DNA of 64,000 bases from assembly GCF_947499845.1 (NCBI RefSeq), contig NZ_CANMPM010000003.1:186001-250000 (forward strand), written 5' to 3'. Both the position numbers and the translations under genes were made by a program. Each line of letters starts with the position of its first letter. Position 1 is the stretch's first letter. This document shows, piece after piece, positions 1 through 64,000 of this stretch. Source of the stretch: an uncultured Pseudokineococcus sp. Its GTDB lineage: Bacteria > Actinomycetota > Actinomycetes > Actinomycetales > Quadrisphaeraceae. The notes under the pieces were generated by a model, which did not search any database, was not told the origin of the DNA, and saw only the letters and a list, made by a program, of their open reading frames with translations.

Positions 1-1483
1 TCCTCTCGTCGGTGCGCCCGTCGGCGATCCCGGCGGGGACGGGCTGGCTGGGATGGGGGACGTCGCCCAGCTCGTGCTGGCGCCGCCACATGCGGACCTC
101 GAGGTCGCGGCGGACCTCGGCGTAGGCCGGGTCGTCGGCCACGTTGCGCACCTCGTCGGGGTCCTCGGCGAGGTCGTAGAGCTCCCACTCGGGCGGGAAG
201 GTCCCCGGGCCGCTGCCGGGCAGGCCCATGCCGTCGTTGTAGAAGTAGATGAGCTTGTAGCGCTCCGTGCGGAACCCGTAGTGCGCGAGCGCGTGGTGGA
301 TCGGGTCGTCGTTCTCGTAGTACCGGTAGTACATGCCGTCGACCTCGGGCTCGGGGGCGCCGCCGGTGAGGTCGGGCCAGAAGCTGCGCCCGTGCATCCG
401 GGGGTGGGCGTCCACGCCCGCCGCCGCGAGGATCGTCTGCGCGAGGTCGACGTTCGTGACCGTGCCCGGGTGCACCGTCCCCGCCGGGACCGCGCGCGGG
501 TAGCTCAGCACGAACGGCATCCGCAGGGACTCCTCGTACATGAAGCGCTTGTCGTACCAGCCGTGGTCGCCGAGGAAGAAGCCCTGGTCGGAGGTGTACA
601 TCAGCAGCGTGTCGTCGAAGAGGTCGCGCTCGCGCAGCCAGTCCGTGACGCGCCCGACGTTGTCGTCGACGGACGCGACGCACGCCAGGTAGTCCTCCAT
701 GTAGCGCTGGTACTTCCAGAGGGCGAGCTCCTCGCCCTCCAGGCCCTCCGGCGGGTCCTGCTTGAGGTCCACAGGGTGCAGGTGGTCGGCGATCGTCATG
801 GCCTGGTGGCGCGCCGCGAGGGACCTCGTCGCCCAGCCCGTGTCGCCGTCGTGGAACGTCGAGGGCACCGGGATCGGGTCGGCGTACATGCCGGCGTGCT
901 CCTCGTCCGGGAACCACGAGCGGTGCGGGGCCTTGTGGTGCACCAGCACGCACCAGGGCGCGTCGCCCTCGAGTCCCTCCAGCCACTCGAGCGCGAGGTC
1001 CGTGATGACGTCGGTGGCGTACCCGGGTCGGGTGACCAGGCCCTCGGGCGTGAGGAAGCGGGGGTCGAAGTACTCGCCCTGGTCGACGAGCACCTCCCAG
1101 CGGTCGAAGCCCTGGGGGTCGTGGCCCTCGCCGTGGCCGAGGTGCCACTTGCCGAACACCGCGGTGCGGTACCCGGCGGCGCGCAGCCGGGAGACGAAGG
1201 TGGGCTGGCTCGCGTCGATCGGCGTCGACAGCGTCGTGACGCCGTTCACGTGGCTGTAGGTGCCGGTGAGGATCGAGGCTCGGCTCGGCGTGCAGATCGA
1301 GTTCGTGCAGAAGCAGTTCTCGAGCAGCGCTCCGGCGCGGGCGATCTCGTCGATCCGGGGGGTCGTGTTCACCACGGAGCCGTACGCGCCGACGGCGTGC
1401 GAGGCGTGGTCGTCGGTGAGGACCAGGACGACGTTCGGGCGGTGCGGCGGAGCGCCGCGGGTGGGACGGTCGGGCTCGGTCAT
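1..1483 (-). CDS. Sulfatase (C-terminus cut by window edge)
   Basis: A type I sulfatase, hydrolysing sulfate esters, probably on a carbohydrate given the neighbours. The signature C-T-P-S-R is at residues 64-68 (Cys64 is the residue converted to formylglycine), preceded by the metal-binding TDDH at 23-26; FGKWHLGHG, also typical of the family, follows. About 494 codons are visible with no stop, so little is missing if it has the usual 480-520 aa. ATG at 1483 has AGGAG about 5 nt upstream. No clear signal peptide is visible, so it may be cytoplasmic, which would fit substrate import by the ABC system downstream. It is divergent from the LacI-family gene with 114 bp between them. The substrate cannot be told from sequence. 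Confidence 0.9.
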   Translation of the reverse strand, partial: MTEPDRPTRGAPPHRPNVVLVLTDDHASHAVGAYGSVVNTTPRIDEIARAGALLENCFCTNSICTPSRASILTGTYSHVNGVTTLSTPIDASQPTFVSRLRAAGYRTAVFGKWHLGHGEGHDPQGFDRWEVLVDQGEYFDPRFLTPEGLVTRPGYATDVITDLALEWLEGLEGDAPWCVLVHHKAPHRSWFPDEEHAGMYADPIPVPSTFHDGDTGWATRSLAARHQAMTIADHLHPVDLKQDPPEGLEGEELALWKYQRYMEDYLACVASVDDNVGRVTDWLRERDLFDDTLLMYTSDQGFFLGDHGWYDKRFMYEESLRMPFVLSYPRAVPAGTVHPGTVTNVDLAQTILAAAGVDAHPRMHGRSFWPDLTGGAPEPEVDGMYYRYYENDDPIHHALAHYGFRTERYKLIYFYNDGMGLPGSGPGTFPPEWELYDLAEDPDEVRNVADDPAYAEVRRDLEVRMWRRQHELGDVPHPSQPVPAGIADGRTDER

Positions 1484-1597
1484 GGCATCTCCTCGTCGAG
1501 ACGGGTGGGGCGGGGACGGGCGGCCCGGTGGCGCGCGCGCCGGGGCGGCGCGGCACACTCCCTGGCGGACGGACGCCGAGAGCGGGAGGAGGCCGAC

Positions 1598-2719
1598 GTG
1601 GTGGTGGTCCCCCCGACCGGCGTCCCGGAGCGCTCCCGGGCGACGGTCTACGACGTGGCCGAGCGCGCCGGCGTCTCCATCGCGACCGTCTCGCGCGTGC
1701 TGCGCCGCCCCGAGGCCGTGTCGCGGGCGACGACCCAGCGCGTCCTCGACGCCGTCCGGGAGCTGGGGTACGTCCCGAGCGGCAGCGCGCGCGGCCTCGC
1801 CGCTCGTCGCTCGGGGGCCGTGGGGCTCGTCTTCCCCGACTTCGACGACGTCGAGGAGATCGACCCCGTCTGCCTGTCGGACGAGCCCGTCACCGTGCGC
1901 CCGGACCCACCGGGCGGCGCCGAGCCCGTCACCAACCTCTACATGGGCGAGGTGATGCGCGGCGTCGAGATCGAGGCGTGGCGCCACAGCCTCTCCGTGA
2001 CCGTGGCCGTCGCCCGCGGCGCCCGCAAGGAGGCCGTCCTCGACGACCTCGCCGGTCGGGTCGACGGCCTCGTCGTCCTCGGCGGCACGGTCCCGGCGGA
2101 CGTGCTGGCCCGCATCGGCCGGAGCACGCCCGTGGTGGTCGTCGCGGGGCACCGCGACGGCGACGACCACGACCACGTGGGCACGGCGAACGGCCCGGGC
2201 ATGCGGGTGCTCACCGAGCACCTGCTGCACGCCCACGGCCTGCGCGACCTGGCCTTCGCGGGCGGCGCCGCCGACGTCTCGGACGACCGCGACCGCTTCG
2301 ACGGCTTCCGCGCGGCGCTGCGCGCGGCCGGGCTGCCTGCGCCCGAGGCCCCCTTGCTGCGCGGCGACTTCACCCAGGCCCGGGGCCGGGACCTGGCGCG
2401 CCGTCTGGTCGACGCCGGAGACCTGCCTGAGGCGCTCGTCTGCGCCAACGACCAGACCGCGCTCGGTGTCCTCGACGTCCTCCTCGGAGCGGGCGTCCGG
2501 GTGCCCCAGGACCTGGTGCTCACCGGCTTCGACGGCATCGACGCCGCCGGGCGCTCGCGCCCCCGGCTGACGACGGTGCACCAGCCGATGGTCGAGCTCG
2601 GGCGCGTGGCCGTCGACGCGCTGCTGCAGCGGCTGGCGGGACCCGGCGCGCCGCCGACCACGCGCGTCCTGCCCGTCCAGGTGCTCCTGAGGGAGAGCTG
2701 CGGCTGCGGCCGCGCCTGA
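1598..2719 (+). CDS. LacI-family transcriptional regulator
   Basis: DNA-binding repressor of 373 aa. The N-terminal LacI helix-turn-helix is plain (TVYDVAERAGVSIATVSRVL followed by LGYVPS), then a periplasmic-binding-protein-like effector domain with the typical end region (VLTGFDGIDAA and LTTVHQP). GTG at 1598 is chosen because GGGAGGA lies 7 nt before it; the open frame runs far upstream but only as antisense of the sulfatase. It sits between the sulfatase and the ABC importer and probably controls both. A LacI-type palindrome at 2780-2795, just after its stop and inside the importer promoter, is the likely operator. The inducer is unknown, presumably an oligosaccharide. Confidence 0.93.
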   Translation: MVVVPPTGVPERSRATVYDVAERAGVSIATVSRVLRRPEAVSRATTQRVLDAVRELGYVPSGSARGLAARRSGAVGLVFPDFDDVEEIDPVCLSDEPVTVRPDPPGGAEPVTNLYMGEVMRGVEIEAWRHSLSVTVAVARGARKEAVLDDLAGRVDGLVVLGGTVPADVLARIGRSTPVVVVAGHRDGDDHDHVGTANGPGMRVLTEHLLHAHGLRDLAFAGGAADVSDDRDRFDGFRAALRAAGLPAPEAPLLRGDFTQARGRDLARRLVDAGDLPEALVCANDQTALGVLDVLLGAGVRVPQDLVLTGFDGIDAAGRSRPRLTTVHQPMVELGRVAVDALLQRLAGPGAPPTTRVLPVQVLLRESCGCGRA

Positions 2720-2766
2720 GACGCCCGATCCGTCCCGGCGAGCGGGCGGCCCGCCCCGACCCGTTG

Positions 2767-2796
2767 TTGCACTCCGACGATGTAAGCGCATACATT
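2767..2796 (+). promoter_or_regulatory. Predicted promoter of the ABC importer operon
   Basis: TTGCAC at 2767-2772 and TACATT at 2791-2796 with an 18-nt spacer resemble vegetative -35 and -10 boxes. This is an unusually AT-rich patch in very GC-rich DNA. It lies about 70 nt before the start of the binding-protein gene and overlaps the palindrome at 2780-2795. Confidence 0.55.
2780..2795. promoter_or_regulatory. LacI-family operator-like palindrome
   Basis: ATGTAAGCGCATACAT is a near-perfect dyad centred on GCGC, the central CG being typical of LacI/GalR-family operators. It lies in the spacer and -10 of the predicted importer promoter, so bound repressor would block RNA polymerase. The adjacent LacI-family gene is the obvious partner. 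I found no second copy in the sulfatase/LacI intergenic gap. Confidence 0.65.
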
Positions 2797-2867
2797 CAAT
2801 CTACGCCCGGGGACGCCGACGAAGGCATCCCGGCGCGCGTGACGACGACGACACGGAGGAGACAGCC

Positions 2868-4526
2868 ATGAGGACGACTGACCGTCGGGGGCGGGTCGCG
2901 ACGGCGACCGGCGTCTGCCTCGCCGCGGCGCTGGTGGTGAGCGGCTGCATGGGCGCGCAGGCGCCGCAGGGCGCCGAGGGCGGCGACGCCGCGGGGACCA
3001 TGCTGTTCGCCGGCGACAACGGCTCGCCCAACTTCACCCGGAACTTCAACCCCTACAACCCCACGGGGCGCAAGGGCGCCTTCCACATCTACGAGCCCCT
3101 CACGGTGCTCAACACGGTGGACGGCGAGTCGACGCCCTTCCTCGCCGAGTCGGTCGAGCAGGTGGACCCGCAGACGGCGGTGTTCACGCTGCGCGAGGGC
3201 GTCACGTGGACCGACGGCGAGCCCTTCACCGCCGACGACGTGACCTTCACCTTCCAGATGCTGAAGGACAACCCGGCGCTCGACCTCGACGGCGTCTGGC
3301 AGCGCCTGGACTCGGTGGAGGCGGACGGCATGGACGTGACCGTGCGCTTCAGCGAGCCCGACGTCCCGGCCACGGAGATCGTCGGCGGGACCGTCATCGT
3401 CCCCGAGCACCTGTGGGCCGACGTCGACGACCCGGTGTCCTACGCGGACGAGGACCCGGTGGGCACCGGGCCCTTCACCCTGGGCACGTACACGGACACC
3501 CAGTACACGCTCGAGAAGAACCCCGACTACTGGCAGGCCGACGCGGTGGCGGCGGACGAGCTCGTCATCCCCGCCTCCAACGAGCAGCTCGACCTCGTGA
3601 ACAACGGCTACGACTGGGCCTACGCCTACATCGAGGACGTCGAGGACACCTGGGTCACGGCGAACGAGGGCAACACGTACTGGTTCCCGCCGGGCGGCAC
3701 CATCTCCCTGCTGCCCAACCTCACCGAGGCGCCCTTCGACAGCGTCGACTTCCGGCGCGGCCTGTCGCTCGCGCTGGACCGCGAGGCGATCTCGGAGGCC
3801 GCGACGCGCGGCTACACCGACGCCGCGCCGCAGTCGGGGCTCATCCTCCCGGGCCAGGAGGACCTGCTGGACGAGGACGTGCCCGAGGGAGGCGAGGTGG
3901 CGCAGGACGTCGACGCGGCGCTCGCCGCCTTCGCCCAGGCGGGCTACACCCAGCGGGGGGACCAGCTCGTGGGCCCCGACGGCCAGCAGGTGACCCTCTC
4001 GATCACCACGGCCAACGGCTACACCGACTGGCTGCGGGGCGTGCAGGAGGTGCAGCGCCAGCTGCAGGCCGTCGGCATCGCCGTGACCATCGAGCAGCCG
4101 CAGCCGGCCGCCTACCAGCAGGCCGTCAACAACGGCGACTTCCAGCTCGCGATGGGCGGCTTCGGCGGCACGGGCTCCTTCTACCGCGACATGAACCAGC
4201 TGCTGAACAGCGAGTTCGCCGTCCCGGTCGGCAGCGCCGCGTCGTCGAACTACCAGCGCTTCTCGGACCCGGCGGTGGACGAGCTCCTCGCCCGGTACCA
4301 GGCCGCCACGGACCTCGCCGAGCAGGAGGAGCTGGCCGGCCAGCTGCAGCAGGTGATGTACGAGCAGGTGCCCGTCATCTCCATGTACTACGGCGGGCTG
4401 TGGGGCCTGTTCAGCGACGCGAAGTTCACCGGGTGGCCCTCCGAGGACGACCCCTACGCGACGCCGATCACCTACGACTCGAACGTCCTGCTCATCGACA
4501 CCAACCTCGAGCGCGCGGGCAGCTGA
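2868..4526 (+). CDS. ABC transporter substrate-binding lipoprotein, family 5
   Basis: Extracytoplasmic solute-binding protein of 552 aa from the oligopeptide/dipeptide/nickel family (SBP family 5), whose members also bind oligosaccharides. A lipoprotein signal peptide ends in LVVSGC with the acylated Cys at residue 27. Family features include the ILNTVDGES-like N-lobe start, VTWTDGEPFTADDV, GTGPF and a late Tyr-rich C-lobe. GGAGGAGA precedes the ATG. It is the first gene of a five-gene operon behind the putative LacI-controlled promoter. With a sulfatase and a GH94-type enzyme in the locus, I infer an oligosaccharide rather than a peptide ligand, but the sequence alone does not settle this. 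Confidence 0.92.
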   Translation: MRTTDRRGRVATATGVCLAAALVVSGCMGAQAPQGAEGGDAAGTMLFAGDNGSPNFTRNFNPYNPTGRKGAFHIYEPLTVLNTVDGESTPFLAESVEQVDPQTAVFTLREGVTWTDGEPFTADDVTFTFQMLKDNPALDLDGVWQRLDSVEADGMDVTVRFSEPDVPATEIVGGTVIVPEHLWADVDDPVSYADEDPVGTGPFTLGTYTDTQYTLEKNPDYWQADAVAADELVIPASNEQLDLVNNGYDWAYAYIEDVEDTWVTANEGNTYWFPPGGTISLLPNLTEAPFDSVDFRRGLSLALDREAISEAATRGYTDAAPQSGLILPGQEDLLDEDVPEGGEVAQDVDAALAAFAQAGYTQRGDQLVGPDGQQVTLSITTANGYTDWLRGVQEVQRQLQAVGIAVTIEQPQPAAYQQAVNNGDFQLAMGGFGGTGSFYRDMNQLLNSEFAVPVGSAASSNYQRFSDPAVDELLARYQAATDLAEQEELAGQLQQVMYEQVPVISMYYGGLWGLFSDAKFTGWPSEDDPYATPITYDSNVLLIDTNLERAGS

Positions 4527-4611
4527 CCACCCCGGCCCGCGCGGTCGGCCACGACCGGCCGTCCGCGCGGGCCCTCCCGACCCCTCCTGCGGGAGGTCCT
4601 CACCGAGAGAG

Positions 4612-5601
4612 GTGTTCCGTGTGCGCTACTTCCTGCGCCGCCTCGGCCTCTTCGCGCTCACCGCGTGGGCCGCGATCACGCTGAACTTCCTCCTGCCGCG
4701 GCTCATGCCCGGCTCGCCCGCCGACGCCGCCATCGCGCGGCTATCCCAGAACGGTCCCGTCGACGCCGCGACGCGCGCCGCCGTGGAGGCCCAGCTCGGC
4801 GTTCCCACCGGCAGCGTGCTCAGCCAGTACTGGGACTACCTGGGCAACGTCGTGACCTTGGACTTCGGCGTCTCCTACACGTTCTTCCCGTCGACGGTGG
4901 CCTCGCTCGTGGGCAGCGCCCTGCCGTTCACGCTGGTGCTCGTGGGGCTCGTCACCGTCGCGGCCTTCGTCATCGGGACGCTCGTCGGGGTCCTCGCGGC
5001 CTGGCGCCGGGGGACGAGGCTCGACGCGCTCCCGACGCTGACCGGGAGCTTCCTCGCCGCCTTCCCGTACTTCTGGACGGCGCTGCTGCTCCTGTTCTTC
5101 CTCGGCTACACCTTCCGGCTGTTCCCCACGTCCGGCGCCTACAGCCCGTACACGACGCCCGGGCTCAACGGGCCCTTCCTCGCGGACGCCGTCGCCCACG
5201 CCGTGCTGCCGGCCGTGACGATCCTCCTCACCTCCCTCGGCGGGTGGATCCTCGGCATGCGCAACGCGATGATCGGCACGCTCGGCGAGGACTACGTGAC
5301 CTTCGCCGAGGCGAACGGCCTGCGCTCGCGCACCGTCGCGCTCCGCTACGCCGCCCGCAACGCGATCCTGCCCAACCTGACCGGCTTCGGGCTCGCGCTC
5401 GGCGGCGTCGTCGGCGGGTCGCTCCTCGTCGAGCAGGTCTTCGCCTACCCCGGCGTGGGCTACCTGCTCTACAACGCCGTGACGAACCAGGACTACCCGC
5501 TCATGCAGGCCCTGTTCCTGATGATCACGTTGAGCGTCCTCGTCGCCAACTTCGTCGTCGACACGCTCTACGGGATCCTCGACCCGAGGACTCGCCGATG
5601 A
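4612..5601 (+). CDS. ABC transporter permease (DppB-like)
   Basis: Integral membrane permease of 329 aa with about six membrane segments, including one at residues 8-25 and the large hydrophobic blocks around 100-160. The EAA loop (FAEANGLRSRTVALRYAARN), which docks on the ATPase, is present. GTG at 4612 has AGAGAGG just upstream. It is the first of a permease pair and its stop overlaps the next ATG in an ATGA, so the two are translationally coupled. It belongs to the peptide/nickel (BPD) permease family that pairs with family 5 binding proteins. Confidence 0.93.
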   Translation: MFRVRYFLRRLGLFALTAWAAITLNFLLPRLMPGSPADAAIARLSQNGPVDAATRAAVEAQLGVPTGSVLSQYWDYLGNVVTLDFGVSYTFFPSTVASLVGSALPFTLVLVGLVTVAAFVIGTLVGVLAAWRRGTRLDALPTLTGSFLAAFPYFWTALLLLFFLGYTFRLFPTSGAYSPYTTPGLNGPFLADAVAHAVLPAVTILLTSLGGWILGMRNAMIGTLGEDYVTFAEANGLRSRTVALRYAARNAILPNLTGFGLALGGVVGGSLLVEQVFAYPGVGYLLYNAVTNQDYPLMQALFLMITLSVLVANFVVDTLYGILDPRTRR

Positions 5602-6563
5602 CAACGCCCACGACGCTCCCCGACCCCGGCGGCTCGGAGTCCGAGCACCCCGCCGGCGCACCGGACGCCGCGCCCCCGGACCTGCCGACGGCTGCGCCGC
5701 CACGCTGGCGCGTGGTCACCCGCGGGGCCGGCACGGTGTGGGCCAACCGCAAGGCCCGCCTAGGCCTGCTCGTGCTGGCCTTCTTCGTCCTCGTCGCGGT
5801 GCTCGCGCCGGTGATCGCGCCCTACGGGCCCACCGCCAACGACTTCGCGCGCGGGGCCGGGCCGAGCGCTGCCCACCCCTTCGGCACGACGGCGGCGGGG
5901 GAGGACGTGCTGTCGCAGGTCGTCTTCGGCGCCCGCATCTCGCTGCTCGTCGGCTTCGTCGCGGGTGCGCTCTCCACGCTCGTGGCCGTGCTCGTCGGCC
6001 TCTCGTGGGGCTACGTCCGGGGGCCGCTGGCGGAGGTCGTCAACTTCGTCACCAACCTCTTCCTCGTCATCCCCGGCCTGCCGCTGATGATCGTCATCGC
6101 CGCGTACCTGCAGAACAGCGGGCTCGACATGATCATCTTCGTCGTCGTCCTCACCGGCTGGGCATGGGGCGCGCGGGTGCTGCGCTCGCAGACCCAGTCC
6201 CTGCGGGGGCGCGACTTCGTCACCGCCGCGCAGTTCTCCGGCGAGCGCTCCTGGCGCGTCGTCTTCCGGGAGATCCTTCCGAACATGACATCGATCATCG
6301 CCAGCAGCTTCTTCGGCGCGGCGACGGCGGCGATCATCGCCGAGTCCGGCCTGTCCTTCCTGGGCCTCGGCGACACGACCCAGGTGAGCTGGGGGACCAT
6401 GCTGTTCTGGGCGCAGAACTCCAACGCGCTGCTCACGGGCCAGTGGGTCCTGCTCCTGGCGCCCGGCCTGTGCATCGCCCTGCTGGCGACGTCCCTCAGC
6501 CTCGTCAACTTCGGGGTGGACGGCCTGTCCAACCCCCGCCTGCGCGAGGGGAGCGGTCGATGA
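5598..6563 (+). CDS. ABC transporter permease (DppC-like)
   Basis: Second permease, 321 aa. A Pro/Ala-rich cytoplasmic N-terminus of about 45 residues precedes the first membrane segment (LLVLAFFVLVAVLAPVIAPY). The family motif HPFGTTAAGEDVLSQV and the EAA-type loop (VTAAQFSGERSWRVVFREIL) are present, as expected for the DppC/OppC partner. The ATG overlaps the upstream stop (ATGA), and its own stop overlaps the start of the ATPase gene in the same way. It forms the transmembrane channel together with the preceding protein. Confidence 0.93.
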   Translation: MTTPTTLPDPGGSESEHPAGAPDAAPPDLPTAAPPRWRVVTRGAGTVWANRKARLGLLVLAFFVLVAVLAPVIAPYGPTANDFARGAGPSAAHPFGTTAAGEDVLSQVVFGARISLLVGFVAGALSTLVAVLVGLSWGYVRGPLAEVVNFVTNLFLVIPGLPLMIVIAAYLQNSGLDMIIFVVVLTGWAWGARVLRSQTQSLRGRDFVTAAQFSGERSWRVVFREILPNMTSIIASSFFGAATAAIIAESGLSFLGLGDTTQVSWGTMLFWAQNSNALLTGQWVLLLAPGLCIALLATSLSLVNFGVDGLSNPRLREGSGR

Positions 6564-8260
6564 GCCTGCTCGAGGTCCAGGACCTCTCCGTCGTCTACGA
6601 GCCGTCGGACGCGCCCGTGACGCACGCCGTGCGCGACGTCTCCTTCACCCTCGAGAGGGGCGAGTTCGTCGGCCTCGTCGGCGAGTCGGGCTCCGGGAAG
6701 TCGACGCTCGGCTTCGCGCTGACGCGCCTGTCCAAGCCGCCGGCCCGGATCTCGTCGGGGCGCATCCTCTTCGACGGCGCGGACGTCGCGGCCCTGGAGG
6801 ACGAGGAGCTGCGGGCGCAGCGGCGCGGCGGCTTCGCCATGGTCCTGCAGTCGGGGATGAACGCCCTCAACCCGGTGCGAACGGTGGGCCACCACTTCGA
6901 CGACGTCTTCGCCGCCCACGGCCACGTGCCGCGCGAGCGGCGCGCCGCGCGGGCGCGCGAGCTCGTCGAGAAGGTAGAGCTAGCGCCCACGGTGCTGGGG
7001 CGCTACCCCGGCGAGCTGTCCGGCGGCATGCGCCAGCGCGTGTCCATCGCGCTGGCCCTGGCGCTCGAGCCGCAGCTCATGGTCTTCGACGAGCCGACGA
7101 CGGCCCTCGACGTCCTCGTCCAGCACGCCGTGATGGGCACCATCCGGGAGCTGCAGGCATCGGAGGGGTTCACGGCCCTGCTCATCAGCCACGACCTGGG
7201 CGTCGTGCTCGAGTCGACGTCCCGCGTGATGGTCATGCACGAGGGCGTCGTCGTCGAGGACGCCCCGAGCCGGGACGTGCTGCGCGACCCGCAGGACGAC
7301 TACACGAAGATGCTGCTGAGCCACTACGGCGACCCGCGGGCCGAGGTCGTCGAGCTGCCCGGCCTCGCCGCCCGCGGCGGAGAGCTCGTGACGTCGTCGG
7401 GCACGGCCGCCGAGCGCAGCGCCCGCGGCTCCGGCGGCTCGCCCGGCGCCGGCCGCCGGGCCACCGCGCCGGTCGTCGTCGAGGGGGTCAGCAAGGTCTA
7501 CCCGCCGCCGCGACGGGGCGCTGCCCCGGTCACGGCCCTCGACGACGTCTCGATGCGCCTCGAGCCCGGGCAGTCCCTCGCGCTCGTGGGGGCCAGCGGG
7601 TCGGGGAAGTCGACGCTGGCGCAGCTCATCACGGGCGTCGTGCGGCCCACCGCCGGCACGGTCTCCGTCGGCGACGTGCGGGTCGACCGGCTGCGGCGGC
7701 GCGGTCTGCGCGAGCTGCGCCGCGACGTGCAGATGGTCTTCCAGGACCCGTACGCGGCCCTCAACCCGCTGCACACCGTGGAGTACACGCTCACGCGGCC
7801 GGTCGTGAACTACACCGGCCGCAGCCGCCGCGAGGCGCGGGCGCGCGTCCTCGAGCTGCTGGACACGGTGGGCCTGACCCCCGTCGAGCAGTTCGCGGCC
7901 AAGCTCCCGCACCAGCTCTCGGGCGGCCAGCGCCAGCGCGTCGTCATCGCCCGGGCGTTGGCGAGCGACCCGCAGATCATCGTCGCCGACGAGCCCGTCT
8001 CGATGCTGGACGTGTCGCTGCGCGCGGGCGTCCTCGCGCTGCTGGAGGACCTGAGGGCCCAGCACGGGGTGTCGATGCTCTACATCACCCACGACCTGCT
8101 GTCGGCGCGCGTGGTGACCGACCACATCCTCGTCCTGCACGACGGGCGGGTCGTCGAGCGGGGCGAGACCTCGCAGGTGCTCCGCTTCCCGCAGGACCCG
8201 TACACGGTCGAGCTGCTGGACGCCGTGCCGCAGCCGAGCCGCGCGGAGGGGGCGGCGTGA
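6560..8260 (+). CDS. Fused double ABC ATPase of the importer
   Basis: One 566-aa polypeptide carries two complete ATPase domains, equivalent to DppD plus DppF. The first has Walker A GESGSGKST, signature LSGGMRQR and Walker B LMVFDEPTTALD. The second has GASGSGKST, LSGGQRQR and IIVADEPVSMLD. A Ser/Gly-rich linker near residues 270-310 joins them. It powers the two permeases encoded just upstream, to which it is coupled by an ATGA overlap. Fused ATPases of this family are common in actinobacteria. Confidence 0.95.
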   Translation: MSLLEVQDLSVVYEPSDAPVTHAVRDVSFTLERGEFVGLVGESGSGKSTLGFALTRLSKPPARISSGRILFDGADVAALEDEELRAQRRGGFAMVLQSGMNALNPVRTVGHHFDDVFAAHGHVPRERRAARARELVEKVELAPTVLGRYPGELSGGMRQRVSIALALALEPQLMVFDEPTTALDVLVQHAVMGTIRELQASEGFTALLISHDLGVVLESTSRVMVMHEGVVVEDAPSRDVLRDPQDDYTKMLLSHYGDPRAEVVELPGLAARGGELVTSSGTAAERSARGSGGSPGAGRRATAPVVVEGVSKVYPPPRRGAAPVTALDDVSMRLEPGQSLALVGASGSGKSTLAQLITGVVRPTAGTVSVGDVRVDRLRRRGLRELRRDVQMVFQDPYAALNPLHTVEYTLTRPVVNYTGRSRREARARVLELLDTVGLTPVEQFAAKLPHQLSGGQRQRVVIARALASDPQIIVADEPVSMLDVSLRAGVLALLEDLRAQHGVSMLYITHDLLSARVVTDHILVLHDGRVVERGETSQVLRFPQDPYTVELLDAVPQPSRAEGAA

Positions 8261-9219
8261 GCGCGCCCGGCGGCGGGCCTGCGGACCTGTCCGACGGCGT
8301 CCGCCCCGGCGCGCCCTTCGGGGGGCTGCCCCTGCCGGACGGCGTCGAGCCGCTCGTCCTCGAGGTCGCCGTCGGCCGGCTAACGGCGCTGCGCGCCCGG
8401 CCGCGGGACGAGGACGGCCGCCCGGCGCCGGCGCGGGGGACGGCGGTGCTCGTGCCCGGCTTCACCGGCTCGAAGGAGGACTTCCTCGCGCTGCTGCCGC
8501 TGCTCGCGGCCCGCGGCTGGGACGCATGGGCGTACTCCCAGCGCGGCCAGGCCGACTCGGCGCGCAGCCCCGACGACGCGGGTGCGGGCCGGGGCACCGG
8601 TTACCTGCTCGCCGACCTCGCGGCCGACGCCGTCGAGGTGGTCCGCCTCGTCGGTGGCGCCCGACCGCCCCGGGGCGCCGGGCGGCCCCTCCCCGGCGTC
8701 CACCTGCTCGGCCACAGCTTCGGCGGTGTCGTGGCGCGGGCGGCCGCACTGGCGGCCCCCGAGCTGCTGGCCGACCTCGTGCTGCTGTGCTCGGGGCCGC
8801 ACGGCTGGCTGGGCCGCAAGGCCGACCTGCCACCGCGGCTCGCCGCGGCGGGCGGCCGCAGCCTGTGGGCCCTCGACAATCCCGGGCTCGCCGAGCGGGA
8901 CCCGCGCGACCTCGAGCCGCTCGACGCCTTCCTGCGTGAGCGCTCGGAGCGCACGTCGACCGCCGCGCTGCTGGGCGCGGTCGCCGTCCTGGCCGACACG
9001 GCCGACCCCACCGAGGAGCTCGCGGGCACGGGGCTCCCCGTGCTCGTCGCCCACGGGGAGGACGACGACGCCTGGCCGCAGGCCTGGCAGCGCGCCATGA
9101 CCGCACGGCTCGGCGCCCGCCACGAGGTCGTCGCCGGCGCCGGGCACCTGCCGAACGCCGAGAACCCCGGTGCCACGGCCGCCCTGCTCGACGACTTCTG
9201 GGGCGCCGGCACGCCCTGA
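8257..9219 (+). CDS. Alpha/beta hydrolase
   Basis: Predicted cytoplasmic serine hydrolase of 320 aa. The nucleophile elbow GHSFGG, an oxyanion region VLVPGFTGSKEDF, an acidic residue in VLVAHGEDDDAW and a late His in GAGHLPNAENP give a complete catalytic triad pattern. GTG at 8257 overlaps the stop of the ATPase gene (GTGA), so it is the last coupled gene of the transport operon. It may remove acyl or other ester groups from the imported substrate. That role is inferred from position; the family is too broad to name a reaction. Confidence 0.88.
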   Translation: MSAPGGGPADLSDGVRPGAPFGGLPLPDGVEPLVLEVAVGRLTALRARPRDEDGRPAPARGTAVLVPGFTGSKEDFLALLPLLAARGWDAWAYSQRGQADSARSPDDAGAGRGTGYLLADLAADAVEVVRLVGGARPPRGAGRPLPGVHLLGHSFGGVVARAAALAAPELLADLVLLCSGPHGWLGRKADLPPRLAAAGGRSLWALDNPGLAERDPRDLEPLDAFLRERSERTSTAALLGAVAVLADTADPTEELAGTGLPVLVAHGEDDDAWPQAWQRAMTARLGARHEVVAGAGHLPNAENPGATAALLDDFWGAGTP

Positions 9220-9410
9220 ACCGCCGGCCGGGCGACCCGCTCGCGAGCAGCTCCTCCGCGCCGTCGGCGCCGTCGGCGCCGCCGGGCGACGCCCGCCGCC
9301 GGCCGACGCCCCGCCACCGTCCCCACCGCGTCCCGCCGTGCCCACCCGGCCGACCGACCCGCCGACCGACCCGGTCGCCGCCCCACCGCACCGCCCTCCC
9401 GGAGGACCCC

Positions 9411-12400
9411 GTGACCACCACCGCCCCCGCCATCGCGACCCCCGGTCCCGCCGCCGGGCCCGCCGCCCCCGACCGCGACGGCGGCGCCGTCCTGGCGGCG
9501 GGCGACCTGCGCGTCCACCTCACCGGCGCGGGGGACGTCCGCGCGATCCGCAGCGGCGACCTGCTCGTCAACCTCCACCTGCCCTCGCGGCACGACGCCG
9601 CCGTCGCGGGCGTCGTCCTGCGCCGCCACCGCGCCGGGCAGGTGGAGCGGGTGGCCCTCGCGGGGTCCGCCTCGCCGTCCGCCCTGGCGACGGGGCCGAC
9701 ATGGGCCCGGTGGGCGGGCGAGGCGCTCGGGGCGCGCTGGACGGCGATGCTCTCCCTGGCGGAGGACGGGCGCTCGCTCGTCTGGCGGGTGGACCTGTCG
9801 GCGGCCGAGGGCGACGGCCCGGAGCCGGAGGACCGCTACGACGTCGTAGTGGCGCAGGACCTGGCGCTGGCGCCCGAGGGCGTCGTCCGGGCCAATGAGG
9901 CCTACACCTCCCACTACGTGGCCCATCGGGTGGTCCCGGACGCCCGCGCCGGGGTCGTCGTCGCAAGCCGCCAGACCATGGCGTGCGCGCCGGTGCTGCC
10001 CCTGGCCCTCACCGCGCTCGTCGAGGGCGCCCGCGGCCACCACGTCGACGCCGTGGCCGTCCACGGGCCGGCCGCCCGGGGCGGGGGACGGTCCGCCGCG
10101 CTGGACGCGCCCGAGTGGGCCAGCGGTGCGCGGCAGCACGAGACGGCGATGCCGACGCTGCTCGGGCCCCTGCTGGACCTCGCCGAGCCGCGCACCGTCC
10201 ACGCCGTGACGGCGCTCGTCCCCGACCACCGCGGCGACCTGCGAGACGCGCCGGCCGCCGTCCCCGGCCTGCTCGACGACGCCGTGGCCCTGGCGGCGCG
10301 CACGCACGAGGCCCTCGCGGACGCCCCGGCGGGCGAGCAGCCCGTGCGCTCCCTGCTGGCCACGGCCCCACTGCTCGCCGCGCGCGACCTCACCGAGGCG
10401 GAGCTGCTCGCCCTCGGCGGGGTCGACGCGTCCTCGGCGCGCTCGCCCGAGCGGGGCCACGACGGCGCGCTGCGCTCCTACTTCACCGGCACGGCCGCCT
10501 ACGTGGTCTCCCGCGCGGCCGAGCTCGAGGTCGAGCGCCCGCACGGGCTGGTGCTGCGGGCCGGGGACGACGTGGCGCCGACCGAGGGCGTCCTCTCGGC
10601 CACCGCGTACGCCGCGGGCGTCCTCGCCTCGCACGTCGTCATGGGCAACACCGCGGCCAACACGCTCGTGTCGGTGCACCGCTCCGCCCTCGGCCTGCTG
10701 CGCTCCGCTGGCGTGCGGGCCCTCGTGCGCGAGCCCGGCGGCGGCTGGCGGCTCCTCGGCGTGCCCTCGGCGCTCGTCCTCGACCTCGGCGGCGTTCGGT
10801 GGCGGTACGCCTCGGAGCTCGGGCTCGTCGACGTGCGCACGACCGTGCGGGCCGACGCGGCCGGCCTCGAGGTGCGCGTGGACACCGAGCGCCCCCTCGA
10901 GGTGCTGCTGACGGCCGACCTCGACGGCGCCTGGGACCTCGCGCCGGTCGAGGACGACGACCGGCTGGCGGGCCGGGCGCTGCTCGTGACGCCTTCGGCG
11001 GGCTCGGAGGTCGCCGCCCACTGCCCGGGGCTCGCGCACGTCGTGGCCACCACCGGTGGGCTCGGCGACGACGCCCCGCTGCTCCCCGACGGGCGCTCCC
11101 GCGGGACGGGGGTGCTGACGGCCGCTCTCGACGCCGGAGCCGGTCCGGGGGAGGGGACCAGCGGAGCGCTCCTCGTCACCGCCGACCTGCACGTGGGCGA
11201 GCGGGCGCTGGCCCTGGCGCGCGAGCAGCTGGCGGGCCTCGACGTCGAGGACCACCTCGCGAGGCACCGCGCGCACCTCGCGTCCCTCGTCAACCACCTG
11301 CGCGTGCGCAGCGGCGGGCGGTTCGCGGAGCTGGACCTGCTCGTGCCCTGGTACGTCCAGAACGCGATGGTCCACCTGCACGTGCCGCACGGCCTCGAGC
11401 AGTTCACGGGCGCCGCGTGGGGCACGCGCGACGTCTGCCAGGGCCCGCTCGAGCTCATGCTCGCGGTCGGCCGGCACGACGTCGCGCGCCACCTCGTCCT
11501 CGCCGTCCTCGCCCGCCAGGACGCGGCGGGCGAGCTGCCGCAGTGGTTCATGCCGGACGCCTACGCGGAGCGGTCGGCGGACGACGCGCACGGCGACGTC
11601 CCCGTCTGGCCGCTCGTGGCGCTGGTGGAGTACCTCCGCGCCTCGGGGGACACCGCCGTCCTCGACGAGGGGGTGCCCTTCTGGGACACCGCCCGCCGCC
11701 GTCCCGCGGACGAGCCGGCGACGGTCGCCGACCACGTCCGCCGCACGCTCGAGCACGCCCGCGCCCACCGCGCGCCCGGCACGCAGCTGCTCGCCTACGG
11801 CCACGGCGACTGGGACGACACGCTCCAGCCCGCCGAGGCGTCGATGCGGGAGCGGATGACGTCGTCGTGGACGGTGGCGCTCTGGCACCAGGCGGCCCGG
11901 GGCGCCTCCCGCCTCCTCGCGGGGACGTCGCACGCCGACCTCGGCGCGGAGCTGGGCGACGAGGCCGACCTCGTCGCCGCCGAGCTCGCCGAGCACCTGC
12001 TCCTCGACGGGGAGCTCGCCGGCTACCTCGTCGTCCCGCCCCCGGGCTCGGACGAGCCGCCGCGCCCGGTGCTCCACCCGCGCGACGACGTGTCGCCCGC
12101 CTCGCACCGGCTCATCCCCATGACGCAGGCCGTCCTGGCCGGGCTGCTGACGCCGGAGCAGGCGGTCGCTCACGAGACGCTCGTCGAGCGGCACCTGCAC
12201 TTCCCCGACGGCGTGCGCCTCATGGACGCCCCGGCGCCGTACGACGACGGCGTCACGCATGTCTTCCGGCGGGCCGAGCAGTCGGCGTTCTTCGGCCGCG
12301 AGGTCGGGCTCATGTACACGCACGCGCACCTGCGGTACGTCGAGGCGCTCGCCGTCCTCGGCCGCGAGCGCGTCGTCGAGGAGTTGCTGCGCACCAGCCC

Positions 12401-12929
12401 CGTCGAGCAGCGCCGCCGGCTGCCCGCGGCGGAGCCCAAGCAGCGCAACTGCTACTACTCCTCCTCCGACGCGGCCTTCGACGACCGCTACGAGGCGGCG
12501 GAGCGCTTCGAGGAGCTGAGGACCGGGCGGGTGCCGGTGCGGGGCGGCTGGCGCGTCTACTCCAGCGGTCCCGGCATCTTCGTGCGCCAGCTCGTGCAGG
12601 GCGTGCTCGGCGTCGTCGAGCGGGCGGGCGCCGTCGTGCTCGACCCGGTGCTGGCGCGCGAGGACGACGGCCTCGTCGTCGAGCTCGACGTGCTCGGGGA
12701 GCCGAGGGAGCTGCGCTACCGCGTCGTCGCCCCGGCGGAGGCTCCCGCGGGCCCGGTGCGCCTGCTCGCCGACGGCCGCGAGGTGGCCGGCGTCGAGGTC
12801 GACAACCCCTACCGGCGAGGCGGGCTGCTCGTCGACGGAGCCGCCATCACAGGGGCCCGGGTGCTGGAGGTCGTGCTGCCCGCCGGGCGGGGCGGGACGC
12901 CCGACACGGCGGTGGCGGCCCGCCGCTGA
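9411..12929 (+). CDS. GH94-type glycoside phosphorylase/hydrolase-like protein
   Basis: Large 1,172-aa protein whose second half follows the GH94 (alpha/alpha)6-barrel pattern: AAWGTRDVCQGPLELML, then LPQWFMPD, VPVWPLVALVEYL and GHGDWDDT, with the expected catalytic acid in the GDWDD segment at residues 800-803. The C-terminal jelly-roll lead-in (SGPGIFVRQLVQGVLGV) also fits. GH94 enzymes are mostly phosphorylases of beta-linked glucans such as cellobiose. Here the phosphate-binding part is not obvious to me, so phosphorolysis versus hydrolysis is open. GTG at 9411 has GGAGG about 6 nt upstream. It follows the importer operon after 190 bp and likely degrades the imported sugar. Confidence 0.8.
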   Translation: MTTTAPAIATPGPAAGPAAPDRDGGAVLAAGDLRVHLTGAGDVRAIRSGDLLVNLHLPSRHDAAVAGVVLRRHRAGQVERVALAGSASPSALATGPTWARWAGEALGARWTAMLSLAEDGRSLVWRVDLSAAEGDGPEPEDRYDVVVAQDLALAPEGVVRANEAYTSHYVAHRVVPDARAGVVVASRQTMACAPVLPLALTALVEGARGHHVDAVAVHGPAARGGGRSAALDAPEWASGARQHETAMPTLLGPLLDLAEPRTVHAVTALVPDHRGDLRDAPAAVPGLLDDAVALAARTHEALADAPAGEQPVRSLLATAPLLAARDLTEAELLALGGVDASSARSPERGHDGALRSYFTGTAAYVVSRAAELEVERPHGLVLRAGDDVAPTEGVLSATAYAAGVLASHVVMGNTAANTLVSVHRSALGLLRSAGVRALVREPGGGWRLLGVPSALVLDLGGVRWRYASELGLVDVRTTVRADAAGLEVRVDTERPLEVLLTADLDGAWDLAPVEDDDRLAGRALLVTPSAGSEVAAHCPGLAHVVATTGGLGDDAPLLPDGRSRGTGVLTAALDAGAGPGEGTSGALLVTADLHVGERALALAREQLAGLDVEDHLARHRAHLASLVNHLRVRSGGRFAELDLLVPWYVQNAMVHLHVPHGLEQFTGAAWGTRDVCQGPLELMLAVGRHDVARHLVLAVLARQDAAGELPQWFMPDAYAERSADDAHGDVPVWPLVALVEYLRASGDTAVLDEGVPFWDTARRRPADEPATVADHVRRTLEHARAHRAPGTQLLAYGHGDWDDTLQPAEASMRERMTSSWTVALWHQAARGASRLLAGTSHADLGAELGDEADLVAAELAEHLLLDGELAGYLVVPPPGSDEPPRPVLHPRDDVSPASHRLIPMTQAVLAGLLTPEQAVAHETLVERHLHFPDGVRLMDAPAPYDDGVTHVFRRAEQSAFFGREVGLMYTHAHLRYVEALAVLGRERVVEELLRTSPVEQRRRLPAAEPKQRNCYYSSSDAAFDDRYEAAERFEELRTGRVPVRGGWRVYSSGPGIFVRQLVQGVLGVVERAGAVVLDPVLAREDDGLVVELDVLGEPRELRYRVVAPAEAPAGPVRLLADGREVAGVEVDNPYRRGGLLVDGAAITGARVLEVVLPAGRGGTPDTAVAARR

Positions 12930-12962
12930 GCGACCGGGGACCTCGGGCCGTGCGCCGGGAGG

Positions 12963-13322
12963 GTGGTCGCCCGGCCCGACGTCCCCGGTCTCCTGCGCCG
13001 ACCCGCGGCGAGCTCGCAAGATGTGGCGGTGGCGGTGGCGGTGGCGGTGGCGGTGGCGGTGGCGGTGGCGCGGGTGCTGGTCGTGGTGGCGGGGTCGTCG
13101 GTCGTCGCCACGGCCCCCACCGCCTCCTTCGGCTGGTTCGCCTACGCCCTGCTGTCGGAGGAGGTCTACGAGCCGCCTTCGCTGGCGGACGGCGCCCCGC
13201 TGGTCCCCCTCCCGCTGCTGCTCGGCGGGCAGCAGCTCGTGGGCGCCGGGCTCGTGGTGCTCGGGCTCGTCGTCGCCCGTGTCGCGCTCGGTGTGCGCCT
13301 CGGGCGCCGCCTGCCGCGCTGA
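12963..13322 (+). CDS. Possible small membrane protein with Val-Ala repeat
   Basis: An open frame of up to 119 codons with two predicted membrane segments. The first is made of eight Val-Ala dipeptides running into VLVVVAGSSVV; the second is LVGAGLVVLGLVVARVALGV near the C-terminus, followed by a basic tail RLGRRLPR. Third-position G/C use looks coding. The start is uncertain: GTG at 12963 directly abuts GGGAGG, and several in-frame GTGs lie inside the repeat. It resembles no family I know. It fills most of the 404-bp gap between the GH94-type gene and the convergent AAA ATPase gene. Confidence 0.45.
   Translation: MVARPDVPGLLRRPAASSQDVAVAVAVAVAVAVAVARVLVVVAGSSVVATAPTASFGWFAYALLSEEVYEPPSLADGAPLVPLPLLLGGQQLVGAGLVVLGLVVARVALGVRLGRRLPR
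13023..13070 (+). repeat. Eight tandem GTGGCG hexanucleotides
   Basis: A perfect 48-bp array of GTGGCG. In the frame of the small membrane protein it encodes (Val-Ala)8. Changes in copy number would lengthen or shorten the membrane helix two residues at a time without shifting the frame. Confidence 0.95.
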
Positions 13323-13333
13323 GGAGATCCTCC

Positions 13334-14566
13334 TCAGTCGCCGGCGTGCTGGCGCAGGTACCGGCCGAAGTGGGGGACGGTGAAGGCGATCCGCCCCCGC
13401 TCCGCGCTCCAGACGAGGCCCTTCTTCATGAGGGCGTCGCGGGCGGGGGAGAGGGACTGCGGCTTGCGGCCGAGCCGGGCGGCGACCTCCGACGTCGCGA
13501 CGGCGCCGTCGCCCGCCTCGGCGCCGAGGTCGGCCATGGCGCGCATGTACTCGCGCTCGGCCGGCGTCGCGCGCTCGTAGCGCGAGCCGAAGAAGCCCAC
13601 GGCGAGCTCGGCCTCCGCCTGGGGCGCCGCGACGGCGACGTCCTCGGCCGTGATGGGCGACGCCGTCGCCACGTCCCAGACGGCCTTGCCGTAGGACTGC
13701 ACGAAGTACGGGTAGCCGTCGGTGGCCACGTGGAGCGCCTCGAGGGCCTCGGGCGTGAAGTCGGCGTCCTCCTCCTGCGCGGGCGTCCGCAGCGCGCGGT
13801 CGGCCTGCTCGCGCTCGAGCGCGCCGATGCGGAGGTAGCGGAAGAGCCTCTCGCTGTAGGACTTCGACGCCGAGAGGACGGCGGGCAGGTGCGGCAGCCC
13901 GGCGCCGACGACGAGCAGGGGCAGGCCCTGCTGGCTCAGCTCGTGGCAGGCGGCGCAGAGCCCGGAGACGTCCTCGGGACCGAGGTCCTGCATCTCGTCG
14001 ATGCAGACGGCGATGCCGCGACCCGTGCTGGCGGCCAGGCCGGCGACGTCGGTGAGGAGCTCGACGAGGTCGATCTCGATGTCGCCCGAGTCGGCGCGGC
14101 CCACGGCGGCGGGGACGTCGATGCCCGGCTGCCAGCGGTCGCGCATCTTCGGCGCGCCGCGGGCCGAGCGGGCTCCGCCGCCGGCGGCGACCGGCTCGGC
14201 CGTGGCGCGCAGCGCGAAGGCCTTGACGACGCCGAGGACCTCGGCGGCCTCGTCGGGGTTGCGCCCCGAGAGCTCGCGGACGGCCTGGTGCAGCGCGGCG
14301 GCCAGCGGGCGGCGCAGCGGCTGGTCGGGCCGGGCCTCGAGCTTGCCGGTGCCCCACCCGCGCCGGACGGCCGCCGAGCGCAGGGCGCCGAGCAGCACGG
14401 TCTTGCCGACGCCGCGCAGCCCGGTGAGGACGACGGAGCGCTCCGGGCGCCCCCGCGCGAGCCGCTCGAGGACGACGTCGAAGGACTCGAGCTCGCGGTC
14501 GCGGCCGGCGAGCTCGGGCGGGCGCTGCCCGGCGCCGGGGGCGTAGGGGTTGCGCACGGGATCCAC
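13334..14566 (-). CDS. AAA-family ATP-binding protein
   Basis: P-loop ATPase of 410 aa of the Orc1/Cdc6-like bacterial ATPase type. Walker A is GLRGVGKT near residue 49, Walker B is IAVCIDEMQDL, and a winged-helix-like end follows (VATSEVAARLGRKPQSLSPARDALMKKGLV). GTG at 14566 opens VDPVRNPYAPGAGQRPP, a beginning common in this family. Such proteins occur widely in actinobacteria without a settled role. It is alone, convergent with the region on its left, and its upstream side is crowded with palindromic repeats (14603-14943). Confidence 0.85.
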   Translation of the reverse strand: MDPVRNPYAPGAGQRPPELAGRDRELESFDVVLERLARGRPERSVVLTGLRGVGKTVLLGALRSAAVRRGWGTGKLEARPDQPLRRPLAAALHQAVRELSGRNPDEAAEVLGVVKAFALRATAEPVAAGGGARSARGAPKMRDRWQPGIDVPAAVGRADSGDIEIDLVELLTDVAGLAASTGRGIAVCIDEMQDLGPEDVSGLCAACHELSQQGLPLLVVGAGLPHLPAVLSASKSYSERLFRYLRIGALEREQADRALRTPAQEEDADFTPEALEALHVATDGYPYFVQSYGKAVWDVATASPITAEDVAVAAPQAEAELAVGFFGSRYERATPAEREYMRAMADLGAEAGDGAVATSEVAARLGRKPQSLSPARDALMKKGLVWSAERGRIAFTVPHFGRYLRQHAGD

Positions 14567-14602
14567 GCGCGGACGGTAGCCGCGCCACGCGGCCGTCCCC
14601 GG

Positions 14603-14644
14603 GACGTCTGGGCCCGTCTAGGCGTGTCGCAAGACGGGCCCAGA
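14603..14644. repeat. 42-bp intergenic palindrome (15-bp arms, 12-nt loop)
   Basis: Left arm CGTCTGGGCCCGTCT (14603-14617) and right arm AGACGGGCCCAGACG (14630-14644) are exact reverse complements around a 12-nt loop. It lies 36 bp upstream of the AAA ATPase start. Its 42-bp length equals the unit size of the arrays nearby and at other loci. Confidence 0.9.
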
Positions 14645-14670
14645 CGCCCTCCCGCCCCCGTCTCCGACGC

Positions 14671-14943
14671 GAAGGTGACGCCCCCTTCACGCGGAGGAGG
14701 TCCCCGGGCGTGAAGGGGGCGTCACCTTCACGCGGGAGAGGGCCTCGGCCGTGAAGGAGACGTCACCTCCACGTGGGTGGGCCTCAGGGTGAAGAGGGCG
14801 TCACCTTCGCCTGTGGGCGGCCCTCAGGCGCGAAGGGGGCGTCACCTTCGCCTGTGGGTGGCCCTCAGGGGTGAAGGGGGCGTCACCTCCGCGCGGAGGA
14901 GGCCCTCAGAGGAGGAGGGGGCATCACCTCCCCCGGGGAGGCG
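14671..14943. repeat. Intergenic array of about 41-nt hairpin units
   Basis: Units starting GTGAAG or close variants begin at 14710, 14751, 14789, 14830, 14871 and 14911, a period of 38-41 nt. The core reads GTGAAGGGGGCGTCACCTTC followed by a G-rich spacer ending near CCCTCAG. A unit in opposite orientation precedes them, so 14671-14692 and 14708-14729 form a perfect 22-bp inverted repeat with a 15-nt loop. The array, with 14603-14644, fills the 377-bp gap between the AAA ATPase and rhodanese genes. I see no open frame with coding character in it. Confidence 0.9.
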
Positions 14944-15270
14944 TCAGAGGACGCGGGGCTCCTGGCCGGACTCGCTGACCATCGGACGCTCGGCCTCGTA
15001 CCAGGCGCCCATGCCGCCGGCGACGTCGACGGCGTCGACGCCGTTCTGCTGCAGCCACGCCGCGGCGCGGGCGGAGCGCCCGCCGGAGCGGCAGACGACG
15101 TGGACGTCACCCTCGGGCAGCTCGCCGACGCGGGCGGGCAGGTCGCCGAGCGGGATGTGGACGGCACCGGGCGCGTGGCCGGCGGCCCACTCGTCGTCCT
15201 CGCGGACGTCGACGAGGACGGCGTCCTCGGGGACGTCGGCGGCGGGCACGCGGCGCTGGTCGTCGCTCAC
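14944..15270 (-). CDS. Rhodanese-like domain protein
   Basis: Single-domain rhodanese of 108 aa, a likely sulfur carrier or thiosulfate/persulfide sulfurtransferase in the cytoplasm. The active-site loop CRSGGRS carries the catalytic Cys at residue 60, and the N-terminal VDVREDDEWAAGHAPGA block is standard. GTG at 15270 (VSDDQRR) has GGGAGA about 5 nt upstream; longer readings run into non-coding sequence. It stands alone, ending against the repeat array and divergent from the secreted inhibitor-like gene. Confidence 0.92.
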   Translation of the reverse strand: MSDDQRRVPAADVPEDAVLVDVREDDEWAAGHAPGAVHIPLGDLPARVGELPEGDVHVVCRSGGRSARAAAWLQQNGVDAVDVAGGMGAWYEAERPMVSESGQEPRVL

Positions 15271-15521
15271 GGGGTCTCCCTGGGGTCGGTGGCGGGTGCG
15301 GTGGCAGGACCGTTCTCGCCGGGTCGGTGGCGGCGCCGCGGCCGGCGCCGGTGGACGGAGGCGATGATGCCCCGGACGGCGCACCCGGCGCCCGCCCAGC
15401 AGGCCCGGGGGAGGGGCGGGAGGGAACCGCGGACGCCCTCCCGCGCGTCGGTCCTCACAGGAGAGCGCCCCCACCGGTGCGCCCCCGAGACGAGACCGCC
15501 CGCGAGACGAGCGAGGACACC

Positions 15522-16130
15522 ATGCCGACGCCCACCGCCCCGACCGACCCGCGCCGCGGCGCCACCCGTCGGCGCGCCCGCCGCGCGCTGGTCGCTCTGC
15601 CGGCCGCCGCCGTCCTGCTCCTCGCGGCGGGCTGCGGCGACGACCCGGAGACCCCCGCGTCGGTCGACGTGCCCGGCGGCGAGCCCACGACCCTCGGCCC
15701 GAGCGAGGGCCCGACCGGGCCGACCGAGACGCCCTCGCCGACGGCGACGACGCAGGCGCCCGCGCCCCCCACGTCGAGCGCCACGGCGCAGGGCGTGCCC
15801 GACGGCTTCACCGCCGACCTCACCGTCACCTACGACGACGGCGGCGGGACGGCGCAGACCTACGACCTCGTCTGCGACGGCGCGCAGGCCAGCGGCACCG
15901 CGCCCGACCCGGGGGCCGCCTGCGCCGCCGTCGCCGACGCGGGCGCCGAGGCCTTCGCCCCGCCGCGCGGGGACGTGCAGTGCACGCAGGTCTTCGGCGG
16001 GCCGCAGACGGCGCTCGTCAGCGGCACCGTCGACGGCTCGCCCGTCTCGGCCGACCTGGCGCGCGCCGACGGGTGCCAGATCAGCCGCTGGGACGCGCTC
16101 GTGCCGCTCGTGCCGGGCGGCGACGCCTGA
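15522..16130 (+). CDS. Lipoprotein with subtilisin-inhibitor-like (SSI) domain
   Basis: Membrane-anchored secreted protein of 202 aa. After a basic N-terminus the signal ends in LLLAAGC with lipidated Cys38, then a Thr/Pro/Ser-rich spacer to about residue 90. The C-terminal domain shows the SSI pattern: YDLVCDG, PDPGAACAAVADAG, a CTQVFGGPQTA segment and GCQISRWDALVPL, with four cysteines placed to form two disulfides. SSI proteins inhibit secreted subtilisin-like proteases. Tethering would restrict this one to the cell surface. The reactive-site loop is not conserved enough to predict the target. ATG at 15522 is the only start giving a proper signal peptide. Confidence 0.75.
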   Translation: MPTPTAPTDPRRGATRRRARRALVALPAAAVLLLAAGCGDDPETPASVDVPGGEPTTLGPSEGPTGPTETPSPTATTQAPAPPTSSATAQGVPDGFTADLTVTYDDGGGTAQTYDLVCDGAQASGTAPDPGAACAAVADAGAEAFAPPRGDVQCTQVFGGPQTALVSGTVDGSPVSADLARADGCQISRWDALVPLVPGGDA

Positions 16131-16251
16131 GCCGGTCCCTTTGAACCTGCGGGGCGGCCCGGCGTGCGGGGTGGCCCGGCGTGCGAGGCGGCGCAGCGCC
16201 GGGCGGGGCCGCCGCGCTGCGGGCGGGCGCCCGCGGGGCCAGGGTGGGGCG

Positions 16252-17235
16252 GTGGCGACAGGTGACCGGCGGACGAGGACGACGAGCCCTGCGGGCGCCC
16301 TGAGCGGTGCCCCTCGGGCGCACGACGGCGACCTGCCCCGCGTCGTCCTCGTGACAGGGGCTTCCAGCGGCATCGGGCGGGCGACGGCGCTGCGCCTCGC
16401 CCGCCCCGGCGCCGTCCTGGCCCTGGCCGCCCGCGGCCGCGAGGGCCTGGAGGCCGTCGCCGCCGACTGCCGCGCGCTTGGCGCCCGCGCGACGACCCAC
16501 CCCCTCGACGTGGCCGACGACGACGCCGTCGCGGCGTGCGTCGCCGACGTCGTGCGCCGCGAGGGCCGTCTGGACGCGGTGGTGCACAGCGCCGCCGTCA
16601 TCGCCTACGGAGACCTCACCGAGGTGCCCGCCGACGTCTTCGAGCGGGTCGTGCGCACCGACGTCCTCGGCACCGCCGCCGTCGCCCGCCACGCGCTGCG
16701 CCGCTTCCGCGCGCAGGAGGAGGGGACGCTCGTCCTGCTGGGCTCGGTGCTCGGCCAGGTGACGGCGCCGTGGATGTCGTCCTACGTCACGAGCAAGTGG
16801 GCCGTGCACGGGCTGGCGCGCACCCTGCAGCAGGAGAACCGCCCGTGGCGGCGCGTCCACGTGCGGCTCGTCTCCCCGGGCGGGGTGGAGACGCCCGTCT
16901 ACCGCCGCGCCGCGACCTACCTCGGCCACCACGGCAAGCCCCCGATGCCGGTCTACGACCCCGCGACGGTGGCCGACCGCGTCGTCCGCGTGCTCGCCCG
17001 ACCCGCTGCGGCGCAGCGCGACACGCGCGCGGGCTGGGGCAACCCCTTCCTGCGCCTGGGGTTCGTCGCTCTGCCCGGCGTCTACGACGCGGCGGTCGGC
17101 CCGCTCCTGCGGCTGCTGGGGCTCGACCGGCGCCGCGTCGAGGACACGCCGGGCAACGTGCTCGAGCCCTCGCCGGAGGCCGACCCGACGAGCCGCGACC
17201 AGCTGGCCCGGCGGCGCACCCGCACCTCGCGCTGA
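16252..17235 (+). CDS. SDR-family oxidoreductase
   Basis: Short-chain dehydrogenase/reductase of 327 aa. Cofactor motif TGASSGIG sits near residue 33 in a Rossmann fold, HSAAVIAYG matches the NAG-type structural motif, and the catalytic Ser (LLGSVLG) and YVTSK (Tyr-x3-Lys) are in place. A C-terminal extension of about 100 aa (from PAAAQRDTRAGWGNPF) is typical of membrane-associated actinobacterial SDRs. GTG at 16252 has AGGGTGGGG close upstream. Substrate unknown. Confidence 0.9.
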   Translation: MATGDRRTRTTSPAGALSGAPRAHDGDLPRVVLVTGASSGIGRATALRLARPGAVLALAARGREGLEAVAADCRALGARATTHPLDVADDDAVAACVADVVRREGRLDAVVHSAAVIAYGDLTEVPADVFERVVRTDVLGTAAVARHALRRFRAQEEGTLVLLGSVLGQVTAPWMSSYVTSKWAVHGLARTLQQENRPWRRVHVRLVSPGGVETPVYRRAATYLGHHGKPPMPVYDPATVADRVVRVLARPAAAQRDTRAGWGNPFLRLGFVALPGVYDAAVGPLLRLLGLDRRRVEDTPGNVLEPSPEADPTSRDQLARRRTRTSR

Positions 17236-17301
17236 GGCCGCCCCCAGGGCGTCCGCCGCGCCTGGGCCTCGGTCGCGGCGTCGGTCGGGGTCGCGCGTCC
17301 C

Positions 17302-18162
17302 TCAGCGCAGGAGCCGCGACATCCGCCGGTCGGCGAGCTCGCGGCCGCCCGTCTGGCACGTGGCGCAGTACTGCAGGGACCGGTCGGCGAAGGAGACCTC
17401 GCGGACGACGTCGCCGCACACCGGGCACTCCTGCCCCGTGCGGCCGTGGACGCGCATGCCCTGCCGCTTGGCGTCCTTGAGCTCGGCCGCCGGCCGCCCG
17501 CGGGCCGCGGCGACGGCGGCCTCGAGGACGGCGTGCAGCGCCGTGTCGAGCCGGTCCACCTCCTCCTCGCCGAGGCGGCCCGCGACGGCGAAGGGGGACA
17601 GGCGGGCGGCGTGCAGCACCTCGTCGCTGTAGGCGTTGCCCACCCCCGAGAGCAGGTGCTGGTCGCGCAGCAGCCCCTTCACCTGCTGCCGCGATCCGGC
17701 GAGCAGGCGGACGAGGGCGTCGCGGTCGAAGCCGGGGTCGAGCGGGTCGGGCCCCAGCGAGGCCACCTGCGGCACCTCGGCCGCGTCGCGGACGACGTGG
17801 ACGGCGAGCCGCTTGCGCGTGCCCGCCTCGGTGAGGTCGAAGCCGCTGCCGTCGTCGAGGCGCACCCGCAGGGCCAGCGGCCCCTTCCCGGGGCGGGCCG
17901 GCCGCTCGGGGACGGCGTCGTACCAGCGCAGCCAGCCGCCGCGCGAGAGGTGCCACACGAGGTGCAGCCCGTCGGCGCCGAGGTCGAGCCACTTGCCGTG
18001 CCGGTCGGCGGAGACGACCTCCAGGCCCGCCAGCGCCGTCGGCGGGGGGTCGAAGGTCTTCAGCACGTTGATGGCGGCGACCTCGACGGCGGCGACGACG
18101 CGGCCGACGGCGCGCTCGCGCAGGAACTCGGCGAGGGCCTCGACCTCCGGCAGCTCGGGCAC
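17302..18162 (-). CDS. Fpg/Nei-family DNA glycosylase
   Basis: Base-excision-repair glycosylase/AP lyase of 286 aa. It begins (M)PELPEVE, so Pro2 (nucleophile after Met removal) and Glu3 are present, and HGKWLDL supplies the conserved Lys. The helix-two-turn-helix region (VKGLLRDQHLLSGVGNAYSDE) and a C-terminal zinc finger (CPVC ... CATC) are complete. GTG at 18162 is fixed by the need for Pro at position 2. Whether it prefers 8-oxoguanine or oxidised pyrimidines cannot be read directly. Stand-alone, convergent with the SDR gene. Confidence 0.93.
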   Translation of the reverse strand: MPELPEVEALAEFLRERAVGRVVAAVEVAAINVLKTFDPPPTALAGLEVVSADRHGKWLDLGADGLHLVWHLSRGGWLRWYDAVPERPARPGKGPLALRVRLDDGSGFDLTEAGTRKRLAVHVVRDAAEVPQVASLGPDPLDPGFDRDALVRLLAGSRQQVKGLLRDQHLLSGVGNAYSDEVLHAARLSPFAVAGRLGEEEVDRLDTALHAVLEAAVAAARGRPAAELKDAKRQGMRVHGRTGQECPVCGDVVREVSFADRSLQYCATCQTGGRELADRRMSRLLR

Positions 18163-18325
18163 CGCGCCACTGTGGCACCGCGGCCGTCCTCGCACCTCCC
18201 CGTCGCCCATCTCCCCGTCGTCCCTGTCGTGCACCTCGCACCACCCACCGCCCAGGGGTCCTCCCCGGGCGGGGACCGCCGAACGGGCGACTCCCGGCGC
18301 GCCGCCCCGGCGCGAGCCCGCGGAT

Positions 18326-18333
18326 GCCGATGA
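18326..18333 (+). promoter_or_regulatory. Possible FliA-type -10 element
   Basis: GCCGATGA is identical to the -10 of the flagellin promoters in this window and lies 45 nt before the EAL-HDOD start, a similar distance to the candidates before cheY and cheA. No CTCA-like -35 is found 15-17 nt upstream, so support is weak. Confidence 0.3.
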
Positions 18334-18378
18334 GGCGGCGTCCCCGGCAGCAGGCCGGGGCCGCGGGGAGGGGTACGG

Positions 18379-19629
18379 GTGGTCACGAGCACGCGCCTCC
18401 CCCTGGCCCGCCAGTCGGTGGTCGACGCCGGCGGTCGCCGCGTGGGCTACGAGCTGCTCTTCCGCGGCGAGGGCGCCGCGCCGGGCGGGCCCGGCTGGGA
18501 CGCCGCCGCGCAGGACCGGGCCACCTCCGCCGTCATCTCGGCGGCCTTCGGGGGGCTCACGCCCGGCCCCGTGGGCGAGGGCGGCCTCGTCTTCCTCAAC
18601 CTCACCCGCTCCTTCCTCCTCGGCGAGGTGCCCCTGCCGGTGCGCCCCGAGGGGGTCGTCCTCGAGGTGCTCGAGGACGTCCCGGTGGACGACGCGCTGC
18701 GCGAGGGGCTCGTGCGCCTGCGGGGCGAGGGCTACGTGCTGGCCCTCGACGACTACGTCGGCGACGACGAGCGGCTCGCCCTCGTCCCGCTCGTCGACGT
18801 CGTCAAGGTCGACGTCGAGGCCGCCCGCGCAGCCGGCCGCACGCCCGCGGACGTGGCCGCGCGGGTGCGCCTCGTGTCCCGCGACGTGCGGCTGCTGGCC
18901 GAGCGCGTCGAGGGCCCGGACGACGTCGAGGAGTGCGCCGCCGCCGGCTACACCTGGTTCCAGGGCTTCTGGTTCGACCGGCCACGGGTCGTCGACGGCG
19001 TCGCCCTCTCGCCGTCGCAGGTCGTCTGCGCCCGGCTGCTCGCGCTCCTCGGCGAGCCCGACGCCTCGGCCCGCGCCGTCGAGCGCCTCGTCCAGGAGGA
19101 CCCGGCGCTCGGCCTGCGCGTGCTGCGCTGGGTCGGGTCGGCCGGCAGCGGCGCCCGCACGCCCGTCCGCTCGGTGAGCCAGGCGCTCGTGCTCCTCGGC
19201 CCGCGCGCGCTGCGCTCGTGGGTCGTCGTGGCGCTCCTCGGCGCCTCCTCGTCCTCGGCCGACCCGCTGGACGACGTCGTCCGCGTCCTCGCCCGGGCCC
19301 GCGCGTGCGAGCTGCTGGCCCCGGAGCGCTGCCTCGAGGGCGAGCTGTACACCGTGGGGCTGCTGTCGGCGGTCTCGGACACGACGGACGCCCCCGTGGA
19401 GCAGCTCGTGCGCGAGACGGGCCTCGGGCCGGTCGGCGCGGCCGCCCTGCTCACCGGCACCGGGCCGGTCGGTCCTGCCCTCGTCGCCGTGCGCGCCCTC
19501 GAGGGCGGGCACCCGTGGCCCTCCGACGGCGACGGCGAGGGCCCCGGCGCCGCGGCGGTCGCCGCCGCCCACCTCGAGGCGCTCGCCTGGGCCACGCGCA
19601 CCGCGCGCGGCCTCACCGGCGCCCTCTGA
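18379..19629 (+). CDS. EAL-HDOD signalling protein (YuxH/CdgJ-like)
   Basis: Two-domain protein of 416 aa: N-terminal EAL-like domain (about 1-200) and C-terminal HDOD domain (about 205-400). The domain start RQSVVDAGGRRVGYELLFRG matches YuxH-type proteins, where the EAL motif reads E-L-L. Several catalytic-type positions remain (N in FLNL, DD in LALDDY, K in VKVD, E in LLAERVEG, Q in WFQGF). Family members are often inactive as cyclic-di-GMP phosphodiesterases and act as regulators, and CdgJ affects Vibrio motility. It directly precedes the chemotaxis genes. GTG at 18379 follows a strong GGGGAGGGG. Confidence 0.87.
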   Translation: MVTSTRLPLARQSVVDAGGRRVGYELLFRGEGAAPGGPGWDAAAQDRATSAVISAAFGGLTPGPVGEGGLVFLNLTRSFLLGEVPLPVRPEGVVLEVLEDVPVDDALREGLVRLRGEGYVLALDDYVGDDERLALVPLVDVVKVDVEAARAAGRTPADVAARVRLVSRDVRLLAERVEGPDDVEECAAAGYTWFQGFWFDRPRVVDGVALSPSQVVCARLLALLGEPDASARAVERLVQEDPALGLRVLRWVGSAGSGARTPVRSVSQALVLLGPRALRSWVVVALLGASSSSADPLDDVVRVLARARACELLAPERCLEGELYTVGLLSAVSDTTDAPVEQLVRETGLGPVGAAALLTGTGPVGPALVAVRALEGGHPWPSDGDGEGPGAAAVAAAHLEALAWATRTARGLTGAL

Positions 19630-19683
19630 CCGCTCCACGGCGCGCCGTCCGCCGGCGCCCCGCGAGCGCGTCGCCGCGAGGGG

Positions 19684-19711
19684 TGAAGCCCGGGCGGGTG
19701 CCTGCCGATAG
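19684..19711 (+). promoter_or_regulatory. Possible FliA-type promoter before cheY
   Basis: TGAA (19684-19687), 16 nt, then GCCGATAG (19704-19711). The -10 fits the sigma-28 pattern of this genome well; the -35 departs from CTCA. It sits 46 nt before the cheY GTG. Confidence 0.4.
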
Positions 19712-19757
19712 ACGGCGCAGGGGCGCTGAGGCGGCGCCGACGCAGGGGAGGCCAGCG

Positions 19758-20132
19758 GTGAGAGTGCTCGTGGTGGACGACAGCCGGGTGATGCGCCAGA
19801 TCGTGGTGCGCGCGCTGCGGCAGGCGGGGTTCGGCTCCCTCGAGGTGGTCGAGGCCGGCGACGGCGGGGCGGGCCTGGAGAAGGTCGCGGAGGAGTCTCC
19901 GGACCTCGTGCTGTGCGACTGGAACATGCCGGGCACCTCCGGCATCGAGATGCTCCAGCAGCTGCGGGCGGGCGGTGACCGCACGCCGTTCGGCTTCATC
20001 ACCTCCGAGGCCGCGAGCGAGGTGCACGACCGGGCCTCGGCGGCGGGGGCGACCTTCGTCGTCACCAAGCCCTTCACGCCCGAGGTCCTCCACGACGCGA
20101 TCGAGTCCGCGCTCGCCGGGGTGGCGTCGTGA
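19758..20132 (+). CDS. cheY: CheY-like response regulator
   Basis: Single receiver domain of 124 aa with acidic pair at 7-8 (VVDDS), phosphoacceptor Asp54 (LCDWNMP), Thr/Ser in FITSE and Lys in VVTKPFTP. No output domain, so it should diffuse between CheA and the flagellar switch (FliG here; FliM/FliN lie outside the window). GTG at 19758 has GGGGAGG 6 nt upstream. Its stop overlaps the next start in a GTGA. A second, similar CheY-CheX pair closes the chemotaxis island at 28152. Confidence 0.93.
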   Translation: MRVLVVDDSRVMRQIVVRALRQAGFGSLEVVEAGDGGAGLEKVAEESPDLVLCDWNMPGTSGIEMLQQLRAGGDRTPFGFITSEAASEVHDRASAAGATFVVTKPFTPEVLHDAIESALAGVAS

Positions 20133-20620
20133 GCGAGGCGGCGACCACCGCGGTCGAGCTGCCCACCACCGCGGCGGTCCGCGGCGTCCTCGAGGGGCTC
20201 CTCGGGCGCGACGTCGTGCCCGGGCCCGGGCCGCGCGTGACGGGGGACGACGCGGCCGGCACGGTCGCCGTCTACACCCGCGGCGCCGAGACCGTCGGCC
20301 TGCTCGCGCTCGACCTCGCCGGCTCCGCGATCCTCGGCGCCGCCCTGGGCCTCGTGCCGCGCGGCGGCGCCGAGGCCTCCGTCGAGGACGGGCAGCTCTC
20401 GCCGCTCCTCGCCGAGAACGTGGCCGAGCTGTGCAACGTCATGGCCCCGCTCGTGCCGGTGGCGGGCGGCGGCCACGGCCGCCTCGGGTCCGTCCACGGC
20501 AGCGGCGAGCCCTGCCCGACGGACGTCGCCGACGCGCTGCGCCGCGGCGCCGGCCGCCTGGACCTCGTCCTCGACGTCGCGGGCTACGGCCGCGGCGGCA
20601 TGTCGCTGCTCCTCACGTAG
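20129..20620 (+). CDS. CheX/CheC-like protein
   Basis: Protein of 163 aa coupled to cheY by a GTGA overlap. The segment LAENVAELCNVMAPLV resembles the E-x2-N helix of CheC/CheX/FliY phosphatases, and a repeat-like mixed alpha/beta layout fits the family. If active it would dephosphorylate CheY-P. The match is modest and the active-site Asn is not certain, so it could instead be a regulatory relative. It ends 149 bp before cheA. Confidence 0.6.
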   Translation: MSEAATTAVELPTTAAVRGVLEGLLGRDVVPGPGPRVTGDDAAGTVAVYTRGAETVGLLALDLAGSAILGAALGLVPRGGAEASVEDGQLSPLLAENVAELCNVMAPLVPVAGGGHGRLGSVHGSGEPCPTDVADALRRGAGRLDLVLDVAGYGRGGMSLLLT

Positions 20621-20693
20621 CGACGACCCGCCCGGGGCGCCCACCGAGGCCCCCCGGGGGGGCCCGCGCCCCGCACCGGGGCGCGCCCGCGCC

Positions 20694-20721
20694 TTCAGGT
20701 CGGAGGCCCGGCGACCGACAG
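20694..20721 (+). promoter_or_regulatory. Possible FliA-type promoter before cheA
   Basis: TTCA (20694-20697), 16 nt, ACCGACAG (20714-20721). One mismatch in the -35 and a weaker -10 than the flagellin promoters. It lies 48 nt upstream of the cheA ATG. Confidence 0.35.
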
Positions 20722-20769
20722 CAGGAGAGCGCGCCGCCGGCGCGCCGTAGCGAGCGAGCTAGGAGCGGC

Positions 20770-23235
20770 ATGGACGACGGCGCCCTCGAGGGCATGGACG
20801 AGATCGTCAGCGAGTTCCTCGTCGAGTCCGAGGAGAACCTCGACGAGCTCGACCAGCAGCTGGTCGCGCTCGAGGCCGACCCCTCCTCCCGCCAGCTCCT
20901 CGCCGGCATCTTCCGCACCATCCACACCATCAAGGGCACGAGCGGCTTCCTCGCCTTCTCCGACCTCGAGCGCCTCGCGCACGTCGGCGAGACCCTGCTG
21001 GCGCGCCTGCGCGACGGCCGCGCCGTCGCGACGCCGCAGACCGTCACCGTGCTCCTGCACATGGTCGACGCCGTCCGCGGGCTCCTCGGGCGCATCGAGG
21101 CCACCGGCTCCGACGCCGGCGCCGACCTCACCGGCGTGCTCGCCGAGATCACCGCCGAGCTCGAGGGCGCGCCCGCCCCGGCCGCCGCCGCGGCGCCCTC
21201 CGCTCCTGCGGCGCCCGCCGCCGAGGCCGCCCCCGCGCCCGCCCCCAGCACCACTCCGGCCGCCGCCGCCCCGGCGCCCGAGGTCGCGCCCGCCCCGGCG
21301 CCCACCCCTGACCCCGCACCGGCGGCGCCCGCCCCGGCCGCGCCCGTGCCCGCCCCCGCGCCCGCCCCCGCGGCCACGGCGCCGGTCGAGCCCCCGGCCG
21401 CGCTCCCCGTCCCGGCCCTGGCGCCCGACCCGGTCCTGGACGCGCCCGCGCCCGTCGCGGAGCAGCCCGCTGGCGCCCCGTCGGGCGGCGCCCCCGCGGG
21501 CGCGGAGGAGCCGGCCCCGGCCCGCCGCAGCGGCGAGGCGAGCGTCCGCGTCGACGTCGAGCTGCTCGAGCAGCTCATGTCGATGGTCGGCGAGCTCGTC
21601 CTCACCCGGAACCAGGTGCTCGAGCGCGCGTCGAGCTCCGGCGACGCCGAGATGCTCCGCGCGGCCCACCGCCTCGACCTCGTCGCCGGCGAGCTGCAGC
21701 AGGGCGTCATGCAGACGCGCATGCAGCCCATCGACCACGTGTGGTCCAAGCTGCCCCGCGTCGTCCGCGACCTCGGCGCCCAGCTCGGCCGCCAGGTCCG
21801 CCTCGAGATGGAGGGCGCCGACACCGAGCTCGACCGCACCCTCCTCGAGGCCGTCAAGGACCCGCTGACCCACCTCGTCCGCAACGCCGTCGACCACGGC
21901 CTCGAGCCGCCGGAGGACCGGCGGGCCGCCCGCAAGGACCCCGTCGGCCTCGTCACCCTCCGCGCCCGCCACGAGGGCGGGCAGGTGCTCGTCGAGGTCT
22001 CCGACGACGGCCGCGGCATGGACCCGCGGGTCATCGGCGCCCGGGCCCTCGAGCGCGGGCTCGTCGACGAGGCGACGCTGCGCAAGATGTCGACGACGGA
22101 GGTGCTCGGGCTCGTCTTCACGCCGGGCTTCTCGACGGCCGCCGCGGTGACGAGCGTGTCCGGGCGCGGCGTCGGCATGGACGTCGTCCGCACGAACATC
22201 GAGCGCATCGGCGGCTCGATCGAGCTCGAGTCGGTCGTGGGCCGCGGCAGCACGACGCGCCTGCGCGTGCCCCTGACGCTGGCGATCATCCCCGCCCTCG
22301 TCGTCTCCTGCGGCGGCCAGCGCTTCGCCATCCCGCAGAACGGCCTCCGCGAGCTCGTGGGGCTGGACCGCGACGGGGGCGCCGGCACCGAGCACGTGGG
22401 CGACGCCGAGGTGCACCGGCTGCGCGGGCACCTGCTGCCGCTGGTGCGCCTGCACGACGCCCTGGCGCTGGGCCGCCCGGAGCCGGGGGAGTCCTCGGTC
22501 GTCGCCGTCCTCGAGACCGCCGGGCGCCGCTTCGGCCTCGTCGTCGACGCCGTCCTCGCGACGCAGGAGATCGTCGTCAAGCCGCTCGGCGCGCTGCTGG
22601 GCGACCTGCCCCACTACTCGGGGGCGACGATCCTCGGCGACGGCGGGCTCGCGCTCATCCTCGACGTCCAGGCGCTGTCCCGCTCGGCCCGCGAGCAGGA
22701 GCGCGCCGACGAGCGCGCCGGCGAGCTCGACGCCGGCCCGGGCGACAGCACCCAGCTGCTCCTGGTCCGCGTGGGCTCGCGCCGCATGGCGATCCCGCTC
22801 GAGGTCGTCACCCGCCTCGAGGACGTGCCGCGCGAGCGCCTCGAGCGCATCGGGCGCCGCTGGGCCGTCCAGCACCGCGGCGAGGTCATGCCCGTCCTCG
22901 TCCTCGCCGAGCACCTCGGCGAGCTGACGTCCGGCGACGAGTCCGTGCCGCTCGTCGTGCACGCCGTCGGCGGGCGGTCCGTGGCGCTCGCGGTCGACGA
23001 GATCCTCGACGTCACCCCGGCCGCCGGCGCGCGCGTCAGCCACCTCGGCGACCCGGGCCTGTCCGGCTCGGCCGTCGTCGACGAGCACATCGTCGAGCTC
23101 CTCGACGTCCGACAGGCCGTCCTCGCCGCCGACGCGACCTTCTACGACGAGGTCGAGACGCCCTCCCGCGCAGGCGCCTACGCCCCGCCGCGGCCCCGCT
23201 CGCCGCGTGACGCCCACGAGGGGGCCCGGGCGTGA
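20770..23235 (+). CDS. cheA: Chemotaxis histidine kinase CheA
   Basis: Sensor kinase of 821 aa at the centre of the chemotaxis array. Domains in order: HPt with phospho-accepting His52 (RTIHTIKGTSGF), a low-complexity Ala/Pro linker at about 135-250 in place of a folded P2 domain, dimerisation domain (LLEQLMSMVGELVLTRNQV), HATPase with N-box HLVRNAVDHGLEPP and G-box DDGRGMD, a first CheW-like P5 domain, then a second CheW-like domain at about 660-780 (TQLLLVRVGSRRMAIPLEVV). ATG at 20770 is chosen for the HPt start, with AGGAG upstream. Adapter CheW follows and the methylation enzymes lie downstream. No receptor gene is in the window. Confidence 0.95.
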   Translation: MDDGALEGMDEIVSEFLVESEENLDELDQQLVALEADPSSRQLLAGIFRTIHTIKGTSGFLAFSDLERLAHVGETLLARLRDGRAVATPQTVTVLLHMVDAVRGLLGRIEATGSDAGADLTGVLAEITAELEGAPAPAAAAAPSAPAAPAAEAAPAPAPSTTPAAAAPAPEVAPAPAPTPDPAPAAPAPAAPVPAPAPAPAATAPVEPPAALPVPALAPDPVLDAPAPVAEQPAGAPSGGAPAGAEEPAPARRSGEASVRVDVELLEQLMSMVGELVLTRNQVLERASSSGDAEMLRAAHRLDLVAGELQQGVMQTRMQPIDHVWSKLPRVVRDLGAQLGRQVRLEMEGADTELDRTLLEAVKDPLTHLVRNAVDHGLEPPEDRRAARKDPVGLVTLRARHEGGQVLVEVSDDGRGMDPRVIGARALERGLVDEATLRKMSTTEVLGLVFTPGFSTAAAVTSVSGRGVGMDVVRTNIERIGGSIELESVVGRGSTTRLRVPLTLAIIPALVVSCGGQRFAIPQNGLRELVGLDRDGGAGTEHVGDAEVHRLRGHLLPLVRLHDALALGRPEPGESSVVAVLETAGRRFGLVVDAVLATQEIVVKPLGALLGDLPHYSGATILGDGGLALILDVQALSRSAREQERADERAGELDAGPGDSTQLLLVRVGSRRMAIPLEVVTRLEDVPRERLERIGRRWAVQHRGEVMPVLVLAEHLGELTSGDESVPLVVHAVGGRSVALAVDEILDVTPAAGARVSHLGDPGLSGSAVVDEHIVELLDVRQAVLAADATFYDEVETPSRAGAYAPPRPRSPRDAHEGARA

Positions 23236-23315
23236 GCGGCCGGCGCGCGGACGCCGCCACCCGGGGGCCGGAGCGCCCCGCCGCAGCCCACCACCGGCCC
23301 GCAGGGGAGCCCCCC

Positions 23316-23747
23316 ATGACCGTCAGCTACGTGACCTTCCACCTCGGCGACGGCCTGTACGGCATCGAGGTCCTGCGCGTGCAGGAGGTCCTCACCGAGC
23401 AGGCGCTCACCCGGGTGCCGCTCGCGCCGCCGGAGGTGGCCGGGCTCGTCAACCTGCGCGGTCAGGTGGTCACGGCCGTGGACCTGCGCCGCCGCCTCGG
23501 GCTGCCCCCGCGGGAGGAGGGCCTGCCCACGACGGACCTCGTCGTGCGGGTCGGCGACGAGGTCGTCGCCCTCCTCGTGGACTCCATCGGCGACGTCGTC
23601 GAGGTCTCCGAGGACGACCTGGAGCCGCCGCCGGACACCCTGAGCGGGCCGATGGCCGACCTCATCACCGGCGCCTGCCAGCTGCCGGACCGCCTGCTCA
23701 TGCCACTGGACGCCACCCGCACCGTCGCGCTGGGCAGCCGGGCGTGA
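23316..23747 (+). CDS. cheW: Chemotaxis adapter CheW
   Basis: CheW domain protein of 143 aa that bridges receptors and CheA. Typical blocks: YVTFHLGDGLYGIEV, the VAGLVNLRGQVV turn and VALLVDSIGDVV. ATG at 23316 with AGGGGAG 6 nt before it gives the normal family length. A GTG at 23232 overlapping the cheA stop would add 28 unconserved residues and is a less likely alternative. Confidence 0.93.
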   Translation: MTVSYVTFHLGDGLYGIEVLRVQEVLTEQALTRVPLAPPEVAGLVNLRGQVVTAVDLRRRLGLPPREEGLPTTDLVVRVGDEVVALLVDSIGDVVEVSEDDLEPPPDTLSGPMADLITGACQLPDRLLMPLDATRTVALGSRA

Positions 23748-23953
23748 CGCAGCAGCAGGCGGAGGGGCAGCAGGTCGAGGACCGGCAGGTGGAGGGGCAG
23801 CGCGTGAGCGCGCCCGCGGCGCGCGAGGAGCTCCTGCTGCTGCTCGAGCTCGACGCCGCGCTCGAGGCGTCGCGGGAGGCCGGGGCGCCCCGGCCGGCCA
23901 CCACCGCCCCGGCGCACCGCACCCCGGGCGCTCCGCGGCACGCCCGCCGCTGA
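23744..23953 (+). CDS. Small hypothetical protein after cheW
   Basis: Up to 69 aa, starting with a GTG that overlaps the cheW stop. A second in-frame GTG at 23804 has GGAGGGG 6 nt upstream and may be the real start (about 49 aa). The readable core is one amphipathic helix rich in Leu and Glu (REELLLLLELDAALEASREA), followed by a Pro/Ala/His-rich tail. I recognise no family. Its place inside the che operon makes translation likely; the function is unknown. Confidence 0.5.
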   Translation: MTQQQAEGQQVEDRQVEGQRVSAPAAREELLLLLELDAALEASREAGAPRPATTAPAHRTPGAPRHARR

Positions 23954-24083
23954 CCGTCCCCGACGCCCGACCACCGACCACCGGCGGCCCGACCACCGAG
24001 GCCGCGACGACGACGCCCCGACGACGACGCCCCGACGACACCGGGCCCCGGCGCCCCGACCGACGCCCGAGGAGGTGGAGCAC

Positions 24084-25139
24084 GTGCCCTACGGCCTCGT
24101 GAGCTCGCCGGTCGTCGCCTTCGACCTCGTGCGCCACCCCTCCGGCCCGTCGGTCGCCCGGGTCCTGCGCTACGCCGTCGGCGCCGGTGCGGCGCACGTG
24201 CGCGCGCTCGCCGACGCGGCGCCGCCCGCCGGCCCCGGTGCCACGCCCGAGGAGGCCGCGCGCCGCCACGCCGAGCGCGCCCCGGGCGAGGACGGCGCGG
24301 CGCTCGCGCGCGTCGCGCTGCAGGCCGGCGACCCCGCGGCGGCGCGGGCCCTGCTCGCGCGCGCCCCCGTGGGCGGGCTCGCCGACGTCCTGGCCCTCCT
24401 GCGCGAGCGCGTGGTCCCGCAGTGCTGGGAGCGGCCCACCGCCCTGCACCCGCCGGGCGAGGGCGCCGACGTCCTCGACCCGCGCGTGCGCGCCGCGGCG
24501 GCCGACGCCGTGGCGCACGCGCTCGTCCGGGCCTGGACGGGCCGTCCCGCCCCCGAGGGACCCCCCGGCCCGCGCGCCGCCGAGCGGCGCGCCGCCGGTC
24601 CCGACGCTCCCGGGCCGGACGCTCCCGGGCCGGACGCCACCGGGCCGGACGCCCCCGAGCCGGACGACGTCGTCGCGCGCGCCGCCGCCCTCGTGCCGCC
24701 GCGCCCCGTGCCCCTCGGGCCGGCGGCCGCGCGGGTGGAGGACGCCCTGGCCCGGCTCGCGGCCGCGCCCCCCGAGCAGCTGGCCCTGCTGCGCCGCTCG
24801 TCCGGCGCGGAGGCGGCGGAGGCGCCGGGGGCGTGGGCCCGCGCCGTCCACGACGTCTCCGCGGCCCTCGAGCGGGCCGGCCTCACGGAGGCGGCCGCGT
24901 GCGTCCAGCTCGAGGCCGTCGTCGTCGTCCGCCGCGCGGGCCTCGACGCGGCCGCGGCCGCCGCCGGCGCCTGGCCGACCCTCAGCGGTGCGCTGCACGC
25001 CCTGTGCGCCGGGGCCGTCGGCCCCGCCGCCCGCCGTCTCGTCGAGCCCCTCGAGCGCGCCGTGGGCGCCCCGGCTGGCGCCGCGCCGGCCGGGCTGCCG
25101 CGCCCGCGGGGGCGCGGCCACGGCGGGGGCGCGCGGTGA
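24084..25139 (+). CDS. Unrecognised protein in the chemotaxis operon
   Basis: Protein of 351 aa (351 with GTG 24084, which has GGAGG 8 nt upstream; GTG 24075 adds three residues). It is Ala-rich and mostly helical, without membrane segments or signal peptide. Residues 1-145 and about 205-340 look like two helical domains separated by a Pro/Asp linker built from a 15-nt repeat (GPDAP units, 24598-24663). Its stop region overlaps a possible cheB start. I know no chemotaxis family that fits. It is placed between CheW and CheB, so a role in receptor adaptation or array organisation is possible but is pure inference. Confidence 0.7.
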   Translation: MPYGLVSSPVVAFDLVRHPSGPSVARVLRYAVGAGAAHVRALADAAPPAGPGATPEEAARRHAERAPGEDGAALARVALQAGDPAAARALLARAPVGGLADVLALLRERVVPQCWERPTALHPPGEGADVLDPRVRAAAADAVAHALVRAWTGRPAPEGPPGPRAAERRAAGPDAPGPDAPGPDATGPDAPEPDDVVARAAALVPPRPVPLGPAAARVEDALARLAAAPPEQLALLRRSSGAEAAEAPGAWARAVHDVSAALERAGLTEAAACVQLEAVVVVRRAGLDAAAAAAGAWPTLSGALHALCAGAVGPAARRLVEPLERAVGAPAGAAPAGLPRPRGRGHGGGAR

Positions 25140-25198
25140 GCGGGTGGGGCGCCGCCCCGCCGGCTCAGGCCGGGGCCCCGACGCGCCGATGGGAGGCC

Positions 25199-26671
25199 AT
25201 GGCCCCGATCCGTGTCCTCGTCGTGGACGACGCCGCCGTGCTGCGGCGCCTCGTCGCGCGGGCGCTCACCTCGGCCGGCGGCATCGACGTCGTGGGCACC
25301 GCCGGCGACGGCGAGCAGGCCCTGGAGCAGGTCGAGCGCCTGGCGCCCGACCTCGTCGTCATGGACCTCGAGATGCCGGCCCTCGACGGCGTCGGCGCGG
25401 TGCGCGAGCTGCGCCGCCGCGGCTGGGCGACGCCCGTCGTCATGGTGAGCACCCCCACGGACGACGGCGCCGAGGCCACCCTGCGCGCCCTCGCGGCCGG
25501 GGCCACCGACTTCTTCCCCAAGCCCTCGCGGGCCTCCTCGCCCGCCGAGGCGCTGGCGCGCGTGCGCGACGGCCTCGTGCCGGTCGTCCGCGCCCTGGCG
25601 GGCCACGCCGCCGCGGGCGGGCCCGGGCGGGCCCCGGCGAGCAGCGTCCACGTCGGACGGCCCGTCGTGCCCCCGCTGGCCCCCGCCGCCGCCCGCCCGC
25701 CCGTCGTCGCCCCCGCCCCGTCGGCGGGTCCGGCGAGCGTCGTCCGTCCTCCGGTGCTGCACGCCCCGGTGATGGACGCCCCGGCGTCGCACCCCCCGGC
25801 GCCCGCGCGCCCCGTCGCTCCCGCCGCGCCGGCGCCCGCACCGCTCGCGGCGTCCCGGCCGTCGCCGTCGACCGGCCGCGGCGTCCCCGGCGAGCCGGCC
25901 GTCCCCGCGCCGCGCCCCGGCTCGCCCGCCCGCCCGCCGGCCCCCGCCGCGCACGCCCCGGCCCGGACCGCGCCCGTCGCCGCGGCACCCCACCCGGCCG
26001 CGTCCCCGCTCGCCGCCCCGGCTGCCTCCTCGCCCTCCAGCCCGTCCCCGGGCCGCCGCGGCGCCGGCCTGCCCGCCGTCGTCGCCGTCGGCAGCTCCAC
26101 GGGGGGTCCCGAGGCCCTCGCCCGGCTGCTGCAGGCCCTGCCCGCGGACCTGCCCGTGCCCGTGGTCGTCACCCAGCACATGCCGCCCGTCTTCACCCGC
26201 CAGCTCGCGGTCCGCCTCGACCGCCTCGGGCCCCTCGCCGTGCGCGAGGCCGAGGACGGCGACGACCTCCGACCCGGCCGCGTCCTCGTCGCGCCGGGGG
26301 ACCGCCACCTCGTCCTGCGCCGGGCCGGCGCCGACGTCGTCGTGCAGCTCTCCCAGGCGGCGCCCGTGAACTTCTGCCGGCCCGCCGTCGACGTCATGCT
26401 CCGCTCCTGCGTCGACGTCCACGGCGCCGGCGTCCTCGCCGTCGTCCTCACGGGCATGGGCAGCGACGGCCGCGACGGCTGCGCCGACGTGCGCCGCGCC
26501 GGCGGCGCCGTCCTCGTCCAGGACGCCGAGACGTCGGTCGTGTGGGGGATGCCGGGCGCCGTCGCGTCCGCCGGGCTGGCCGACGCCGTGCTGCCCCTCG
26601 ACGCCGTCGCCGGCGCCGTCGCGAGCGCCTGCCGCCGCGGCGCGCCGGCCCTCGCGGGGGGTGCCCGGTGA
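25199..26671 (+). CDS. cheB: Chemotaxis methylesterase CheB
   Basis: Protein-glutamate methylesterase/glutaminase of 490 aa. Receiver domain with Asp10/Asp11 and phosphoacceptor Asp56 (VVMDLEMP), then a disordered Pro/Ala linker of roughly 160 residues, then the catalytic domain with GSSTGGP (Ser), TQHMPP (His) and TGMGSDG (Asp). It removes methyl groups from receptors and is activated by CheA. ATG at 25199 gives the usual MAPIRVLVVDD start although GGGAGG is only 2 nt away; GTG 25136, overlapping the upstream stop, would add 21 residues. The linker is much longer than the usual 20-40 residues. Confidence 0.94.
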   Translation: MAPIRVLVVDDAAVLRRLVARALTSAGGIDVVGTAGDGEQALEQVERLAPDLVVMDLEMPALDGVGAVRELRRRGWATPVVMVSTPTDDGAEATLRALAAGATDFFPKPSRASSPAEALARVRDGLVPVVRALAGHAAAGGPGRAPASSVHVGRPVVPPLAPAAARPPVVAPAPSAGPASVVRPPVLHAPVMDAPASHPPAPARPVAPAAPAPAPLAASRPSPSTGRGVPGEPAVPAPRPGSPARPPAPAAHAPARTAPVAAAPHPAASPLAAPAASSPSSPSPGRRGAGLPAVVAVGSSTGGPEALARLLQALPADLPVPVVVTQHMPPVFTRQLAVRLDRLGPLAVREAEDGDDLRPGRVLVAPGDRHLVLRRAGADVVVQLSQAAPVNFCRPAVDVMLRSCVDVHGAGVLAVVLTGMGSDGRDGCADVRRAGGAVLVQDAETSVVWGMPGAVASAGLADAVLPLDAVAGAVASACRRGAPALAGGAR

Positions 26672-28155
26672 GCGCGCCGGCCGCCCCGTCGCTGTCACCG
26701 GCGGACCTCGCGTGGGTCTGCGAGGTCGTCCGCGCCGAGACGGCCGTCGTCCTCGACGCGTCGAAGGAGTACCTCGTCACCTCCCGCCTGCTGCCGCTCG
26801 CGCGGCGCGCCGGGCTGGCCGACGTGGGCTCCTACGTCGCGCGGGCGCGCGCGGGCTCCGCGGCCGACCGCTGGGAGCTCGTCGAGGCCATGACGACGAA
26901 CGAGACGTCGTGGTTCCGGGACGTCGAGCCCTTCACCTACCTGCGCGAGCGGCTCCTGCCCGAGCTCGCCGCGGCCCGCCCCGGGCGGTCGCTGCGGGTG
27001 TGGTCGGCCGCCTGCTCCACCGGCCAGGAGCCCTACACGATCGCGATGCTCCTCGCGGACGCCCCCGAGCTGCGCGGCTTCCGCACCGAGGTGCTCGCCA
27101 CCGACGTCGACCGGACCGCCCTCGAGCGCGCCCGCTCGGCCACCTACTCGCAGATGGAGGTCGGCCGCGGCCTGCCGGCCGACCTGGTCGCCCGGCACCT
27201 TGAGCGGGCGGGGCTGCAGTGGCGCGTGCGCGAGCCGGTGCGCTCGTGCGTCCGCTTCGCGGAGCTCAACCTCGCCCGGCCCTTCACCGAGCGCGGGCGC
27301 TTCGACGTCGTCTTCTGCCGCAACGTCCTCATCTACTTCGACACGGTGACCAAGCAGCAGGTGCTCGACCGCATCCACCAGGTGCTCGCGCCGGACGGCG
27401 TCCTCGTCCTCGGCGCCGCCGAGACCACGCTCGGGGTCTCCTCGGCGTGGACCCGCGTCGAGGGCAGCCGCGCCGCCCTCTACCGCCCGGCGGGCACGTC
27501 CTCCTCGGCCGGCTCCTCCTCGGCCGGCTCCTCTCCGACCGGGTCCGGCGCGGCCGGCGGTGGACGCCTCGGTGCGGTGCCGACATCGGCGCCGGCCTCC
27601 GTGTCCGGCCCGCTGCTCGCCGCGCGCCCGCCGGCCCCGGCGCCGCTGCGGCCGCCCGCGCCGGCGCGGCCCCCGGCCGTCCCGGCCGCGGCGCTCCGCC
27701 CGGGGGCCGCAGCGCCTCGCCGGACGCCCGCCGGAGAGGCGCACCCCCGCCCGGTCGTCCCGCGCCCCGCTGTCGCGCAGACGGTCCCGGCCTCACCGCT
27801 CGCTCCCGGGCGCGTCCCGGCGACCCGGTCGGGCGCCGTCGCGCCGTCGTCACGCCCCGGCTCGGTGCTGCCGGGCTCCGCCTTCCCGAACCCGGCGGGC
27901 TCCCGGCCGGCGGGCCTCGACGGGAGCCGGCCGGCGCCGACGCAGCCCGTCGTGCCCGGCTCGCCGCGCCGGCTGCTCGCGCCGCCCGCGACCGGGCGCC
28001 CGCCCGCCCCGCCACCACGGGCGGCGCCACCGCACCCCCCGGCGACCGCCCCCCGGACGGACGCCCGACCGGACGCCCGACCGGACCCCACCAGCGCACC
28101 ACCTCGGACCGCAGCTCCCCGCGGCCCACGACCTGACAGCGGAGGAAGCCGATGA
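26668..28155 (+). CDS. cheR: Chemotaxis methyltransferase CheR with long disordered tail
   Basis: SAM-dependent receptor methyltransferase of 495 aa. The N-terminal helical domain and catalytic domain occupy about 1-275, with MTTNETSWFRD, WSAACSTGQEPYTIAM (SAM site), TEVLATDVD and FDVVFCRNVLIYFD. The remaining 220 residues are Ser/Pro/Ala/Arg-rich low complexity without a receptor-docking domain that I can see. GTG 26668 overlaps the cheB stop and its own stop overlaps the next ATG, so the long tail is in frame and translated to the coupled gene. Typical CheR is 270-290 aa. Confidence 0.93.
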   Translation: MSAPAAPSLSPADLAWVCEVVRAETAVVLDASKEYLVTSRLLPLARRAGLADVGSYVARARAGSAADRWELVEAMTTNETSWFRDVEPFTYLRERLLPELAAARPGRSLRVWSAACSTGQEPYTIAMLLADAPELRGFRTEVLATDVDRTALERARSATYSQMEVGRGLPADLVARHLERAGLQWRVREPVRSCVRFAELNLARPFTERGRFDVVFCRNVLIYFDTVTKQQVLDRIHQVLAPDGVLVLGAAETTLGVSSAWTRVEGSRAALYRPAGTSSSAGSSSAGSSPTGSGAAGGGRLGAVPTSAPASVSGPLLAARPPAPAPLRPPAPARPPAVPAAALRPGAAAPRRTPAGEAHPRPVVPRPAVAQTVPASPLAPGRVPATRSGAVAPSSRPGSVLPGSAFPNPAGSRPAGLDGSRPAPTQPVVPGSPRRLLAPPATGRPPAPPPRAAPPHPPATAPRTDARPDARPDPTSAPPRTAAPRGPRPDSGGSR

Positions 28156-28580
28156 TCGCCCTCGTGGTGGACGACTCCCGTGCGATGCGCCGCATCGTCA
28201 GCGGGGTCCTGCGCCGTGCCGGGATGGACGTGCTCGAGGCGGGTGACGGCCAGAAGGCCCTCGACGTCCTGGAGCGCCACCTCGCCGCCGGCGGGGACGT
28301 GCCCGACATCGCCTGCATCGACTGGAACATGCCCGTCATGGACGGGCTCCAGCTCGTCACGACCGTCCGCCGCCGGCGCGAGCTGCGCTCCATGGCGCTG
28401 ATGATGGTGACGAGCGAGTCCGAGCAGTCCCAGGTCGTCAAGGCCCTCGCGGCCGGGGCGCACGAGTACCTCTTCAAGCCCTTCACGCCCGAGGCGCTGC
28501 TCGCCAAGCTCGAGCTGCTGGGCCTGGCACCCGCCCCGGTGGGCGAGCCCGCGACGGCGGGGGGTGCGTCGTGGTCGTGA
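28152..28580 (+). CDS. CheY-like response regulator (second copy)
   Basis: Single receiver domain, 142 aa, with VVDDSRAM, phosphoacceptor Asp57 (CIDWNMP), VTSESE and LFKPFTPE. Coupled to cheR by ATGA and to the following cheX-like gene by GTGA. It is clearly related to the CheY at 19758 (same WNMP and KPFTPE blocks) but differs elsewhere, so this looks like an old duplication. One copy may drive the motor and the other act as phosphate sink or serve another output. Confidence 0.92.
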   Translation: MIALVVDDSRAMRRIVSGVLRRAGMDVLEAGDGQKALDVLERHLAAGGDVPDIACIDWNMPVMDGLQLVTTVRRRRELRSMALMMVTSESEQSQVVKALAAGAHEYLFKPFTPEALLAKLELLGLAPAPVGEPATAGGASWS

Positions 28581-29092
28581 GCGAGACGTCCGTCGTCACC
28601 GGCCCCGACGCCCCGCCCGCCGTCACCGCCGAGGACCTCGTCGGCCTCGTCGGCGACCTCTGGCGCTCGGTCTCCGCCGACCCGGAGGTCGAGGACGCGC
28701 CGGTCGAGGCGGGGTGGCACCCGGCCGGGGCGCGCCTGCTGCGCTCGACCATCGGCATCGAGGGCGCCTGGGACGGCGACCTCGTCATCACCTGCGCGCC
28801 CCGCGCCGCCGAGCGGTGGGCCCGGGCGATGCTCGCGATGGACGAGGGCGAGGACGTCGGTGAGGCCGACGCCCTCGACGTCCTCGCGGAGATCGCCAAC
28901 GTGGTCGGCGGCGCCGTCAAGGCGCACTGCGCCGCCGGCGGGCGGCTCGGGCTGCCCGGCACCGACGTCGTGGAGGCGCACGACGGCCCGCCCGCCGCGC
29001 CCGAGCTCCTCGTCGCGGTCGGGATGACGTGGCCCGACGCGCCCCTCGGCGACGACGACGCCCTCTTCTCGCTGGCGCTCGTCTCCCGCTGA
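28577..29092 (+). CDS. CheX-like CheY-P phosphatase candidate
   Basis: Protein of 171 aa with the helix DALDVLAEIANVVGGAVKA, which matches the E-x2-N active helix of CheX/CheC better than the copy at 20129. GTG 28577 overlaps the preceding CheY stop (GTGA); GTG 28571 is an alternative two codons earlier. It ends the chemotaxis operon. Expected role: hydrolysis of CheY phosphate, replacing CheZ, which actinobacteria lack. Confidence 0.72.
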   Translation: MSETSVVTGPDAPPAVTAEDLVGLVGDLWRSVSADPEVEDAPVEAGWHPAGARLLRSTIGIEGAWDGDLVITCAPRAAERWARAMLAMDEGEDVGEADALDVLAEIANVVGGAVKAHCAAGGRLGLPGTDVVEAHDGPPAAPELLVAVGMTWPDAPLGDDDALFSLALVSR

Positions 29093-29150
29093 CCCGGCAG
29101 CCGCGCGCCGCCCACCGGCGCCGCCGCCCGCAGGGGCGGCGGCGCCGGGC

Positions 29151-30185
29151 TCAGCCCTCGTCTTGCCAGACGACGCCGACCTTGCCGCCGGCGGCGGCGT
29201 CGGCGGTGCGGTAGGCCTCGGCGGCCTCCTCGAGCGGGAACGTCGCGGTGACGAGGCGCTCGGGGTGCAGGTCCCAGCGCACGAGGTTGTCCAGCAGCTC
29301 GCCCATGCGCACGGTCGAGGTCACCCACGAGCCGTGCACCGTGAGCTGGCGGTGGATGAGGACCTCGCTGACGTCGACCGTGAGCTGCCCGCCCTCGCCG
29401 ACGAGCGCGGCCCGGCCCCACCGGCGGGTGTGGCGCAGCGCGGTCAGCTGGCCGCTGCCGTGGCCGGAGCAGTCGACGGCGACCTCGGCGCCGTCGCCCA
29501 GCAGCCCGGCGAGCTCCTCGTCGGTGCCGGCGACGGCCTCGTCCACGGCGCCGAGCTCGAGGGCCAGCGCGCGCCGCTGCGGGCTGGGGTCGGTGCCGAC
29601 GACCAGCGGGGAGCCCAGGGCCTTCGCGAGCAGCCCCACGGCCTGCCCGACGGGGCCCAGTCCCGTGACGAGCACGCGGTCGGCGCCGGAGACGTCGGCG
29701 CGGCGCACGGCCTCGTAGGCGGTGCCGAAGCCGCAGGCGACCACGGCGCCGTCGAGGAAGGTCAGGGGCTCGGGCAGCGCGAGCAGGTCGCGCTCCTCGG
29801 CCAGCAGGAGGTCGGCGTGGCCGCCGTCGCGCTGCCACCCGTAGGCCGCGCGCGCCGGTGAGGTGCAGGAGATCTGGTAGCCGCGGCGGCACTCGGGGCA
29901 CTGCCCGCAGCCGCTGATGTGGTAGACGACGACGCGGTCGCCGACGGCGACGCGCTCCACGCCCGGGCCCACGGCCAGCACCCGCCCGGCGGGCTCGTGG
30001 CCCCCGGCGACGCCCTGGTAGGCCTCCGGGCCCTCGCCGAGGTGCTCGCGGTAGATCGCCCGCAGGTCGCTGCCGCAGATCGTCGAGGCCCTCGTCCCCA
30101 CGAGCACCTGCCCGTGGCCCGGCTCGGGGTCGGGCACCTCCCGCAGGTCGACCCGGCTGCCTCCCGGCAGGTACGCAGCGCGCAC
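29151..30185 (-). CDS. Zinc-dependent alcohol dehydrogenase
   Basis: Medium-chain dehydrogenase of 344 aa. The catalytic zinc ligands are in STICGSDL and GGHEPAG, the structural zinc is held by four Cys in CGQCPECRRGYQISC, and the NAD(P) fold carries TGLGPVGQ. GTG at 30185 has GGAGGAG 4 nt upstream. Substrate class cannot be told; the overall pattern suits threonine/sorbitol dehydrogenase-like enzymes. Single gene, divergent from the HhH-GPD gene. Confidence 0.9.
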   Translation of the reverse strand: MRAAYLPGGSRVDLREVPDPEPGHGQVLVGTRASTICGSDLRAIYREHLGEGPEAYQGVAGGHEPAGRVLAVGPGVERVAVGDRVVVYHISGCGQCPECRRGYQISCTSPARAAYGWQRDGGHADLLLAEERDLLALPEPLTFLDGAVVACGFGTAYEAVRRADVSGADRVLVTGLGPVGQAVGLLAKALGSPLVVGTDPSPQRRALALELGAVDEAVAGTDEELAGLLGDGAEVAVDCSGHGSGQLTALRHTRRWGRAALVGEGGQLTVDVSEVLIHRQLTVHGSWVTSTVRMGELLDNLVRWDLHPERLVTATFPLEEAAEAYRTADAAAGGKVGVVWQDEG

Positions 30186-30330
30186 GGCTCCTCCTCGTCC
30201 TCGTCCCACGATCTCGACGTCCTGGGCGGCCCGGCGGTCGTGCGGGCCGGGCAGGAGTCTGCCGCCCGCGCCGTCCTCGGACGCCGGGCGTCCGGGTGCC
30301 GGGCCGGGCGGGCGCTGGTAGGCCGGGGCC

Positions 30331-30990
30331 ATGACGAAGCCCGACCGCGGCGCCGTCCTCGACGCCCTCCTCGAGCGCCACGGCACCACCTACGCGGAGG
30401 AGTCGGGGCTCCGGCTGAAGGACACCCCGGCGCCGCTCTTCGAGCTGCTCGTCCTGTCCTCCCTGCTGTCGGCCAACCTCCAGGCCGACCTCGGCGTGCG
30501 GACGGCGCGGGCGCTGCGCGAGGCAGGCCTGACGACGGCGGAGAAGCTCGCCGGCGCGAGCGACGAGGAGCGCTGGCGGGTGCTCGCCGACGCCAAGTAC
30601 CTGCGCAAGGAGCAGACGGCCCGCCAGCTCGGGCAGCTGGCCGAGCGCGCGCAGGAGGAGCACTCGGGCGACCTGCGGCGCCTGCGCGACGCGGCCTTCG
30701 GCGACGGCGGCGGGGGCCTGCCCGCCCTGCGCGAGGGGGTGGGCGCCTTCACGGGCATCGGCCCGCTCGGCGTCGACATCTTCTGCCGGGAGGTGCAGGC
30801 GGTCTGGCCGCAGCTGCGGCCCTTCGCCGACGAGCGCGCCACCGACCCCGCGAGGGCGCTCGGCCTGCCGCACGACGCCGACGGCCTGGCCGAGCTCGCC
30901 GGCACCGACGACCTGTCCGTCGTCGGCGCCGCGCTCGTGCGCTGCGGCCTCGCCGACGACGCCGACGAGGTCCGCGCGAAGGCCCGGTAG
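30331..30990 (+). CDS. HhH-GPD (endonuclease III-like) protein
   Basis: Protein of 219 aa related to helix-hairpin-helix DNA glycosylases. The N-terminal segment LFELLVLSSLLSANLQADL and the hairpin FTGIGPLGVDIFCREVQ with an Asp in the expected catalytic place are seen. The hairpin Lys of endonuclease III is absent and there is no Fe-S cysteine cluster, so it is not classical Nth. Likely a DNA-repair or uncharacterised family member. Confidence 0.75.
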   Translation: MTKPDRGAVLDALLERHGTTYAEESGLRLKDTPAPLFELLVLSSLLSANLQADLGVRTARALREAGLTTAEKLAGASDEERWRVLADAKYLRKEQTARQLGQLAERAQEEHSGDLRRLRDAAFGDGGGGLPALREGVGAFTGIGPLGVDIFCREVQAVWPQLRPFADERATDPARALGLPHDADGLAELAGTDDLSVVGAALVRCGLADDADEVRAKAR

Positions 30991-31157
30991 CCCGCGCGGC
31001 GGCGGGCGCGGCGCACACCGGCCCGCAGAAGGGGGCGTCGCGCAGCGTCATCGCAGGTCAGAGGCCTATGGCGCGCTCCGACGGCCCGTCCTGCAGGTCG
31101 GTCGGTATGCGCGTGACCGCTGCGGCCCTCGCAGCGCGACGCCGTGCGCCGGGCGCC

Positions 31158-31889
31158 TCACCCCGCGGCGTCGTGCTCGAGCACCCGGACGGCGAGCTGC
31201 ACGCGGTTGGTCACGTGGAGCTTGTCGAACAGCCGCGTCACGTGCGTCTTGACGGTCGTCGTGCCGAGGAAGAGCGCGGCGCCGATCTCGGCGTTCGACA
31301 GGCCCTGCGCCACGAGGCGACCGACCTCCCACTCCCGCGGGGTGACCGCGGCGGGCGGCTGCGGGAGCCTCCCGGCGGGTCGGGGGGCCGACGGGGCGAC
31401 GTCCTCGACGGCGACCCGACGCCGGTCCGGCTCCGCGGCGAGGGCCACGAGCCGCGCCAGGACGCCGGGCGAGAAGGAGCCCCGGCCCTGGGCGGCGTCG
31501 TGGACGGCCGCCAGCACCGCCTCGGGCGGGGCGTCCTTGAGGAGGAAGGACACGGCGCCGGCCCGCAGGGCCTCCAGCAGCAGGTCGTCGGTGGCGAAGG
31601 CCGTGAGCACGACGACGCGCGCCCCGGCGCCGGTCGCGGTGAGGCGACGGGTCGCCTCGACCCCGTCCACGCCCGGCATGCGGACGTCCATGAGGACGAC
31701 GTCCGGGGCGAGCGCCGCGGTCATCGCCACGGCCTCCGCGCCGTCGGCCGCCTCGCCGACGACGGTGATGCCGGCCGCCCCGTCGACCATGAGCCGCAGC
31801 CCGGCGCGCATGAGCCGCTCGTCGTCGACGACCAGGACGCGCACGGGCTCCGACGCTCCGACGGGGCCGCCCTGCCCCTCCGGTGTCAC
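31158..31889 (-). CDS. LuxR/NarL-type response regulator
   Basis: Two-component regulator of 243 aa. Receiver domain with VVDDERL, phosphoacceptor Asp68 (LMDVRMP) and LLKDAPPE, then a linker and a LuxR helix-turn-helix (VTPREWEVGRLVAQGLSNAEI ending VKTHV). GTG 31889 overlaps the histidine kinase stop, so the pair is coupled. It should bind DNA as a dimer after phosphorylation by that kinase. Targets may include the adjacent CPBP gene. Confidence 0.92.
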   Translation of the reverse strand: MTPEGQGGPVGASEPVRVLVVDDERLMRAGLRLMVDGAAGITVVGEAADGAEAVAMTAALAPDVVLMDVRMPGVDGVEATRRLTATGAGARVVVLTAFATDDLLLEALRAGAVSFLLKDAPPEAVLAAVHDAAQGRGSFSPGVLARLVALAAEPDRRRVAVEDVAPSAPRPAGRLPQPPAAVTPREWEVGRLVAQGLSNAEIGAALFLGTTTVKTHVTRLFDKLHVTNRVQLAVRVLEHDAAG

Positions 31890-33250
31890 GCCGACCACGG
31901 GACCACCACCTCGACGACGAAGCGGTCGTCCGGTGTGGTCCCCGAGCGCGCCGAGCCGCCGAGCAGGCGGGCGCGCTCGGCCACGCCGACCAACCCGAGC
32001 CCGGTGCCCAGCGCGGGCGCCGACGACGAGGGCAGGGAGTTGGACGAGCGCAGCACCAGGTCGGCGCCCTCGTGAGCGAGGACGACGTCGACGGGCTCGC
32101 CGGGGGCGTGCTTGCGGGCGTTGACGAGCAGCTCGGCGAGGACCTGCGCCAGGGAGACCGCCGTCGCCGGGGAGCGCTCGTCGAGGTCGACGGCGGCCAG
32201 CCCCCGCCAGGCGACCTCGACCCGCTGGCCGAGAGCCCTCGCCCGGGCGGCCTGCTCCTCGACGGACGCGGACGTCGGGAGCGGTTCCGCTCCGCCGTGG
32301 TGCCCGAGCCGCTGCCCGGGGTCGGTGCTGCGAAGCGCGACGAGGACCTCGCGCAGGACGGCGTTCGCGTCCGCGGCGGCGTCGCGCACCGTGCGAGCCG
32401 CGTCGCGCGCCCGCTCGGGAGGCAGGTCGTCGCGCGAGGCGAGGGCCCCGGCGTGCAGGGCGACGATCGACAGCTGGTGCGAGAGCGTGTCGTGCATGTC
32501 GCGGGCGATGGCGCTGCGCTCCTCGGCGCGAGTGCGTGCCACCTCGGCCGCGCGGCCGGCGGCGAGCGCCGCCCGTTCGCGCTCGGCGCCCTCGGCCTGC
32601 GCCCGCAGCGAGGCCACGAGAGCTGACCGGGTGCCCCGTGCCCGTCCCACGAGGAGGAGCAGGACGGCGACGAGGGACAGGCCGGCGAGGTCGGCCCAGA
32701 GCGGCAGCGGGTCGGGGGACGGCGGCGCGACGAGCGCCTGCAGCCGGCCGTAGCCGGTGCCGCCGACGACCACGAGGGCGACGACGGCCGCGTCCACGGC
32801 GCGCGAGCGGTGCGCGCCGGCGCGAACCGCCCCGACCGCCCCGGCGGGCAGGGCCCACGCGCTGACTGTGCTCGCCGCCACGAGGCCCAGCGCCATGGCG
32901 CGTGAGCCGCGCGCCACGCCGGCGAGGGCGCACGCCGCGAGGCCGACGCCGGCGTCGAGGCCCAGCAGGACGACCCAGGCCCCGGGCGACCTCGGCTCAC
33001 CCTCCTCCAGCGACACGCCGACGAGGACGAGGAAGACCGCTGGACCGACCAGCGAGCACACGACGACGGTGGCGAGGGCGCGCAGGCGCGGGTGACCTCC
33101 GCGGTGGTCCGGCGGCCCCGGGGTGGGCGCCGACGCGGCGCCCGGGGCGTGCGCGGCGGAGCGCGCGGTCGGCGCGATGGGCGTCACGAGGACGAGCGTA
33201 GGAAGAGCACCGCGAGCCGAGGTCCTCCTCGGGGAGGACCCCGGGCGCAT
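31886..33250 (-). CDS. Sensor histidine kinase (HisKA_3 type)
   Basis: Membrane kinase of 454 aa with four or five hydrophobic segments between about 60 and 200, no large extracellular domain, then the dimerisation helix carrying the phospho-His ([14 protein letters not shown]) and an HATPase domain ([24 protein letters not shown]). It pairs with the coupled response regulator. ATG 33250 has GGAGG 8 nt upstream and is my choice; GTG 33187 would remove 21 residues. The G1 box is poorly conserved (SSNSLP), common in this subfamily. Confidence 0.9.
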
Positions 33251-33340
33251 CGCCCCGTCCTCCGACCGGTCGGCGGGCGGCCCGCGGGACGGGCCGGACG
33301 GCGGATCCGTCGCCGACCGGGGCGGCGGGACCGTCGGCGC

Positions 33341-34456
33341 ATGACGACCACGAGCGCCTCCGGCGCCACCGCTCCCACCGGTCCCACGGGCGCCGCCCGC
33401 CGCACCGGCGCCACCGGGCCCACCGACGTGACCGAGCCCGTCCCCACCTCGGCCGGGCCACCCCACGACCCGAGCGGCGCGATGTCGGGCGGAGAGGAGC
33501 GCGGGCCCCAGGCCTACCACCGGCTCGCGCACCTGGACGAGCGGACCGCCCGGTGGTGGCGGCCGCTGGCCGTGCTCGGCGTCGGCAGCGGACTGCTGCT
33601 CCTGCCTCTCGTCGTCCTGGTCGTCGCGGCCGTGGTCGCCGTCGTGCTCGACGCCGCGGCCCCCGACCTGCTGCCCGTGTGGCCGTCGGCGTCGCGGCCC
33701 TCGCCCGACCTCGACGACCCGCGGAACCCGGTGGACCAGCTCCTCGGCCTGGGCGCCATCGCCCTGCTGCTGCCGCTCGTCGTGCTGGCGCTGCGGTGGG
33801 GCGGCGGGCAGCGCGGGCTGGTGCACTCGGTGGCCGGTCGCTTCCGGTGGCGCCTGGCGCTGCGCGCGGGCGCCGTCGTCCTCCCCGTCCACGCGGTCGT
33901 GTTGGCGGCGCTCGTGCTGCTCGTCCCGGCGGACGACCTCTCGACGCCGCCGCTGGACCTCTCGCTCGCCGCCGTCCTCGGGGTCGTGCTCGTGATGACA
34001 CCCCTGCAGTGCGCCGCCGAGGAGTACGCCTTCCGGGGCCTGCCCCAGCAGCTGCTCGGCACGTGGCTGCGGCGCCCCGTCTGGGGCGTCGTCCTGCCCG
34101 TGCCGCTGTTCATGGCGGGGCACGGCTACGGCTGGGTGGGCCAGGTCGACGTCGCCGCCTTCGCCCTCGCGGCCGGCGTCCTCGTGTGGAAGAGCGGCGG
34201 GCTCGAGCTCGCCGTCGTCCTCCACCTCGCGACGAACCTCCCCCTCTTCCTCCTCTCGCCGCTGAGCCCCACGTCGCTGCAGCAGGGCGACGTCGACCCG
34301 CGGCTCCTGCTCGTCTCCCTGCCGCTCACGCTCGCCACGACGGCGGCGCTCGTGGTCTGGGTCTCCCGGACCCACGGCGTGGGCCTGCTCGAGCCGGTGC
34401 GGGGAAGGGGTCGAGCGCCAGCGGTGGCGCCCGTGCGGGCCGGTGCAGTTGCATGA
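33341..34456 (+). CDS. CPBP-family intramembrane metalloprotease
   Basis: Abi/CAAX-like membrane protein of 371 aa. Six to eight membrane segments; motif 1 EEYAFRG (near residue 227), a His in MAGHGYG and motif 3 HLATN form the metal site. Residues 1-47 are low-complexity Thr/Gly/Pro and may not be translated, since ATG 33482 (MSGGEERG) would give a shorter normal protein; neither start has a good Shine-Dalgarno. It is divergent from the two-component pair. A second CPBP gene in the window (40716) is broken. Confidence 0.85.
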
Positions 34457-34461
34457 CCCCC

Positions 34462-36107
<1,646 letters not shown>

Positions 36108-36111
<4 letters not shown>

Positions 36112-37253
36112 GCGGGGGCGACGACGGGTCCGGCGGCGCGACGGACGGCGCGACGGGAGGGCTGCGCGCCGCCGAGCGGGCGGCCCTGGCCCGGGCCGTC
36201 GCCCTCGCCGCGCGCGGGCTGGGCGGCACGAGCCCCAACCCCGTCGTCGGCTGCGTCGTCCTCGACGCCGCGGGCGACGTCGTCGGGGAGGGCTGGCACG
36301 CCCGCGCCGGGGGGCCGCACGCCGAGGTCGGCGCCCTGCGCGCGGCCGGGGCGCGGGCCCGCGGCGGGACGGCGGTCGTCACCCTCGAGCCCTGCGACCA
36401 CACCGGCCGCACGGGGCCGTGCTCGCAGGCCCTGCTGGCCGCGGGCGTCGCGCGGGTGGTGCTGGCGGTCCCCGACCCGGACTCCCGCGCCGCCGGGGGC
36501 GCGCGCACCCTCGCGGCGGCGGGGGTCGACGTCGTCCGCGCCGAGTCGGAGCATGCGGAGGCGGCGCGGCGGGTCAACGAGGCCTGGCTGCACGCGCAGC
36601 GCACGGGCCGCCCGCACGTCACGTGGAAGCTGGCCGCCACGCTCGACGGGCGCAGCGCCGCCGCCGACGGGACGAGCCGCTGGATCACCTCGCCGCAGGC
36701 CCGCGCCGACGCGCACCTGCTGCGCGCCCGCAGCGACGCCGTCGTCGTCGGCGTCGGCACGGTGCTCGCCGACGACCCGTCGCTGACGGTCCGCGACCTG
36801 CCGCCGACCGGCGACGCGGTCGCCGACGAGGCGCTCGCGTCCCGCGCGCCGCTGCGCGTCGTGCTCGACGCCGACGGGCGCACGCCCGCCGGCGCCGCGG
36901 TGCGCGCGGGGAGCGGGCCGGGCGCGGGGGAGTGCGTCGTCCTCACGGCCGCCGACGTCGGTCGCGGCCCGGCCGGCGGGGTGGACCTGCCAGGAGCTCT
37001 CGCCGCGCTCCACGCGCGCGGCGTGCGCTCGGTGATGCTCGAGGGCGGGCCGCGCCTCGCCGGCGCCTTCCTCGACACCGGCCTCGTCGACCGGGTGCGC
37101 GCCTACCTCGCCCCCGCGCTGCTCGGGCAGGGGACCGCCGCCGTCGTGACGGCGTCGACCGGCGCCTCGATGGACGCGATCGCCCGGCTCGAGGTCGACG
37201 ACGTCGTGCGCCTCGGGCCGGACCTGCGGGTGGACCTCCTCCCGCGTCGCTGA
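36108..37253 (+). CDS. ribD: RibD: riboflavin deaminase/reductase
   Basis: Bifunctional diaminohydroxyphosphoribosylaminopyrimidine deaminase and 5-amino-6-(5-phosphoribosylamino)uracil reductase, 381 aa. Deaminase half: [17 protein letters not shown] and [16 protein letters not shown] (zinc ligands). Reductase half: [27 protein letters not shown] and [15 protein letters not shown] 36108 overlaps the pgm stop. The other riboflavin genes are not in the window, so ribD is separated from the usual rib cluster. Confidence 0.95.
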
Positions 37254-37570
37254 GCCGCTCCGGACCTCGCGAGCGGTCGGCCGGGCGACGCGCCGGCGGC
37301 ACGCGGCGCGCCGGGGCCGGGCTCCCGCTCCTGCTCGACGACGGGCCCCCGTCGGCGACGGGTCCGACCGCGCGCGCCCACTCCGACGTCGCGCCTCGAG
37401 TCCGACGCTCCGCACGTCCACGACGCCGGACCACCCGCGCGACGTCGGACTCGAGCTGGATCGTCGGACTGGCGGTGCGGGCGCCGCGGCCGGCGGGGCG
37501 CACGGCGGCGGTCGCGGTGGTGGGCGCGGTCCCCGGGACGCACGGCGTGACCGGAGCGCACACTGGCTCC
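37254..37570. other. 317-bp gap with short inverted repeats
   Basis: No coding region supported. It holds CTCGAGTCCGACG (37395-37407) matched by CGTCGGACTCGAG (37443-37455), and TCCGACGTCGCGC (37382-37394) matched by GCGCGACGTCGGA (37437-37449). The two right-hand arms overlap, so the pairings are alternatives. GTCGGAC also recurs at 37463. This may be a decayed relative of the 41-nt palindromic units elsewhere. Confidence 0.6.
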
Positions 37571-38755
37571 ATGAGGACCCGCAGCCGCTGGGCGCTGGCC
37601 GCCGCCACGACGGGCGCCGTCGTCGCCGGTGCCGTCGTCGTGCCGGGCGTCGCGAGCGCCGACCCCGACCTCCCGCCGACCACCGCCGGGCAGCTGCTGG
37701 CCGACGTCGCGTCCGCGCAGGAGCTGCCGTTCTCCGGCACGGTCGAGCACACCTCCGACCTCGGCCTGCCCGAGCTGCCGCAGGGGCAGGGCGCCGGTGG
37801 CGGCGACCTGGTCGGCCTGCTCACCGGCACGACCACCCTGCGGGTGTGGAGCGACGGCGAGCAGCGCCAGCGCCTGGCCCTGCTCGGGTCCTTCTCCGAG
37901 ACGGACGTCGTCCGCGACGGCACGGACGCGTGGGTCTGGCGCAGCGACGAGCGCACGGCGGTGCACGCCGAGCTCCCGTCGCAGGAGCAGCTCGAGGCCG
38001 CCCGCGGGTCCGCCGGCGACGAGGGCGCTGACGCGCCGATGCCGGGCGCGACGCCCGCCGAGGCCGCGCAGCGGGCGCTCGCCGCGCTCGACCCGACCAC
38101 CGAGGTCCTCCTCGACGGCACGACCACCGTGGCCGGGCGCGACGCCTACGACCTCGTGCTGCGCCCGCGCAGCACCATCTCGCTCGTCGGCGAGGTGCGC
38201 CTCGCCGTCGACGCCGAGACGTCCTACCCCCTCAGCGTCCAGGTCACCGCGCGCGGCGCGAGCGACCCGGCGCTGCGGACGGCCTTCACCGACCTCTCCT
38301 ACGCCGTCCCCGACGACGACGTCTTCGCCTTCACGCCGCCCGACGGCGCCGAGGTCCGCGAGGCGCCGTCCCTGGGGGCCGCGATGGCCGAGGGCTCGGT
38401 GCCGGAGGGCCGTCACGGCGCGAGCTCCGGCTGGACCGGGGAGGGCCCCGTGAGCTCGTCCGGCCGGGGGAGCGCACCGGAGGGTGCGGCGCCGACCGTC
38501 GTCGGCGAGGGCTGGGACGCCGTCGCCGTCCTGCGCGGCGCGGCCGGCGGTCTGACGGGCGGCGCGGGCGACGTCGGCGCCGGCCAGGCCCTGCTCGACG
38601 CCGCGCAGCCGGTCTCGGGCGAGTACGGCAGCGGCCGCGCGCTGCAGACCGCGCTCGTCAGCGTCCTCGCGCTCGACGACGGCCGCGTGCTCGTCGGCGC
38701 GGTGCCGACCTCGGTGCTCGAGCAGGCGGCCCTCGACCCCGCCGCCGTGCCGTGA
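37571..38755 (+). CDS. Secreted LolA-like protein
   Basis: Protein of 394 aa with a Sec signal peptide (twin-basic start, hydrophobic AAATTGAVVAGAVVV, cleavage after ASA near residue 31) and no lipobox. The body resembles LolA/LppX-like outer-layer carrier folds: TLRVWSDGEQRQRLALLGSFSE, WVWRSDERTA and YDLVLRPR with a final VFAFTPPDGAEV. A Gly/Ser-rich second part follows. The next two genes encode an ABC exporter and overlap by GTGA, so the three likely act together. Cargo unknown. Confidence 0.75.
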   Translation: MRTRSRWALAAATTGAVVAGAVVVPGVASADPDLPPTTAGQLLADVASAQELPFSGTVEHTSDLGLPELPQGQGAGGGDLVGLLTGTTTLRVWSDGEQRQRLALLGSFSETDVVRDGTDAWVWRSDERTAVHAELPSQEQLEAARGSAGDEGADAPMPGATPAEAAQRALAALDPTTEVLLDGTTTVAGRDAYDLVLRPRSTISLVGEVRLAVDAETSYPLSVQVTARGASDPALRTAFTDLSYAVPDDDVFAFTPPDGAEVREAPSLGAAMAEGSVPEGRHGASSGWTGEGPVSSSGRGSAPEGAAPTVVGEGWDAVAVLRGAAGGLTGGAGDVGAGQALLDAAQPVSGEYGSGRALQTALVSVLALDDGRVLVGAVPTSVLEQAALDPAAVP

Positions 38756-39780
38756 CGGCGGCCGCGGGCGCCCCCGCGGCCCCGCGGCCGGGGGCCCGCG
38801 GCGACGTCGCGGCCACCGACCTGGACGACCCGGACGCCGCCGGGGCGCTCGCCGTCGCCACGCGCGGCCTGACGAAGCGCTTCCGCGGCGGGCAGGTGGC
38901 CGTGGCCGAACTCGACCTCGAGGTCCCCCGGGGCGCCGTCTACGGCTTCCTCGGGCCCAACGGCTCCGGCAAGACGACGACGATCCGCATGCTCATCGGC
39001 CTCGTCGCGCCGACGTCCGGGCAGGTCCGGCTGCTGGGCGAGCCGGTGCCCGAGGCCCGGGCGCGGGTCCTGCCGCGCGTCGGCGCGCTCGTCGAGGGGC
39101 CCGCGTTCCACCCGTACCTCAGCGGCGCCGCCAACCTGCGGCGCGCGGACGCCGCCGACCGCACGGTCGACCCGCGCACCGCGCGGCGCCGCATCGGGGA
39201 CGCCCTCGAGCGGGTCGGGCTCACGGCCGCGGCCGACAAGCGCTTCCGCGTCTACAGCCTCGGCATGAAGCAGCGCCTCGGCCTGGCCGCGGCGCTGCTT
39301 CGCCCGCGGGACCTGCTGGTGCTCGACGAGCCGACCAACGGCCTCGACCCGCAGGGCACCCGCGAGGTGCGCGCGCTCGTGCGCGAGCTCGCGGCCGACG
39401 GCACCACCGTCATGGTCTCCACGCACCTGCTCACCGAGGTCGAGCAGCTGTGCAGCCACGTCGGCGTCATGAGCGCCGGGCACCTCGTCGCGCAGGGGAC
39501 GCTGGTGGACGTGACGGCGGGCACGACGACGCGCGTCGTCGTGGAGGCGCGGGACGCCGTCGGCGCCGCCCGCGTGCTGCGCGCCGAGGGCGTCGGCGCG
39601 GTGACGTCGGCGGGGGAGGAGGCCCGCGGGGAGCTGTCGCCCGGCGGGCCCGACCCGGAGCGTCTGCTCATCGCGCTCGTGGGCGCGGGCGTCGGGGTGC
39701 GCCAGCTGCGCCTGGAGCGCGCGACGCTCGAGGACCTCTTCGTCGACCTCACCGGGGAGGCCGCCGATGTCCGCGCCTGA
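38752..39780 (+). CDS. ABC exporter ATP-binding protein
   Basis: ATPase of 342 aa, ABC-2 type. Walker A GPNGSGKT, signature YSLGMKQRLG, Walker B LLVLDEPTNGLD and switch STHLL are complete. About 35 unconserved N-terminal residues precede the domain and a C-terminal extension (VVVEARDAVG onward) is normal for CcmA/drug-exporter types. GTG 38752 overlaps the LolA-like gene stop. It energises the permease encoded next. Confidence 0.94.
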   Translation: MTAAAGAPAAPRPGARGDVAATDLDDPDAAGALAVATRGLTKRFRGGQVAVAELDLEVPRGAVYGFLGPNGSGKTTTIRMLIGLVAPTSGQVRLLGEPVPEARARVLPRVGALVEGPAFHPYLSGAANLRRADAADRTVDPRTARRRIGDALERVGLTAAADKRFRVYSLGMKQRLGLAAALLRPRDLLVLDEPTNGLDPQGTREVRALVRELAADGTTVMVSTHLLTEVEQLCSHVGVMSAGHLVAQGTLVDVTAGTTTRVVVEARDAVGAARVLRAEGVGAVTSAGEEARGELSPGGPDPERLLIALVGAGVGVRQLRLERATLEDLFVDLTGEAADVRA

Positions 39781-40684
39781 CACCGCTCCGGCGACCGGCG
39801 GGCCCGCGCGACCGGGGGGCGGGGCCTCGGCCGCCGCCGGTCGTCGCCCGTCCGGCGCGGCGGCCGACCTGCGGCTCCTGCGCTCGGAGCTGGCGCTCGT
39901 GCTGAGCCGGCGTCGCAACGTCGTCATGCTCGTCGTCCTCGCGCTGCTCACGGCGCTCGTCGGCGTGGGCGTCGACCTGGCGACGGGCGACGCGGACCCG
40001 GGGACCGGCGGCGGCCCGCCCTTCCTCGCGTCCTTGACGCAGAACGGCCTCTTCCTGGCCTTCGCCTCGCTGACGGCGTCGCTGCCCGTGTTCCTGCCGC
40101 TCGTCGTGTCCGTCGTGGCGGGGGAGTCGGTGGCCGGCGAGGCCTCGAGCGGCACGCTGCGCTACCTGCTCGTCACGCCCGTCGACCGCACGCGCCTCCT
40201 CGTCACCAAGTTCGTCGCGACGGTGCTGTACGCGGCGGTCGCCGCGCTCGCCATCGCCGTGACGGGCGTCCTGGTCGGGCTCGTGCTCTTCCCGGTGGGC
40301 GACGTCGTCCTGCTCAGCGGCACGACGGCGTCCTACGGCGAGGGGCTGCTGCGCCTCGCCGCCGTGACCGCCTACGCGACGGCGATGCTCACGACGGTCG
40401 CGGCGCTGGGGCTGCTCGTCTCGACGCTCACCGAGGTGCCCGTCGCGGCCATGTCGGCGACCGCGATCGTCGTCGTCCTCGTCCAGATCATGGGCCAGGT
40501 GCCGCAGCTGTCCTTCCTCCACCCGTGGCTCTTCACCGACGGGTGGCTGCGCTTCGCCGACCTGCTGCGCGACCCGTTGGCGCTGGGCGGTGTGGGTGAC
40601 GGGCTGCTCCTGCAGGCCGGCTGGGTCGTCGTCCTGCTCGGCGCGGCGTGGGCGCGGATGACGAGCAAGGACGTCACGAGCTGA
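39767..40684 (+). CDS. ABC-2 exporter permease
   Basis: Membrane protein of 305 aa with about six hydrophobic segments (for example VVMLVVLALLTALVGVGV and AVTAYATAMLTTVAALGLLV). EASSGTLRYLLVTPVDRTRLL is the typical ABC-2 amphipathic motif. It starts 14 nt inside the ATPase gene, indicating coupled synthesis. Function: export of an unknown compound or multidrug resistance. Confidence 0.92.
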   Translation: MSAPDTAPATGGPARPGGGASAAAGRRPSGAAADLRLLRSELALVLSRRRNVVMLVVLALLTALVGVGVDLATGDADPGTGGGPPFLASLTQNGLFLAFASLTASLPVFLPLVVSVVAGESVAGEASSGTLRYLLVTPVDRTRLLVTKFVATVLYAAVAALAIAVTGVLVGLVLFPVGDVVLLSGTTASYGEGLLRLAAVTAYATAMLTTVAALGLLVSTLTEVPVAAMSATAIVVVLVQIMGQVPQLSFLHPWLFTDGWLRFADLLRDPLALGGVGDGLLLQAGWVVVLLGAAWARMTSKDVTS

Positions 40685-40715
40685 GCCCGGGCCCGCGTCG
40701 GGGCGGCGGGCGACG

Positions 40716-41469
40716 TCAGCCGGTGAGCACCACGAGGACCGACAGGCTCGCCAGGGCGTTGTTCGCGGCGTGCGCGATGACCGGCGCCCACAGGGTGCGG
40801 TGGACCTCCCGCAGGACGGCGAGCCCGACGCCGAGGACGGCGAGGTAGGGCATCACGACGAGGACCCCGTGGATCGCGGCGAAGAGCGCCGCGCTGACGA
40901 CCACGGCCGCTGCGGGGTGCCAGCGCCGACGCAAGCCCCCGAGCACGACGCCGCAAGAGGGTCTCCTCCATGACCGGAGCGACGACCACGACGACGACGA
41001 GCAGCACCGCGACGAGGCCGGGCGCCACCCCGGCGGCGAGGTCGTCCACAGCGTCCTCCTGCGGTGGCGCGCTGCCCAGGGGCAGCAGGACGAGGAGCTG
41101 GACGACGAGCGCGGTGACCAGCAGGAGCGGCAGCTGCCACGCGAGGTGCCACAGCCGTGCGGTGGGGCGGTGGAAGCCGAGCGCAGCCCAGCCCGCCCCG
41201 ACGCGGCGGAGACCGACGTGGACGACGCCGAGGACGGCCAGGTAGGGCACCGGCAGGAGGAGCACGAAGGCCGCCGCCAAGGAGCTGCGGGCGGCGGGGA
41301 CGAGCAGCAGGACGACCGCCAGGCCACCGAAGACGGCCGCCGTGGCGCCGGCGACGGCGAGGAGGACCAGCAGCGTCGCGCGCAGTCCGAGCGGGGACGC
41401 CGTGGCCGGCAGCGCCGGTCGGCTCGCGGGTGCGGCGTCGGCGGGTGGTCCGGCGGGGTCCTCGTGCAC
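40716..41469 (-). pseudogene. Frameshifted CPBP-family membrane protease
   Basis: Two overlapping frames make one CPBP protein. The N-terminal frame (start ATG 41469) ends VVVVVAPVMEETLL and then loses similarity; the continuation GVVLGGLRRRWHP, FAAIHGVLVV and VIAHAANNALA is in another frame, ending at 40716. The break is at about 40953-40957, where the DNA reads CTCTTGCGGC on the coding strand. Restoring two bases (CTCTTCCGCGGC) would give EETLFRGVVLGG, the expected EE-x3-R motif. A 2-nt deletion has therefore removed the active-site Arg and frame. With repair the protein would be 251 aa. A sequencing error is the alternative. Confidence 0.8.
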
Positions 41470-41493
41470 GCCCCGTCCCTAGCACGCGCGAGG

Positions 41494-41535
41494 TGTTCGA
41501 CGCTGGTGACCGTGCACGGTCACCAGCGTCGAACA
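41494..41535. repeat. Perfect 42-bp palindrome
   Basis: The two 21-nt halves are exact reverse complements with no loop; the centre is GTGCAC and the outer ends are TGTTCGAC and GTCGAACA. It lies in the 122-bp gap between the broken CPBP gene and the divergent methyltransferase gene, so it is not a terminator between convergent genes. Same length as the palindrome at 14603. Confidence 0.95.
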
Positions 41536-41591
41536 GGTCTCGCCGCCACGCCCCGGGTGCCCCGCCGAGCCCGCCGGGTGACGCTGCTCCG

Positions 41592-42266
41592 GTGACGACG
41601 CCGGTGCCCGAGCCCTTCCCCGCGTGGTTCTTCGAGCGCGACGACCCCTCGCCCGACAGCCGGTTCTACGTGCCGCAGCGGCTCGTCACGCACATCGACG
41701 ACGCCGCGATCGCCGCGGTGGGCGACCTCTACGCCGAGCTGGGCGTCGACGGGTCGTCGCGGCGCCCGGACGGGCGTTCCCGGGTCGTGCTCGACCTCAT
41801 GTCGTCGTGGGTCTCGCACCTGCGCCGCGCGCCCGACGAGCTCGTCGTCCTCGGCATGAACGCGGCCGAGCTCGACGCCAACCCGATGGCGACCCGGCGC
41901 GTCGTCCACGACCTCAACGTCGACCCGCGGCTGCCCTTCGACGACGCCTCCGTCGACGCCGTCCTCTGCTGCGTGTCGGTCGACTACCTCGTGCGCCCCG
42001 TCGAGGTGCTCGCCGACGCGGCGCGCGTGCTGCGCCCGGGCGGCCCCGTCGTCCTCACCTTCTCGAACCGCTGCTTCCCGACGAAGGCCGTCCACGGGTG
42101 GCTCGCCACGGACGACGACGGCCGCTGCGCGCTCGTCGCCGAGTACCTGCGCCGAGCCGGCGGCCTCACCGAGCCCGAGGTCTCCCTGCGCACGCCGCCG
42201 GGGCCCGAGCGCGGCGGCACCTACCGCGGCGACCCGCTCTACGCCGTCGTCGCGCGTCGGGTCTGA
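41592..42266 (+). CDS. Class I SAM-dependent methyltransferase
   Basis: Protein of 224 aa. VVLDLMSSWVSHL replaces the usual SAM glycine loop, MNAAELDAN and LNVDPRLPFDDASVDAVLC give the later motifs, and VLRPGGPVVLTFSNRCFPTKAV is the typical post-motif III block. It belongs to an actinobacterial/cyanobacterial methyltransferase-domain group of unknown substrate. GTG 41592 lies just after the palindrome. Its end overlaps the convergent MFS gene by 28 bp. Confidence 0.85.
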   Translation: MTTPVPEPFPAWFFERDDPSPDSRFYVPQRLVTHIDDAAIAAVGDLYAELGVDGSSRRPDGRSRVVLDLMSSWVSHLRRAPDELVVLGMNAAELDANPMATRRVVHDLNVDPRLPFDDASVDAVLCCVSVDYLVRPVEVLADAARVLRPGGPVVLTFSNRCFPTKAVHGWLATDDDGRCALVAEYLRRAGGLTEPEVSLRTPPGPERGGTYRGDPLYAVVARRV

Positions 42267-43552
42267 GCGCGCTCGAGCGGGCGCACCGAGCCGGACACGA
42301 GCAGCGCCAGCGCGAGCAGGACGGCGACGACGGACACCGCCCGCAGTACCCCGGCCGCTTCCCCGAGCAGGCCGATGAGCGGGGGCCCGGCGAGGAAGGC
42401 GACGTAGCCGATCGAGGCGACGACGCTGACCCGGCCGGGCGCCAGGGCCGGGTCGTCGGCGGCGGCGCTCATGCCGAGCGGGAAGCCGAGCGCGATGCCG
42501 CCGCCCCAGAGGAGGGCGCCGACGAGGGCGAGCGGGAGGACCGGGGAGAGGATGAAGAGGAGCAGCCCGACGAGGGAGACCGACGCCATGACGCGGATGG
42601 TCGCCACCCGCCCGAAGCGGTCGAGCAGGTCGGGGCCGTACCAGCGGCCCACCGTCATGGCCGTGAGGAAGACGGCGAAGGTGAGCGTGCCCAGAGCGGC
42701 GTCCGCGCCGTAGCCGTCGATGACCGCCACGGCGATCCAGTCGTTGGCCGTGCCCTCGGCGAAGGCGAAGGCGAGCACGAAGACGCCGATGAGGAGCGTC
42801 CGCGGCTCGGTCCAGGACGCGAACGCGCCGCGCGTGGCGACCGCGGGCGCCGCCGCGGGGGACGCGGTGGGCTCCGGACCGGTCGCGAGGGAGCCGGCGG
42901 CCTCGTCGAGCGCCGGCTCGTCCGCGACGCCCCCGTCGTCCAGCGGCTCGAGGTCGGCGGCGCTGTCGTCGGGGACGAAGGCCCGGGAGCCGAGGGGGAC
43001 GGCGACGGCGACGACCACGCCCACCACGGCGAGGTGCCACGGCACCGGTACGTCGAGGTGCACGAGCAGCGTGCCGAGCAGCGCACCGGCCACCGTGCCG
43101 ACGCTGAAGCCGGCGTGGAAGCGCGTCATGATCGTGCGGCCGACGAGGCGCTCGACGACGGCGCCGTGCACGTTCATGGCGACGTCCCAGGCGCCGTTCG
43201 CCAGGCCGAGCAGGAAGAGCCCGAGGACGAGCAGGGGCAGCGCCCCCGCCAGCACGCCGCCCGAGGCGACGACGAGCGCCGACCCGAGCAGCACGGCCAT
43301 GACGGCGACCATGCGCCGCGAGCCGATGCGGGCGATGACGGGGCCGGAGGCCGGCAGCGCGAGGACGGAGCCGGCGGCGATGGCGAGGAGCACGAGGCCC
43401 AGCGCGGCGGTCGACAGGTCGAGCCGGTCCCGCACCTGGGGGATGCGCGAGGCCCAGCTGGCGAAGGCGAAGCCCGAGCCGATGAAGGCGACGTAGGTCG
43501 CGCCGACCGCCCGGCTGACGACCGGGGCGGCGAGAGGGGTGGCGGTGCTCAC
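42239..43552 (-). CDS. MFS transporter
   Basis: Major facilitator of 437 aa with about 12 membrane segments and a charged central loop (about 205-255, rich in Asp/Ala/Pro). FASWASRIPQVRDRL at the first loop and GSRRMVAV-type motif A positions identify the family seen in predicted sugar/drug exporters. GTG 43552 overlaps the TetR stop, so regulator and transporter are co-translated. Likely efflux controlled by that regulator. Confidence 0.92.
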   Translation of the reverse strand: MSTATPLAAPVVSRAVGATYVAFIGSGFAFASWASRIPQVRDRLDLSTAALGLVLLAIAAGSVLALPASGPVIARIGSRRMVAVMAVLLGSALVVASGGVLAGALPLLVLGLFLLGLANGAWDVAMNVHGAVVERLVGRTIMTRFHAGFSVGTVAGALLGTLLVHLDVPVPWHLAVVGVVVAVAVPLGSRAFVPDDSAADLEPLDDGGVADEPALDEAAGSLATGPEPTASPAAAPAVATRGAFASWTEPRTLLIGVFVLAFAFAEGTANDWIAVAVIDGYGADAALGTLTFAVFLTAMTVGRWYGPDLLDRFGRVATIRVMASVSLVGLLLFILSPVLPLALVGALLWGGGIALGFPLGMSAAADDPALAPGRVSVVASIGYVAFLAGPPLIGLLGEAAGVLRAVSVVAVLLALALLVSGSVRPLERAQTRRATTA

Positions 43553-44238
43553 GTGCGGGGGTCTCCGTCTCGGCCGGCCGGTGTCTCGGGGGGAGTCGCT
43601 GTCGGTGCGGTGGCGCCGCCGCCGGAGGCGGCCGCGCCCGGTGCGCGGTCGTCGGGAGGCGCGCCGACGGCGCGGCGCACCGCCTCGCGGACGACGTCGC
43701 GGCCCATCGGTGCGGTGGACAGGAGGCGGTGCATGACGAGGCCCTCGACGAGCGCGTCGAGCCCGCGGGCCGTCGCCGGGTCGACGACCCGCTCGAGGAC
43801 GCGGCGGCTCGTGGCCATCCACCCCTCGGTGACCTCGCGCAGGGCCGGGTCCTTCAGCGCCTCGAGGTACAGCTCGTACGTGACCGACCAGTCGGCCGCG
43901 CCCGCGCCGGCGTCGCCCATGACGAGGTCGGTGACGGCGTCGACGAGCTGCGCCGGCGTGCGCGCGCCGGCCAGCGCGGCCTCGTACTGCTGCGAGACCC
44001 GCTCCGAGAGCGCGTGGTACGCGGCGGCGCGCAGGTCGGCCAGCGAGGCGAAGTGGTAGGTCGTCGACCCGAGGGGGACGTCGGCCGCCGCGGCGACCCG
44101 CCGGTGCGTGGTCCCGGCGACGCCGTGCTCGGCGAGGACCTCGAGCGCCGCCGCGACGATGCGCTCGCGGCGGTGCGGGTCGGTGCGCCGCGGCCGCGGC
44201 GAGCGGGGGGCGGCCTCGGGCGTGGGTGACGCGCTCAC
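43549..44238 (-). CDS. TetR-family regulator
   Basis: Repressor of 229 aa. N-terminal TetR helix-turn-helix (RRERIVAAALEVLAEHGVAG, then VPLGSTTYHFASLADL) and a helical ligand-binding domain; the last 35 residues are low complexity. GTG 44238 overlaps the upstream acetyltransferase stop and the MFS start overlaps its own stop, giving a three-gene coupled operon. It probably represses the operon until the exporter's substrate appears. Confidence 0.92.
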   Translation of the reverse strand: MSASPTPEAAPRSPRPRRTDPHRRERIVAAALEVLAEHGVAGTTHRRVAAAADVPLGSTTYHFASLADLRAAAYHALSERVSQQYEAALAGARTPAQLVDAVTDLVMGDAGAGAADWSVTYELYLEALKDPALREVTEGWMATSRRVLERVVDPATARGLDALVEGLVMHRLLSTAPMGRDVVREAVRRAVGAPPDDRAPGAAASGGGATAPTATPPETPAGRDGDPRT

Positions 44239-44876
44239 GCGGGCCGCCCGGCGTCGTCGTCGAGGGAGCGGACGACGCGGGCGGGGCTGCCGACGGCGAG
44301 GACGCGCGGCGGCAGGTCGCGCGTGACGACGGAGCCGGCGCCCACGACCGTGCCGGCGCCGATGGTGACGCCGGGGCAGACGACGACGCCGCCGCCCAGC
44401 CACACGCCGTCCTCGACGGTGATCGGCTCCGCGGCCTCCCAGCCGGCCCGCCGCAGCTCGGGGTCGAGCGGGTGCGTCGGCGTGAGGAGCTGGACGTGCG
44501 GGCCGATCTGGACGTCGTCGCCGATGGTGATGGCGGCGACGTCGAGGGCCGTCAGCCCGAAGTTGGCGAAGCAGCGCGCGCCCATGCGCAGGTTGGTGCC
44601 GTAGTCCACGTGCAGGGGAGGGCGGATCGCCGTCCCCTCGCCGACGGCGCCGAGGAGGCGGTGCAGCAGCTCGGCGCGCAGCGCCTCCTGGCGCGAGCTC
44701 GTGGCGTTGTAGGCCTCGGCCAGCTCGATGCCGCGGTGGGCGGCCTCGGTGATCTCGGGGTCGTCGACGGCCCGGTACCAGTCGCCGTCGCGCATCCGCT
44801 GCGCCATGGAGCGCGGGTCGCCGGCGAGCGGGTCGCCCGGCCGGTCGGCGGGCGGGGGCGGCGCGGGTTCGCTCAT
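44235..44876 (-). CDS. Maltose/galactoside O-acetyltransferase-like protein
   Basis: Left-handed beta-helix acetyltransferase of 213 aa using acetyl-CoA. Hexapeptide repeats IGDDVQIGPHVQ and GVWLGGGVVVCPGVTIGAGTVVGAGSVVTRD, plus PTHPLDPELRR with the catalytic His and the N-terminal MRDGDWYRAVDDPE (Mac domain). ATG 44876 (MSEPAPPPP) is chosen; GTG 44894 would add six residues. First gene of the operon with TetR and MFS. Acetylation of a sugar before export is a reasonable guess. Confidence 0.9.
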   Translation of the reverse strand: MSEPAPPPPADRPGDPLAGDPRSMAQRMRDGDWYRAVDDPEITEAAHRGIELAEAYNATSSRQEALRAELLHRLLGAVGEGTAIRPPLHVDYGTNLRMGARCFANFGLTALDVAAITIGDDVQIGPHVQLLTPTHPLDPELRRAGWEAAEPITVEDGVWLGGGVVVCPGVTIGAGTVVGAGSVVTRDLPPRVLAVGSPARVVRSLDDDAGRPA

Positions 44877-44913
44877 GTGGACGAGCGTACACACGCGGTG
44901 GCGCGTCCGGTCG

Positions 44914-45076
44914 ACGGAGAAGGGCTACGAACTCCGCGCCTGGCGCCGTCCCGGACGGAGAAGGACTACGAGATCCGTGCCGAGGGGCGCCCAGGACGGA
45001 AGAAGGCTACGAAGTCCGTGCCGAGGGGCGACTGCACGGAAGGAGGCGACGAAGTCCGTGCAGGAGGGCGCCCCGG
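44914..45076. repeat. Intergenic array of four 40-41-nt units
   Basis: Units begin ACGGAGAAGG, ACGGAGAAGG, ACGGAAGAAGG and ACGGAAGGAGG at 44914, 44955, 44996 and 45036 (spacing 41, 41, 40). Each has ACGGA about 13 nt before TCCG(T), a short stem, followed by a GC-rich spacer. It lies between fliW (ending 45112) and the acetyltransferase start (44876), both leftward. No coding sense is apparent. Confidence 0.88.
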
Positions 45077-45111
45077 ACGCCGTGGTGGTGCGGCGCCCGT
45101 GGTGGTGCGGG

Positions 45112-45522
45112 TCAGGCGGCGACGAGCGGCGCGCGCAGCGGGTGCTCGCCGCGGGGGAGGAGCACCTGGGCGGCGAGCCCCGTGCCGGCGTGGACGACGA
45201 TCGGCGCCAGGAGGTTGGCGGTGCTGGCGGCGAGCGACGCGCCCGGCGTGATGACGACGAGCAGGAGCGCGTCGTCGGCCGTCTCGAGGCCGAGGCCCTC
45301 GACGTCGTCCTCCTCGACCTCCGGCGCGTAGTCGGGGAACCAGGCGCCGGGGGCGAGGACGACGAGGCGCACGCCGTCGGCCTCGAGCGACTGCAGGGAG
45401 TACAGGGTCCCCGTGTCGTCGAGGCGCACGAGCGCGAAGCGGGTGAGCTGCTCGAGGCCCGGCAGCGGCGCGACGAAGCGCACCTCGGGCAGGGCGGGCG
45501 GGGGCGTCGTCGCAGCGCTCAC
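45112..45522 (-). CDS. fliW: Flagellar assembly factor FliW
   Basis: Small protein of 136 aa that binds flagellin and, in Bacillus, sequesters the translational repressor CsrA. Family blocks: LPEVRFVAPLPGLEQLTRFALV, LYSLQSLEADGVRLVVLAPGAWFPDYAPEV, LLLVVITPG and ANLLAPIVVHAGTGLAAQVLL. GTG 45522 overlaps the flgL stop (GTGA), so it ends the flgN-flgK-flgL-fliW operon. csrA usually follows fliW in Firmicutes but is not here. The flagellin leaders in this window carry candidate CsrA sites. Confidence 0.93.
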   Translation of the reverse strand: MSAATTPPPALPEVRFVAPLPGLEQLTRFALVRLDDTGTLYSLQSLEADGVRLVVLAPGAWFPDYAPEVEEDDVEGLGLETADDALLLVVITPGASLAASTANLLAPIVVHAGTGLAAQVLLPRGEHPLRAPLVAA

Positions 45523-46463
45523 CGGAGGAAGTCTAGGAGCGTGGGCGTCGACGTCCGGGCGGCCGCGCCGAGGGCGGCCTGGTAGGCCTTCTCGTGCATC
45601 GACAGCTCCATGAGGGACTTGGCGAGGTCGACCTCCTCGACGTCGGCCTTCGCCGAGGTGAGGGACAGCACGCGGTCCTCGCCGCGGGAGCGCAGCGAGT
45701 CGACGCGCGACATGCGCGTCCCGACGTCGGTGAGCGCCGTCGTCATCCGGCCGAGGGCCGCGTCGAGGTCGGCCAGCGCGGCCGAGGACTCGGCGGAGCC
45801 GGTCGTCATGGCGGTCGCCACGCGGTCGAGGACGGCGAAGACCGAGTCGTCGCCGGCGCCGAAGGCCGCGGCGCCCGAGGTGTCCACGCGGATGCTCGTG
45901 CCGGGCGCGAGGCCGCGCACGACCGACCCGGTGCCGGTGTCCGTCGCCGGCGTGACGACGCCGCCGGACTCGGTGAAGGCGCGGGGCTCGCCCGTCGTGC
46001 CGCCGAAGACCGGTCGGCCGAGGTAGGTCGTGTTGGCGACCGACAGGACGTCGTCGCGCAGCCCGCGGACCTCGGTGGCGAGGGCCGCCCGCGCGGTGGG
46101 GCCGTTGGCGTCGGAGCCGGCCTGCACGGTGAGGGCGCGCACGCGCTGGAGGACGGCGATGCCCTGCTGGAGGGCGCCGTCGGTCGTCCCGAGCCACGCC
46201 GTGGCGTCCGAGCCGGACCGCGCGTAGCGGTCCTCGGCCGCGAGGGCGCGACGCAGCTCGAGGGCCTTGTCGGTGCCGACGACGTCGTCCGAGGGCTTGT
46301 GGATGGCGCGCCCGCTGGAGACCTCCTCGGTCGAGCGCGCCAGGCGCGCCGCGGCCGTCGAGATGCCGGCCAGCGCCGAGGCGCCGCCGCCGAGCAGGGT
46401 GGAGCGGCCGCCGACGCCGCCGGCGCTGGACAGGCTGGCGGAGATGCCGCTGACGGGGCTCAT
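45519..46463 (-). CDS. flgL: Hook-filament junction protein FlgL (HAP3)
   Basis: Junction protein of 314 aa joining hook and filament. Flagellin-like ends: N-terminal ISTAAARLARSTEEVSSGRAI followed by KPSDDV, and C-terminal SAKADVEEVDLAKSLMELSM then KAYQAALGAAART. ATG 46463 overlaps the flgK stop. The N-terminus has about 35 Ser/Gly-rich residues before the conserved helix, longer than usual. Confidence 0.93.
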   Translation of the reverse strand: MSPVSGISASLSSAGGVGGRSTLLGGGASALAGISTAAARLARSTEEVSSGRAIHKPSDDVVGTDKALELRRALAAEDRYARSGSDATAWLGTTDGALQQGIAVLQRVRALTVQAGSDANGPTARAALATEVRGLRDDVLSVANTTYLGRPVFGGTTGEPRAFTESGGVVTPATDTGTGSVVRGLAPGTSIRVDTSGAAAFGAGDDSVFAVLDRVATAMTTGSAESSAALADLDAALGRMTTALTDVGTRMSRVDSLRSRGEDRVLSLTSAKADVEEVDLAKSLMELSMHEKAYQAALGAAARTSTPTLLDFLR

Positions 46464-47830
46464 CGTCCGACCACGCCGGTGCGGTTGATGAGCGTGTCGA
46501 GCATCTGGTCCACGGTGGTGAGCACGCGGGCGGCTCCTTCGTAGGCGCGCTGGTACGTGAGCAGGTCGACCATCTCGCTGTCGACGTCGACGGCGGTGGA
46601 CGCGACGAGCGCCCCCCGGGCGGCGTCGCTGTTGGTCTGCGTCGCCGTGGCGCGGACCTCGGCGGCCGAGGCTGCGCCCGCGACGCCGATGACGAAGGTG
46701 CGCCACTGGCCGTCCGGCCCGGAGGGGTCCTCCGCCAGGGCGGCGACGGCGTCCGCGACCTCGACCCCGCGGCCGCCCGTCCCGGCGCGGACGTCGCTGG
46801 GGGCGATCGAGGCGGTGACGTTCGCCGCCGTGAGGGGTCCGCCGTCGGCCGCGGTGAAGACCGCGGGGTCGCCGTGGGCGGCGTTGACGCGGGTCGCGAC
46901 GGACTGGGCGACCCGGTCGTAGCCGGCCATGACGCCGGGGATGGTCGTCGTGAGGGCCTCGGTGAGCGCGGCGGCGGCCCCGCCGACGGCGGCGGTCGTG
47001 CCGGTGTCGGCGAAGGTGACGGTCGTCGGGCCGGTCGCGGCGCCGTTCATGGCGAGCGGCCCGGCGACGGCGACCTGGCGGGCGACGGCGCCGCTGACGA
47101 GCGCCTCGCCGCCGACGAGGACGTCGACGCCGCCGTCGGGGCGGGGCCGGCTCGTCGCGCCGACGAGCTGGGAGAGCTGGCGGACGAGCTGGTCGCGCTG
47201 GTCGGCGAGCTCGTGCGCGGTGGCGCCCGTCGTCTCGGTGATGGTGATGAGGCGGTTGTAGTCGGCCACGGACGTCGCGATGCTGTTGACCGAGGTCTCC
47301 AGCGTGCCGAGCTCGGCCCGCACGTCGCCCCACGTGGCGGCGGTCTGGGCCGCGCCCTCGCGGAGCGTCGCGGCGACCTCCTCGCTGCGGCCGGCGACGG
47401 TGACGCGGGCGGCGGCGCCGCCGGTGCCCAGGGGGTCCTGGTCGCCGAGGGCCGACCAGGCCGTCCACATCTGCCCGAGCTTGTGCTGCAGGCCCGTGTC
47501 GCCGGGCTCGTTGAAGCCGGCCTGGACGGCGTCGAGCACGCCCGAGCGGGTGCTGGCCAGCGCGGCGTCGGCCGTGGTGATCTCGACGCGGCTGGAGGCC
47601 AGGCGGTCGGTGAGCCGGGTGATGTCCGCGACGGCCACGCCGTTGCCGGTGGTCCAGCCGCGCACGTTGGAGATCGGGTTGACCGGCCCCGCCTGCGAGA
47701 CGAGGTCCGCGCGCTGGCGGGTGTACCCGGGGGTGGCCGCGTTGGCGATGTTCTGGCCGGCGACGTCCATCGCGCGCCGCTGGGACTGCAGCGAGCTCAG
47801 GGCGACGGACAGGCCCTGGAAGGTGCTCAT
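46460..47830 (-). CDS. flgK: Hook-associated protein FlgK (HAP1)
   Basis: Junction protein of 456 aa next to the hook. N-terminal rod/hook signature SALSSLQSQRRAMDVAGQNI-type helix then ANAATPGYTRQRADLV, and C-terminal VDVDSEMVDLLTYQRAYEGA then ARVLTTVDQMLDTLINRTG, as expected. The variable middle is short. ATG 47830 is unambiguous. It is 157 bp from the flgN stop and overlaps flgL by ATGA. Confidence 0.94.
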   Translation of the reverse strand: MSTFQGLSVALSSLQSQRRAMDVAGQNIANAATPGYTRQRADLVSQAGPVNPISNVRGWTTGNGVAVADITRLTDRLASSRVEITTADAALASTRSGVLDAVQAGFNEPGDTGLQHKLGQMWTAWSALGDQDPLGTGGAAARVTVAGRSEEVAATLREGAAQTAATWGDVRAELGTLETSVNSIATSVADYNRLITITETTGATAHELADQRDQLVRQLSQLVGATSRPRPDGGVDVLVGGEALVSGAVARQVAVAGPLAMNGAATGPTTVTFADTGTTAAVGGAAAALTEALTTTIPGVMAGYDRVAQSVATRVNAAHGDPAVFTAADGGPLTAANVTASIAPSDVRAGTGGRGVEVADAVAALAEDPSGPDGQWRTFVIGVAGAASAAEVRATATQTNSDAARGALVASTAVDVDSEMVDLLTYQRAYEGAARVLTTVDQMLDTLINRTGVVGR

Positions 47831-47987
47831 CGTGGTCTCCGCATCGGTGTCGGTCGTCGGTGTCGGTGTCGTGCGGGGCTCGGTCCGGGGTGGCGGGCGG
47901 GCACGGGGCCCTCCGCCGTCGTCGCTCCATCGGTGCGACGGGCGTGGTGCTGAGGCTCTCCGGGGGAGGAGATCCGCGGGAGAGAGG

Positions 47988-48506
47988 TCAGAGCGCCTCG
48001 TCGACGAGCCGCGCGCGGGAGCCCGCGTCGGCCGCGCCGGAGCGGTGCCCGCCGCGCGGGCCGTAGGTCTGCACGGGGACGACGGGGGTGCCCGGGCCGA
48101 CCTCGCCGAGGGAGGCCATGGCCTCGTCGAGCGCCCGGCGCCCGGAGGCGAGGACGTCGCGGTTGGCCGCCGCGGTGGCGCTGATCTCGCTCGTGAGGAC
48201 GAGGAAGGCGTCGCGGTGCGCGCCGAGGACCTCGTCCCAGGGGGCGTCGACGGCCTCGGCGAGCTGGCGCAGGCCGGCGCCGGCGTCGACGCCGACCTCG
48301 GCGGCCACCGCCTGCACGTGCACGGCGCGCTCGAGCTCGGCGGCGCGGACCTGGTCGAGGACCACCTCCACCTCGCGGGTGGCGTGGGCGAGCCAGCGCG
48401 TGCGCCCGCTGGAGAGCACGAGCTGCTCCTCCTCCAGCTTGAAGAGCAGGAGCTCGAGCACCTCCCGCTCCCGCCACAGCACGTTCGACAGCTCTGCCAG
48501 GCCCAT
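47988..48506 (-). CDS. flgN: Flagellar chaperone FlgN
   Basis: Export chaperone of 172 aa for FlgK and FlgL. Helical N-terminus MGLAELSNVLWREREVLELL and LFKLEEEQLVLSSGRTRWL match the family. ATG 48506 has GAGAGGA 5 nt upstream. A FliA-type promoter reads leftward about 95 nt before it, so this is the first gene of the late operon flgN-flgK-flgL-fliW. Confidence 0.88.
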   Translation of the reverse strand: MGLAELSNVLWREREVLELLLFKLEEEQLVLSSGRTRWLAHATREVEVVLDQVRAAELERAVHVQAVAAEVGVDAGAGLRQLAEAVDAPWDEVLGAHRDAFLVLTSEISATAAANRDVLASGRRALDEAMASLGEVGPGTPVVPVQTYGPRGGHRSGAADAGSRARLVDEAL

Positions 48507-48598
48507 GACGGTCCTCTCCTCGGTGGTCCGCCCCGGTGGTGGTCCGGGGGCGTCCTGCTCCTGCGGCGGCCGGGCGGCCGGCAGGTGGTCCGGTGCGC

Positions 48599-48626
48599 CC
48601 ATCGGCGGTGCGCCGCCACGGCTGAG
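48599..48626 (-). promoter_or_regulatory. FliA (sigma-28) promoter of flgN operon
   Basis: Read on the minus strand: CTCA (48626-48623), 16 nt, GCCGATGG (48606-48599). Same layout as the flagellin promoters, placing the chaperone and junction proteins in the late class. Confidence 0.75.
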
Positions 48627-48739
48627 CGGTCCGGGGCGGCGGGAGGCGGGGAGGGGGCGTCCGACCGGGTGGTCCGGGGCGACGCCGTGACCCGTCCGGG
48701 CTCAAGGCCCTCAGCCGCCGGGACGAGGACTGCAGCGTG

Positions 48740-49816
48740 ATGATCCCGACGCAGCGCACGGCCGAGCCCGCCGCCCCGCGCACCGCGCGCGCCGCGACCG
48801 CTCCCCGCAGCGCCTCCCCCCGCACCTCCCGCCGTGACGCGGCCGCCGTCGAGGCGCTCGTCACCGCCCACCTGCCGCTCGTCGGCCACGTGGTCCGGGA
48901 GGTCGCCATGCGCCTGCCCGCCCACGTCGACTCCGGCGACCTCGCCGGCGCCGGTGCCGCCGGGCTGCTGCAGGCCGCGCGCGGGTACGACGAGGAGACC
49001 GGCGTCCCCTTCACGCGGTACGCGAGCACCCGCATCCGCGGGGCCGTGCTCGACGAGCTGCGGGTCATGGACCTCGTGAGCCGCGGCGTCCGCTCGCGCG
49101 GCCGGGAGATGCACGGCGTCGAGGACTCCCTCACGGCCACCCTCGGCCGCCGGCCCACCCGCGAGGAGCTGGCGGGGGCCATGGGCGTCGGGACCGCCGA
49201 GGTCGACCGCCGCCGGGCCGAGTCCGGCGTGACCGTCTCCAGCCTCGACGCCCCGGTCGCGGGCTCGGGCGACGGCGGCGAGGCGCTCGCCCGCACGTGG
49301 GCCGAGGGCCTGGCCGACGAGCGGCCCGGTCCCGAGGAGCTGGCGCTGCGCGCCGAGCGCATGCGCGTCATGGGCGCCGGCGTCGCCGCGCTGCCCGAGC
49401 GGCTGCGCCGCGTCGTCGTCGGCACCTTCCTCGAGCAGCGCCCGCTGGCCGAGGTCGCCGAGGAGCTCGGCGTCACGGAGTCGCGCGTGAGCCAGCTGCG
49501 CACCGAGGCGCTCGGCCTCCTGCGCGCCGGCATGGAGGCCGTGCTCGAGCCCCAGCGACCGGCCGAGGCCCCTGTGGGCGTCGCGGCCCGTCGCCGCGAG
49601 GCCTTCTACGCCGACGTCGCCCTGCACGCCGCCGCGGCGGGCGTCGGCAGCGCCGCCCGCTCCGCGCAGGCCCGCGAGGAGCTGGCCTCCCGCGCCGCGG
49701 CGCCCGCGCGGACGGCCGCCTCCGCGGCCGCGGTCGCGGCAGCCGCCGCCGTGCCCGCGCAGCGCCAGGCCGTGCGGCCGGCGCCGTGGGTGACGCGCCA
49801 GGCCCTGCCGGCCTGA
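48740..49816 (+). CDS. fliA: Flagellar sigma factor FliA (sigma-28)
   Basis: RNA polymerase sigma factor of 358 aa. Region 2 (LVGHVVREVAMRLPAHVDSG, then YDEETGVPFTRYASTRIRGA), region 3 (LGRRPTREELAGAMGV) and region 4 (LPERLRRVVVGTFLEQRPLAEVAEELGVTESRVSQL) are all present. A low-complexity N-terminus (about 35 aa) and an extra 85-aa Ala-rich C-terminus are unusual compared with the 240-260 aa norm. ATG 48740 is preferred to the adjacent GTG 48737. It is divergent from flgN and should transcribe the CTCA-N16-GCCGA promoters around it. Confidence 0.93.
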   Translation: MIPTQRTAEPAAPRTARAATAPRSASPRTSRRDAAAVEALVTAHLPLVGHVVREVAMRLPAHVDSGDLAGAGAAGLLQAARGYDEETGVPFTRYASTRIRGAVLDELRVMDLVSRGVRSRGREMHGVEDSLTATLGRRPTREELAGAMGVGTAEVDRRRAESGVTVSSLDAPVAGSGDGGEALARTWAEGLADERPGPEELALRAERMRVMGAGVAALPERLRRVVVGTFLEQRPLAEVAEELGVTESRVSQLRTEALGLLRAGMEAVLEPQRPAEAPVGVAARRREAFYADVALHAAAAGVGSAARSAQAREELASRAAAPARTAASAAAVAAAAAVPAQRQAVRPAPWVTRQALPA

Positions 49817-49872
49817 CCCGCCTCGCCGCGCGCTCGGCCGTTTACCCGGTCGGGTCAGTGGCGAACAGACCC

Positions 49873-49900
49873 CTCAAGCCTCCGTCGTGGGGGCCGATGA
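49873..49900 (+). promoter_or_regulatory. FliA promoter of flagellin gene 1
   Basis: CTCA (49873-49876), 16 nt, GCCGATGA (49893-49900), 72 nt before the start codon. Confidence 0.8.
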
Positions 49901-49907
49901 GGAGGCG

Positions 49908-49963
49908 GAGCCACCACGGACGGGGGCTCTCCGACCACCACCTGCTCCACCTCACGGAAGAGG
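49908..49963 (+). promoter_or_regulatory. Flagellin 1 leader: hairpin with ACGGAC loop plus ACGGA at the RBS
   Basis: GAGCC-A-CC (49908-49915) pairs with GG-G-GGCTC (49922-49929) around the loop ACGGAC. A second ACGGA (49954-49958) runs into the ribosome-binding site GGAAGAGGA. ANGGA in a hairpin loop plus another at the Shine-Dalgarno is the CsrA target layout. The GGA triplets are 38 nt apart. Confidence 0.65.
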
Positions 49964-49972
49964 ACTCCAGTC

Positions 49973-50818
49973 ATGGGTTTCCAGATCAACAACAACGTCG
50001 CCGCGTTCAACGCCTACCGGAACCTGTCGGTCACGCAGAACTCGGTGTCCAGCTCCCTCGAGAAGCTGTCCTCGGGTCTCCGCATCAACCGCGCGGCGGA
50101 CGACGCGGCCGGCCTGGCGATCTCCGAGGGCCTGCGCTCGCAGGTCGGTGGCCTCAAGGTCGCCGTCCGCAACGCCCAGGACGGCATCAGCGTCGTCCAG
50201 ACCGCCGAGGGTGCGCTGTCCACCAGCACCTCGATCCTGCAGCGCATGCGCGACCTCACCGTGCAGTCGGCCAACAGCGGTGGCCTCAACGCCTCCGCCA
50301 AGGGCAACATCCAGAAGGAGGTCGACCAGCTCGCCGAGGAGCTCACCCGCATCTCGACGACGACCAAGTTCAACGGCAAGAACCTGCTGGACGGCACCTA
50401 CAACGGCGCCTTCCAGGTGGGCGCCAACGGCGGCGAGCAGATCGCCGTCCGCATCACCGCCAACGCCGACCCCGCCACGAACACGGCGCTCAGCGCTGCG
50501 GGCCTCGGGGTGGGCGCGCTCAACGTCACGACGGACGCCGGCTCCACCGCGGCGCTCACGGCCATCGACGCGGCCATCGGCACGGTCTCGACGACGCGGG
50601 CGGACCTGGGTGCGAAGCAGAACCGGCTCGAGATGACGATCAAGAACCTCAACGTCTCGGTCGAGAACCTCTCGGCGTCGGAGAGCCGGATCCGCGACAC
50701 CGACATGGCCGCGGAGATGGTGTCCTTCACGAAGTCCCAGATCCTGTCCCAGGCGGGCACGGCGATGCTGGCCCAGGCCAACCAGATGGGCCAGGGCGTC
50801 CTGTCCCTGCTCCGCTGA
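49973..50818 (+). CDS. fliC: Flagellin, copy 1
   Basis: Filament subunit of 281 aa. N-terminal D0/D1 (MGFQINNNVAAFNAYRNLSV through LSTSTSILQRMRDLTVQSAN) and C-terminal D1/D0 (ESRIRDTDMAAEMVSFTKSQ to GQGVLSLLR) are nearly identical to the three copies downstream. The central region, about residues 150-200, differs and is too short for large D2/D3 domains. Has its own FliA promoter, leader hairpin and terminator, so each copy is a separate unit. Confidence 0.96.
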   Translation: MGFQINNNVAAFNAYRNLSVTQNSVSSSLEKLSSGLRINRAADDAAGLAISEGLRSQVGGLKVAVRNAQDGISVVQTAEGALSTSTSILQRMRDLTVQSANSGGLNASAKGNIQKEVDQLAEELTRISTTTKFNGKNLLDGTYNGAFQVGANGGEQIAVRITANADPATNTALSAAGLGVGALNVTTDAGSTAALTAIDAAIGTVSTTRADLGAKQNRLEMTIKNLNVSVENLSASESRIRDTDMAAEMVSFTKSQILSQAGTAMLAQANQMGQGVLSLLR

Positions 50819-50870
50819 GCGCGGCGGGCGCGAGCCCGCCAGCCAGCACGAGCAGCGCCTCAGCAGCACC

Positions 50871-50910
50871 CGCAGCGGCGGTCCCGAGCGAGCTCGGGGC
50901 CGCCGCTGCG
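50871..50910 (+). terminator. Stem-loop terminator after flagellin 1
   Basis: CGCAGCGGCGGTCCCGAGC pairs with GCTCGGGGCCGCCGCTGCG, one G-U pair, 2-nt loop. No U-tract, normal for high-GC actinobacteria. Confidence 0.75.
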
Positions 50911-50951
50911 GCGTCCTGCGGGGCCGTCCGGGTGACGGCCGCGGCCTCCTC

Positions 50952-50979
50952 GTCAGGCGCCGGGCCGACGGGTCGATGA
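50952..50979 (+). promoter_or_regulatory. FliA promoter of flagellin gene 2
   Basis: GTCA (50952-50955), 16 nt, GTCGATGA (50972-50979). One mismatch in each box relative to the other flagellins, so probably weaker. Confidence 0.68.
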
Positions 50980-50986
50980 GGAGGGG

Positions 50987-51039
50987 GAGCCACCACGGAC
51001 GGGGGCTCGACCACCATCAGCTCCACCTCACGGAAGAGG
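50987..51039 (+). promoter_or_regulatory. Flagellin 2 leader: ACGGAC-loop hairpin plus ACGGA at the RBS
   Basis: Same stem as flagellin 1 (GAGCC at 50987, GGCTC at 51004-51008) with loop ACGGAC at 50995-51000. Second ACGGA at 51030-51034 adjoins AGAGG of the ribosome-binding site. GGA spacing 35 nt. Confidence 0.65.
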
Positions 51040-51047
51040 CACACCTC

Positions 51048-51908
51048 ATGGGTTTCCAGATCAACAACAACGTCGCCGCGTTCAACGCGTACCGGAACCT
51101 GTCGGTCACGCAGAACTCGGTCAGCAGCTCCCTCGAGAAGCTCTCCAGCGGCCTGCGGATCAACCGCGCGGCGGACGACGCGGCCGGCCTGGCGATCAGC
51201 GAGGGCCTGCGCAGCCAGGTCGGTGGCCTCAAGGTCGCCGTCCGCAACGCCCAGGACGGCATCAGCGTCGTCCAGACCGCCGAGGGCGCCCTGTCGACCT
51301 CCACCTCGATCCTGCAGCGCATGCGCGACCTGTCGGTCCAGGCCGCGAACGACGGTGGCCTCAACGCCTCCGCCAAGGGGAACATCCAGAAGGAGTTCAA
51401 CCAGCTCTCCGAGGAGCTCACCCGGATCGCCGACACCACCCAGTTCAACGGCAAGAAGCTGCTGGACGGCACCTACAACGGCGCCTTCCAGGTCGGGGCC
51501 AACGGCGGCGAGCAGATCTCCGTGACGATCACCTCGGGCGGCACGCCCGCCGGCCTCGGCGCGGTCGGGCTCGGTGTCGCGACCGCCGGTGCCACCCCCG
51601 GGACGGACCCCGACGTCCCGCTCGTGGTCGACGCCGCGGGCACCCTCGCGACGATCGACGCGGCCATCGGCAAGGTGTCGACGGCGCGGGCGGACCTGGG
51701 TGCGAAGCAGAACCGGCTCGAGATGACGATCAAGAACCTCAACGTCTCGGTCGAGAACCTGTCCGCCTCGGAGAGCCGGATCCGCGACACCGACATGGCC
51801 GCGGAGATGGTCTCGTTCACGAAGTCCCAGATCCTGTCCCAGGCCGGCACGGCGATGCTGGCCCAGGCCAACCAGATGGGCCAGGGCGTCCTGTCCCTGC
51901 TCCGCTGA
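51048..51908 (+). CDS. fliC: Flagellin, copy 2
   Basis: Filament subunit of 286 aa. Ends as in copy 1; variation is confined to about residues 110-215, for example EFNQLSEELTRIADTTQFNG and a Gly/Ala/Pro stretch before ATIDAAIGKVSTARADLGAK. Start ATG 51048 is fixed by the MGFQINNN N-terminus and AAGAGG upstream. Its promoter is the least consensus-like of the four, so expression may be lower. Confidence 0.96.
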   Translation: MGFQINNNVAAFNAYRNLSVTQNSVSSSLEKLSSGLRINRAADDAAGLAISEGLRSQVGGLKVAVRNAQDGISVVQTAEGALSTSTSILQRMRDLSVQAANDGGLNASAKGNIQKEFNQLSEELTRIADTTQFNGKKLLDGTYNGAFQVGANGGEQISVTITSGGTPAGLGAVGLGVATAGATPGTDPDVPLVVDAAGTLATIDAAIGKVSTARADLGAKQNRLEMTIKNLNVSVENLSASESRIRDTDMAAEMVSFTKSQILSQAGTAMLAQANQMGQGVLSLLR

Positions 51909-51967
51909 GCACGGCGGGCGCGAGCCCGCGAGTGCCCAGCACCACCAGCACGACCAGCAGCACCCGC

Positions 51968-52000
51968 AGCGGCGGTCCCGAGCGAGCTCGGGCCGCCGCT
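51968..52000 (+). terminator. Stem-loop terminator after flagellin 2
   Basis: AGCGGCGG-T-CCCGAGC pairs with GCTCGGG-CCGCCGCT; the T is bulged because the G opposite it in copy 1 is missing. No U-tract. Confidence 0.72.
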
Positions 52001-52044
52001 TCGGCGTCCCCGGGCACCGTTCGGGTGACGTCGGGGGAAGCCGG

Positions 52045-52072
52045 CTCAGGCCCGCGCCCGCGCGGCCGATGA
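52045..52072 (+). promoter_or_regulatory. FliA promoter of flagellin gene 3
   Basis: CTCA (52045-52048), 16 nt, GCCGATGA (52065-52072). Confidence 0.8.
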
Positions 52073-52080
52073 CAGGAGCA

Positions 52081-52131
52081 CGCCCCCACGGACGGGGGCG
52101 CGACCACCACCGCACCACCTCACGGAAGAGG
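52081..52131 (+). promoter_or_regulatory. Flagellin 3 leader: ACGGAC-loop hairpin plus ACGGA at the RBS
   Basis: A 7-bp stem CGCCCCC (52081-52087)/GGGGGCG (52094-52100) closes the same loop ACGGAC. The stem differs from copies 1 and 2 on both sides while the loop is unchanged. Second ACGGA at 52122-52126 next to AGAGG. GGA spacing 34 nt. Confidence 0.68.
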
Positions 52132-52139
52132 CACACCTC

Positions 52140-53009
52140 ATGGGTTTCCAGATCAACAACAACGTCGCCGCGTTCAACGCCTACCGGAACCTGTCGGTCA
52201 CGCAGAACTCGGTCAGCAGCTCCCTCGAGAAGCTCTCCAGCGGCCTCCGGATCAACCGCGCCGCCGACGACGCGGCCGGCCTGGCCATCAGCGAGGGCCT
52301 GCGCAGCCAGGTCGGTGGCCTCAAGGTCGCCGTCCGCAACGCCCAGGACGGCATCTCCGTCGTCCAGACCGCCGAGGGCGCCCTCGGCACCAGCACCGCC
52401 ATCCTGCAGCGCATGCGCGACCTGTCCGTCCAGGCCGCGAACGACGGTGGCCTCAACGCCTCCGCCAAGACCAACATCCAGAAGGAGATCACGCAGCTGA
52501 ACGAGGAGCTGACGCGCATCTCCGACACCACGCAGTTCAACGGCAAGGCGCTGCTGACCGGCGGCTACACCGGCGCCTTCCAGGTCGGGGCCAACGGCGG
52601 CGAGCAGATCTCCGTCGCCATCACGACCGACATGGACGCCGCCGGTCTCGGCACCAGCGTCATCGACGTCACCGCCGCCTCGACGCCCAGCACGCGCGAC
52701 GGCAACGGCGTCATCACCGCCTACGGCACCGGCGCGCAGGGCGCCATCGACCGCATCGACACGGCCATCAGCACTGTCTCGACGGCGCGGGCGGACCTGG
52801 GTGCGAAGCAGAACCGGCTCGAGATGACGATCAAGAACCTCAACGTCTCGGTCGAGAACCTCTCGGCGTCGGAGTCGCGCATCCGCGACACCGACATGGC
52901 GCAGGAGATGGTGTCCTTCACCAAGTCCCAGATCCTGTCCCAGGCCGGCACGGCGATGCTCGCCCAGGCCAACCAGATGGGCCAGGGCGTCCTGTCCCTG
53001 CTCCGCTGA
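52140..53009 (+). CDS. fliC: Flagellin, copy 3
   Basis: Filament subunit of 289 aa, the longest of the four. Most divergent middle: GTSTAILQRM instead of STSTSILQRM, NIQKEITQLNEELTRISDTT, KALLTGGYTGAFQVG, and an extra Asp/Gly/Ala segment before AIDRIDTAISTVSTARADLG. It also reads DTDMAQEMV where the others have DTDMAAEMV. ATG 52140 follows AAGAGG. Possibly a distinct filament segment or minor subunit. Confidence 0.96.
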   Translation: MGFQINNNVAAFNAYRNLSVTQNSVSSSLEKLSSGLRINRAADDAAGLAISEGLRSQVGGLKVAVRNAQDGISVVQTAEGALGTSTAILQRMRDLSVQAANDGGLNASAKTNIQKEITQLNEELTRISDTTQFNGKALLTGGYTGAFQVGANGGEQISVAITTDMDAAGLGTSVIDVTAASTPSTRDGNGVITAYGTGAQGAIDRIDTAISTVSTARADLGAKQNRLEMTIKNLNVSVENLSASESRIRDTDMAQEMVSFTKSQILSQAGTAMLAQANQMGQGVLSLLR

Positions 53010-53050
53010 GCACGGCGGGCGTCAGCCCGCACGCACGACCAGCAGCACCC

Positions 53051-53090
53051 GCAACGGCGGTCCCGAGCCCAGGCCCGGGGCCGCCGCTGC
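53051..53090 (+). terminator. Stem-loop terminator after flagellin 3
   Basis: GCAACGGCGGTCCCGAGCC with GGCCCGGGGCCGCCGCTGC; one A-C mismatch in the lower stem, which is repaired by compensation in copy 4. Confidence 0.7.
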
Positions 53091-53134
53091 GGCGTCCCCG
53101 GGCGACTCGTCCGGGTGACGACAGGGGGAGCCCG

Positions 53135-53162
53135 CTCAGGTCCCCGCCCGCTCGGCCGATGA
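53135..53162 (+). promoter_or_regulatory. FliA promoter of flagellin gene 4
   Basis: CTCA (53135-53138), 16 nt, GCCGATGA (53155-53162). Confidence 0.8.
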
Positions 53163-53171
53163 CACGAGCAC

Positions 53172-53217
53172 GCCCCCACGGACGGGGGCCGTCCGACGCA
53201 CGACCCTCAGGGAAGAG
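53172..53217 (+). promoter_or_regulatory. Flagellin 4 leader: ACGGAC-loop hairpin plus AGGGA at the RBS
   Basis: GCCCCC (53172-53177)/GGGGGC (53184-53189) closes the loop ACGGAC. The second motif is AGGGA at 53209-53213, still ANGGA, in the ribosome-binding site. GGA spacing 31 nt. Confidence 0.65.
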
Positions 53218-53225
53218 AGACAGTC

Positions 53226-54074
53226 ATGGGTTTCCAGATCAACAACAACGTCGCCGCGTTCAACGCCTACCGGAACCTGTCGGTCACGCAGAACTCGGTG
53301 TCCAGCTCCCTCGAGAAGCTGTCCAGCGGCCTGCGGATCAACCGCGCGGCGGACGACGCGGCCGGCCTGGCGATCTCCGAGGGCCTGCGCTCGCAGGTCG
53401 GTGGCCTCAAGGTCGCCGTCCGCAACGCCCAGGACGGCATCAGCGTCGTCCAGACCGCCGAGGGTGCGCTGTCCACCAGCACCTCGATCCTGCAGCGCAT
53501 GCGCGACCTGTCGGTCCAGGCCGCGAACGACGGTGGCCTCAACGCCTCCGCCAAGGGCAACATCCAGAAGGAGATCGTCCAGCTGCGCGAGGAGCTCACC
53601 CGGATCTCCGACACCACCCAGTTCAACGGCAAGAAGCTGCTGGACGGCACGTACAACGGCGCCTTCCAGGTCGGGGCCAACGGCGGCGAGCAGATCGCCG
53701 TCGCCATCGGCACCGACATGGACGCCACCGGCCTCGGCCTCAACACCATCGACGTCACGACCCCCGCAGCGGCGGGCCCGCCCGCGGTGCCGTCGGGTGC
53801 CCAGTCGGCGATCGCCCTCATCGACACGGCGATCGGCACCGTCTCGACGGCGCGGGCGGACCTGGGTGCGAAGCAGAACCGGCTCGAGATGACGATCAAG
53901 AACCTCAACGTCTCGGTCGAGAACCTCTCGGCGTCGGAGAGCCGGATCCGCGACACCGACATGGCCGCGGAGATGGTGTCCTTCACGAAGTCCCAGATCC
54001 TGTCCCAGGCCGGCACGGCGATGCTGGCCCAGGCCAACCAGATGGGCCAGGGCGTCCTGTCCCTGCTCCGCTGA
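53226..54074 (+). CDS. fliC: Flagellin, copy 4
   Basis: Filament subunit of 282 aa. N- and C-terminal domains as in copies 1-3; middle NIQKEIVQLREELTRISDTT and a Pro/Ala-rich short loop before SAIALIDTAIGTVSTARADL. Last of the tandem set, followed by fliD under its own FliA promoter. ATG 53226 follows GGAAGAGAG. Confidence 0.96.
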   Translation: MGFQINNNVAAFNAYRNLSVTQNSVSSSLEKLSSGLRINRAADDAAGLAISEGLRSQVGGLKVAVRNAQDGISVVQTAEGALSTSTSILQRMRDLSVQAANDGGLNASAKGNIQKEIVQLREELTRISDTTQFNGKKLLDGTYNGAFQVGANGGEQIAVAIGTDMDATGLGLNTIDVTTPAAAGPPAVPSGAQSAIALIDTAIGTVSTARADLGAKQNRLEMTIKNLNVSVENLSASESRIRDTDMAAEMVSFTKSQILSQAGTAMLAQANQMGQGVLSLLR

Positions 54075-54115
54075 GCACGGCGGGCGTCAGCCCGCACGCA
54101 CGACCAGCAGCACCC

Positions 54116-54153
54116 GCAACGGCGGTCCCGAGCGAGCTCGGGGCCGCCGTTGC
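54116..54153 (+). terminator. Stem-loop terminator after flagellin 4
   Basis: GCAACGGCGGTCCCGAGC pairs perfectly (with one G-U) to GCTCGGGGCCGCCGTTGC. The A-T pair here replaces the G-C pair of copy 1: a compensatory change. Confidence 0.75.
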
Positions 54154-54204
54154 GACGTCCGGGGGATCTGCTCACCCGGACGGCGCCCCGCCCGGTGCGG
54201 CGGG

Positions 54205-54232
54205 CTCAGCTCCCGCCTCCCGGCGCCGATGC
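54205..54232 (+). promoter_or_regulatory. FliA promoter of fliD
   Basis: CTCA (54205-54208), 16 nt, GCCGATGC (54225-54232), 66 nt before the fliD ATG. The ACGGAC hairpin of the flagellin leaders is absent here. Confidence 0.75.
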
Positions 54233-54297
54233 ACAGACCACAGCAGTCCTCCGACACCGGCGGGGGAGCCGCACCACCCCAGACCGAGGAGATGGAC

Positions 54298-55665
54298 ATG
54301 GCCGGAGGGCTCTCGATCGGAGGCCTGTCGAGCGGCCTCGACACCAAGAGCATCGTCAGCGCGCTCATGGCCGTCGAGTCGGCGTCGCAGACGAAGCTCA
54401 AGCAGCAGCTCAGCGCCGCGGAGAAGCAGGTCTCGGCGTTCCAGTCCATCAACACGCGGCTGTCCTCCATCGCCACGATGGCCGCGAAGGTCCTCCCGAC
54501 CACGACGGCCGGCACGCCGGCGCCGGGGGCGGCATGGACGGCGACGACGGCCCGCTCCTCGTCGCCGGACGTGACCGCGACCGGCATCGCCTCCGCCGAC
54601 AGCCGTCCCGGCTCGGTGAGCTTCTCCGTCAACCACCTCGCCGCCGCCCACTCCGTCGTGACGGGGGCGGACGTCGCCGCCGACGCCACCGTGGTCGACG
54701 GCCCGCCGTACGAGGTCGCCATCGAGTTCCCCAGCAAGGGGACCGACGCGGTGCGGCTCCTCGTCGGGGGCAACGGCACCGTCAGCGACGTGGCCGCGGC
54801 CATCAACGGCGACTCGTCGCTGGGGATGCGCGCCACCGTGCTGCAGGTCTCGCCGGGCCAGTACCGGCTGCAGGTGTCCAGCACCACGACGGGCGAGGCC
54901 GGTCGCTTCGAGCTGTCGGGCGTCGACCCCGCCCTGGGGGAGGAGGTCGTCCTCGCCGAGGGCCGCGACGCGCAGATCGACCTCGGTGGCGGCTTCGTGC
55001 TGTCGTCGGCGACGGGCACCTTCGACGGGCTGCTGCCCGGCGCCACCATCACGCCCACGAAGGCGACGGGCGAGCTCGTCACCGTTTCCGTCGAGCGGGA
55101 CCGCTCGTCGGCGGCCACGGCGACGAAGAGCCTCGTCGACTCGGTCAACATCGCGCTGCAGGAGATGCGCAGCCAGAGCGCGGCGACCCCGGGCTCCGGC
55201 GGCAGCGCGAGCACCACCGGCCCGCTCGCGGGTGACAGCGTGGTGCGCTCGACGGTGCAGAACCTGATGTCCGCCGTCACGGCGAGCGGCGTGTCCCCCT
55301 CCGAGGCCGGCATCGAGCTGAGCCGGGACGGGACCCTCAGCTTCGACCAGGCGAAGTTCGACGCGCTGGCCGCCTCGGACCCGCAGAGGGCGGAGTCGAT
55401 CGTCACGGGCCTCGCCGAGCGGCTGGCCGCCGTGGCGAAGCAGGCGAGCGACCCCACCACCGGCTCGGTGACCACGGCCATCACCGGCCGCCGCGGCACC
55501 GCGAGCGACCTGACCGAGCAGATCTCGCGCTGGGACGACCGGCTCGCGCTCCGGCAGGCGACGCTCGACCGGCAGTTCGCCGCGCTCGAGACGGCCCTCT
55601 CCGGGCTGAACTCCCAGGGGGGCTACCTCGCCAGCCAGATCGCCGGCCTGCCCAGCTGGAGCTGA
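54298..55665 (+). CDS. fliD: Filament cap protein FliD (HAP2)
   Basis: Cap protein of 455 aa that folds flagellin at the filament tip. N-terminal GGLSIGGLSSGLDTKSIVSA followed by LMAVESASQTKLKQQL, and C-terminal LTEQISRWDDRLALRQATLD followed by RQFAALETALSGLNSQGGYL, are typical. ATG 54298 is chosen because GAGGAG lies 6 nt upstream; the ATG at 54229 lies within the -10 box and cannot be transcribed from that promoter. Confidence 0.93.
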   Translation: MAGGLSIGGLSSGLDTKSIVSALMAVESASQTKLKQQLSAAEKQVSAFQSINTRLSSIATMAAKVLPTTTAGTPAPGAAWTATTARSSSPDVTATGIASADSRPGSVSFSVNHLAAAHSVVTGADVAADATVVDGPPYEVAIEFPSKGTDAVRLLVGGNGTVSDVAAAINGDSSLGMRATVLQVSPGQYRLQVSSTTTGEAGRFELSGVDPALGEEVVLAEGRDAQIDLGGGFVLSSATGTFDGLLPGATITPTKATGELVTVSVERDRSSAATATKSLVDSVNIALQEMRSQSAATPGSGGSASTTGPLAGDSVVRSTVQNLMSAVTASGVSPSEAGIELSRDGTLSFDQAKFDALAASDPQRAESIVTGLAERLAAVAKQASDPTTGSVTTAITGRRGTASDLTEQISRWDDRLALRQATLDRQFAALETALSGLNSQGGYLASQIAGLPSWS

Positions 55666-55843
55666 CCTCCGGGCACCGCGCCGGGAGGCGCCCTGCCCGG
55701 CGGGGCGCCGCCCCCGGGGCCCGCGGGCCCGACCTCGCCGGCGCGCCGCCGGCACCGCGCCGGTGACCGCGCCCCGCGCCACCGCAGACCACCTCCGACC
55801 TCCGCCGACCGGTGGGGGACGGGAACGACGAGAGGGACCTCCC

Positions 55844-56329
55844 GTGCACAACCCCGCCGCCGCGCGCGCCCGCTTCCTCGCCGACGCCGTGGCTACGGCC
55901 TCGCCGGCCAAGCTGCTGACGATGCTCTACGACCGGCTCGTGCTCGACCTCTCGCGCGCCGAGCGCGCGCAGGCCGCCGGGGACCGCGCCGGCGCCAACG
56001 TGCAGCTGCAGCACGCCCAGGACGTCGTCACCGAGCTGCACGGCTCCCTCGACACCACGGGCGCCTCCGGGTGGGCCGGAGCCGCCGGTCTGGCGAGCCT
56101 CTACACCTTCCTCGCCTCCGAGCTCGTCGAGGCGAACATCAGTGGCGACGTCGCCCGCACGGCCGCCTGCCGCGGGCTCGTCGAGCCGCTGCGCGACGCC
56201 TGGCACGAGGCCGCCCAGGCCGTCGCCCAGCAGTCCGCTCCCGCCGCCCAGGCCGCTCCCGCCCTGCCCTCCCAGCGCACCGGTGCGGTGGACGTCGCCG
56301 CCGGCGGCCTGCTCTCGGTCAGCGCCTGA
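55844..56329 (+). CDS. fliS: Flagellin export chaperone FliS
   Basis: Chaperone of 161 aa that keeps flagellin monomeric before export. ARARFLADAVATASPAKLLT, MLYDRLVLDLSRAERAQAAG and LQHAQDVVTELHGSLDT match the four-helix family; the final 30 residues are an Ala/Pro tail. GTG 55844 has AGAGGGA 7 nt upstream. 178 bp after fliD, same direction. Confidence 0.9.
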   Translation: MHNPAAARARFLADAVATASPAKLLTMLYDRLVLDLSRAERAQAAGDRAGANVQLQHAQDVVTELHGSLDTTGASGWAGAAGLASLYTFLASELVEANISGDVARTAACRGLVEPLRDAWHEAAQAVAQQSAPAAQAAPALPSQRTGAVDVAAGGLLSVSA

Positions 56330-56334
56330 CCCCG

Positions 56335-56853
56335 GTGGCGGACACGAGCAGCCGGCGCAGGGGGCTCCTCCCCGCGCTGCGGGCACGGCAGGAGCGTCGC
56401 GCCGCCGTGCCCGCACCCCGGGACGGCCGCTCGGACGGGCGCCCGGCGCCGCGGCTCGACGGCGACCGCGCTCCGGTCGTCGACGCCACCGCGCCCGTCG
56501 GGGACGACGACCGCGGGCGCGCCTTCCACGCGCAGTGGGAGGCGGCGCTGGGCGACCTCGAGCTCGAGGTCGCCGCCGCCGAGGACCTCCTCGCCCGGCT
56601 GCACCACCAGGCCGAGGCCCCGCCGGCGACCCCGCGCCGCCCCTGGGCGCCGCCCGTCGGGCTCGGCCCCCTGCCCGCGCCCCTGGCCGACCGCGCCCGC
56701 GCCCTCGCCGAGCGGCAGGCGCGCACCGCCGAGGCCCTCGGGCGCGCCATCGTCCTCAACCGGCGCCAGGCCCGCGCCGTCGACGCCCTGGCCGACGCCC
56801 GCGAGACCCGCCGCGACGGCGAGCAGGCGCTCTACCTCGACGTCGCCCTCTAG
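56335..56853 (+). CDS. Unrecognised protein downstream of fliS
   Basis: Protein of 172 aa starting 5 nt after the fliS stop. First 60 residues are Arg/Pro-rich; the rest forms two amphipathic helices (HAQWEAALGDLELEVAAAED and LADRARALAERQARTAEALG) that could be coiled coil. The place is that of fliT in other flagellar operons and the helical form would suit an export chaperone, but I see no convincing FliT signature. Confidence 0.6.
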   Translation: MADTSSRRRGLLPALRARQERRAAVPAPRDGRSDGRPAPRLDGDRAPVVDATAPVGDDDRGRAFHAQWEAALGDLELEVAAAEDLLARLHHQAEAPPATPRRPWAPPVGLGPLPAPLADRARALAERQARTAEALGRAIVLNRRQARAVDALADARETRRDGEQALYLDVAL

Positions 56854-56965
56854 CCCAGCCTCTCGTCCGGCCTCCCGGCTGGCGCCACCGCCCCGCGCTC
56901 GACGACGAGACGCGGGGCCTTCGCGCGTCGCCACCCGGCCCCGCGACGTCGTCACCCGCCCAGCC

Positions 56966-57088
56966 CCCTCGGACGGCGACGTGTGGCCATGTCGCCCTGG
57001 AGACAGGCGCCTTCGGGGCGACATGGCCACACGTCGCCGTCCGAGGGCGGTCGCGGGGGCGACATGGCCGCACATCGCCCCTCCGGGG
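56966..57088. repeat. Intergenic palindromic array, 41-nt units
   Basis: 56966-56997 and 57016-57047 are perfect 32-bp inverted repeats around an 18-nt loop, together 82 bp or two 41-nt units head to head. A third unit repeats GGCGACATGGCC at 57058, exactly 41 nt after 57017, with changes in the far half. Each unit has a GGCGAC/GTCGCC-type short stem. The rest of the 476-bp gap between 56853 and 57330 holds the flgB promoter and nothing else I can support. Confidence 0.92.
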
Positions 57089-57199
57089 GGCGGACGGCGA
57101 CAGCGGCTGCCGCACACCGCACCCGACGCCGCCGGCGGCGGAGGCGCGCCGGGGCGTCACCCCTCCGGCGCATCGCGTGATCACCCTCCCGGCCCTGCG

Positions 57200-57228
57200 C
57201 TCAAGGGAACCACCCGTGCGGCCGAAGC
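57200..57228 (+). promoter_or_regulatory. FliA-type promoter of the flgB operon
   Basis: CTCA (57200-57203), 17 nt, GCCGAAGC (57221-57228), about 100 nt before flgB. The spacer is one base longer and the -10 reads GCCGAA, still within the described FliA pattern. Basal-body genes under sigma-28 would be unusual in enteric bacteria. Confidence 0.6.
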
Positions 57229-57329
57229 CCCCTGTGAGCCAAGGAAGGGCTCACCCCCCCGGCCACGGACTGGCCGTCGCACCACCTCCCGGCCGCGCCG
57301 GGGGGACGAGCCGAAGGCAGGGCACGCCG

Positions 57330-57683
57330 GTGTTCGCAGACGTGACGAGCGTGGCGCTCAGGGTCGCCATGGACGGGTTGTCGGCCCGCCAGCGGGCCAT
57401 CGCCGACAACGTGGCCAACATCGACACCCCCAGCTTCCTCGCCGGCCGGGTCCAGTTCGAGGACTCGCTGCGCGACGCCGTGCGGTCGGGCGAGACCCGC
57501 CGCGTGGCCTCCACGGGCCACACCACCGCGCGCTCCCTCGAGCCGACGCGCGAGGACGGCAACAACGTCAACCTCGACACCGAGACCATCAACAACACCG
57601 ACACGGTGCTGCGCTACCAGCTCGTCACGCAGGCCGTGACGGACCGGATGTCGCTGCTGCGCACCTCGATGCGGACCCAGTGA
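57330..57683 (+). CDS. flgB: Rod protein FlgB
   Basis: Proximal rod protein of 117 aa. ALRVAMDGLSARQRAIADNV then ANIDTPSFLAGRVQFEDSL is the family N-terminus; the C-terminal helix ends YQLVTQAVTDRMSLLRTSM. GTG 57330 has AAGGCAGGG 7 nt upstream. First gene of the basal-body/export operon. Confidence 0.93.
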   Translation: MFADVTSVALRVAMDGLSARQRAIADNVANIDTPSFLAGRVQFEDSLRDAVRSGETRRVASTGHTTARSLEPTREDGNNVNLDTETINNTDTVLRYQLVTQAVTDRMSLLRTSMRTQ

Positions 57684-57690
57684 GGCTCCC

Positions 57691-58101
57691 GTGACCATCT
57701 TCCAGGCCATCGGCATCGCGGGCACCGGCGCCACCGTGCACCGCAAGTGGCTCGACGCCATCAGCGACAACATCGCCAACGTCAACACGGCCCGTCCGAC
57801 GACGGAGGCCGCCTACCAGGAGAAGCGCGTGCTCGCGGAGGCCGTCGACTACGGCACCGGCACCGGGGGCGTCCGGGTGGCGGGCATCGCCGCCGGCTCC
57901 TCGCCGGAGGGCCGCCTCGTGTACGAGCCGAACCACCCCTACGCCGACGCGGAGGGCTACGTGCGCTACCCCGACGTCGACCTCAGCAGCCAGATGTCGC
58001 AGATGATCATGGCCCAGCGCGGCTACCAGGCGAACCTCGCCGTCGTCGACCGCGCCCGTGAGTCCTACATGGCCGCCCTCCGGATCGGCGGCGGCGCGTG
58101 A
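57691..58101 (+). CDS. flgC: Rod protein FlgC
   Basis: Proximal rod protein of 136 aa. IAGTGATVHRKWLDAISDNI then ANVNT, YEPNHPYADAEGYVRYPDVD, and the C-terminal QMIMAQRGYQANLAVVDRAR are diagnostic. GTG 57691 is 7 nt after the flgB stop. Stop overlaps fliE start (GTGA). Confidence 0.95.
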   Translation: MTIFQAIGIAGTGATVHRKWLDAISDNIANVNTARPTTEAAYQEKRVLAEAVDYGTGTGGVRVAGIAAGSSPEGRLVYEPNHPYADAEGYVRYPDVDLSSQMSQMIMAQRGYQANLAVVDRARESYMAALRIGGGA

Positions 58102-58451
58102 GCGTCATGGGGGTCGAGGCGATCGGCTCCGTCGGCGTCCGCGGCGTCGCGCCGAGCCTGCCGTCGCTGCCGACGGGCTCCGTCGCCCCGGCCGGCCTCG
58201 TGGAGCAGCCCTCGAGCAGCGCCGACGTCACCCGCGCCTTCGGCGCGGCCATGGCCCAGGGCCTGCAGACCGTGCAGTCGATGGAGGCCACCGCCGACGT
58301 CAAGGCCGTGCAGGCCGCGACGGGTGACCTCACCGACGTCCACGACTACGTCATCGCCGCCAACCAGGCGAAGCTCGCCACCGAGCTCACCGTCGCCGTC
58401 CGCAACAAGGCCGTCGAGGCCTTCTCCGAGATCATGAGGTTGCAGGCCTGA
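58098..58451 (+). CDS. fliE: MS-ring/rod adapter FliE
   Basis: Protein of 117 aa linking MS ring and rod. The C-terminal half is conserved: VQAATGDLTDVHDYVIAANQ then AKLATELTVAVRNKAVEAFS and EIMRLQA. The N-terminal 45 residues are Pro/Ser-rich. GTG 58098 overlaps flgC; ATG 58107 three codons later is an alternative. Its stop overlaps the fliF ATG. Confidence 0.92.
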   Translation: MSVMGVEAIGSVGVRGVAPSLPSLPTGSVAPAGLVEQPSSSADVTRAFGAAMAQGLQTVQSMEATADVKAVQAATGDLTDVHDYVIAANQAKLATELTVAVRNKAVEAFSEIMRLQA

Positions 58452-60082
58452 TGGGTGCCGCCGCGGGAGCCCTCGAGCCCCTCAAGAAGCTGGGGGCGAG
58501 CTTCGGCTCGTCCACCGCCGCGCAGAAGGTCGTCGCCGTCGTCGCCGTCGTCGCGCTCGTCGCCGGCGGGGTGCTCTTCTGGCGCTGGGCCAGCGCCCCC
58601 ACCATGACGCCGCTCTTCACCAACCTGGCGATGGCCGACGCCGGCGCCATCACCGAGCAGCTCGACAGCACGGGGACGCCCTACGAGCTCGCCGACGGCG
58701 GCTCCACGGTCCTCGTGCCGCGGGACCGGGTCTACGACCTGCGCCTCGACATGTCCGCCGCGGGCCTGCCCGGCGACGCCGGCACGGGCTACGCGCTCCT
58801 CGACGAGCAGGGCGTCACGGCCTCGCAGTTCCAGCAGCGGACGACGTGGCAGCGCGCCCTCGAGGGCGAGCTGTCCACGACCATCGGCTCGATCGCGAGC
58901 GTCGAGAGCGCCCGCGTGCAGCTGGCCATCCCCGAGGACGACGTCTTCGCCGACACGGCGGGCACCCCCACGGCGTCCGTCCTCGTCACCACGCGGCCCG
59001 GGCAGGAGCTCACGGGCGGCCAGGTGCAGTCGGTCCTCAACCTCGTCTCCTCCAGCGTGGAGGGCATGAAGCCCGAGGACGTGACGATCGTCGACGCCGC
59101 CGGGACGCTCCTGTCCGCGGCCGGAGCCGGCGGCGCGGCGGGCGGCATGCGCGACCAGCAGACCACCGACTACGAGAGCCGCGTGCAGGGCGACCTGCAG
59201 CAGGTGCTCGACCGGGTGGTCGGCCCGGGCAAGGCCGTCGCGACCGTGACGGCGGACCTCGACTTCGACGACGTCCGCAGCACCGAGGAGGTCTTCACCA
59301 ACCCCGAGGGCGGCCCCCTGGCGCTCGCCGAGAGCGGCTCCGAGGAGGAGTACACGGGGGCGAGCGGCGCGCTCGTCGGCGGCCAGCTCGGCGGCACGGG
59401 GATCTTCGGCCCCGACAACATCGCGGTGCCGACGCAGCAGACCCAGGGCGTCGACGGCGCGGACGCCGGCGGGTACACCAACTCGAGCACCGACCGGACG
59501 AACGGCGTCAACAAGACGACGACGCAGACGCAGGCCGCCCCGGGCGGGGTCCGCCGCCAGTCGGTGTCGGTCGTCGTCGACACCGAGGCCTCGCGCACCA
59601 TCGACCTGCAGCAGCTGCAGGCGGCCGTGAGCGCCGCGGCCGGCATCGACGCGGCCCGCGGCGACGTCCTCAGCGTCTCCCAGATGCCCTTCGACACCGC
59701 CGGTGCGGACGCCGCGGCGGAGGCGGCGGCCGCGGCCGACGCGGCGGAGGCCGCGGACGCCCGGACGGCGCTCATCCAGACGGTCGCGGTGCTCGCCGTC
59801 GTCCTGCTCCTCCTCGTCGTCGCCGCCATCGCGGCCCTGCGCCGGCGCAAGAAGCGCGGCGAGGAGGAGCCGATCGACCTCGGCCCGATGGAGCCGGTGC
59901 CCGCGCCGGCGCCGCCGCCCACCGAGGCGATCGCCGCCGTCCCGGCGCCGCGCCCGGCCCTCGAGCAGGTGGCCAAGCCGCCGGCCGCGGTCGCCCGCGA
60001 GCAGGTCGTCGAGCTGGCGGAGAGCTCGCCCGACGACGTGGCCGAGCTCCTCCGCGGCTGGCTGACGGCGGACAAGCGGTGA
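58451..60082 (+). CDS. fliF: MS-ring protein FliF
   Basis: Membrane ring protein of 543 aa. Membrane segment 1 at about 25-46 (VVAVVAVVALVAGGVLFWRW), YscJ/FliF ring domains with LFTNLAMADAGAITEQL, YALLDEQGVTASQFQQRTTW and SARVQLAIPEDDVF, and membrane segment 2 at about 440-462. The cytoplasmic end SPDDVAELLRGWLTADKR is the FliG-binding helix. ATG 58451 overlaps the fliE stop. Confidence 0.95.
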   Translation: MGAAAGALEPLKKLGASFGSSTAAQKVVAVVAVVALVAGGVLFWRWASAPTMTPLFTNLAMADAGAITEQLDSTGTPYELADGGSTVLVPRDRVYDLRLDMSAAGLPGDAGTGYALLDEQGVTASQFQQRTTWQRALEGELSTTIGSIASVESARVQLAIPEDDVFADTAGTPTASVLVTTRPGQELTGGQVQSVLNLVSSSVEGMKPEDVTIVDAAGTLLSAAGAGGAAGGMRDQQTTDYESRVQGDLQQVLDRVVGPGKAVATVTADLDFDDVRSTEEVFTNPEGGPLALAESGSEEEYTGASGALVGGQLGGTGIFGPDNIAVPTQQTQGVDGADAGGYTNSSTDRTNGVNKTTTQTQAAPGGVRRQSVSVVVDTEASRTIDLQQLQAAVSAAAGIDAARGDVLSVSQMPFDTAGADAAAEAAAAADAAEAADARTALIQTVAVLAVVLLLLVVAAIAALRRRKKRGEEEPIDLGPMEPVPAPAPPPTEAIAAVPAPRPALEQVAKPPAAVAREQVVELAESSPDDVAELLRGWLTADKR

Positions 60083-61116
60083 GCGCCCTCGCCGTCCGGG
60101 GGGAGCCCGGGACGCTGACGAGCAGCCAGAAGGCCGCCGTCGTCCTCGTCCAGCTCGGCCGCGAGCACGCCGCCCGCGTCCTGTCGCGGATGGGCCCGGT
60201 GGAGGTCGAGGAGCTCGCCGCCGAGATCGCCCAGCTGGGCGCCCTCGACCCGCAGGTCGCCGACGACGTCATCACCGAGTTCCGCGAGATGGCGCAGACG
60301 GGCGGCTTCCAGGTCACCCGCGGCGGCGTCGCCGTCGCCCGCTCCTTCCTCGAGGCGACGCTCGGCAGCACCCGCGCCGACGACGTCATGGAGCGCGTCG
60401 CGATCGCGACCCCCGGCAAGGTCTTCGAGTTCCTCCTCGAGATGGACCCCCGCCAGATCCTCAGCTTCCTCACCGGCGAGCACCCGCAGACGACGGCCCT
60501 CGTGCTGGCGCACCTGCAGCCGGTCCAGGCGGCCACCGTCCTCGCCGGCCTGCCGGGCGAGATCCAGACGGAGGTGGCGCACCGCATCGCGGTCATGGAC
60601 CGCCCCGACCCCGACCTCGTGCAGCTCGTCGCCGAGGACCTGTCCCGCCGCAGCTCGACGATCATCCCGGCGGCCGCCTCCACGGCGCCCGTCGGCGGCC
60701 TCCAGCCGCTCGTCGACGTCCTCGCCCGGGCCGACCCGGCCACCGAGAAGCTCGTCCTCGAGGGCCTCGACACCGTCGACGCCGAGCTCGCCGAGCAGGT
60801 GCGCCAGCGGATGTTCGTCTTCGACGACATCACCGGCCTCGAGGACAAGGCGGTCCAGCTCCTGGCCCGCCAGGTCGAGACGGCCGTGCTCGCTCTCGCC
60901 CTCAAGGGCACGGCGGACGCGACGCGCGACAAGGTCCTGTCCAACGTCTCCGAGCGGGCCCGCGAGAACCTCCTCGAGGAGATCGACCTGCTCGGCGCCG
61001 TCCGGCTCTCCGACGTCGAGGAGGCCCGCGGCTCGGTCGTCGCCGTCATCCGCGGCCTCGAGGCTTCAGGCGAGATCGTCCTGCGCCGAGAAGGTGCTGA
61101 TGAGTACGTCTCCTGA
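60079..61116 (+). CDS. fliG: Motor switch protein FliG
   Basis: Rotor protein of 345 aa contacting FliF, FliM and the stator. LTSSQKAAVVLVQLGREHAA, the EHPQTTALVLAHL motif of the middle domain, and charged C-terminal helices (LLARQVETAVLALALKG, ERARENLLEEIDLLGAVRLS) are present. GTG 60079 overlaps the fliF stop. The fliH start lies inside its last codons. Confidence 0.95.
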   Translation: MSALAVRGEPGTLTSSQKAAVVLVQLGREHAARVLSRMGPVEVEELAAEIAQLGALDPQVADDVITEFREMAQTGGFQVTRGGVAVARSFLEATLGSTRADDVMERVAIATPGKVFEFLLEMDPRQILSFLTGEHPQTTALVLAHLQPVQAATVLAGLPGEIQTEVAHRIAVMDRPDPDLVQLVAEDLSRRSSTIIPAAASTAPVGGLQPLVDVLARADPATEKLVLEGLDTVDAELAEQVRQRMFVFDDITGLEDKAVQLLARQVETAVLALALKGTADATRDKVLSNVSERARENLLEEIDLLGAVRLSDVEEARGSVVAVIRGLEASGEIVLRREGADEYVS

Positions 61117-61852
61117 GGTCCTCGTGCCGGCGCCGCGCGCGCACCACCCGTCCGGGTCAGACCCCGTCACCCGACCGGCCGCTGCTGCGTCCCACCGACC
61201 CGCCGCTGCTGCGTCCCACCGACCCGCCGCTGCTGCGTCCCACCGACCCGCCGCTGCTGCGTCCCACCGACCCGCCCCCTGGCTCGCCGCCGGCCCCGCC
61301 GCCCCCGACGCGGGGCGGGCGGCCGGGTACGCCGCCGGGTACGCGGCGGGCTGGGCGCAGGGCGCGGCGGCGGCGGACGAGCGCGCGCGGGCGGCCCTGG
61401 AGGCCGAGACGGCGCGCCGCCTCGAGGCGGAGGAGCGCCGCGAGGCGAGCTCGCGGCTCGCGCTCACGGCGCTGCTGCGCGCCGCCTCCGACCTCGAGGC
61501 CCGCGACGCGCCCGCGCTCGCCGACCTCACCGACGCCCTGGCCCGCACGGGCCTCGAGCTGGCCGCGGCCGTCGTCGGCGCCGAGGTGCGCGCCGGCGCC
61601 GGCGCCCGCGCGGCGCTGCTGCGCGCGCTGGCGCCCTGCCCGCCCGCGGGCCGGATCACGGTGCACCTGCACCCGGCCGACCTCGTCGAGGTCCGCCGCG
61701 CGGGCGACGTCCCGGAGGGCGTGCAGCTCCTCGAGGACCCCGCGCTCGGGCGCGGCGACGCCGTCGCCGAGCACCCCGGAGGCAGCGTCGACGCGCGGCT
61801 CGACCAGGCCCTGCAGCGCGCCGCCGACGTCCTGCTCGGCGGCGGCGCGTGA
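61100..61852 (+). CDS. fliH: Flagellar export regulator FliH
   Basis: Stator-like negative regulator of the export ATPase FliI, 250 aa. Glu/Ala/Arg-rich helix (AAADERARAALEAETARRLE) with AAGYAAGYAAGWAQG before it (G-x3-G repeats typical of FliH), then the C-terminal domain (ITVHLHPADL, LLEDPALGRGDAV, VDARLDQALQRAADVLL). ATG 61100 has AGAAGG 6 nt upstream and overlaps fliG by 17 nt; GTG 61094 is possible. An exact 24-nt repeat encodes part of the N-terminus. Confidence 0.88.
   Translation: MSTSPEVLVPAPRAHHPSGSDPVTRPAAAASHRPAAAASHRPAAAASHRPAAAASHRPAPWLAAGPAAPDAGRAAGYAAGYAAGWAQGAAAADERARAALEAETARRLEAEERREASSRLALTALLRAASDLEARDAPALADLTDALARTGLELAAAVVGAEVRAGAGARAALLRALAPCPPAGRITVHLHPADLVEVRRAGDVPEGVQLLEDPALGRGDAVAEHPGGSVDARLDQALQRAADVLLGGGA
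61181..61276 (+). repeat. Four exact 24-bp tandem repeats inside fliH
   Basis: Copies at 61181, 61205, 61229 and 61253, each encoding the eight residues AAASHRPA. No base differs between them, which suggests recent expansion. Confidence 0.95.
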
Positions 61853-63396
61853 GCGTCCCGGCGAGCCGCGCGGACGACGAGCGCCCGACCTCCCTGGTGG
61901 GGCACCGCTGGTCCGCCCCGCTCGCCTCCCCGCCGGCGCAGCGCCGCCCCCCGGTCGAGGAGCCGCCCCGGCCGAGCGCCGTGCCGCTGCCCGACACGGC
62001 GGCCGACGTCCCCGTGCCGGCCATGCCCGCCGGGCTCGAGGCTCTCGCCGCCCGCGTGGCCGCCGCCCGCCGCGCCGGCGGCCCCCTCGCCCTCGGCGTC
62101 GTCCGGTCCGTCACGGGGCTGGCCGTCGAGGTGGTCGGGCTCACGGCCGGGGTCGGCGAGGTCCTCGACATCGGCCACGAGGGCGTCCCGCCCGTGCGCG
62201 CCGAGGTCGTCGGCGTCCGAGCCGGCGTCCTCGCGTGCATGCCGCTCGGCACCGCCGACGGCCTGGCCGCCGGCGTCCCCGTCCGCCGCTCCGCCCCCCG
62301 CCTCACCGTCCGCGTCGGCGACGCCCTCCTCGGGCGCGTGCTCGACGGCCTCGGGCGCCCCCTCGACGGCGCGCCGCTGCCCGCCGGCCTCGCCGAGGTG
62401 CCGCTCGAGGCGCCGCCGCCGCCGGCCCTGCAGCGCCAGCGCGTCTGCGAGCCCCTGCCGCTCGGCGTCCGCGTGCTCGACACCCTCGTCCCCGCCGGCC
62501 GCGGGCAGCGCTTCGGCCTCTTCGCCGGCTCCGGCGTCGGCAAGTCGAGCCTCATGTCGATGGTGGCCCGCGGCGCCCGCGCCGACGTCGTCGTCCTCGC
62601 CCTCGTCGGCGAGCGCGGCCGCGAGGTCCGCGAGTTCCTCGAGGACGACCTCGGGCCCGAGGGCCTCGCCCGCAGCGTCGTCGTCGTCGCGACCTCCGAC
62701 GAGCCGCCGCTCGTGCGCCTCAAGGCGGCGGCCACGGCGACGGCGATCGCCGAGCACTTCCGCGACCAGGGCCTCGACGTCGTCCTCATGATGGACTCCC
62801 TCACCCGCGTGGCCACGGCCCAGCGCGAGATCGGCCTCTCAGTCGGCGAGCCGCCCGCCACGCGCGGCTTCCCGCCGTCGGTCTTCGCGCTGCTGCCGCG
62901 CCTGCTCGAGCGGGCGGGCCCCGGCGTCGTCGGGTCGATCACCGGCATCTACACCGTCCTCGTCGACGGCGACGACCACGACGAGCCGGTCGCCGACGCC
63001 GCGCGCTCCATCCTCGACGGGCACGTCGTCCTCGACCGCAAGCTCGCGACCGCGGGCCACTTCCCGGCCGTCGACGTCCTCGGCTCCGTCTCCCGCGTGG
63101 CCTCCCGCGTGACGACGGCGGAGCAGCGCGCCGACGCGACGGCGGTCCGCCGGGCCCTCGCCGCGCGCCGCGACGCGCAGGACCTCGTGGACGTCGGCGC
63201 GTACGTGCCCGGCGCCGACCCGCTCGTCGACGCCGCGCTCGCGGCCGCGCCGAGCACGCGCGCCTTCCTCACCCAGTCCGTCGACTCCCTGGCGGACCCG
63301 GGCACGTCGTGGGCGGCCCTGTCGGGGCTCGCGCGGCTGCTCGACCCCGACGCCCCGTCGCTCCACGGCGGCGCCCACCAGGGCGCCGCCGCGTGA
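61849..63396 (+). CDS. fliI: Flagellar export ATPase FliI
   Basis: F1-beta-like ATPase of the type III export apparatus, 515 aa. Walker A FAGSGVGKSSL, LALVGERGREVREFLEDDLG, Walker B VVLMMDSLTRVATAQREIGL and the following GEPPATRGFPPSVFALLPRL are intact. About 65 Pro-rich N-terminal residues are extra compared with the usual 440 aa. GTG 61849 overlaps the fliH stop. Confidence 0.95.
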   Translation: MSVPASRADDERPTSLVGHRWSAPLASPPAQRRPPVEEPPRPSAVPLPDTAADVPVPAMPAGLEALAARVAAARRAGGPLALGVVRSVTGLAVEVVGLTAGVGEVLDIGHEGVPPVRAEVVGVRAGVLACMPLGTADGLAAGVPVRRSAPRLTVRVGDALLGRVLDGLGRPLDGAPLPAGLAEVPLEAPPPPALQRQRVCEPLPLGVRVLDTLVPAGRGQRFGLFAGSGVGKSSLMSMVARGARADVVVLALVGERGREVREFLEDDLGPEGLARSVVVVATSDEPPLVRLKAAATATAIAEHFRDQGLDVVLMMDSLTRVATAQREIGLSVGEPPATRGFPPSVFALLPRLLERAGPGVVGSITGIYTVLVDGDDHDEPVADAARSILDGHVVLDRKLATAGHFPAVDVLGSVSRVASRVTTAEQRADATAVRRALAARRDAQDLVDVGAYVPGADPLVDAALAAAPSTRAFLTQSVDSLADPGTSWAALSGLARLLDPDAPSLHGGAHQGAAA

Positions 63397-63866
63397 GCGG
63401 CTTCCGCCTCGCCGGCCTCCTGCGGGTGCGGCGCACGCAGGAGAAGCTCGCCGCCGGCGAGAGCGCGATGTCCGCCTCCGAGGCGCGCGTCGCCCGGCGC
63501 CTCCACGAGGAGGCTCGTGCCGTGCTGGGCGCCCACCAGCTGGCCGGGGGAGGCCCCGCCGGCTGGGCCGCGTCCGTCGCGGCCCGCTCGGCGCTGCGCG
63601 GCGGGCTCCTCGAGGCCCAGGGCGAGGCCGAGCTGGCCGCCGAGCGCGCCGGCGAGGCCGAGCGCCGCTGGGCCGCCGCCCGCGCCCGCACGCGCGCGCT
63701 GGAGCAGCTCGAGTCCCGCCGCGCCGAGGAGAGGGCCCGCCAGGCGCTCAAGGAGGAGCAGCGGCGGATCGATGACCTGAGGGCGGGGCCGAGCGGCCCC
63801 TGGGCCGACCTGCCGGACGACCCGACCGACGACCCGACCGACGACCCCGACGAGGAGCGCCTGTGA
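63393..63866 (+). CDS. fliJ: Flagellar export chaperone FliJ
   Basis: Coiled-coil protein of 157 aa that works with FliI/FliH. FRLAGLLRVRRTQEKLAAGE at the start and long Glu/Arg/Ala helices (AAERAGEAERRWAAARARTR, then LEQLESRRAEERARQALKEE) fit. The tail contains a DDPT repeat. GTG 63393 overlaps fliI and its stop overlaps the next GTG. Confidence 0.85.
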   Translation: MSGFRLAGLLRVRRTQEKLAAGESAMSASEARVARRLHEEARAVLGAHQLAGGGPAGWAASVAARSALRGGLLEAQGEAELAAERAGEAERRWAAARARTRALEQLESRRAEERARQALKEEQRRIDDLRAGPSGPWADLPDDPTDDPTDDPDEERL

Positions 63867-64000
63867 GCGGCATCGCCGCGGTCCAGTCCCGCATCGCCGG
63901 CATCCAGTCGATGATCGCGGACCTCGCGCCGTCGGCCGCGCGCTCCGCCGCGGCCGGCGGCTGGGCGCTCGGGACGACGACGGGCACGACGGCCGGCGCG
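63863..64000 (+). CDS. Start of a further flagellar-operon protein (cut by window edge)
   Basis: 46 codons visible. GTG 63863 overlaps the fliJ stop. The beginning VSGIAAVQSRIAGIQSMIAD resembles N-termini of flagellar lytic transglycosylases that follow fliJ in actinobacterial operons. Too little is seen to be sure. Confidence 0.5.
   Translation, partial: MSGIAAVQSRIAGIQSMIADLAPSAARSAAAGGWALGTTTGTTAGA

Follow-up and report, generated by a model that had tools for sequence, protein, structure and literature searches.

The window (the whole stretch of DNA analysed here, 64 kb in length) holds four tandem flagellin genes (Table 1), and their leaders raise the question of whether flagellin translation is adjusted to the flagellin level through CsrA, as a preliminary description of this DNA had suggested. 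That description placed a hairpin with an exact ACGGAC hexaloop in every flagellin leader and a second ANGGA motif at every ribosome-binding site, and direct reading confirmed both in 4/4 leaders. The second motif reads ACGGA in copies 1, 2 and 3 and AGGGA in copy 4, lies 38, 35, 34 and 31 nt beyond the loop motif in copies 1–4, respectively, and can itself pair as a 4-bp hairpin in copies 1–3. The stems were likewise found to differ around a fixed loop, as described: copies 1 and 2 share GAGCCACC/GGGGGCTC, which includes one A.G mismatch, whereas copies 3 and 4 have GC-rich perfect stems (CGCCCCC/GGGGGCG and GCCCCC/GGGGGC, respectively).

Table 1 Positions of the flagellin leader elements and associated genes in the window
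Feature	Position	Strand	Evidence
fliW	45112..45522	-	PF02623, 96.7 bits
Sigma factor gene, directly upstream of flagellin copy 1	48737..49816	+	Sigma70 regions 2, 3, 4
Sigma28-like -10 box GCCGATGA, copy 1	49893..49900	+	Read in sequence
5' hairpin copy 1 (proposed CsrA site 1), loop ACGGAC 49916-49921	49908..49929	+	Hold-out model, 22.6 bits
CCTC-ACGGAA-GAGG over copy 1 ribosome-binding site (proposed CsrA site 2)	49950..49963	+	
Flagellin copy 1, 281 aa	49973..50818	+	PF00669 and PF00700
Sigma28-like -10 box GTCGATGA, copy 2	50972..50979	+	Read in sequence
5' hairpin copy 2, loop ACGGAC 50995-51000	50987..51008	+	Hold-out model, 26.1 bits
CCTC-ACGGAA-GAGG over copy 2 ribosome-binding site	51026..51039	+	
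Flagellin copy 2, start at the ATG matching the other copies	51049..51908	+	
Sigma28-like -10 box GCCGATGA, copy 3	52065..52072	+	Read in sequence
5' hairpin copy 3, perfect 7-bp stem, loop ACGGAC 52088-52093	52081..52100	+	Hold-out model, 26.1 bits
CCTC-ACGGAA-GAGG over copy 3 ribosome-binding site	52118..52131	+	
Flagellin copy 3, 289 aa	52140..53009	+	
Sigma28-like -10 box GCCGATGA, copy 4	53155..53162	+	Read in sequence
5' hairpin copy 4, 6-bp stem, loop ACGGAC 53178-53183	53172..53189	+	Hold-out model, 23.5 bits
AGGGA at copy 4 ribosome-binding site	53209..53213	+	Read in sequence
Flagellin copy 4, 282 aa	53226..54074	+	

Across 84 flagellin leaders, a hairpin of at least 5 pairs closing an ANGGAN loop was present in 73, compared to 1.3 expected from dinucleotide shuffles of the same leaders, while the next best of the 256 loop patterns reached 7 leaders. 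In the count of 4-pair hairpins, the match in leader L054 sits at -94, away from the usual position. Shine-Dalgarno sequences frequently include ANGGA, so its presence at the ribosome site carries little weight on its own; it occurred in 62/163 control ORFs, whose starts were set by a rule requiring a Shine-Dalgarno-like stretch and not taken from annotation. A C preceded this motif in 57/71 flagellin leaders versus 24/62 other ORFs, a comparison by Fisher test that takes no account of relatedness.

The pairing of the stem was assessed in an alignment of 67 rows, obtained after merging identical ones and excluding the Bacillota/Clostridia loci L072 and L081-L084; L071 is absent as it has no ANGGA in range. 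The rows were anchored on ANGGA irrespective of the stem, using the 5' motif where two lay 4 nt apart (rows L036, L045 and L073 were shifted accordingly), so that the A and GGA are invariant by construction. Both sides vary in 7 of the 8 stem pairs and the loop-closing C-G pair is invariant (67/67 rows); the stem covariation score was 0.607, whereas shuffles gave 0.148 and sliding the partners no more than 0.149. Leaders of related genera keep the GGA loop on covarying stems, and the covariation extends across the phylum. The same loop on different stems in other families and in the Acidimicrobiales contradicts the idea that the four loops are alike merely because the paralogues duplicated recently or underwent gene conversion, an idea to which the tandem copies with near-identical ends lend themselves but to which we give practically no credence. 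A covariance model trained without any Pseudokineococcus row ranked the four window sites first in the 64 kb (22.6–26.1 bits; next match 17.4 bits), while Rfam gave no match at gathering score in the window and six far below it in 49800-53300.

The hairpins of the window lie 7–9 nt past the -10 box and therefore probably lie at the 5' end of the mRNA. We take TCAAG, located ~15 nt upstream of the copy 1 box, to be the -35-like stretch of a sigma28 promoter, and the sigma factor gene immediately preceding copy 1 is presumed from its context to encode flagellar sigma28. A -10-like box was found 10–45 nt 5' of the loop in 71/79 hairpin-bearing leaders, a descriptive count as the patterns were composed after viewing the leaders. 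This fairly constant placement would also suit conserved letters belonging to the sigma28 promoter or the initial transcribed region, with no RNA site at all, which we regard as very improbable because covariation of paired arms is unexpected of a promoter. Moreover, the fliD leader of the window, previously described as free of the motif, indeed lacks any ANGGA, and hence the hairpin, despite its sigma28-like -10 box.

The probable 5' position, together with the many long stems in the 84-leader survey, might instead indicate a stem that shields flagellin mRNA from decay and has no role for CsrA. A stabilising stem needs no specific loop, yet ANGGAN dominated the survey; in addition, the stem letters vary and strong flagellins accompany csrA and fliW (see below), which leaves this alternative a slim chance. 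Thermodynamic folding (ViennaRNA) favoured the hairpin in 67/78 leaders overall, with a probability of 1.0 for copies 3 and 4. The copy 1 hairpin was not favoured (probability 0.29) and was also missing from the optimal fold. The copy 2 hairpin was within the optimal fold of the leader plus 8 nt of coding sequence, and was not favoured with 30 nt of coding sequence (probability 0.01). As a whole, the window leaders folded no better than shuffled ones (z -0.15 to -0.94).

A search of the genome identified a csrA homologue (PF02599, E 2.6e-23, 87-aa ORF) located ~40 kb away from fliW, in one stretch with flhA; the name flhF for the gene beside csrA was dropped because it had no Pfam match. The fliW gene that the preliminary description proposed as the CsrA antagonist was confirmed by its PF02623 match, its product also matching FliW of the solved CsrA-FliW complex (5dmb_A, E 1.2e-12). 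The CsrA aligns with B. subtilis CsrA (1t3o) over residues 1-71, C-terminal extension included, and with 5dmb_D over residues 2-74. It retains L4, the RNA-contact residue R44, V51 and N55 (FliW-binding elsewhere) and the C-terminal extension; N55 and R44 were both found in 18/18 readable actinobacterial CsrA sequences from 30 loci tried.

The distribution of these genes follows that of flagellin. Within the class, csrA was found in 42/43 genomes with a strong flagellin versus 16/350 others (the Fisher test ignores relatedness), and FliW was present in the same 42. The sole exception, G349, has neither csrA nor fliW and a flagellin leader without the hairpin, and can serve as a weak natural negative control. 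All 19 readable leaders from the same genus and family carry the hairpin; it was not found in one flagellin paralogue of G040, and one leader of G067 was unreadable. No csrA match was obtained in the same-genus genome G393 (580 contigs) though its leaders keep the hairpin, likely owing to an assembly gap. In seven genomes csrA occurs with no PF00669 match, so CsrA would have another role there. The two genome samples of the analysis probably overlap in species.

Taken together, the flagellin leaders very probably act as CsrA operators in a CsrA-FliW-flagellin feedback, and the presence of csrA and the retention of the GGA loop on covarying stems support the translational feedback suggested earlier. 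By analogy with Bacillus and Campylobacter, each flagellin mRNA would begin with an operator whose ANGGA hexaloop hairpin lies probably at, or within a few nt of, the 5' end, with a second ANGGA ~35 nt further on covering the ribosome-binding site. A CsrA dimer could bridge both sites and thereby block ribosomes, while FliW would remove CsrA by binding its C-terminal part. Unexported flagellin would in turn bind FliW, so that accumulated flagellin frees CsrA and stops its own translation.

Further candidate targets were sought in the same genome with model R1, which had been trained on rows that included the window; it returned 14 matches with E values of 10 or less. A similar hairpin, lower-scoring than the flagellin sites, lies upstream of flbD-motA-motB, and a hairpin was found upstream of flbD in 22/42 flagellated genomes (own genome counted; the unreadable leader L263 scored as a miss). 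Three other R1 matches were rejected: the strongest non-flagellar one (upstream of a biotin carboxylase, C7:38657, 25.8 bits), because its loop reads GCGGAC in 2/3 same-genus genomes while the third has a dissimilar leader, and L176 and L177, which are located between converging ORFs. R1 by itself is not diagnostic: the csrA-less G349 yielded 5 matches with E values of 0.3 or less, which shows that the model overstates significance in GC-rich genomes and that its matches have to be read in context. We see an even chance that flagellated actinobacteria have a sigma28-CsrA leader in common, transcription from late flagellar promoters running directly into a CsrA hairpin, and that CsrA-FliW sets flagellin together with flbD-motA-motB, in one genus also cheA and, perhaps, in a further genus a diguanylate cyclase. 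If so, motor and chemotaxis output would be coupled to filament assembly.

The leaders could instead mainly be a CsrA sponge, the four abundant flagellin mRNAs titrating CsrA off weaker sites more than being repressed themselves. The four copies and the lower-scoring flbD site are in keeping with this, and the Campylobacter flaA leader titrates CsrA according to the available sections of that study (PMC4894983); site 2 over the ribosome-binding site, however, fits repression, and we consider the sponge unlikely as the main role. The two roles are mutually compatible, and the sponge thus overlaps with the operator reading.

If CsrA operators are indeed present here, the translational checkpoint of Bacillus, Clostridioides and Campylobacter reaches flagellated Actinomycetota, which would gain a testable CsrA regulon; no experimentally established CsrA target for this phylum was found in the available text of the open-licence literature. 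The motor genes are predicted to be under the same CsrA control, a link likewise not found in that text. As no Rfam family matched, the covariation-supported RNA element could also serve annotation.

The idea of CsrA control of actinobacterial flagellin is not wholly new. It was proposed in the 2008 genome paper of Kineococcus radiotolerans (PMC2587704), a related actinobacterium with csrA in its motility island; in the available sections, the proposal rested on a ribosome site matching hag BS2, with no hairpin site, covariation or second target, and FliW is unmentioned in the main text. What we describe would be the known CsrA-FliW-flagellin checkpoint, extended to Actinomycetota, the flbD hairpin being an addition to the preliminary description. 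Shared with B. subtilis hag, as far as the available sections go (PMC7652899, PMC6529632), are two CsrA sites (predicted here), one of them over the Shine-Dalgarno sequence, a FliW antagonist (likewise predicted here) and a CsrA with a C-terminal extension. The csrA and fliW genes are adjacent in Bacillus, unlike here, and within a few hundred bases of each other in other members of the class (e.g. G378, G181 and G164); adjacency is not a defining feature, and Campylobacter also lacks it. The closest known system to these leaders is C. jejuni flaA with CsrA and FliW. According to the available sections of that work (PMC4894983), the flaA leader carries one ANGGA within a 5' stem-loop and another, over the ribosome site, within a further stem-loop. 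Both systems also appear to share a FliW antagonist, a sigma28-dependent gene, fliW apart from csrA, compensatory changes among relatives and further flagellar mRNAs as CsrA targets (candidates here). The present leaders differ from flaA in belonging to another phylum, in their GC-rich and often longer stems, in serving four tandem flagellins and in the flbD-motAB candidate.

The window holds four flagellin genes in tandem, each with a leader of its own in which a sigma28-like -10 box is followed after 7-9 nt by a hairpin with an ACGGAC loop, and a second ANGGA covers the ribosome-binding site 31-38 nt past the first. Direct reading of the sequence confirmed the leader coordinates, loops and ribosome-site ANGGA given in the preliminary description, as well as its statement that the fliD leader lacks the motif (a sigma28-like box is present, the ANGGA hairpin is absent). 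We additionally found that a small stem, CCTC-ACGGAA-GAGG, is possible around the second site in copies 1-3. Among the matches listed, the closest flagellins outside this genome were those of Pseudokineococcus (95% and 81% identity), which points to a probable Pseudokineococcus-like source within the Kineosporiaceae.

Positions of the features discussed (plain numbers, window; C3, contig of the same genome; L, fetched loci)
Feature	Position	Description
fliW	45112-45522	Product matches 5dmb_A, E 1.2e-12
Flagellin genes, copies 1-4	49973-54074	
flbD leader	C3:254789-254814 (L178, L206; L250:5290-5315)	ACGGAC hairpin, behind a GCCGATAG sigma28-like box and followed by an AAGGA ribosome site
csrA	C3:271889-272041	Outside the window; ORF of 87 aa; family search, E 2.6e-23

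The hairpin was quantified over 110 nt upstream of the start in 84 leaders (the best 80 flagellin loci of the genome collection and the four of the window), an ANGGAN hexaloop closed by at least five pairs being scored with one mismatch tolerated. It was present in 73 of the 84 leaders, where dinucleotide shuffles expect 1.3, and the best rival among 256 loop patterns reached 7. At four pairs it was found in 79 leaders versus 3.0 in shuffles, one of them (L054) carrying it elsewhere in the leader; the five without it were Mobiluncus (L071) and four Bacillota/Clostridia loci (L081-L084). The leader of Kurthia (Bacillota, L072) carries the hairpin with an AGGGAC loop.

Covariation was assessed in a gap-free alignment of 67 distinct leaders anchored on ANGGA without regard to the stem (the 5' one where two lay 4 nt apart), so that the anchor letters A and GGA are fixed by the procedure itself. 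No such selection acted on the closing C-G pair, which was nevertheless invariant. Both sides changed in seven of the eight stem pairs; standard pairs filled 86.8% of stem cells, a share that fell to 58.5% after shuffling and did not exceed 47.2% with partners slid; and the covariation score was 0.607 versus 0.148 in shuffles. With a covariance model built from 61 rows, Pseudokineococcus excluded, the flagellin sites of the window took the top four places at 22.6-26.1 bits, ahead of 17.4 for the next match. The comparison with related genera suggested earlier bore out the conservation: all 19 readable genus and family leaders (20 loci fetched, 19 with a start found) have the hairpin, with altered stems. 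csrA was detected in eight of the nine strong-flagellin genomes of this set and gave no match in the remaining one, G393, a member of the same genus assembled in 580 contigs. Several flagellin leaders of this fragmented assembly keep the hairpin despite the missing csrA match.

A second sample comprised 393 genomes of the class, of which 43, including this one, had a strong flagellin (match >100 bits). csrA was found in 42 of these 43 versus 16 of the 350 remaining genomes. For fliW the search covered the 58 genomes in which PF00669 matched at all, and 42 of the 43 strong-flagellin genomes had it. At four or more pairs the hairpin occurred in 50 of 53 distinct leaders read and, counted per genome, in 41 of 43, own genome included; it was missing in a paralogue of G040 (L159), a G067 leader whose start is unsettled, and G349. 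The latter is the sole strong-flagellin genome lacking both csrA and fliW, and the absence of the hairpin from its leader agrees with an association of the three but is a single control. Seven genomes (G090, G220, G281, G324, G327, G338 and G386) had csrA with no PF00669 match; five of them belong to one genus (g71), with lower csrA scores of 58-63 bits.

A -10-like box lay 10-45 nt upstream of the loop in 71 of the 79 hairpin-bearing leaders, at 22-25 nt in 59 of those, a spacing that places the 5' end of the flagellin mRNA probably at or slightly upstream of the hairpin. Taken at full length, the window leaders showed no folding advantage over shuffles, with z between -0.15 and -0.94. When 30 nt of coding sequence were included, 67 of 78 leaders favoured the hairpin, with a mean inner-pair probability of 0.5 or more; this probability was 1.0 in window copies 3 and 4, and the hairpin was not favoured in copies 1 (0.29) and 2 (0.01). 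With 8 nt instead, copy 2 formed the hairpin and copy 1 did not. The hairpin may be selected by CsrA or may arise during transcription. The ribosome-site ANGGA is in part plain Shine-Dalgarno sequence. With relatedness ignored, a C precedes it in 57 of 71 distinct flagellin leaders versus 24 of 62 further ORFs from those loci, and it is enclosed by a closing pair in 64 of the leaders versus 29 of the ORFs.

The csrA search proposed in the preliminary description returned one copy, on a stretch shared with flhA (PF00771), and the product assigned there to fliW did match the FliW chain of the solved CsrA-FliW complex. CsrA matches the other chain (5dmb_D) and aligns to B. subtilis CsrA (1t3o) across residues 1-71, C-terminal extension included. 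It keeps the residues named in the literature for contact with RNA (R44 and L4) and with FliW (V51 and N55). R44 and N55 were present in all 18 actinobacterial CsrA sequences read (30 loci tried), and position 51 was V or I in nine, L in eight and M in one.

Model R1, whose training included the window rows, identified a further candidate site in the flbD leader just past the window (20.3 bits, E 1.04), and the hold-out model placed it first within its 19.9-kb stretch (20.5 bits). In this genome, the only one in which the order was read, the site is followed by flbD-motA-motB (PF06289, PF01618, PF13677). FlbD was present in all 42 flagellated genomes searched. A leader hairpin of at least five pairs occurred in 16 of the first 29 loci versus 0.29 expected and in 6 of 13 further loci, giving 22 of the 42 flagellated genomes of the class, with this genome among them and one unreadable leader scored as negative; the L191 hairpin, included in the 22, resembles a fortuitous match. 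Together, 24 flbD hairpins, three of them with 3-4 pairs, covaried (0.562 versus 0.188), and in several flbD leaders the second site is also a hairpin (GCACT-AAGGAT-GGTGC). Isolated R1 matches at other loci did not exceed background, for which the csrA-less G349 served as yardstick, and a biotin carboxylase match did not hold up in relatives.

A few leaders elsewhere showed related arrangements. Two loci from two genomes of one genus (L245 in G012, L247 in G031) have a sigma28-like box and GCACCCC-AGGGAC-GGGGTGC upstream of the start of a cheA-like product beginning with an Hpt domain. In G344 (L240), a sigma28-like box and CCCCGGCGCC-ACGGAC-GGCGCCGGGG precede a GGDEF-domain protein (PF00990), likely a diguanylate cyclase. 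One flagellin leader (L249, G026) has two tandem ANGGA hairpins upstream of the ribosome site, three possible CsrA sites in all. In G311 (L248) the hairpin leader is retained before a sequence that starts like a flagellin, then diverges, and lies upstream of the intact flagellin.

With these parts present and conserved, control most likely proceeds as for Bacillus hag and Campylobacter flaA: by analogy, a CsrA dimer would span the hairpin and ribosome sites and block ribosomes, FliW would take CsrA away, and unexported flagellin would in turn take FliW away. Actinobacteria are named among the phyla possibly controlling CsrA by FliW (PMC4682653), Kineococcus flagellin is proposed to be under CsrA on the basis of the ribosome site (PMC2587704), and a flagellar protein survey takes in CsrA and FliW (PMC10746217). 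An Actinosynnema swrD(flbD)-motA-ompA-fliL operon was deduced to be under PhoP, the available text mentioning no CsrA site (PMC9019756). Searches of listed open-licence papers brought up no account of either the actinobacterial hairpin or flbD-motAB as a target. The two-hairpin architecture of the actinobacterial leaders is the same as that described for Campylobacter (PMC4894983).
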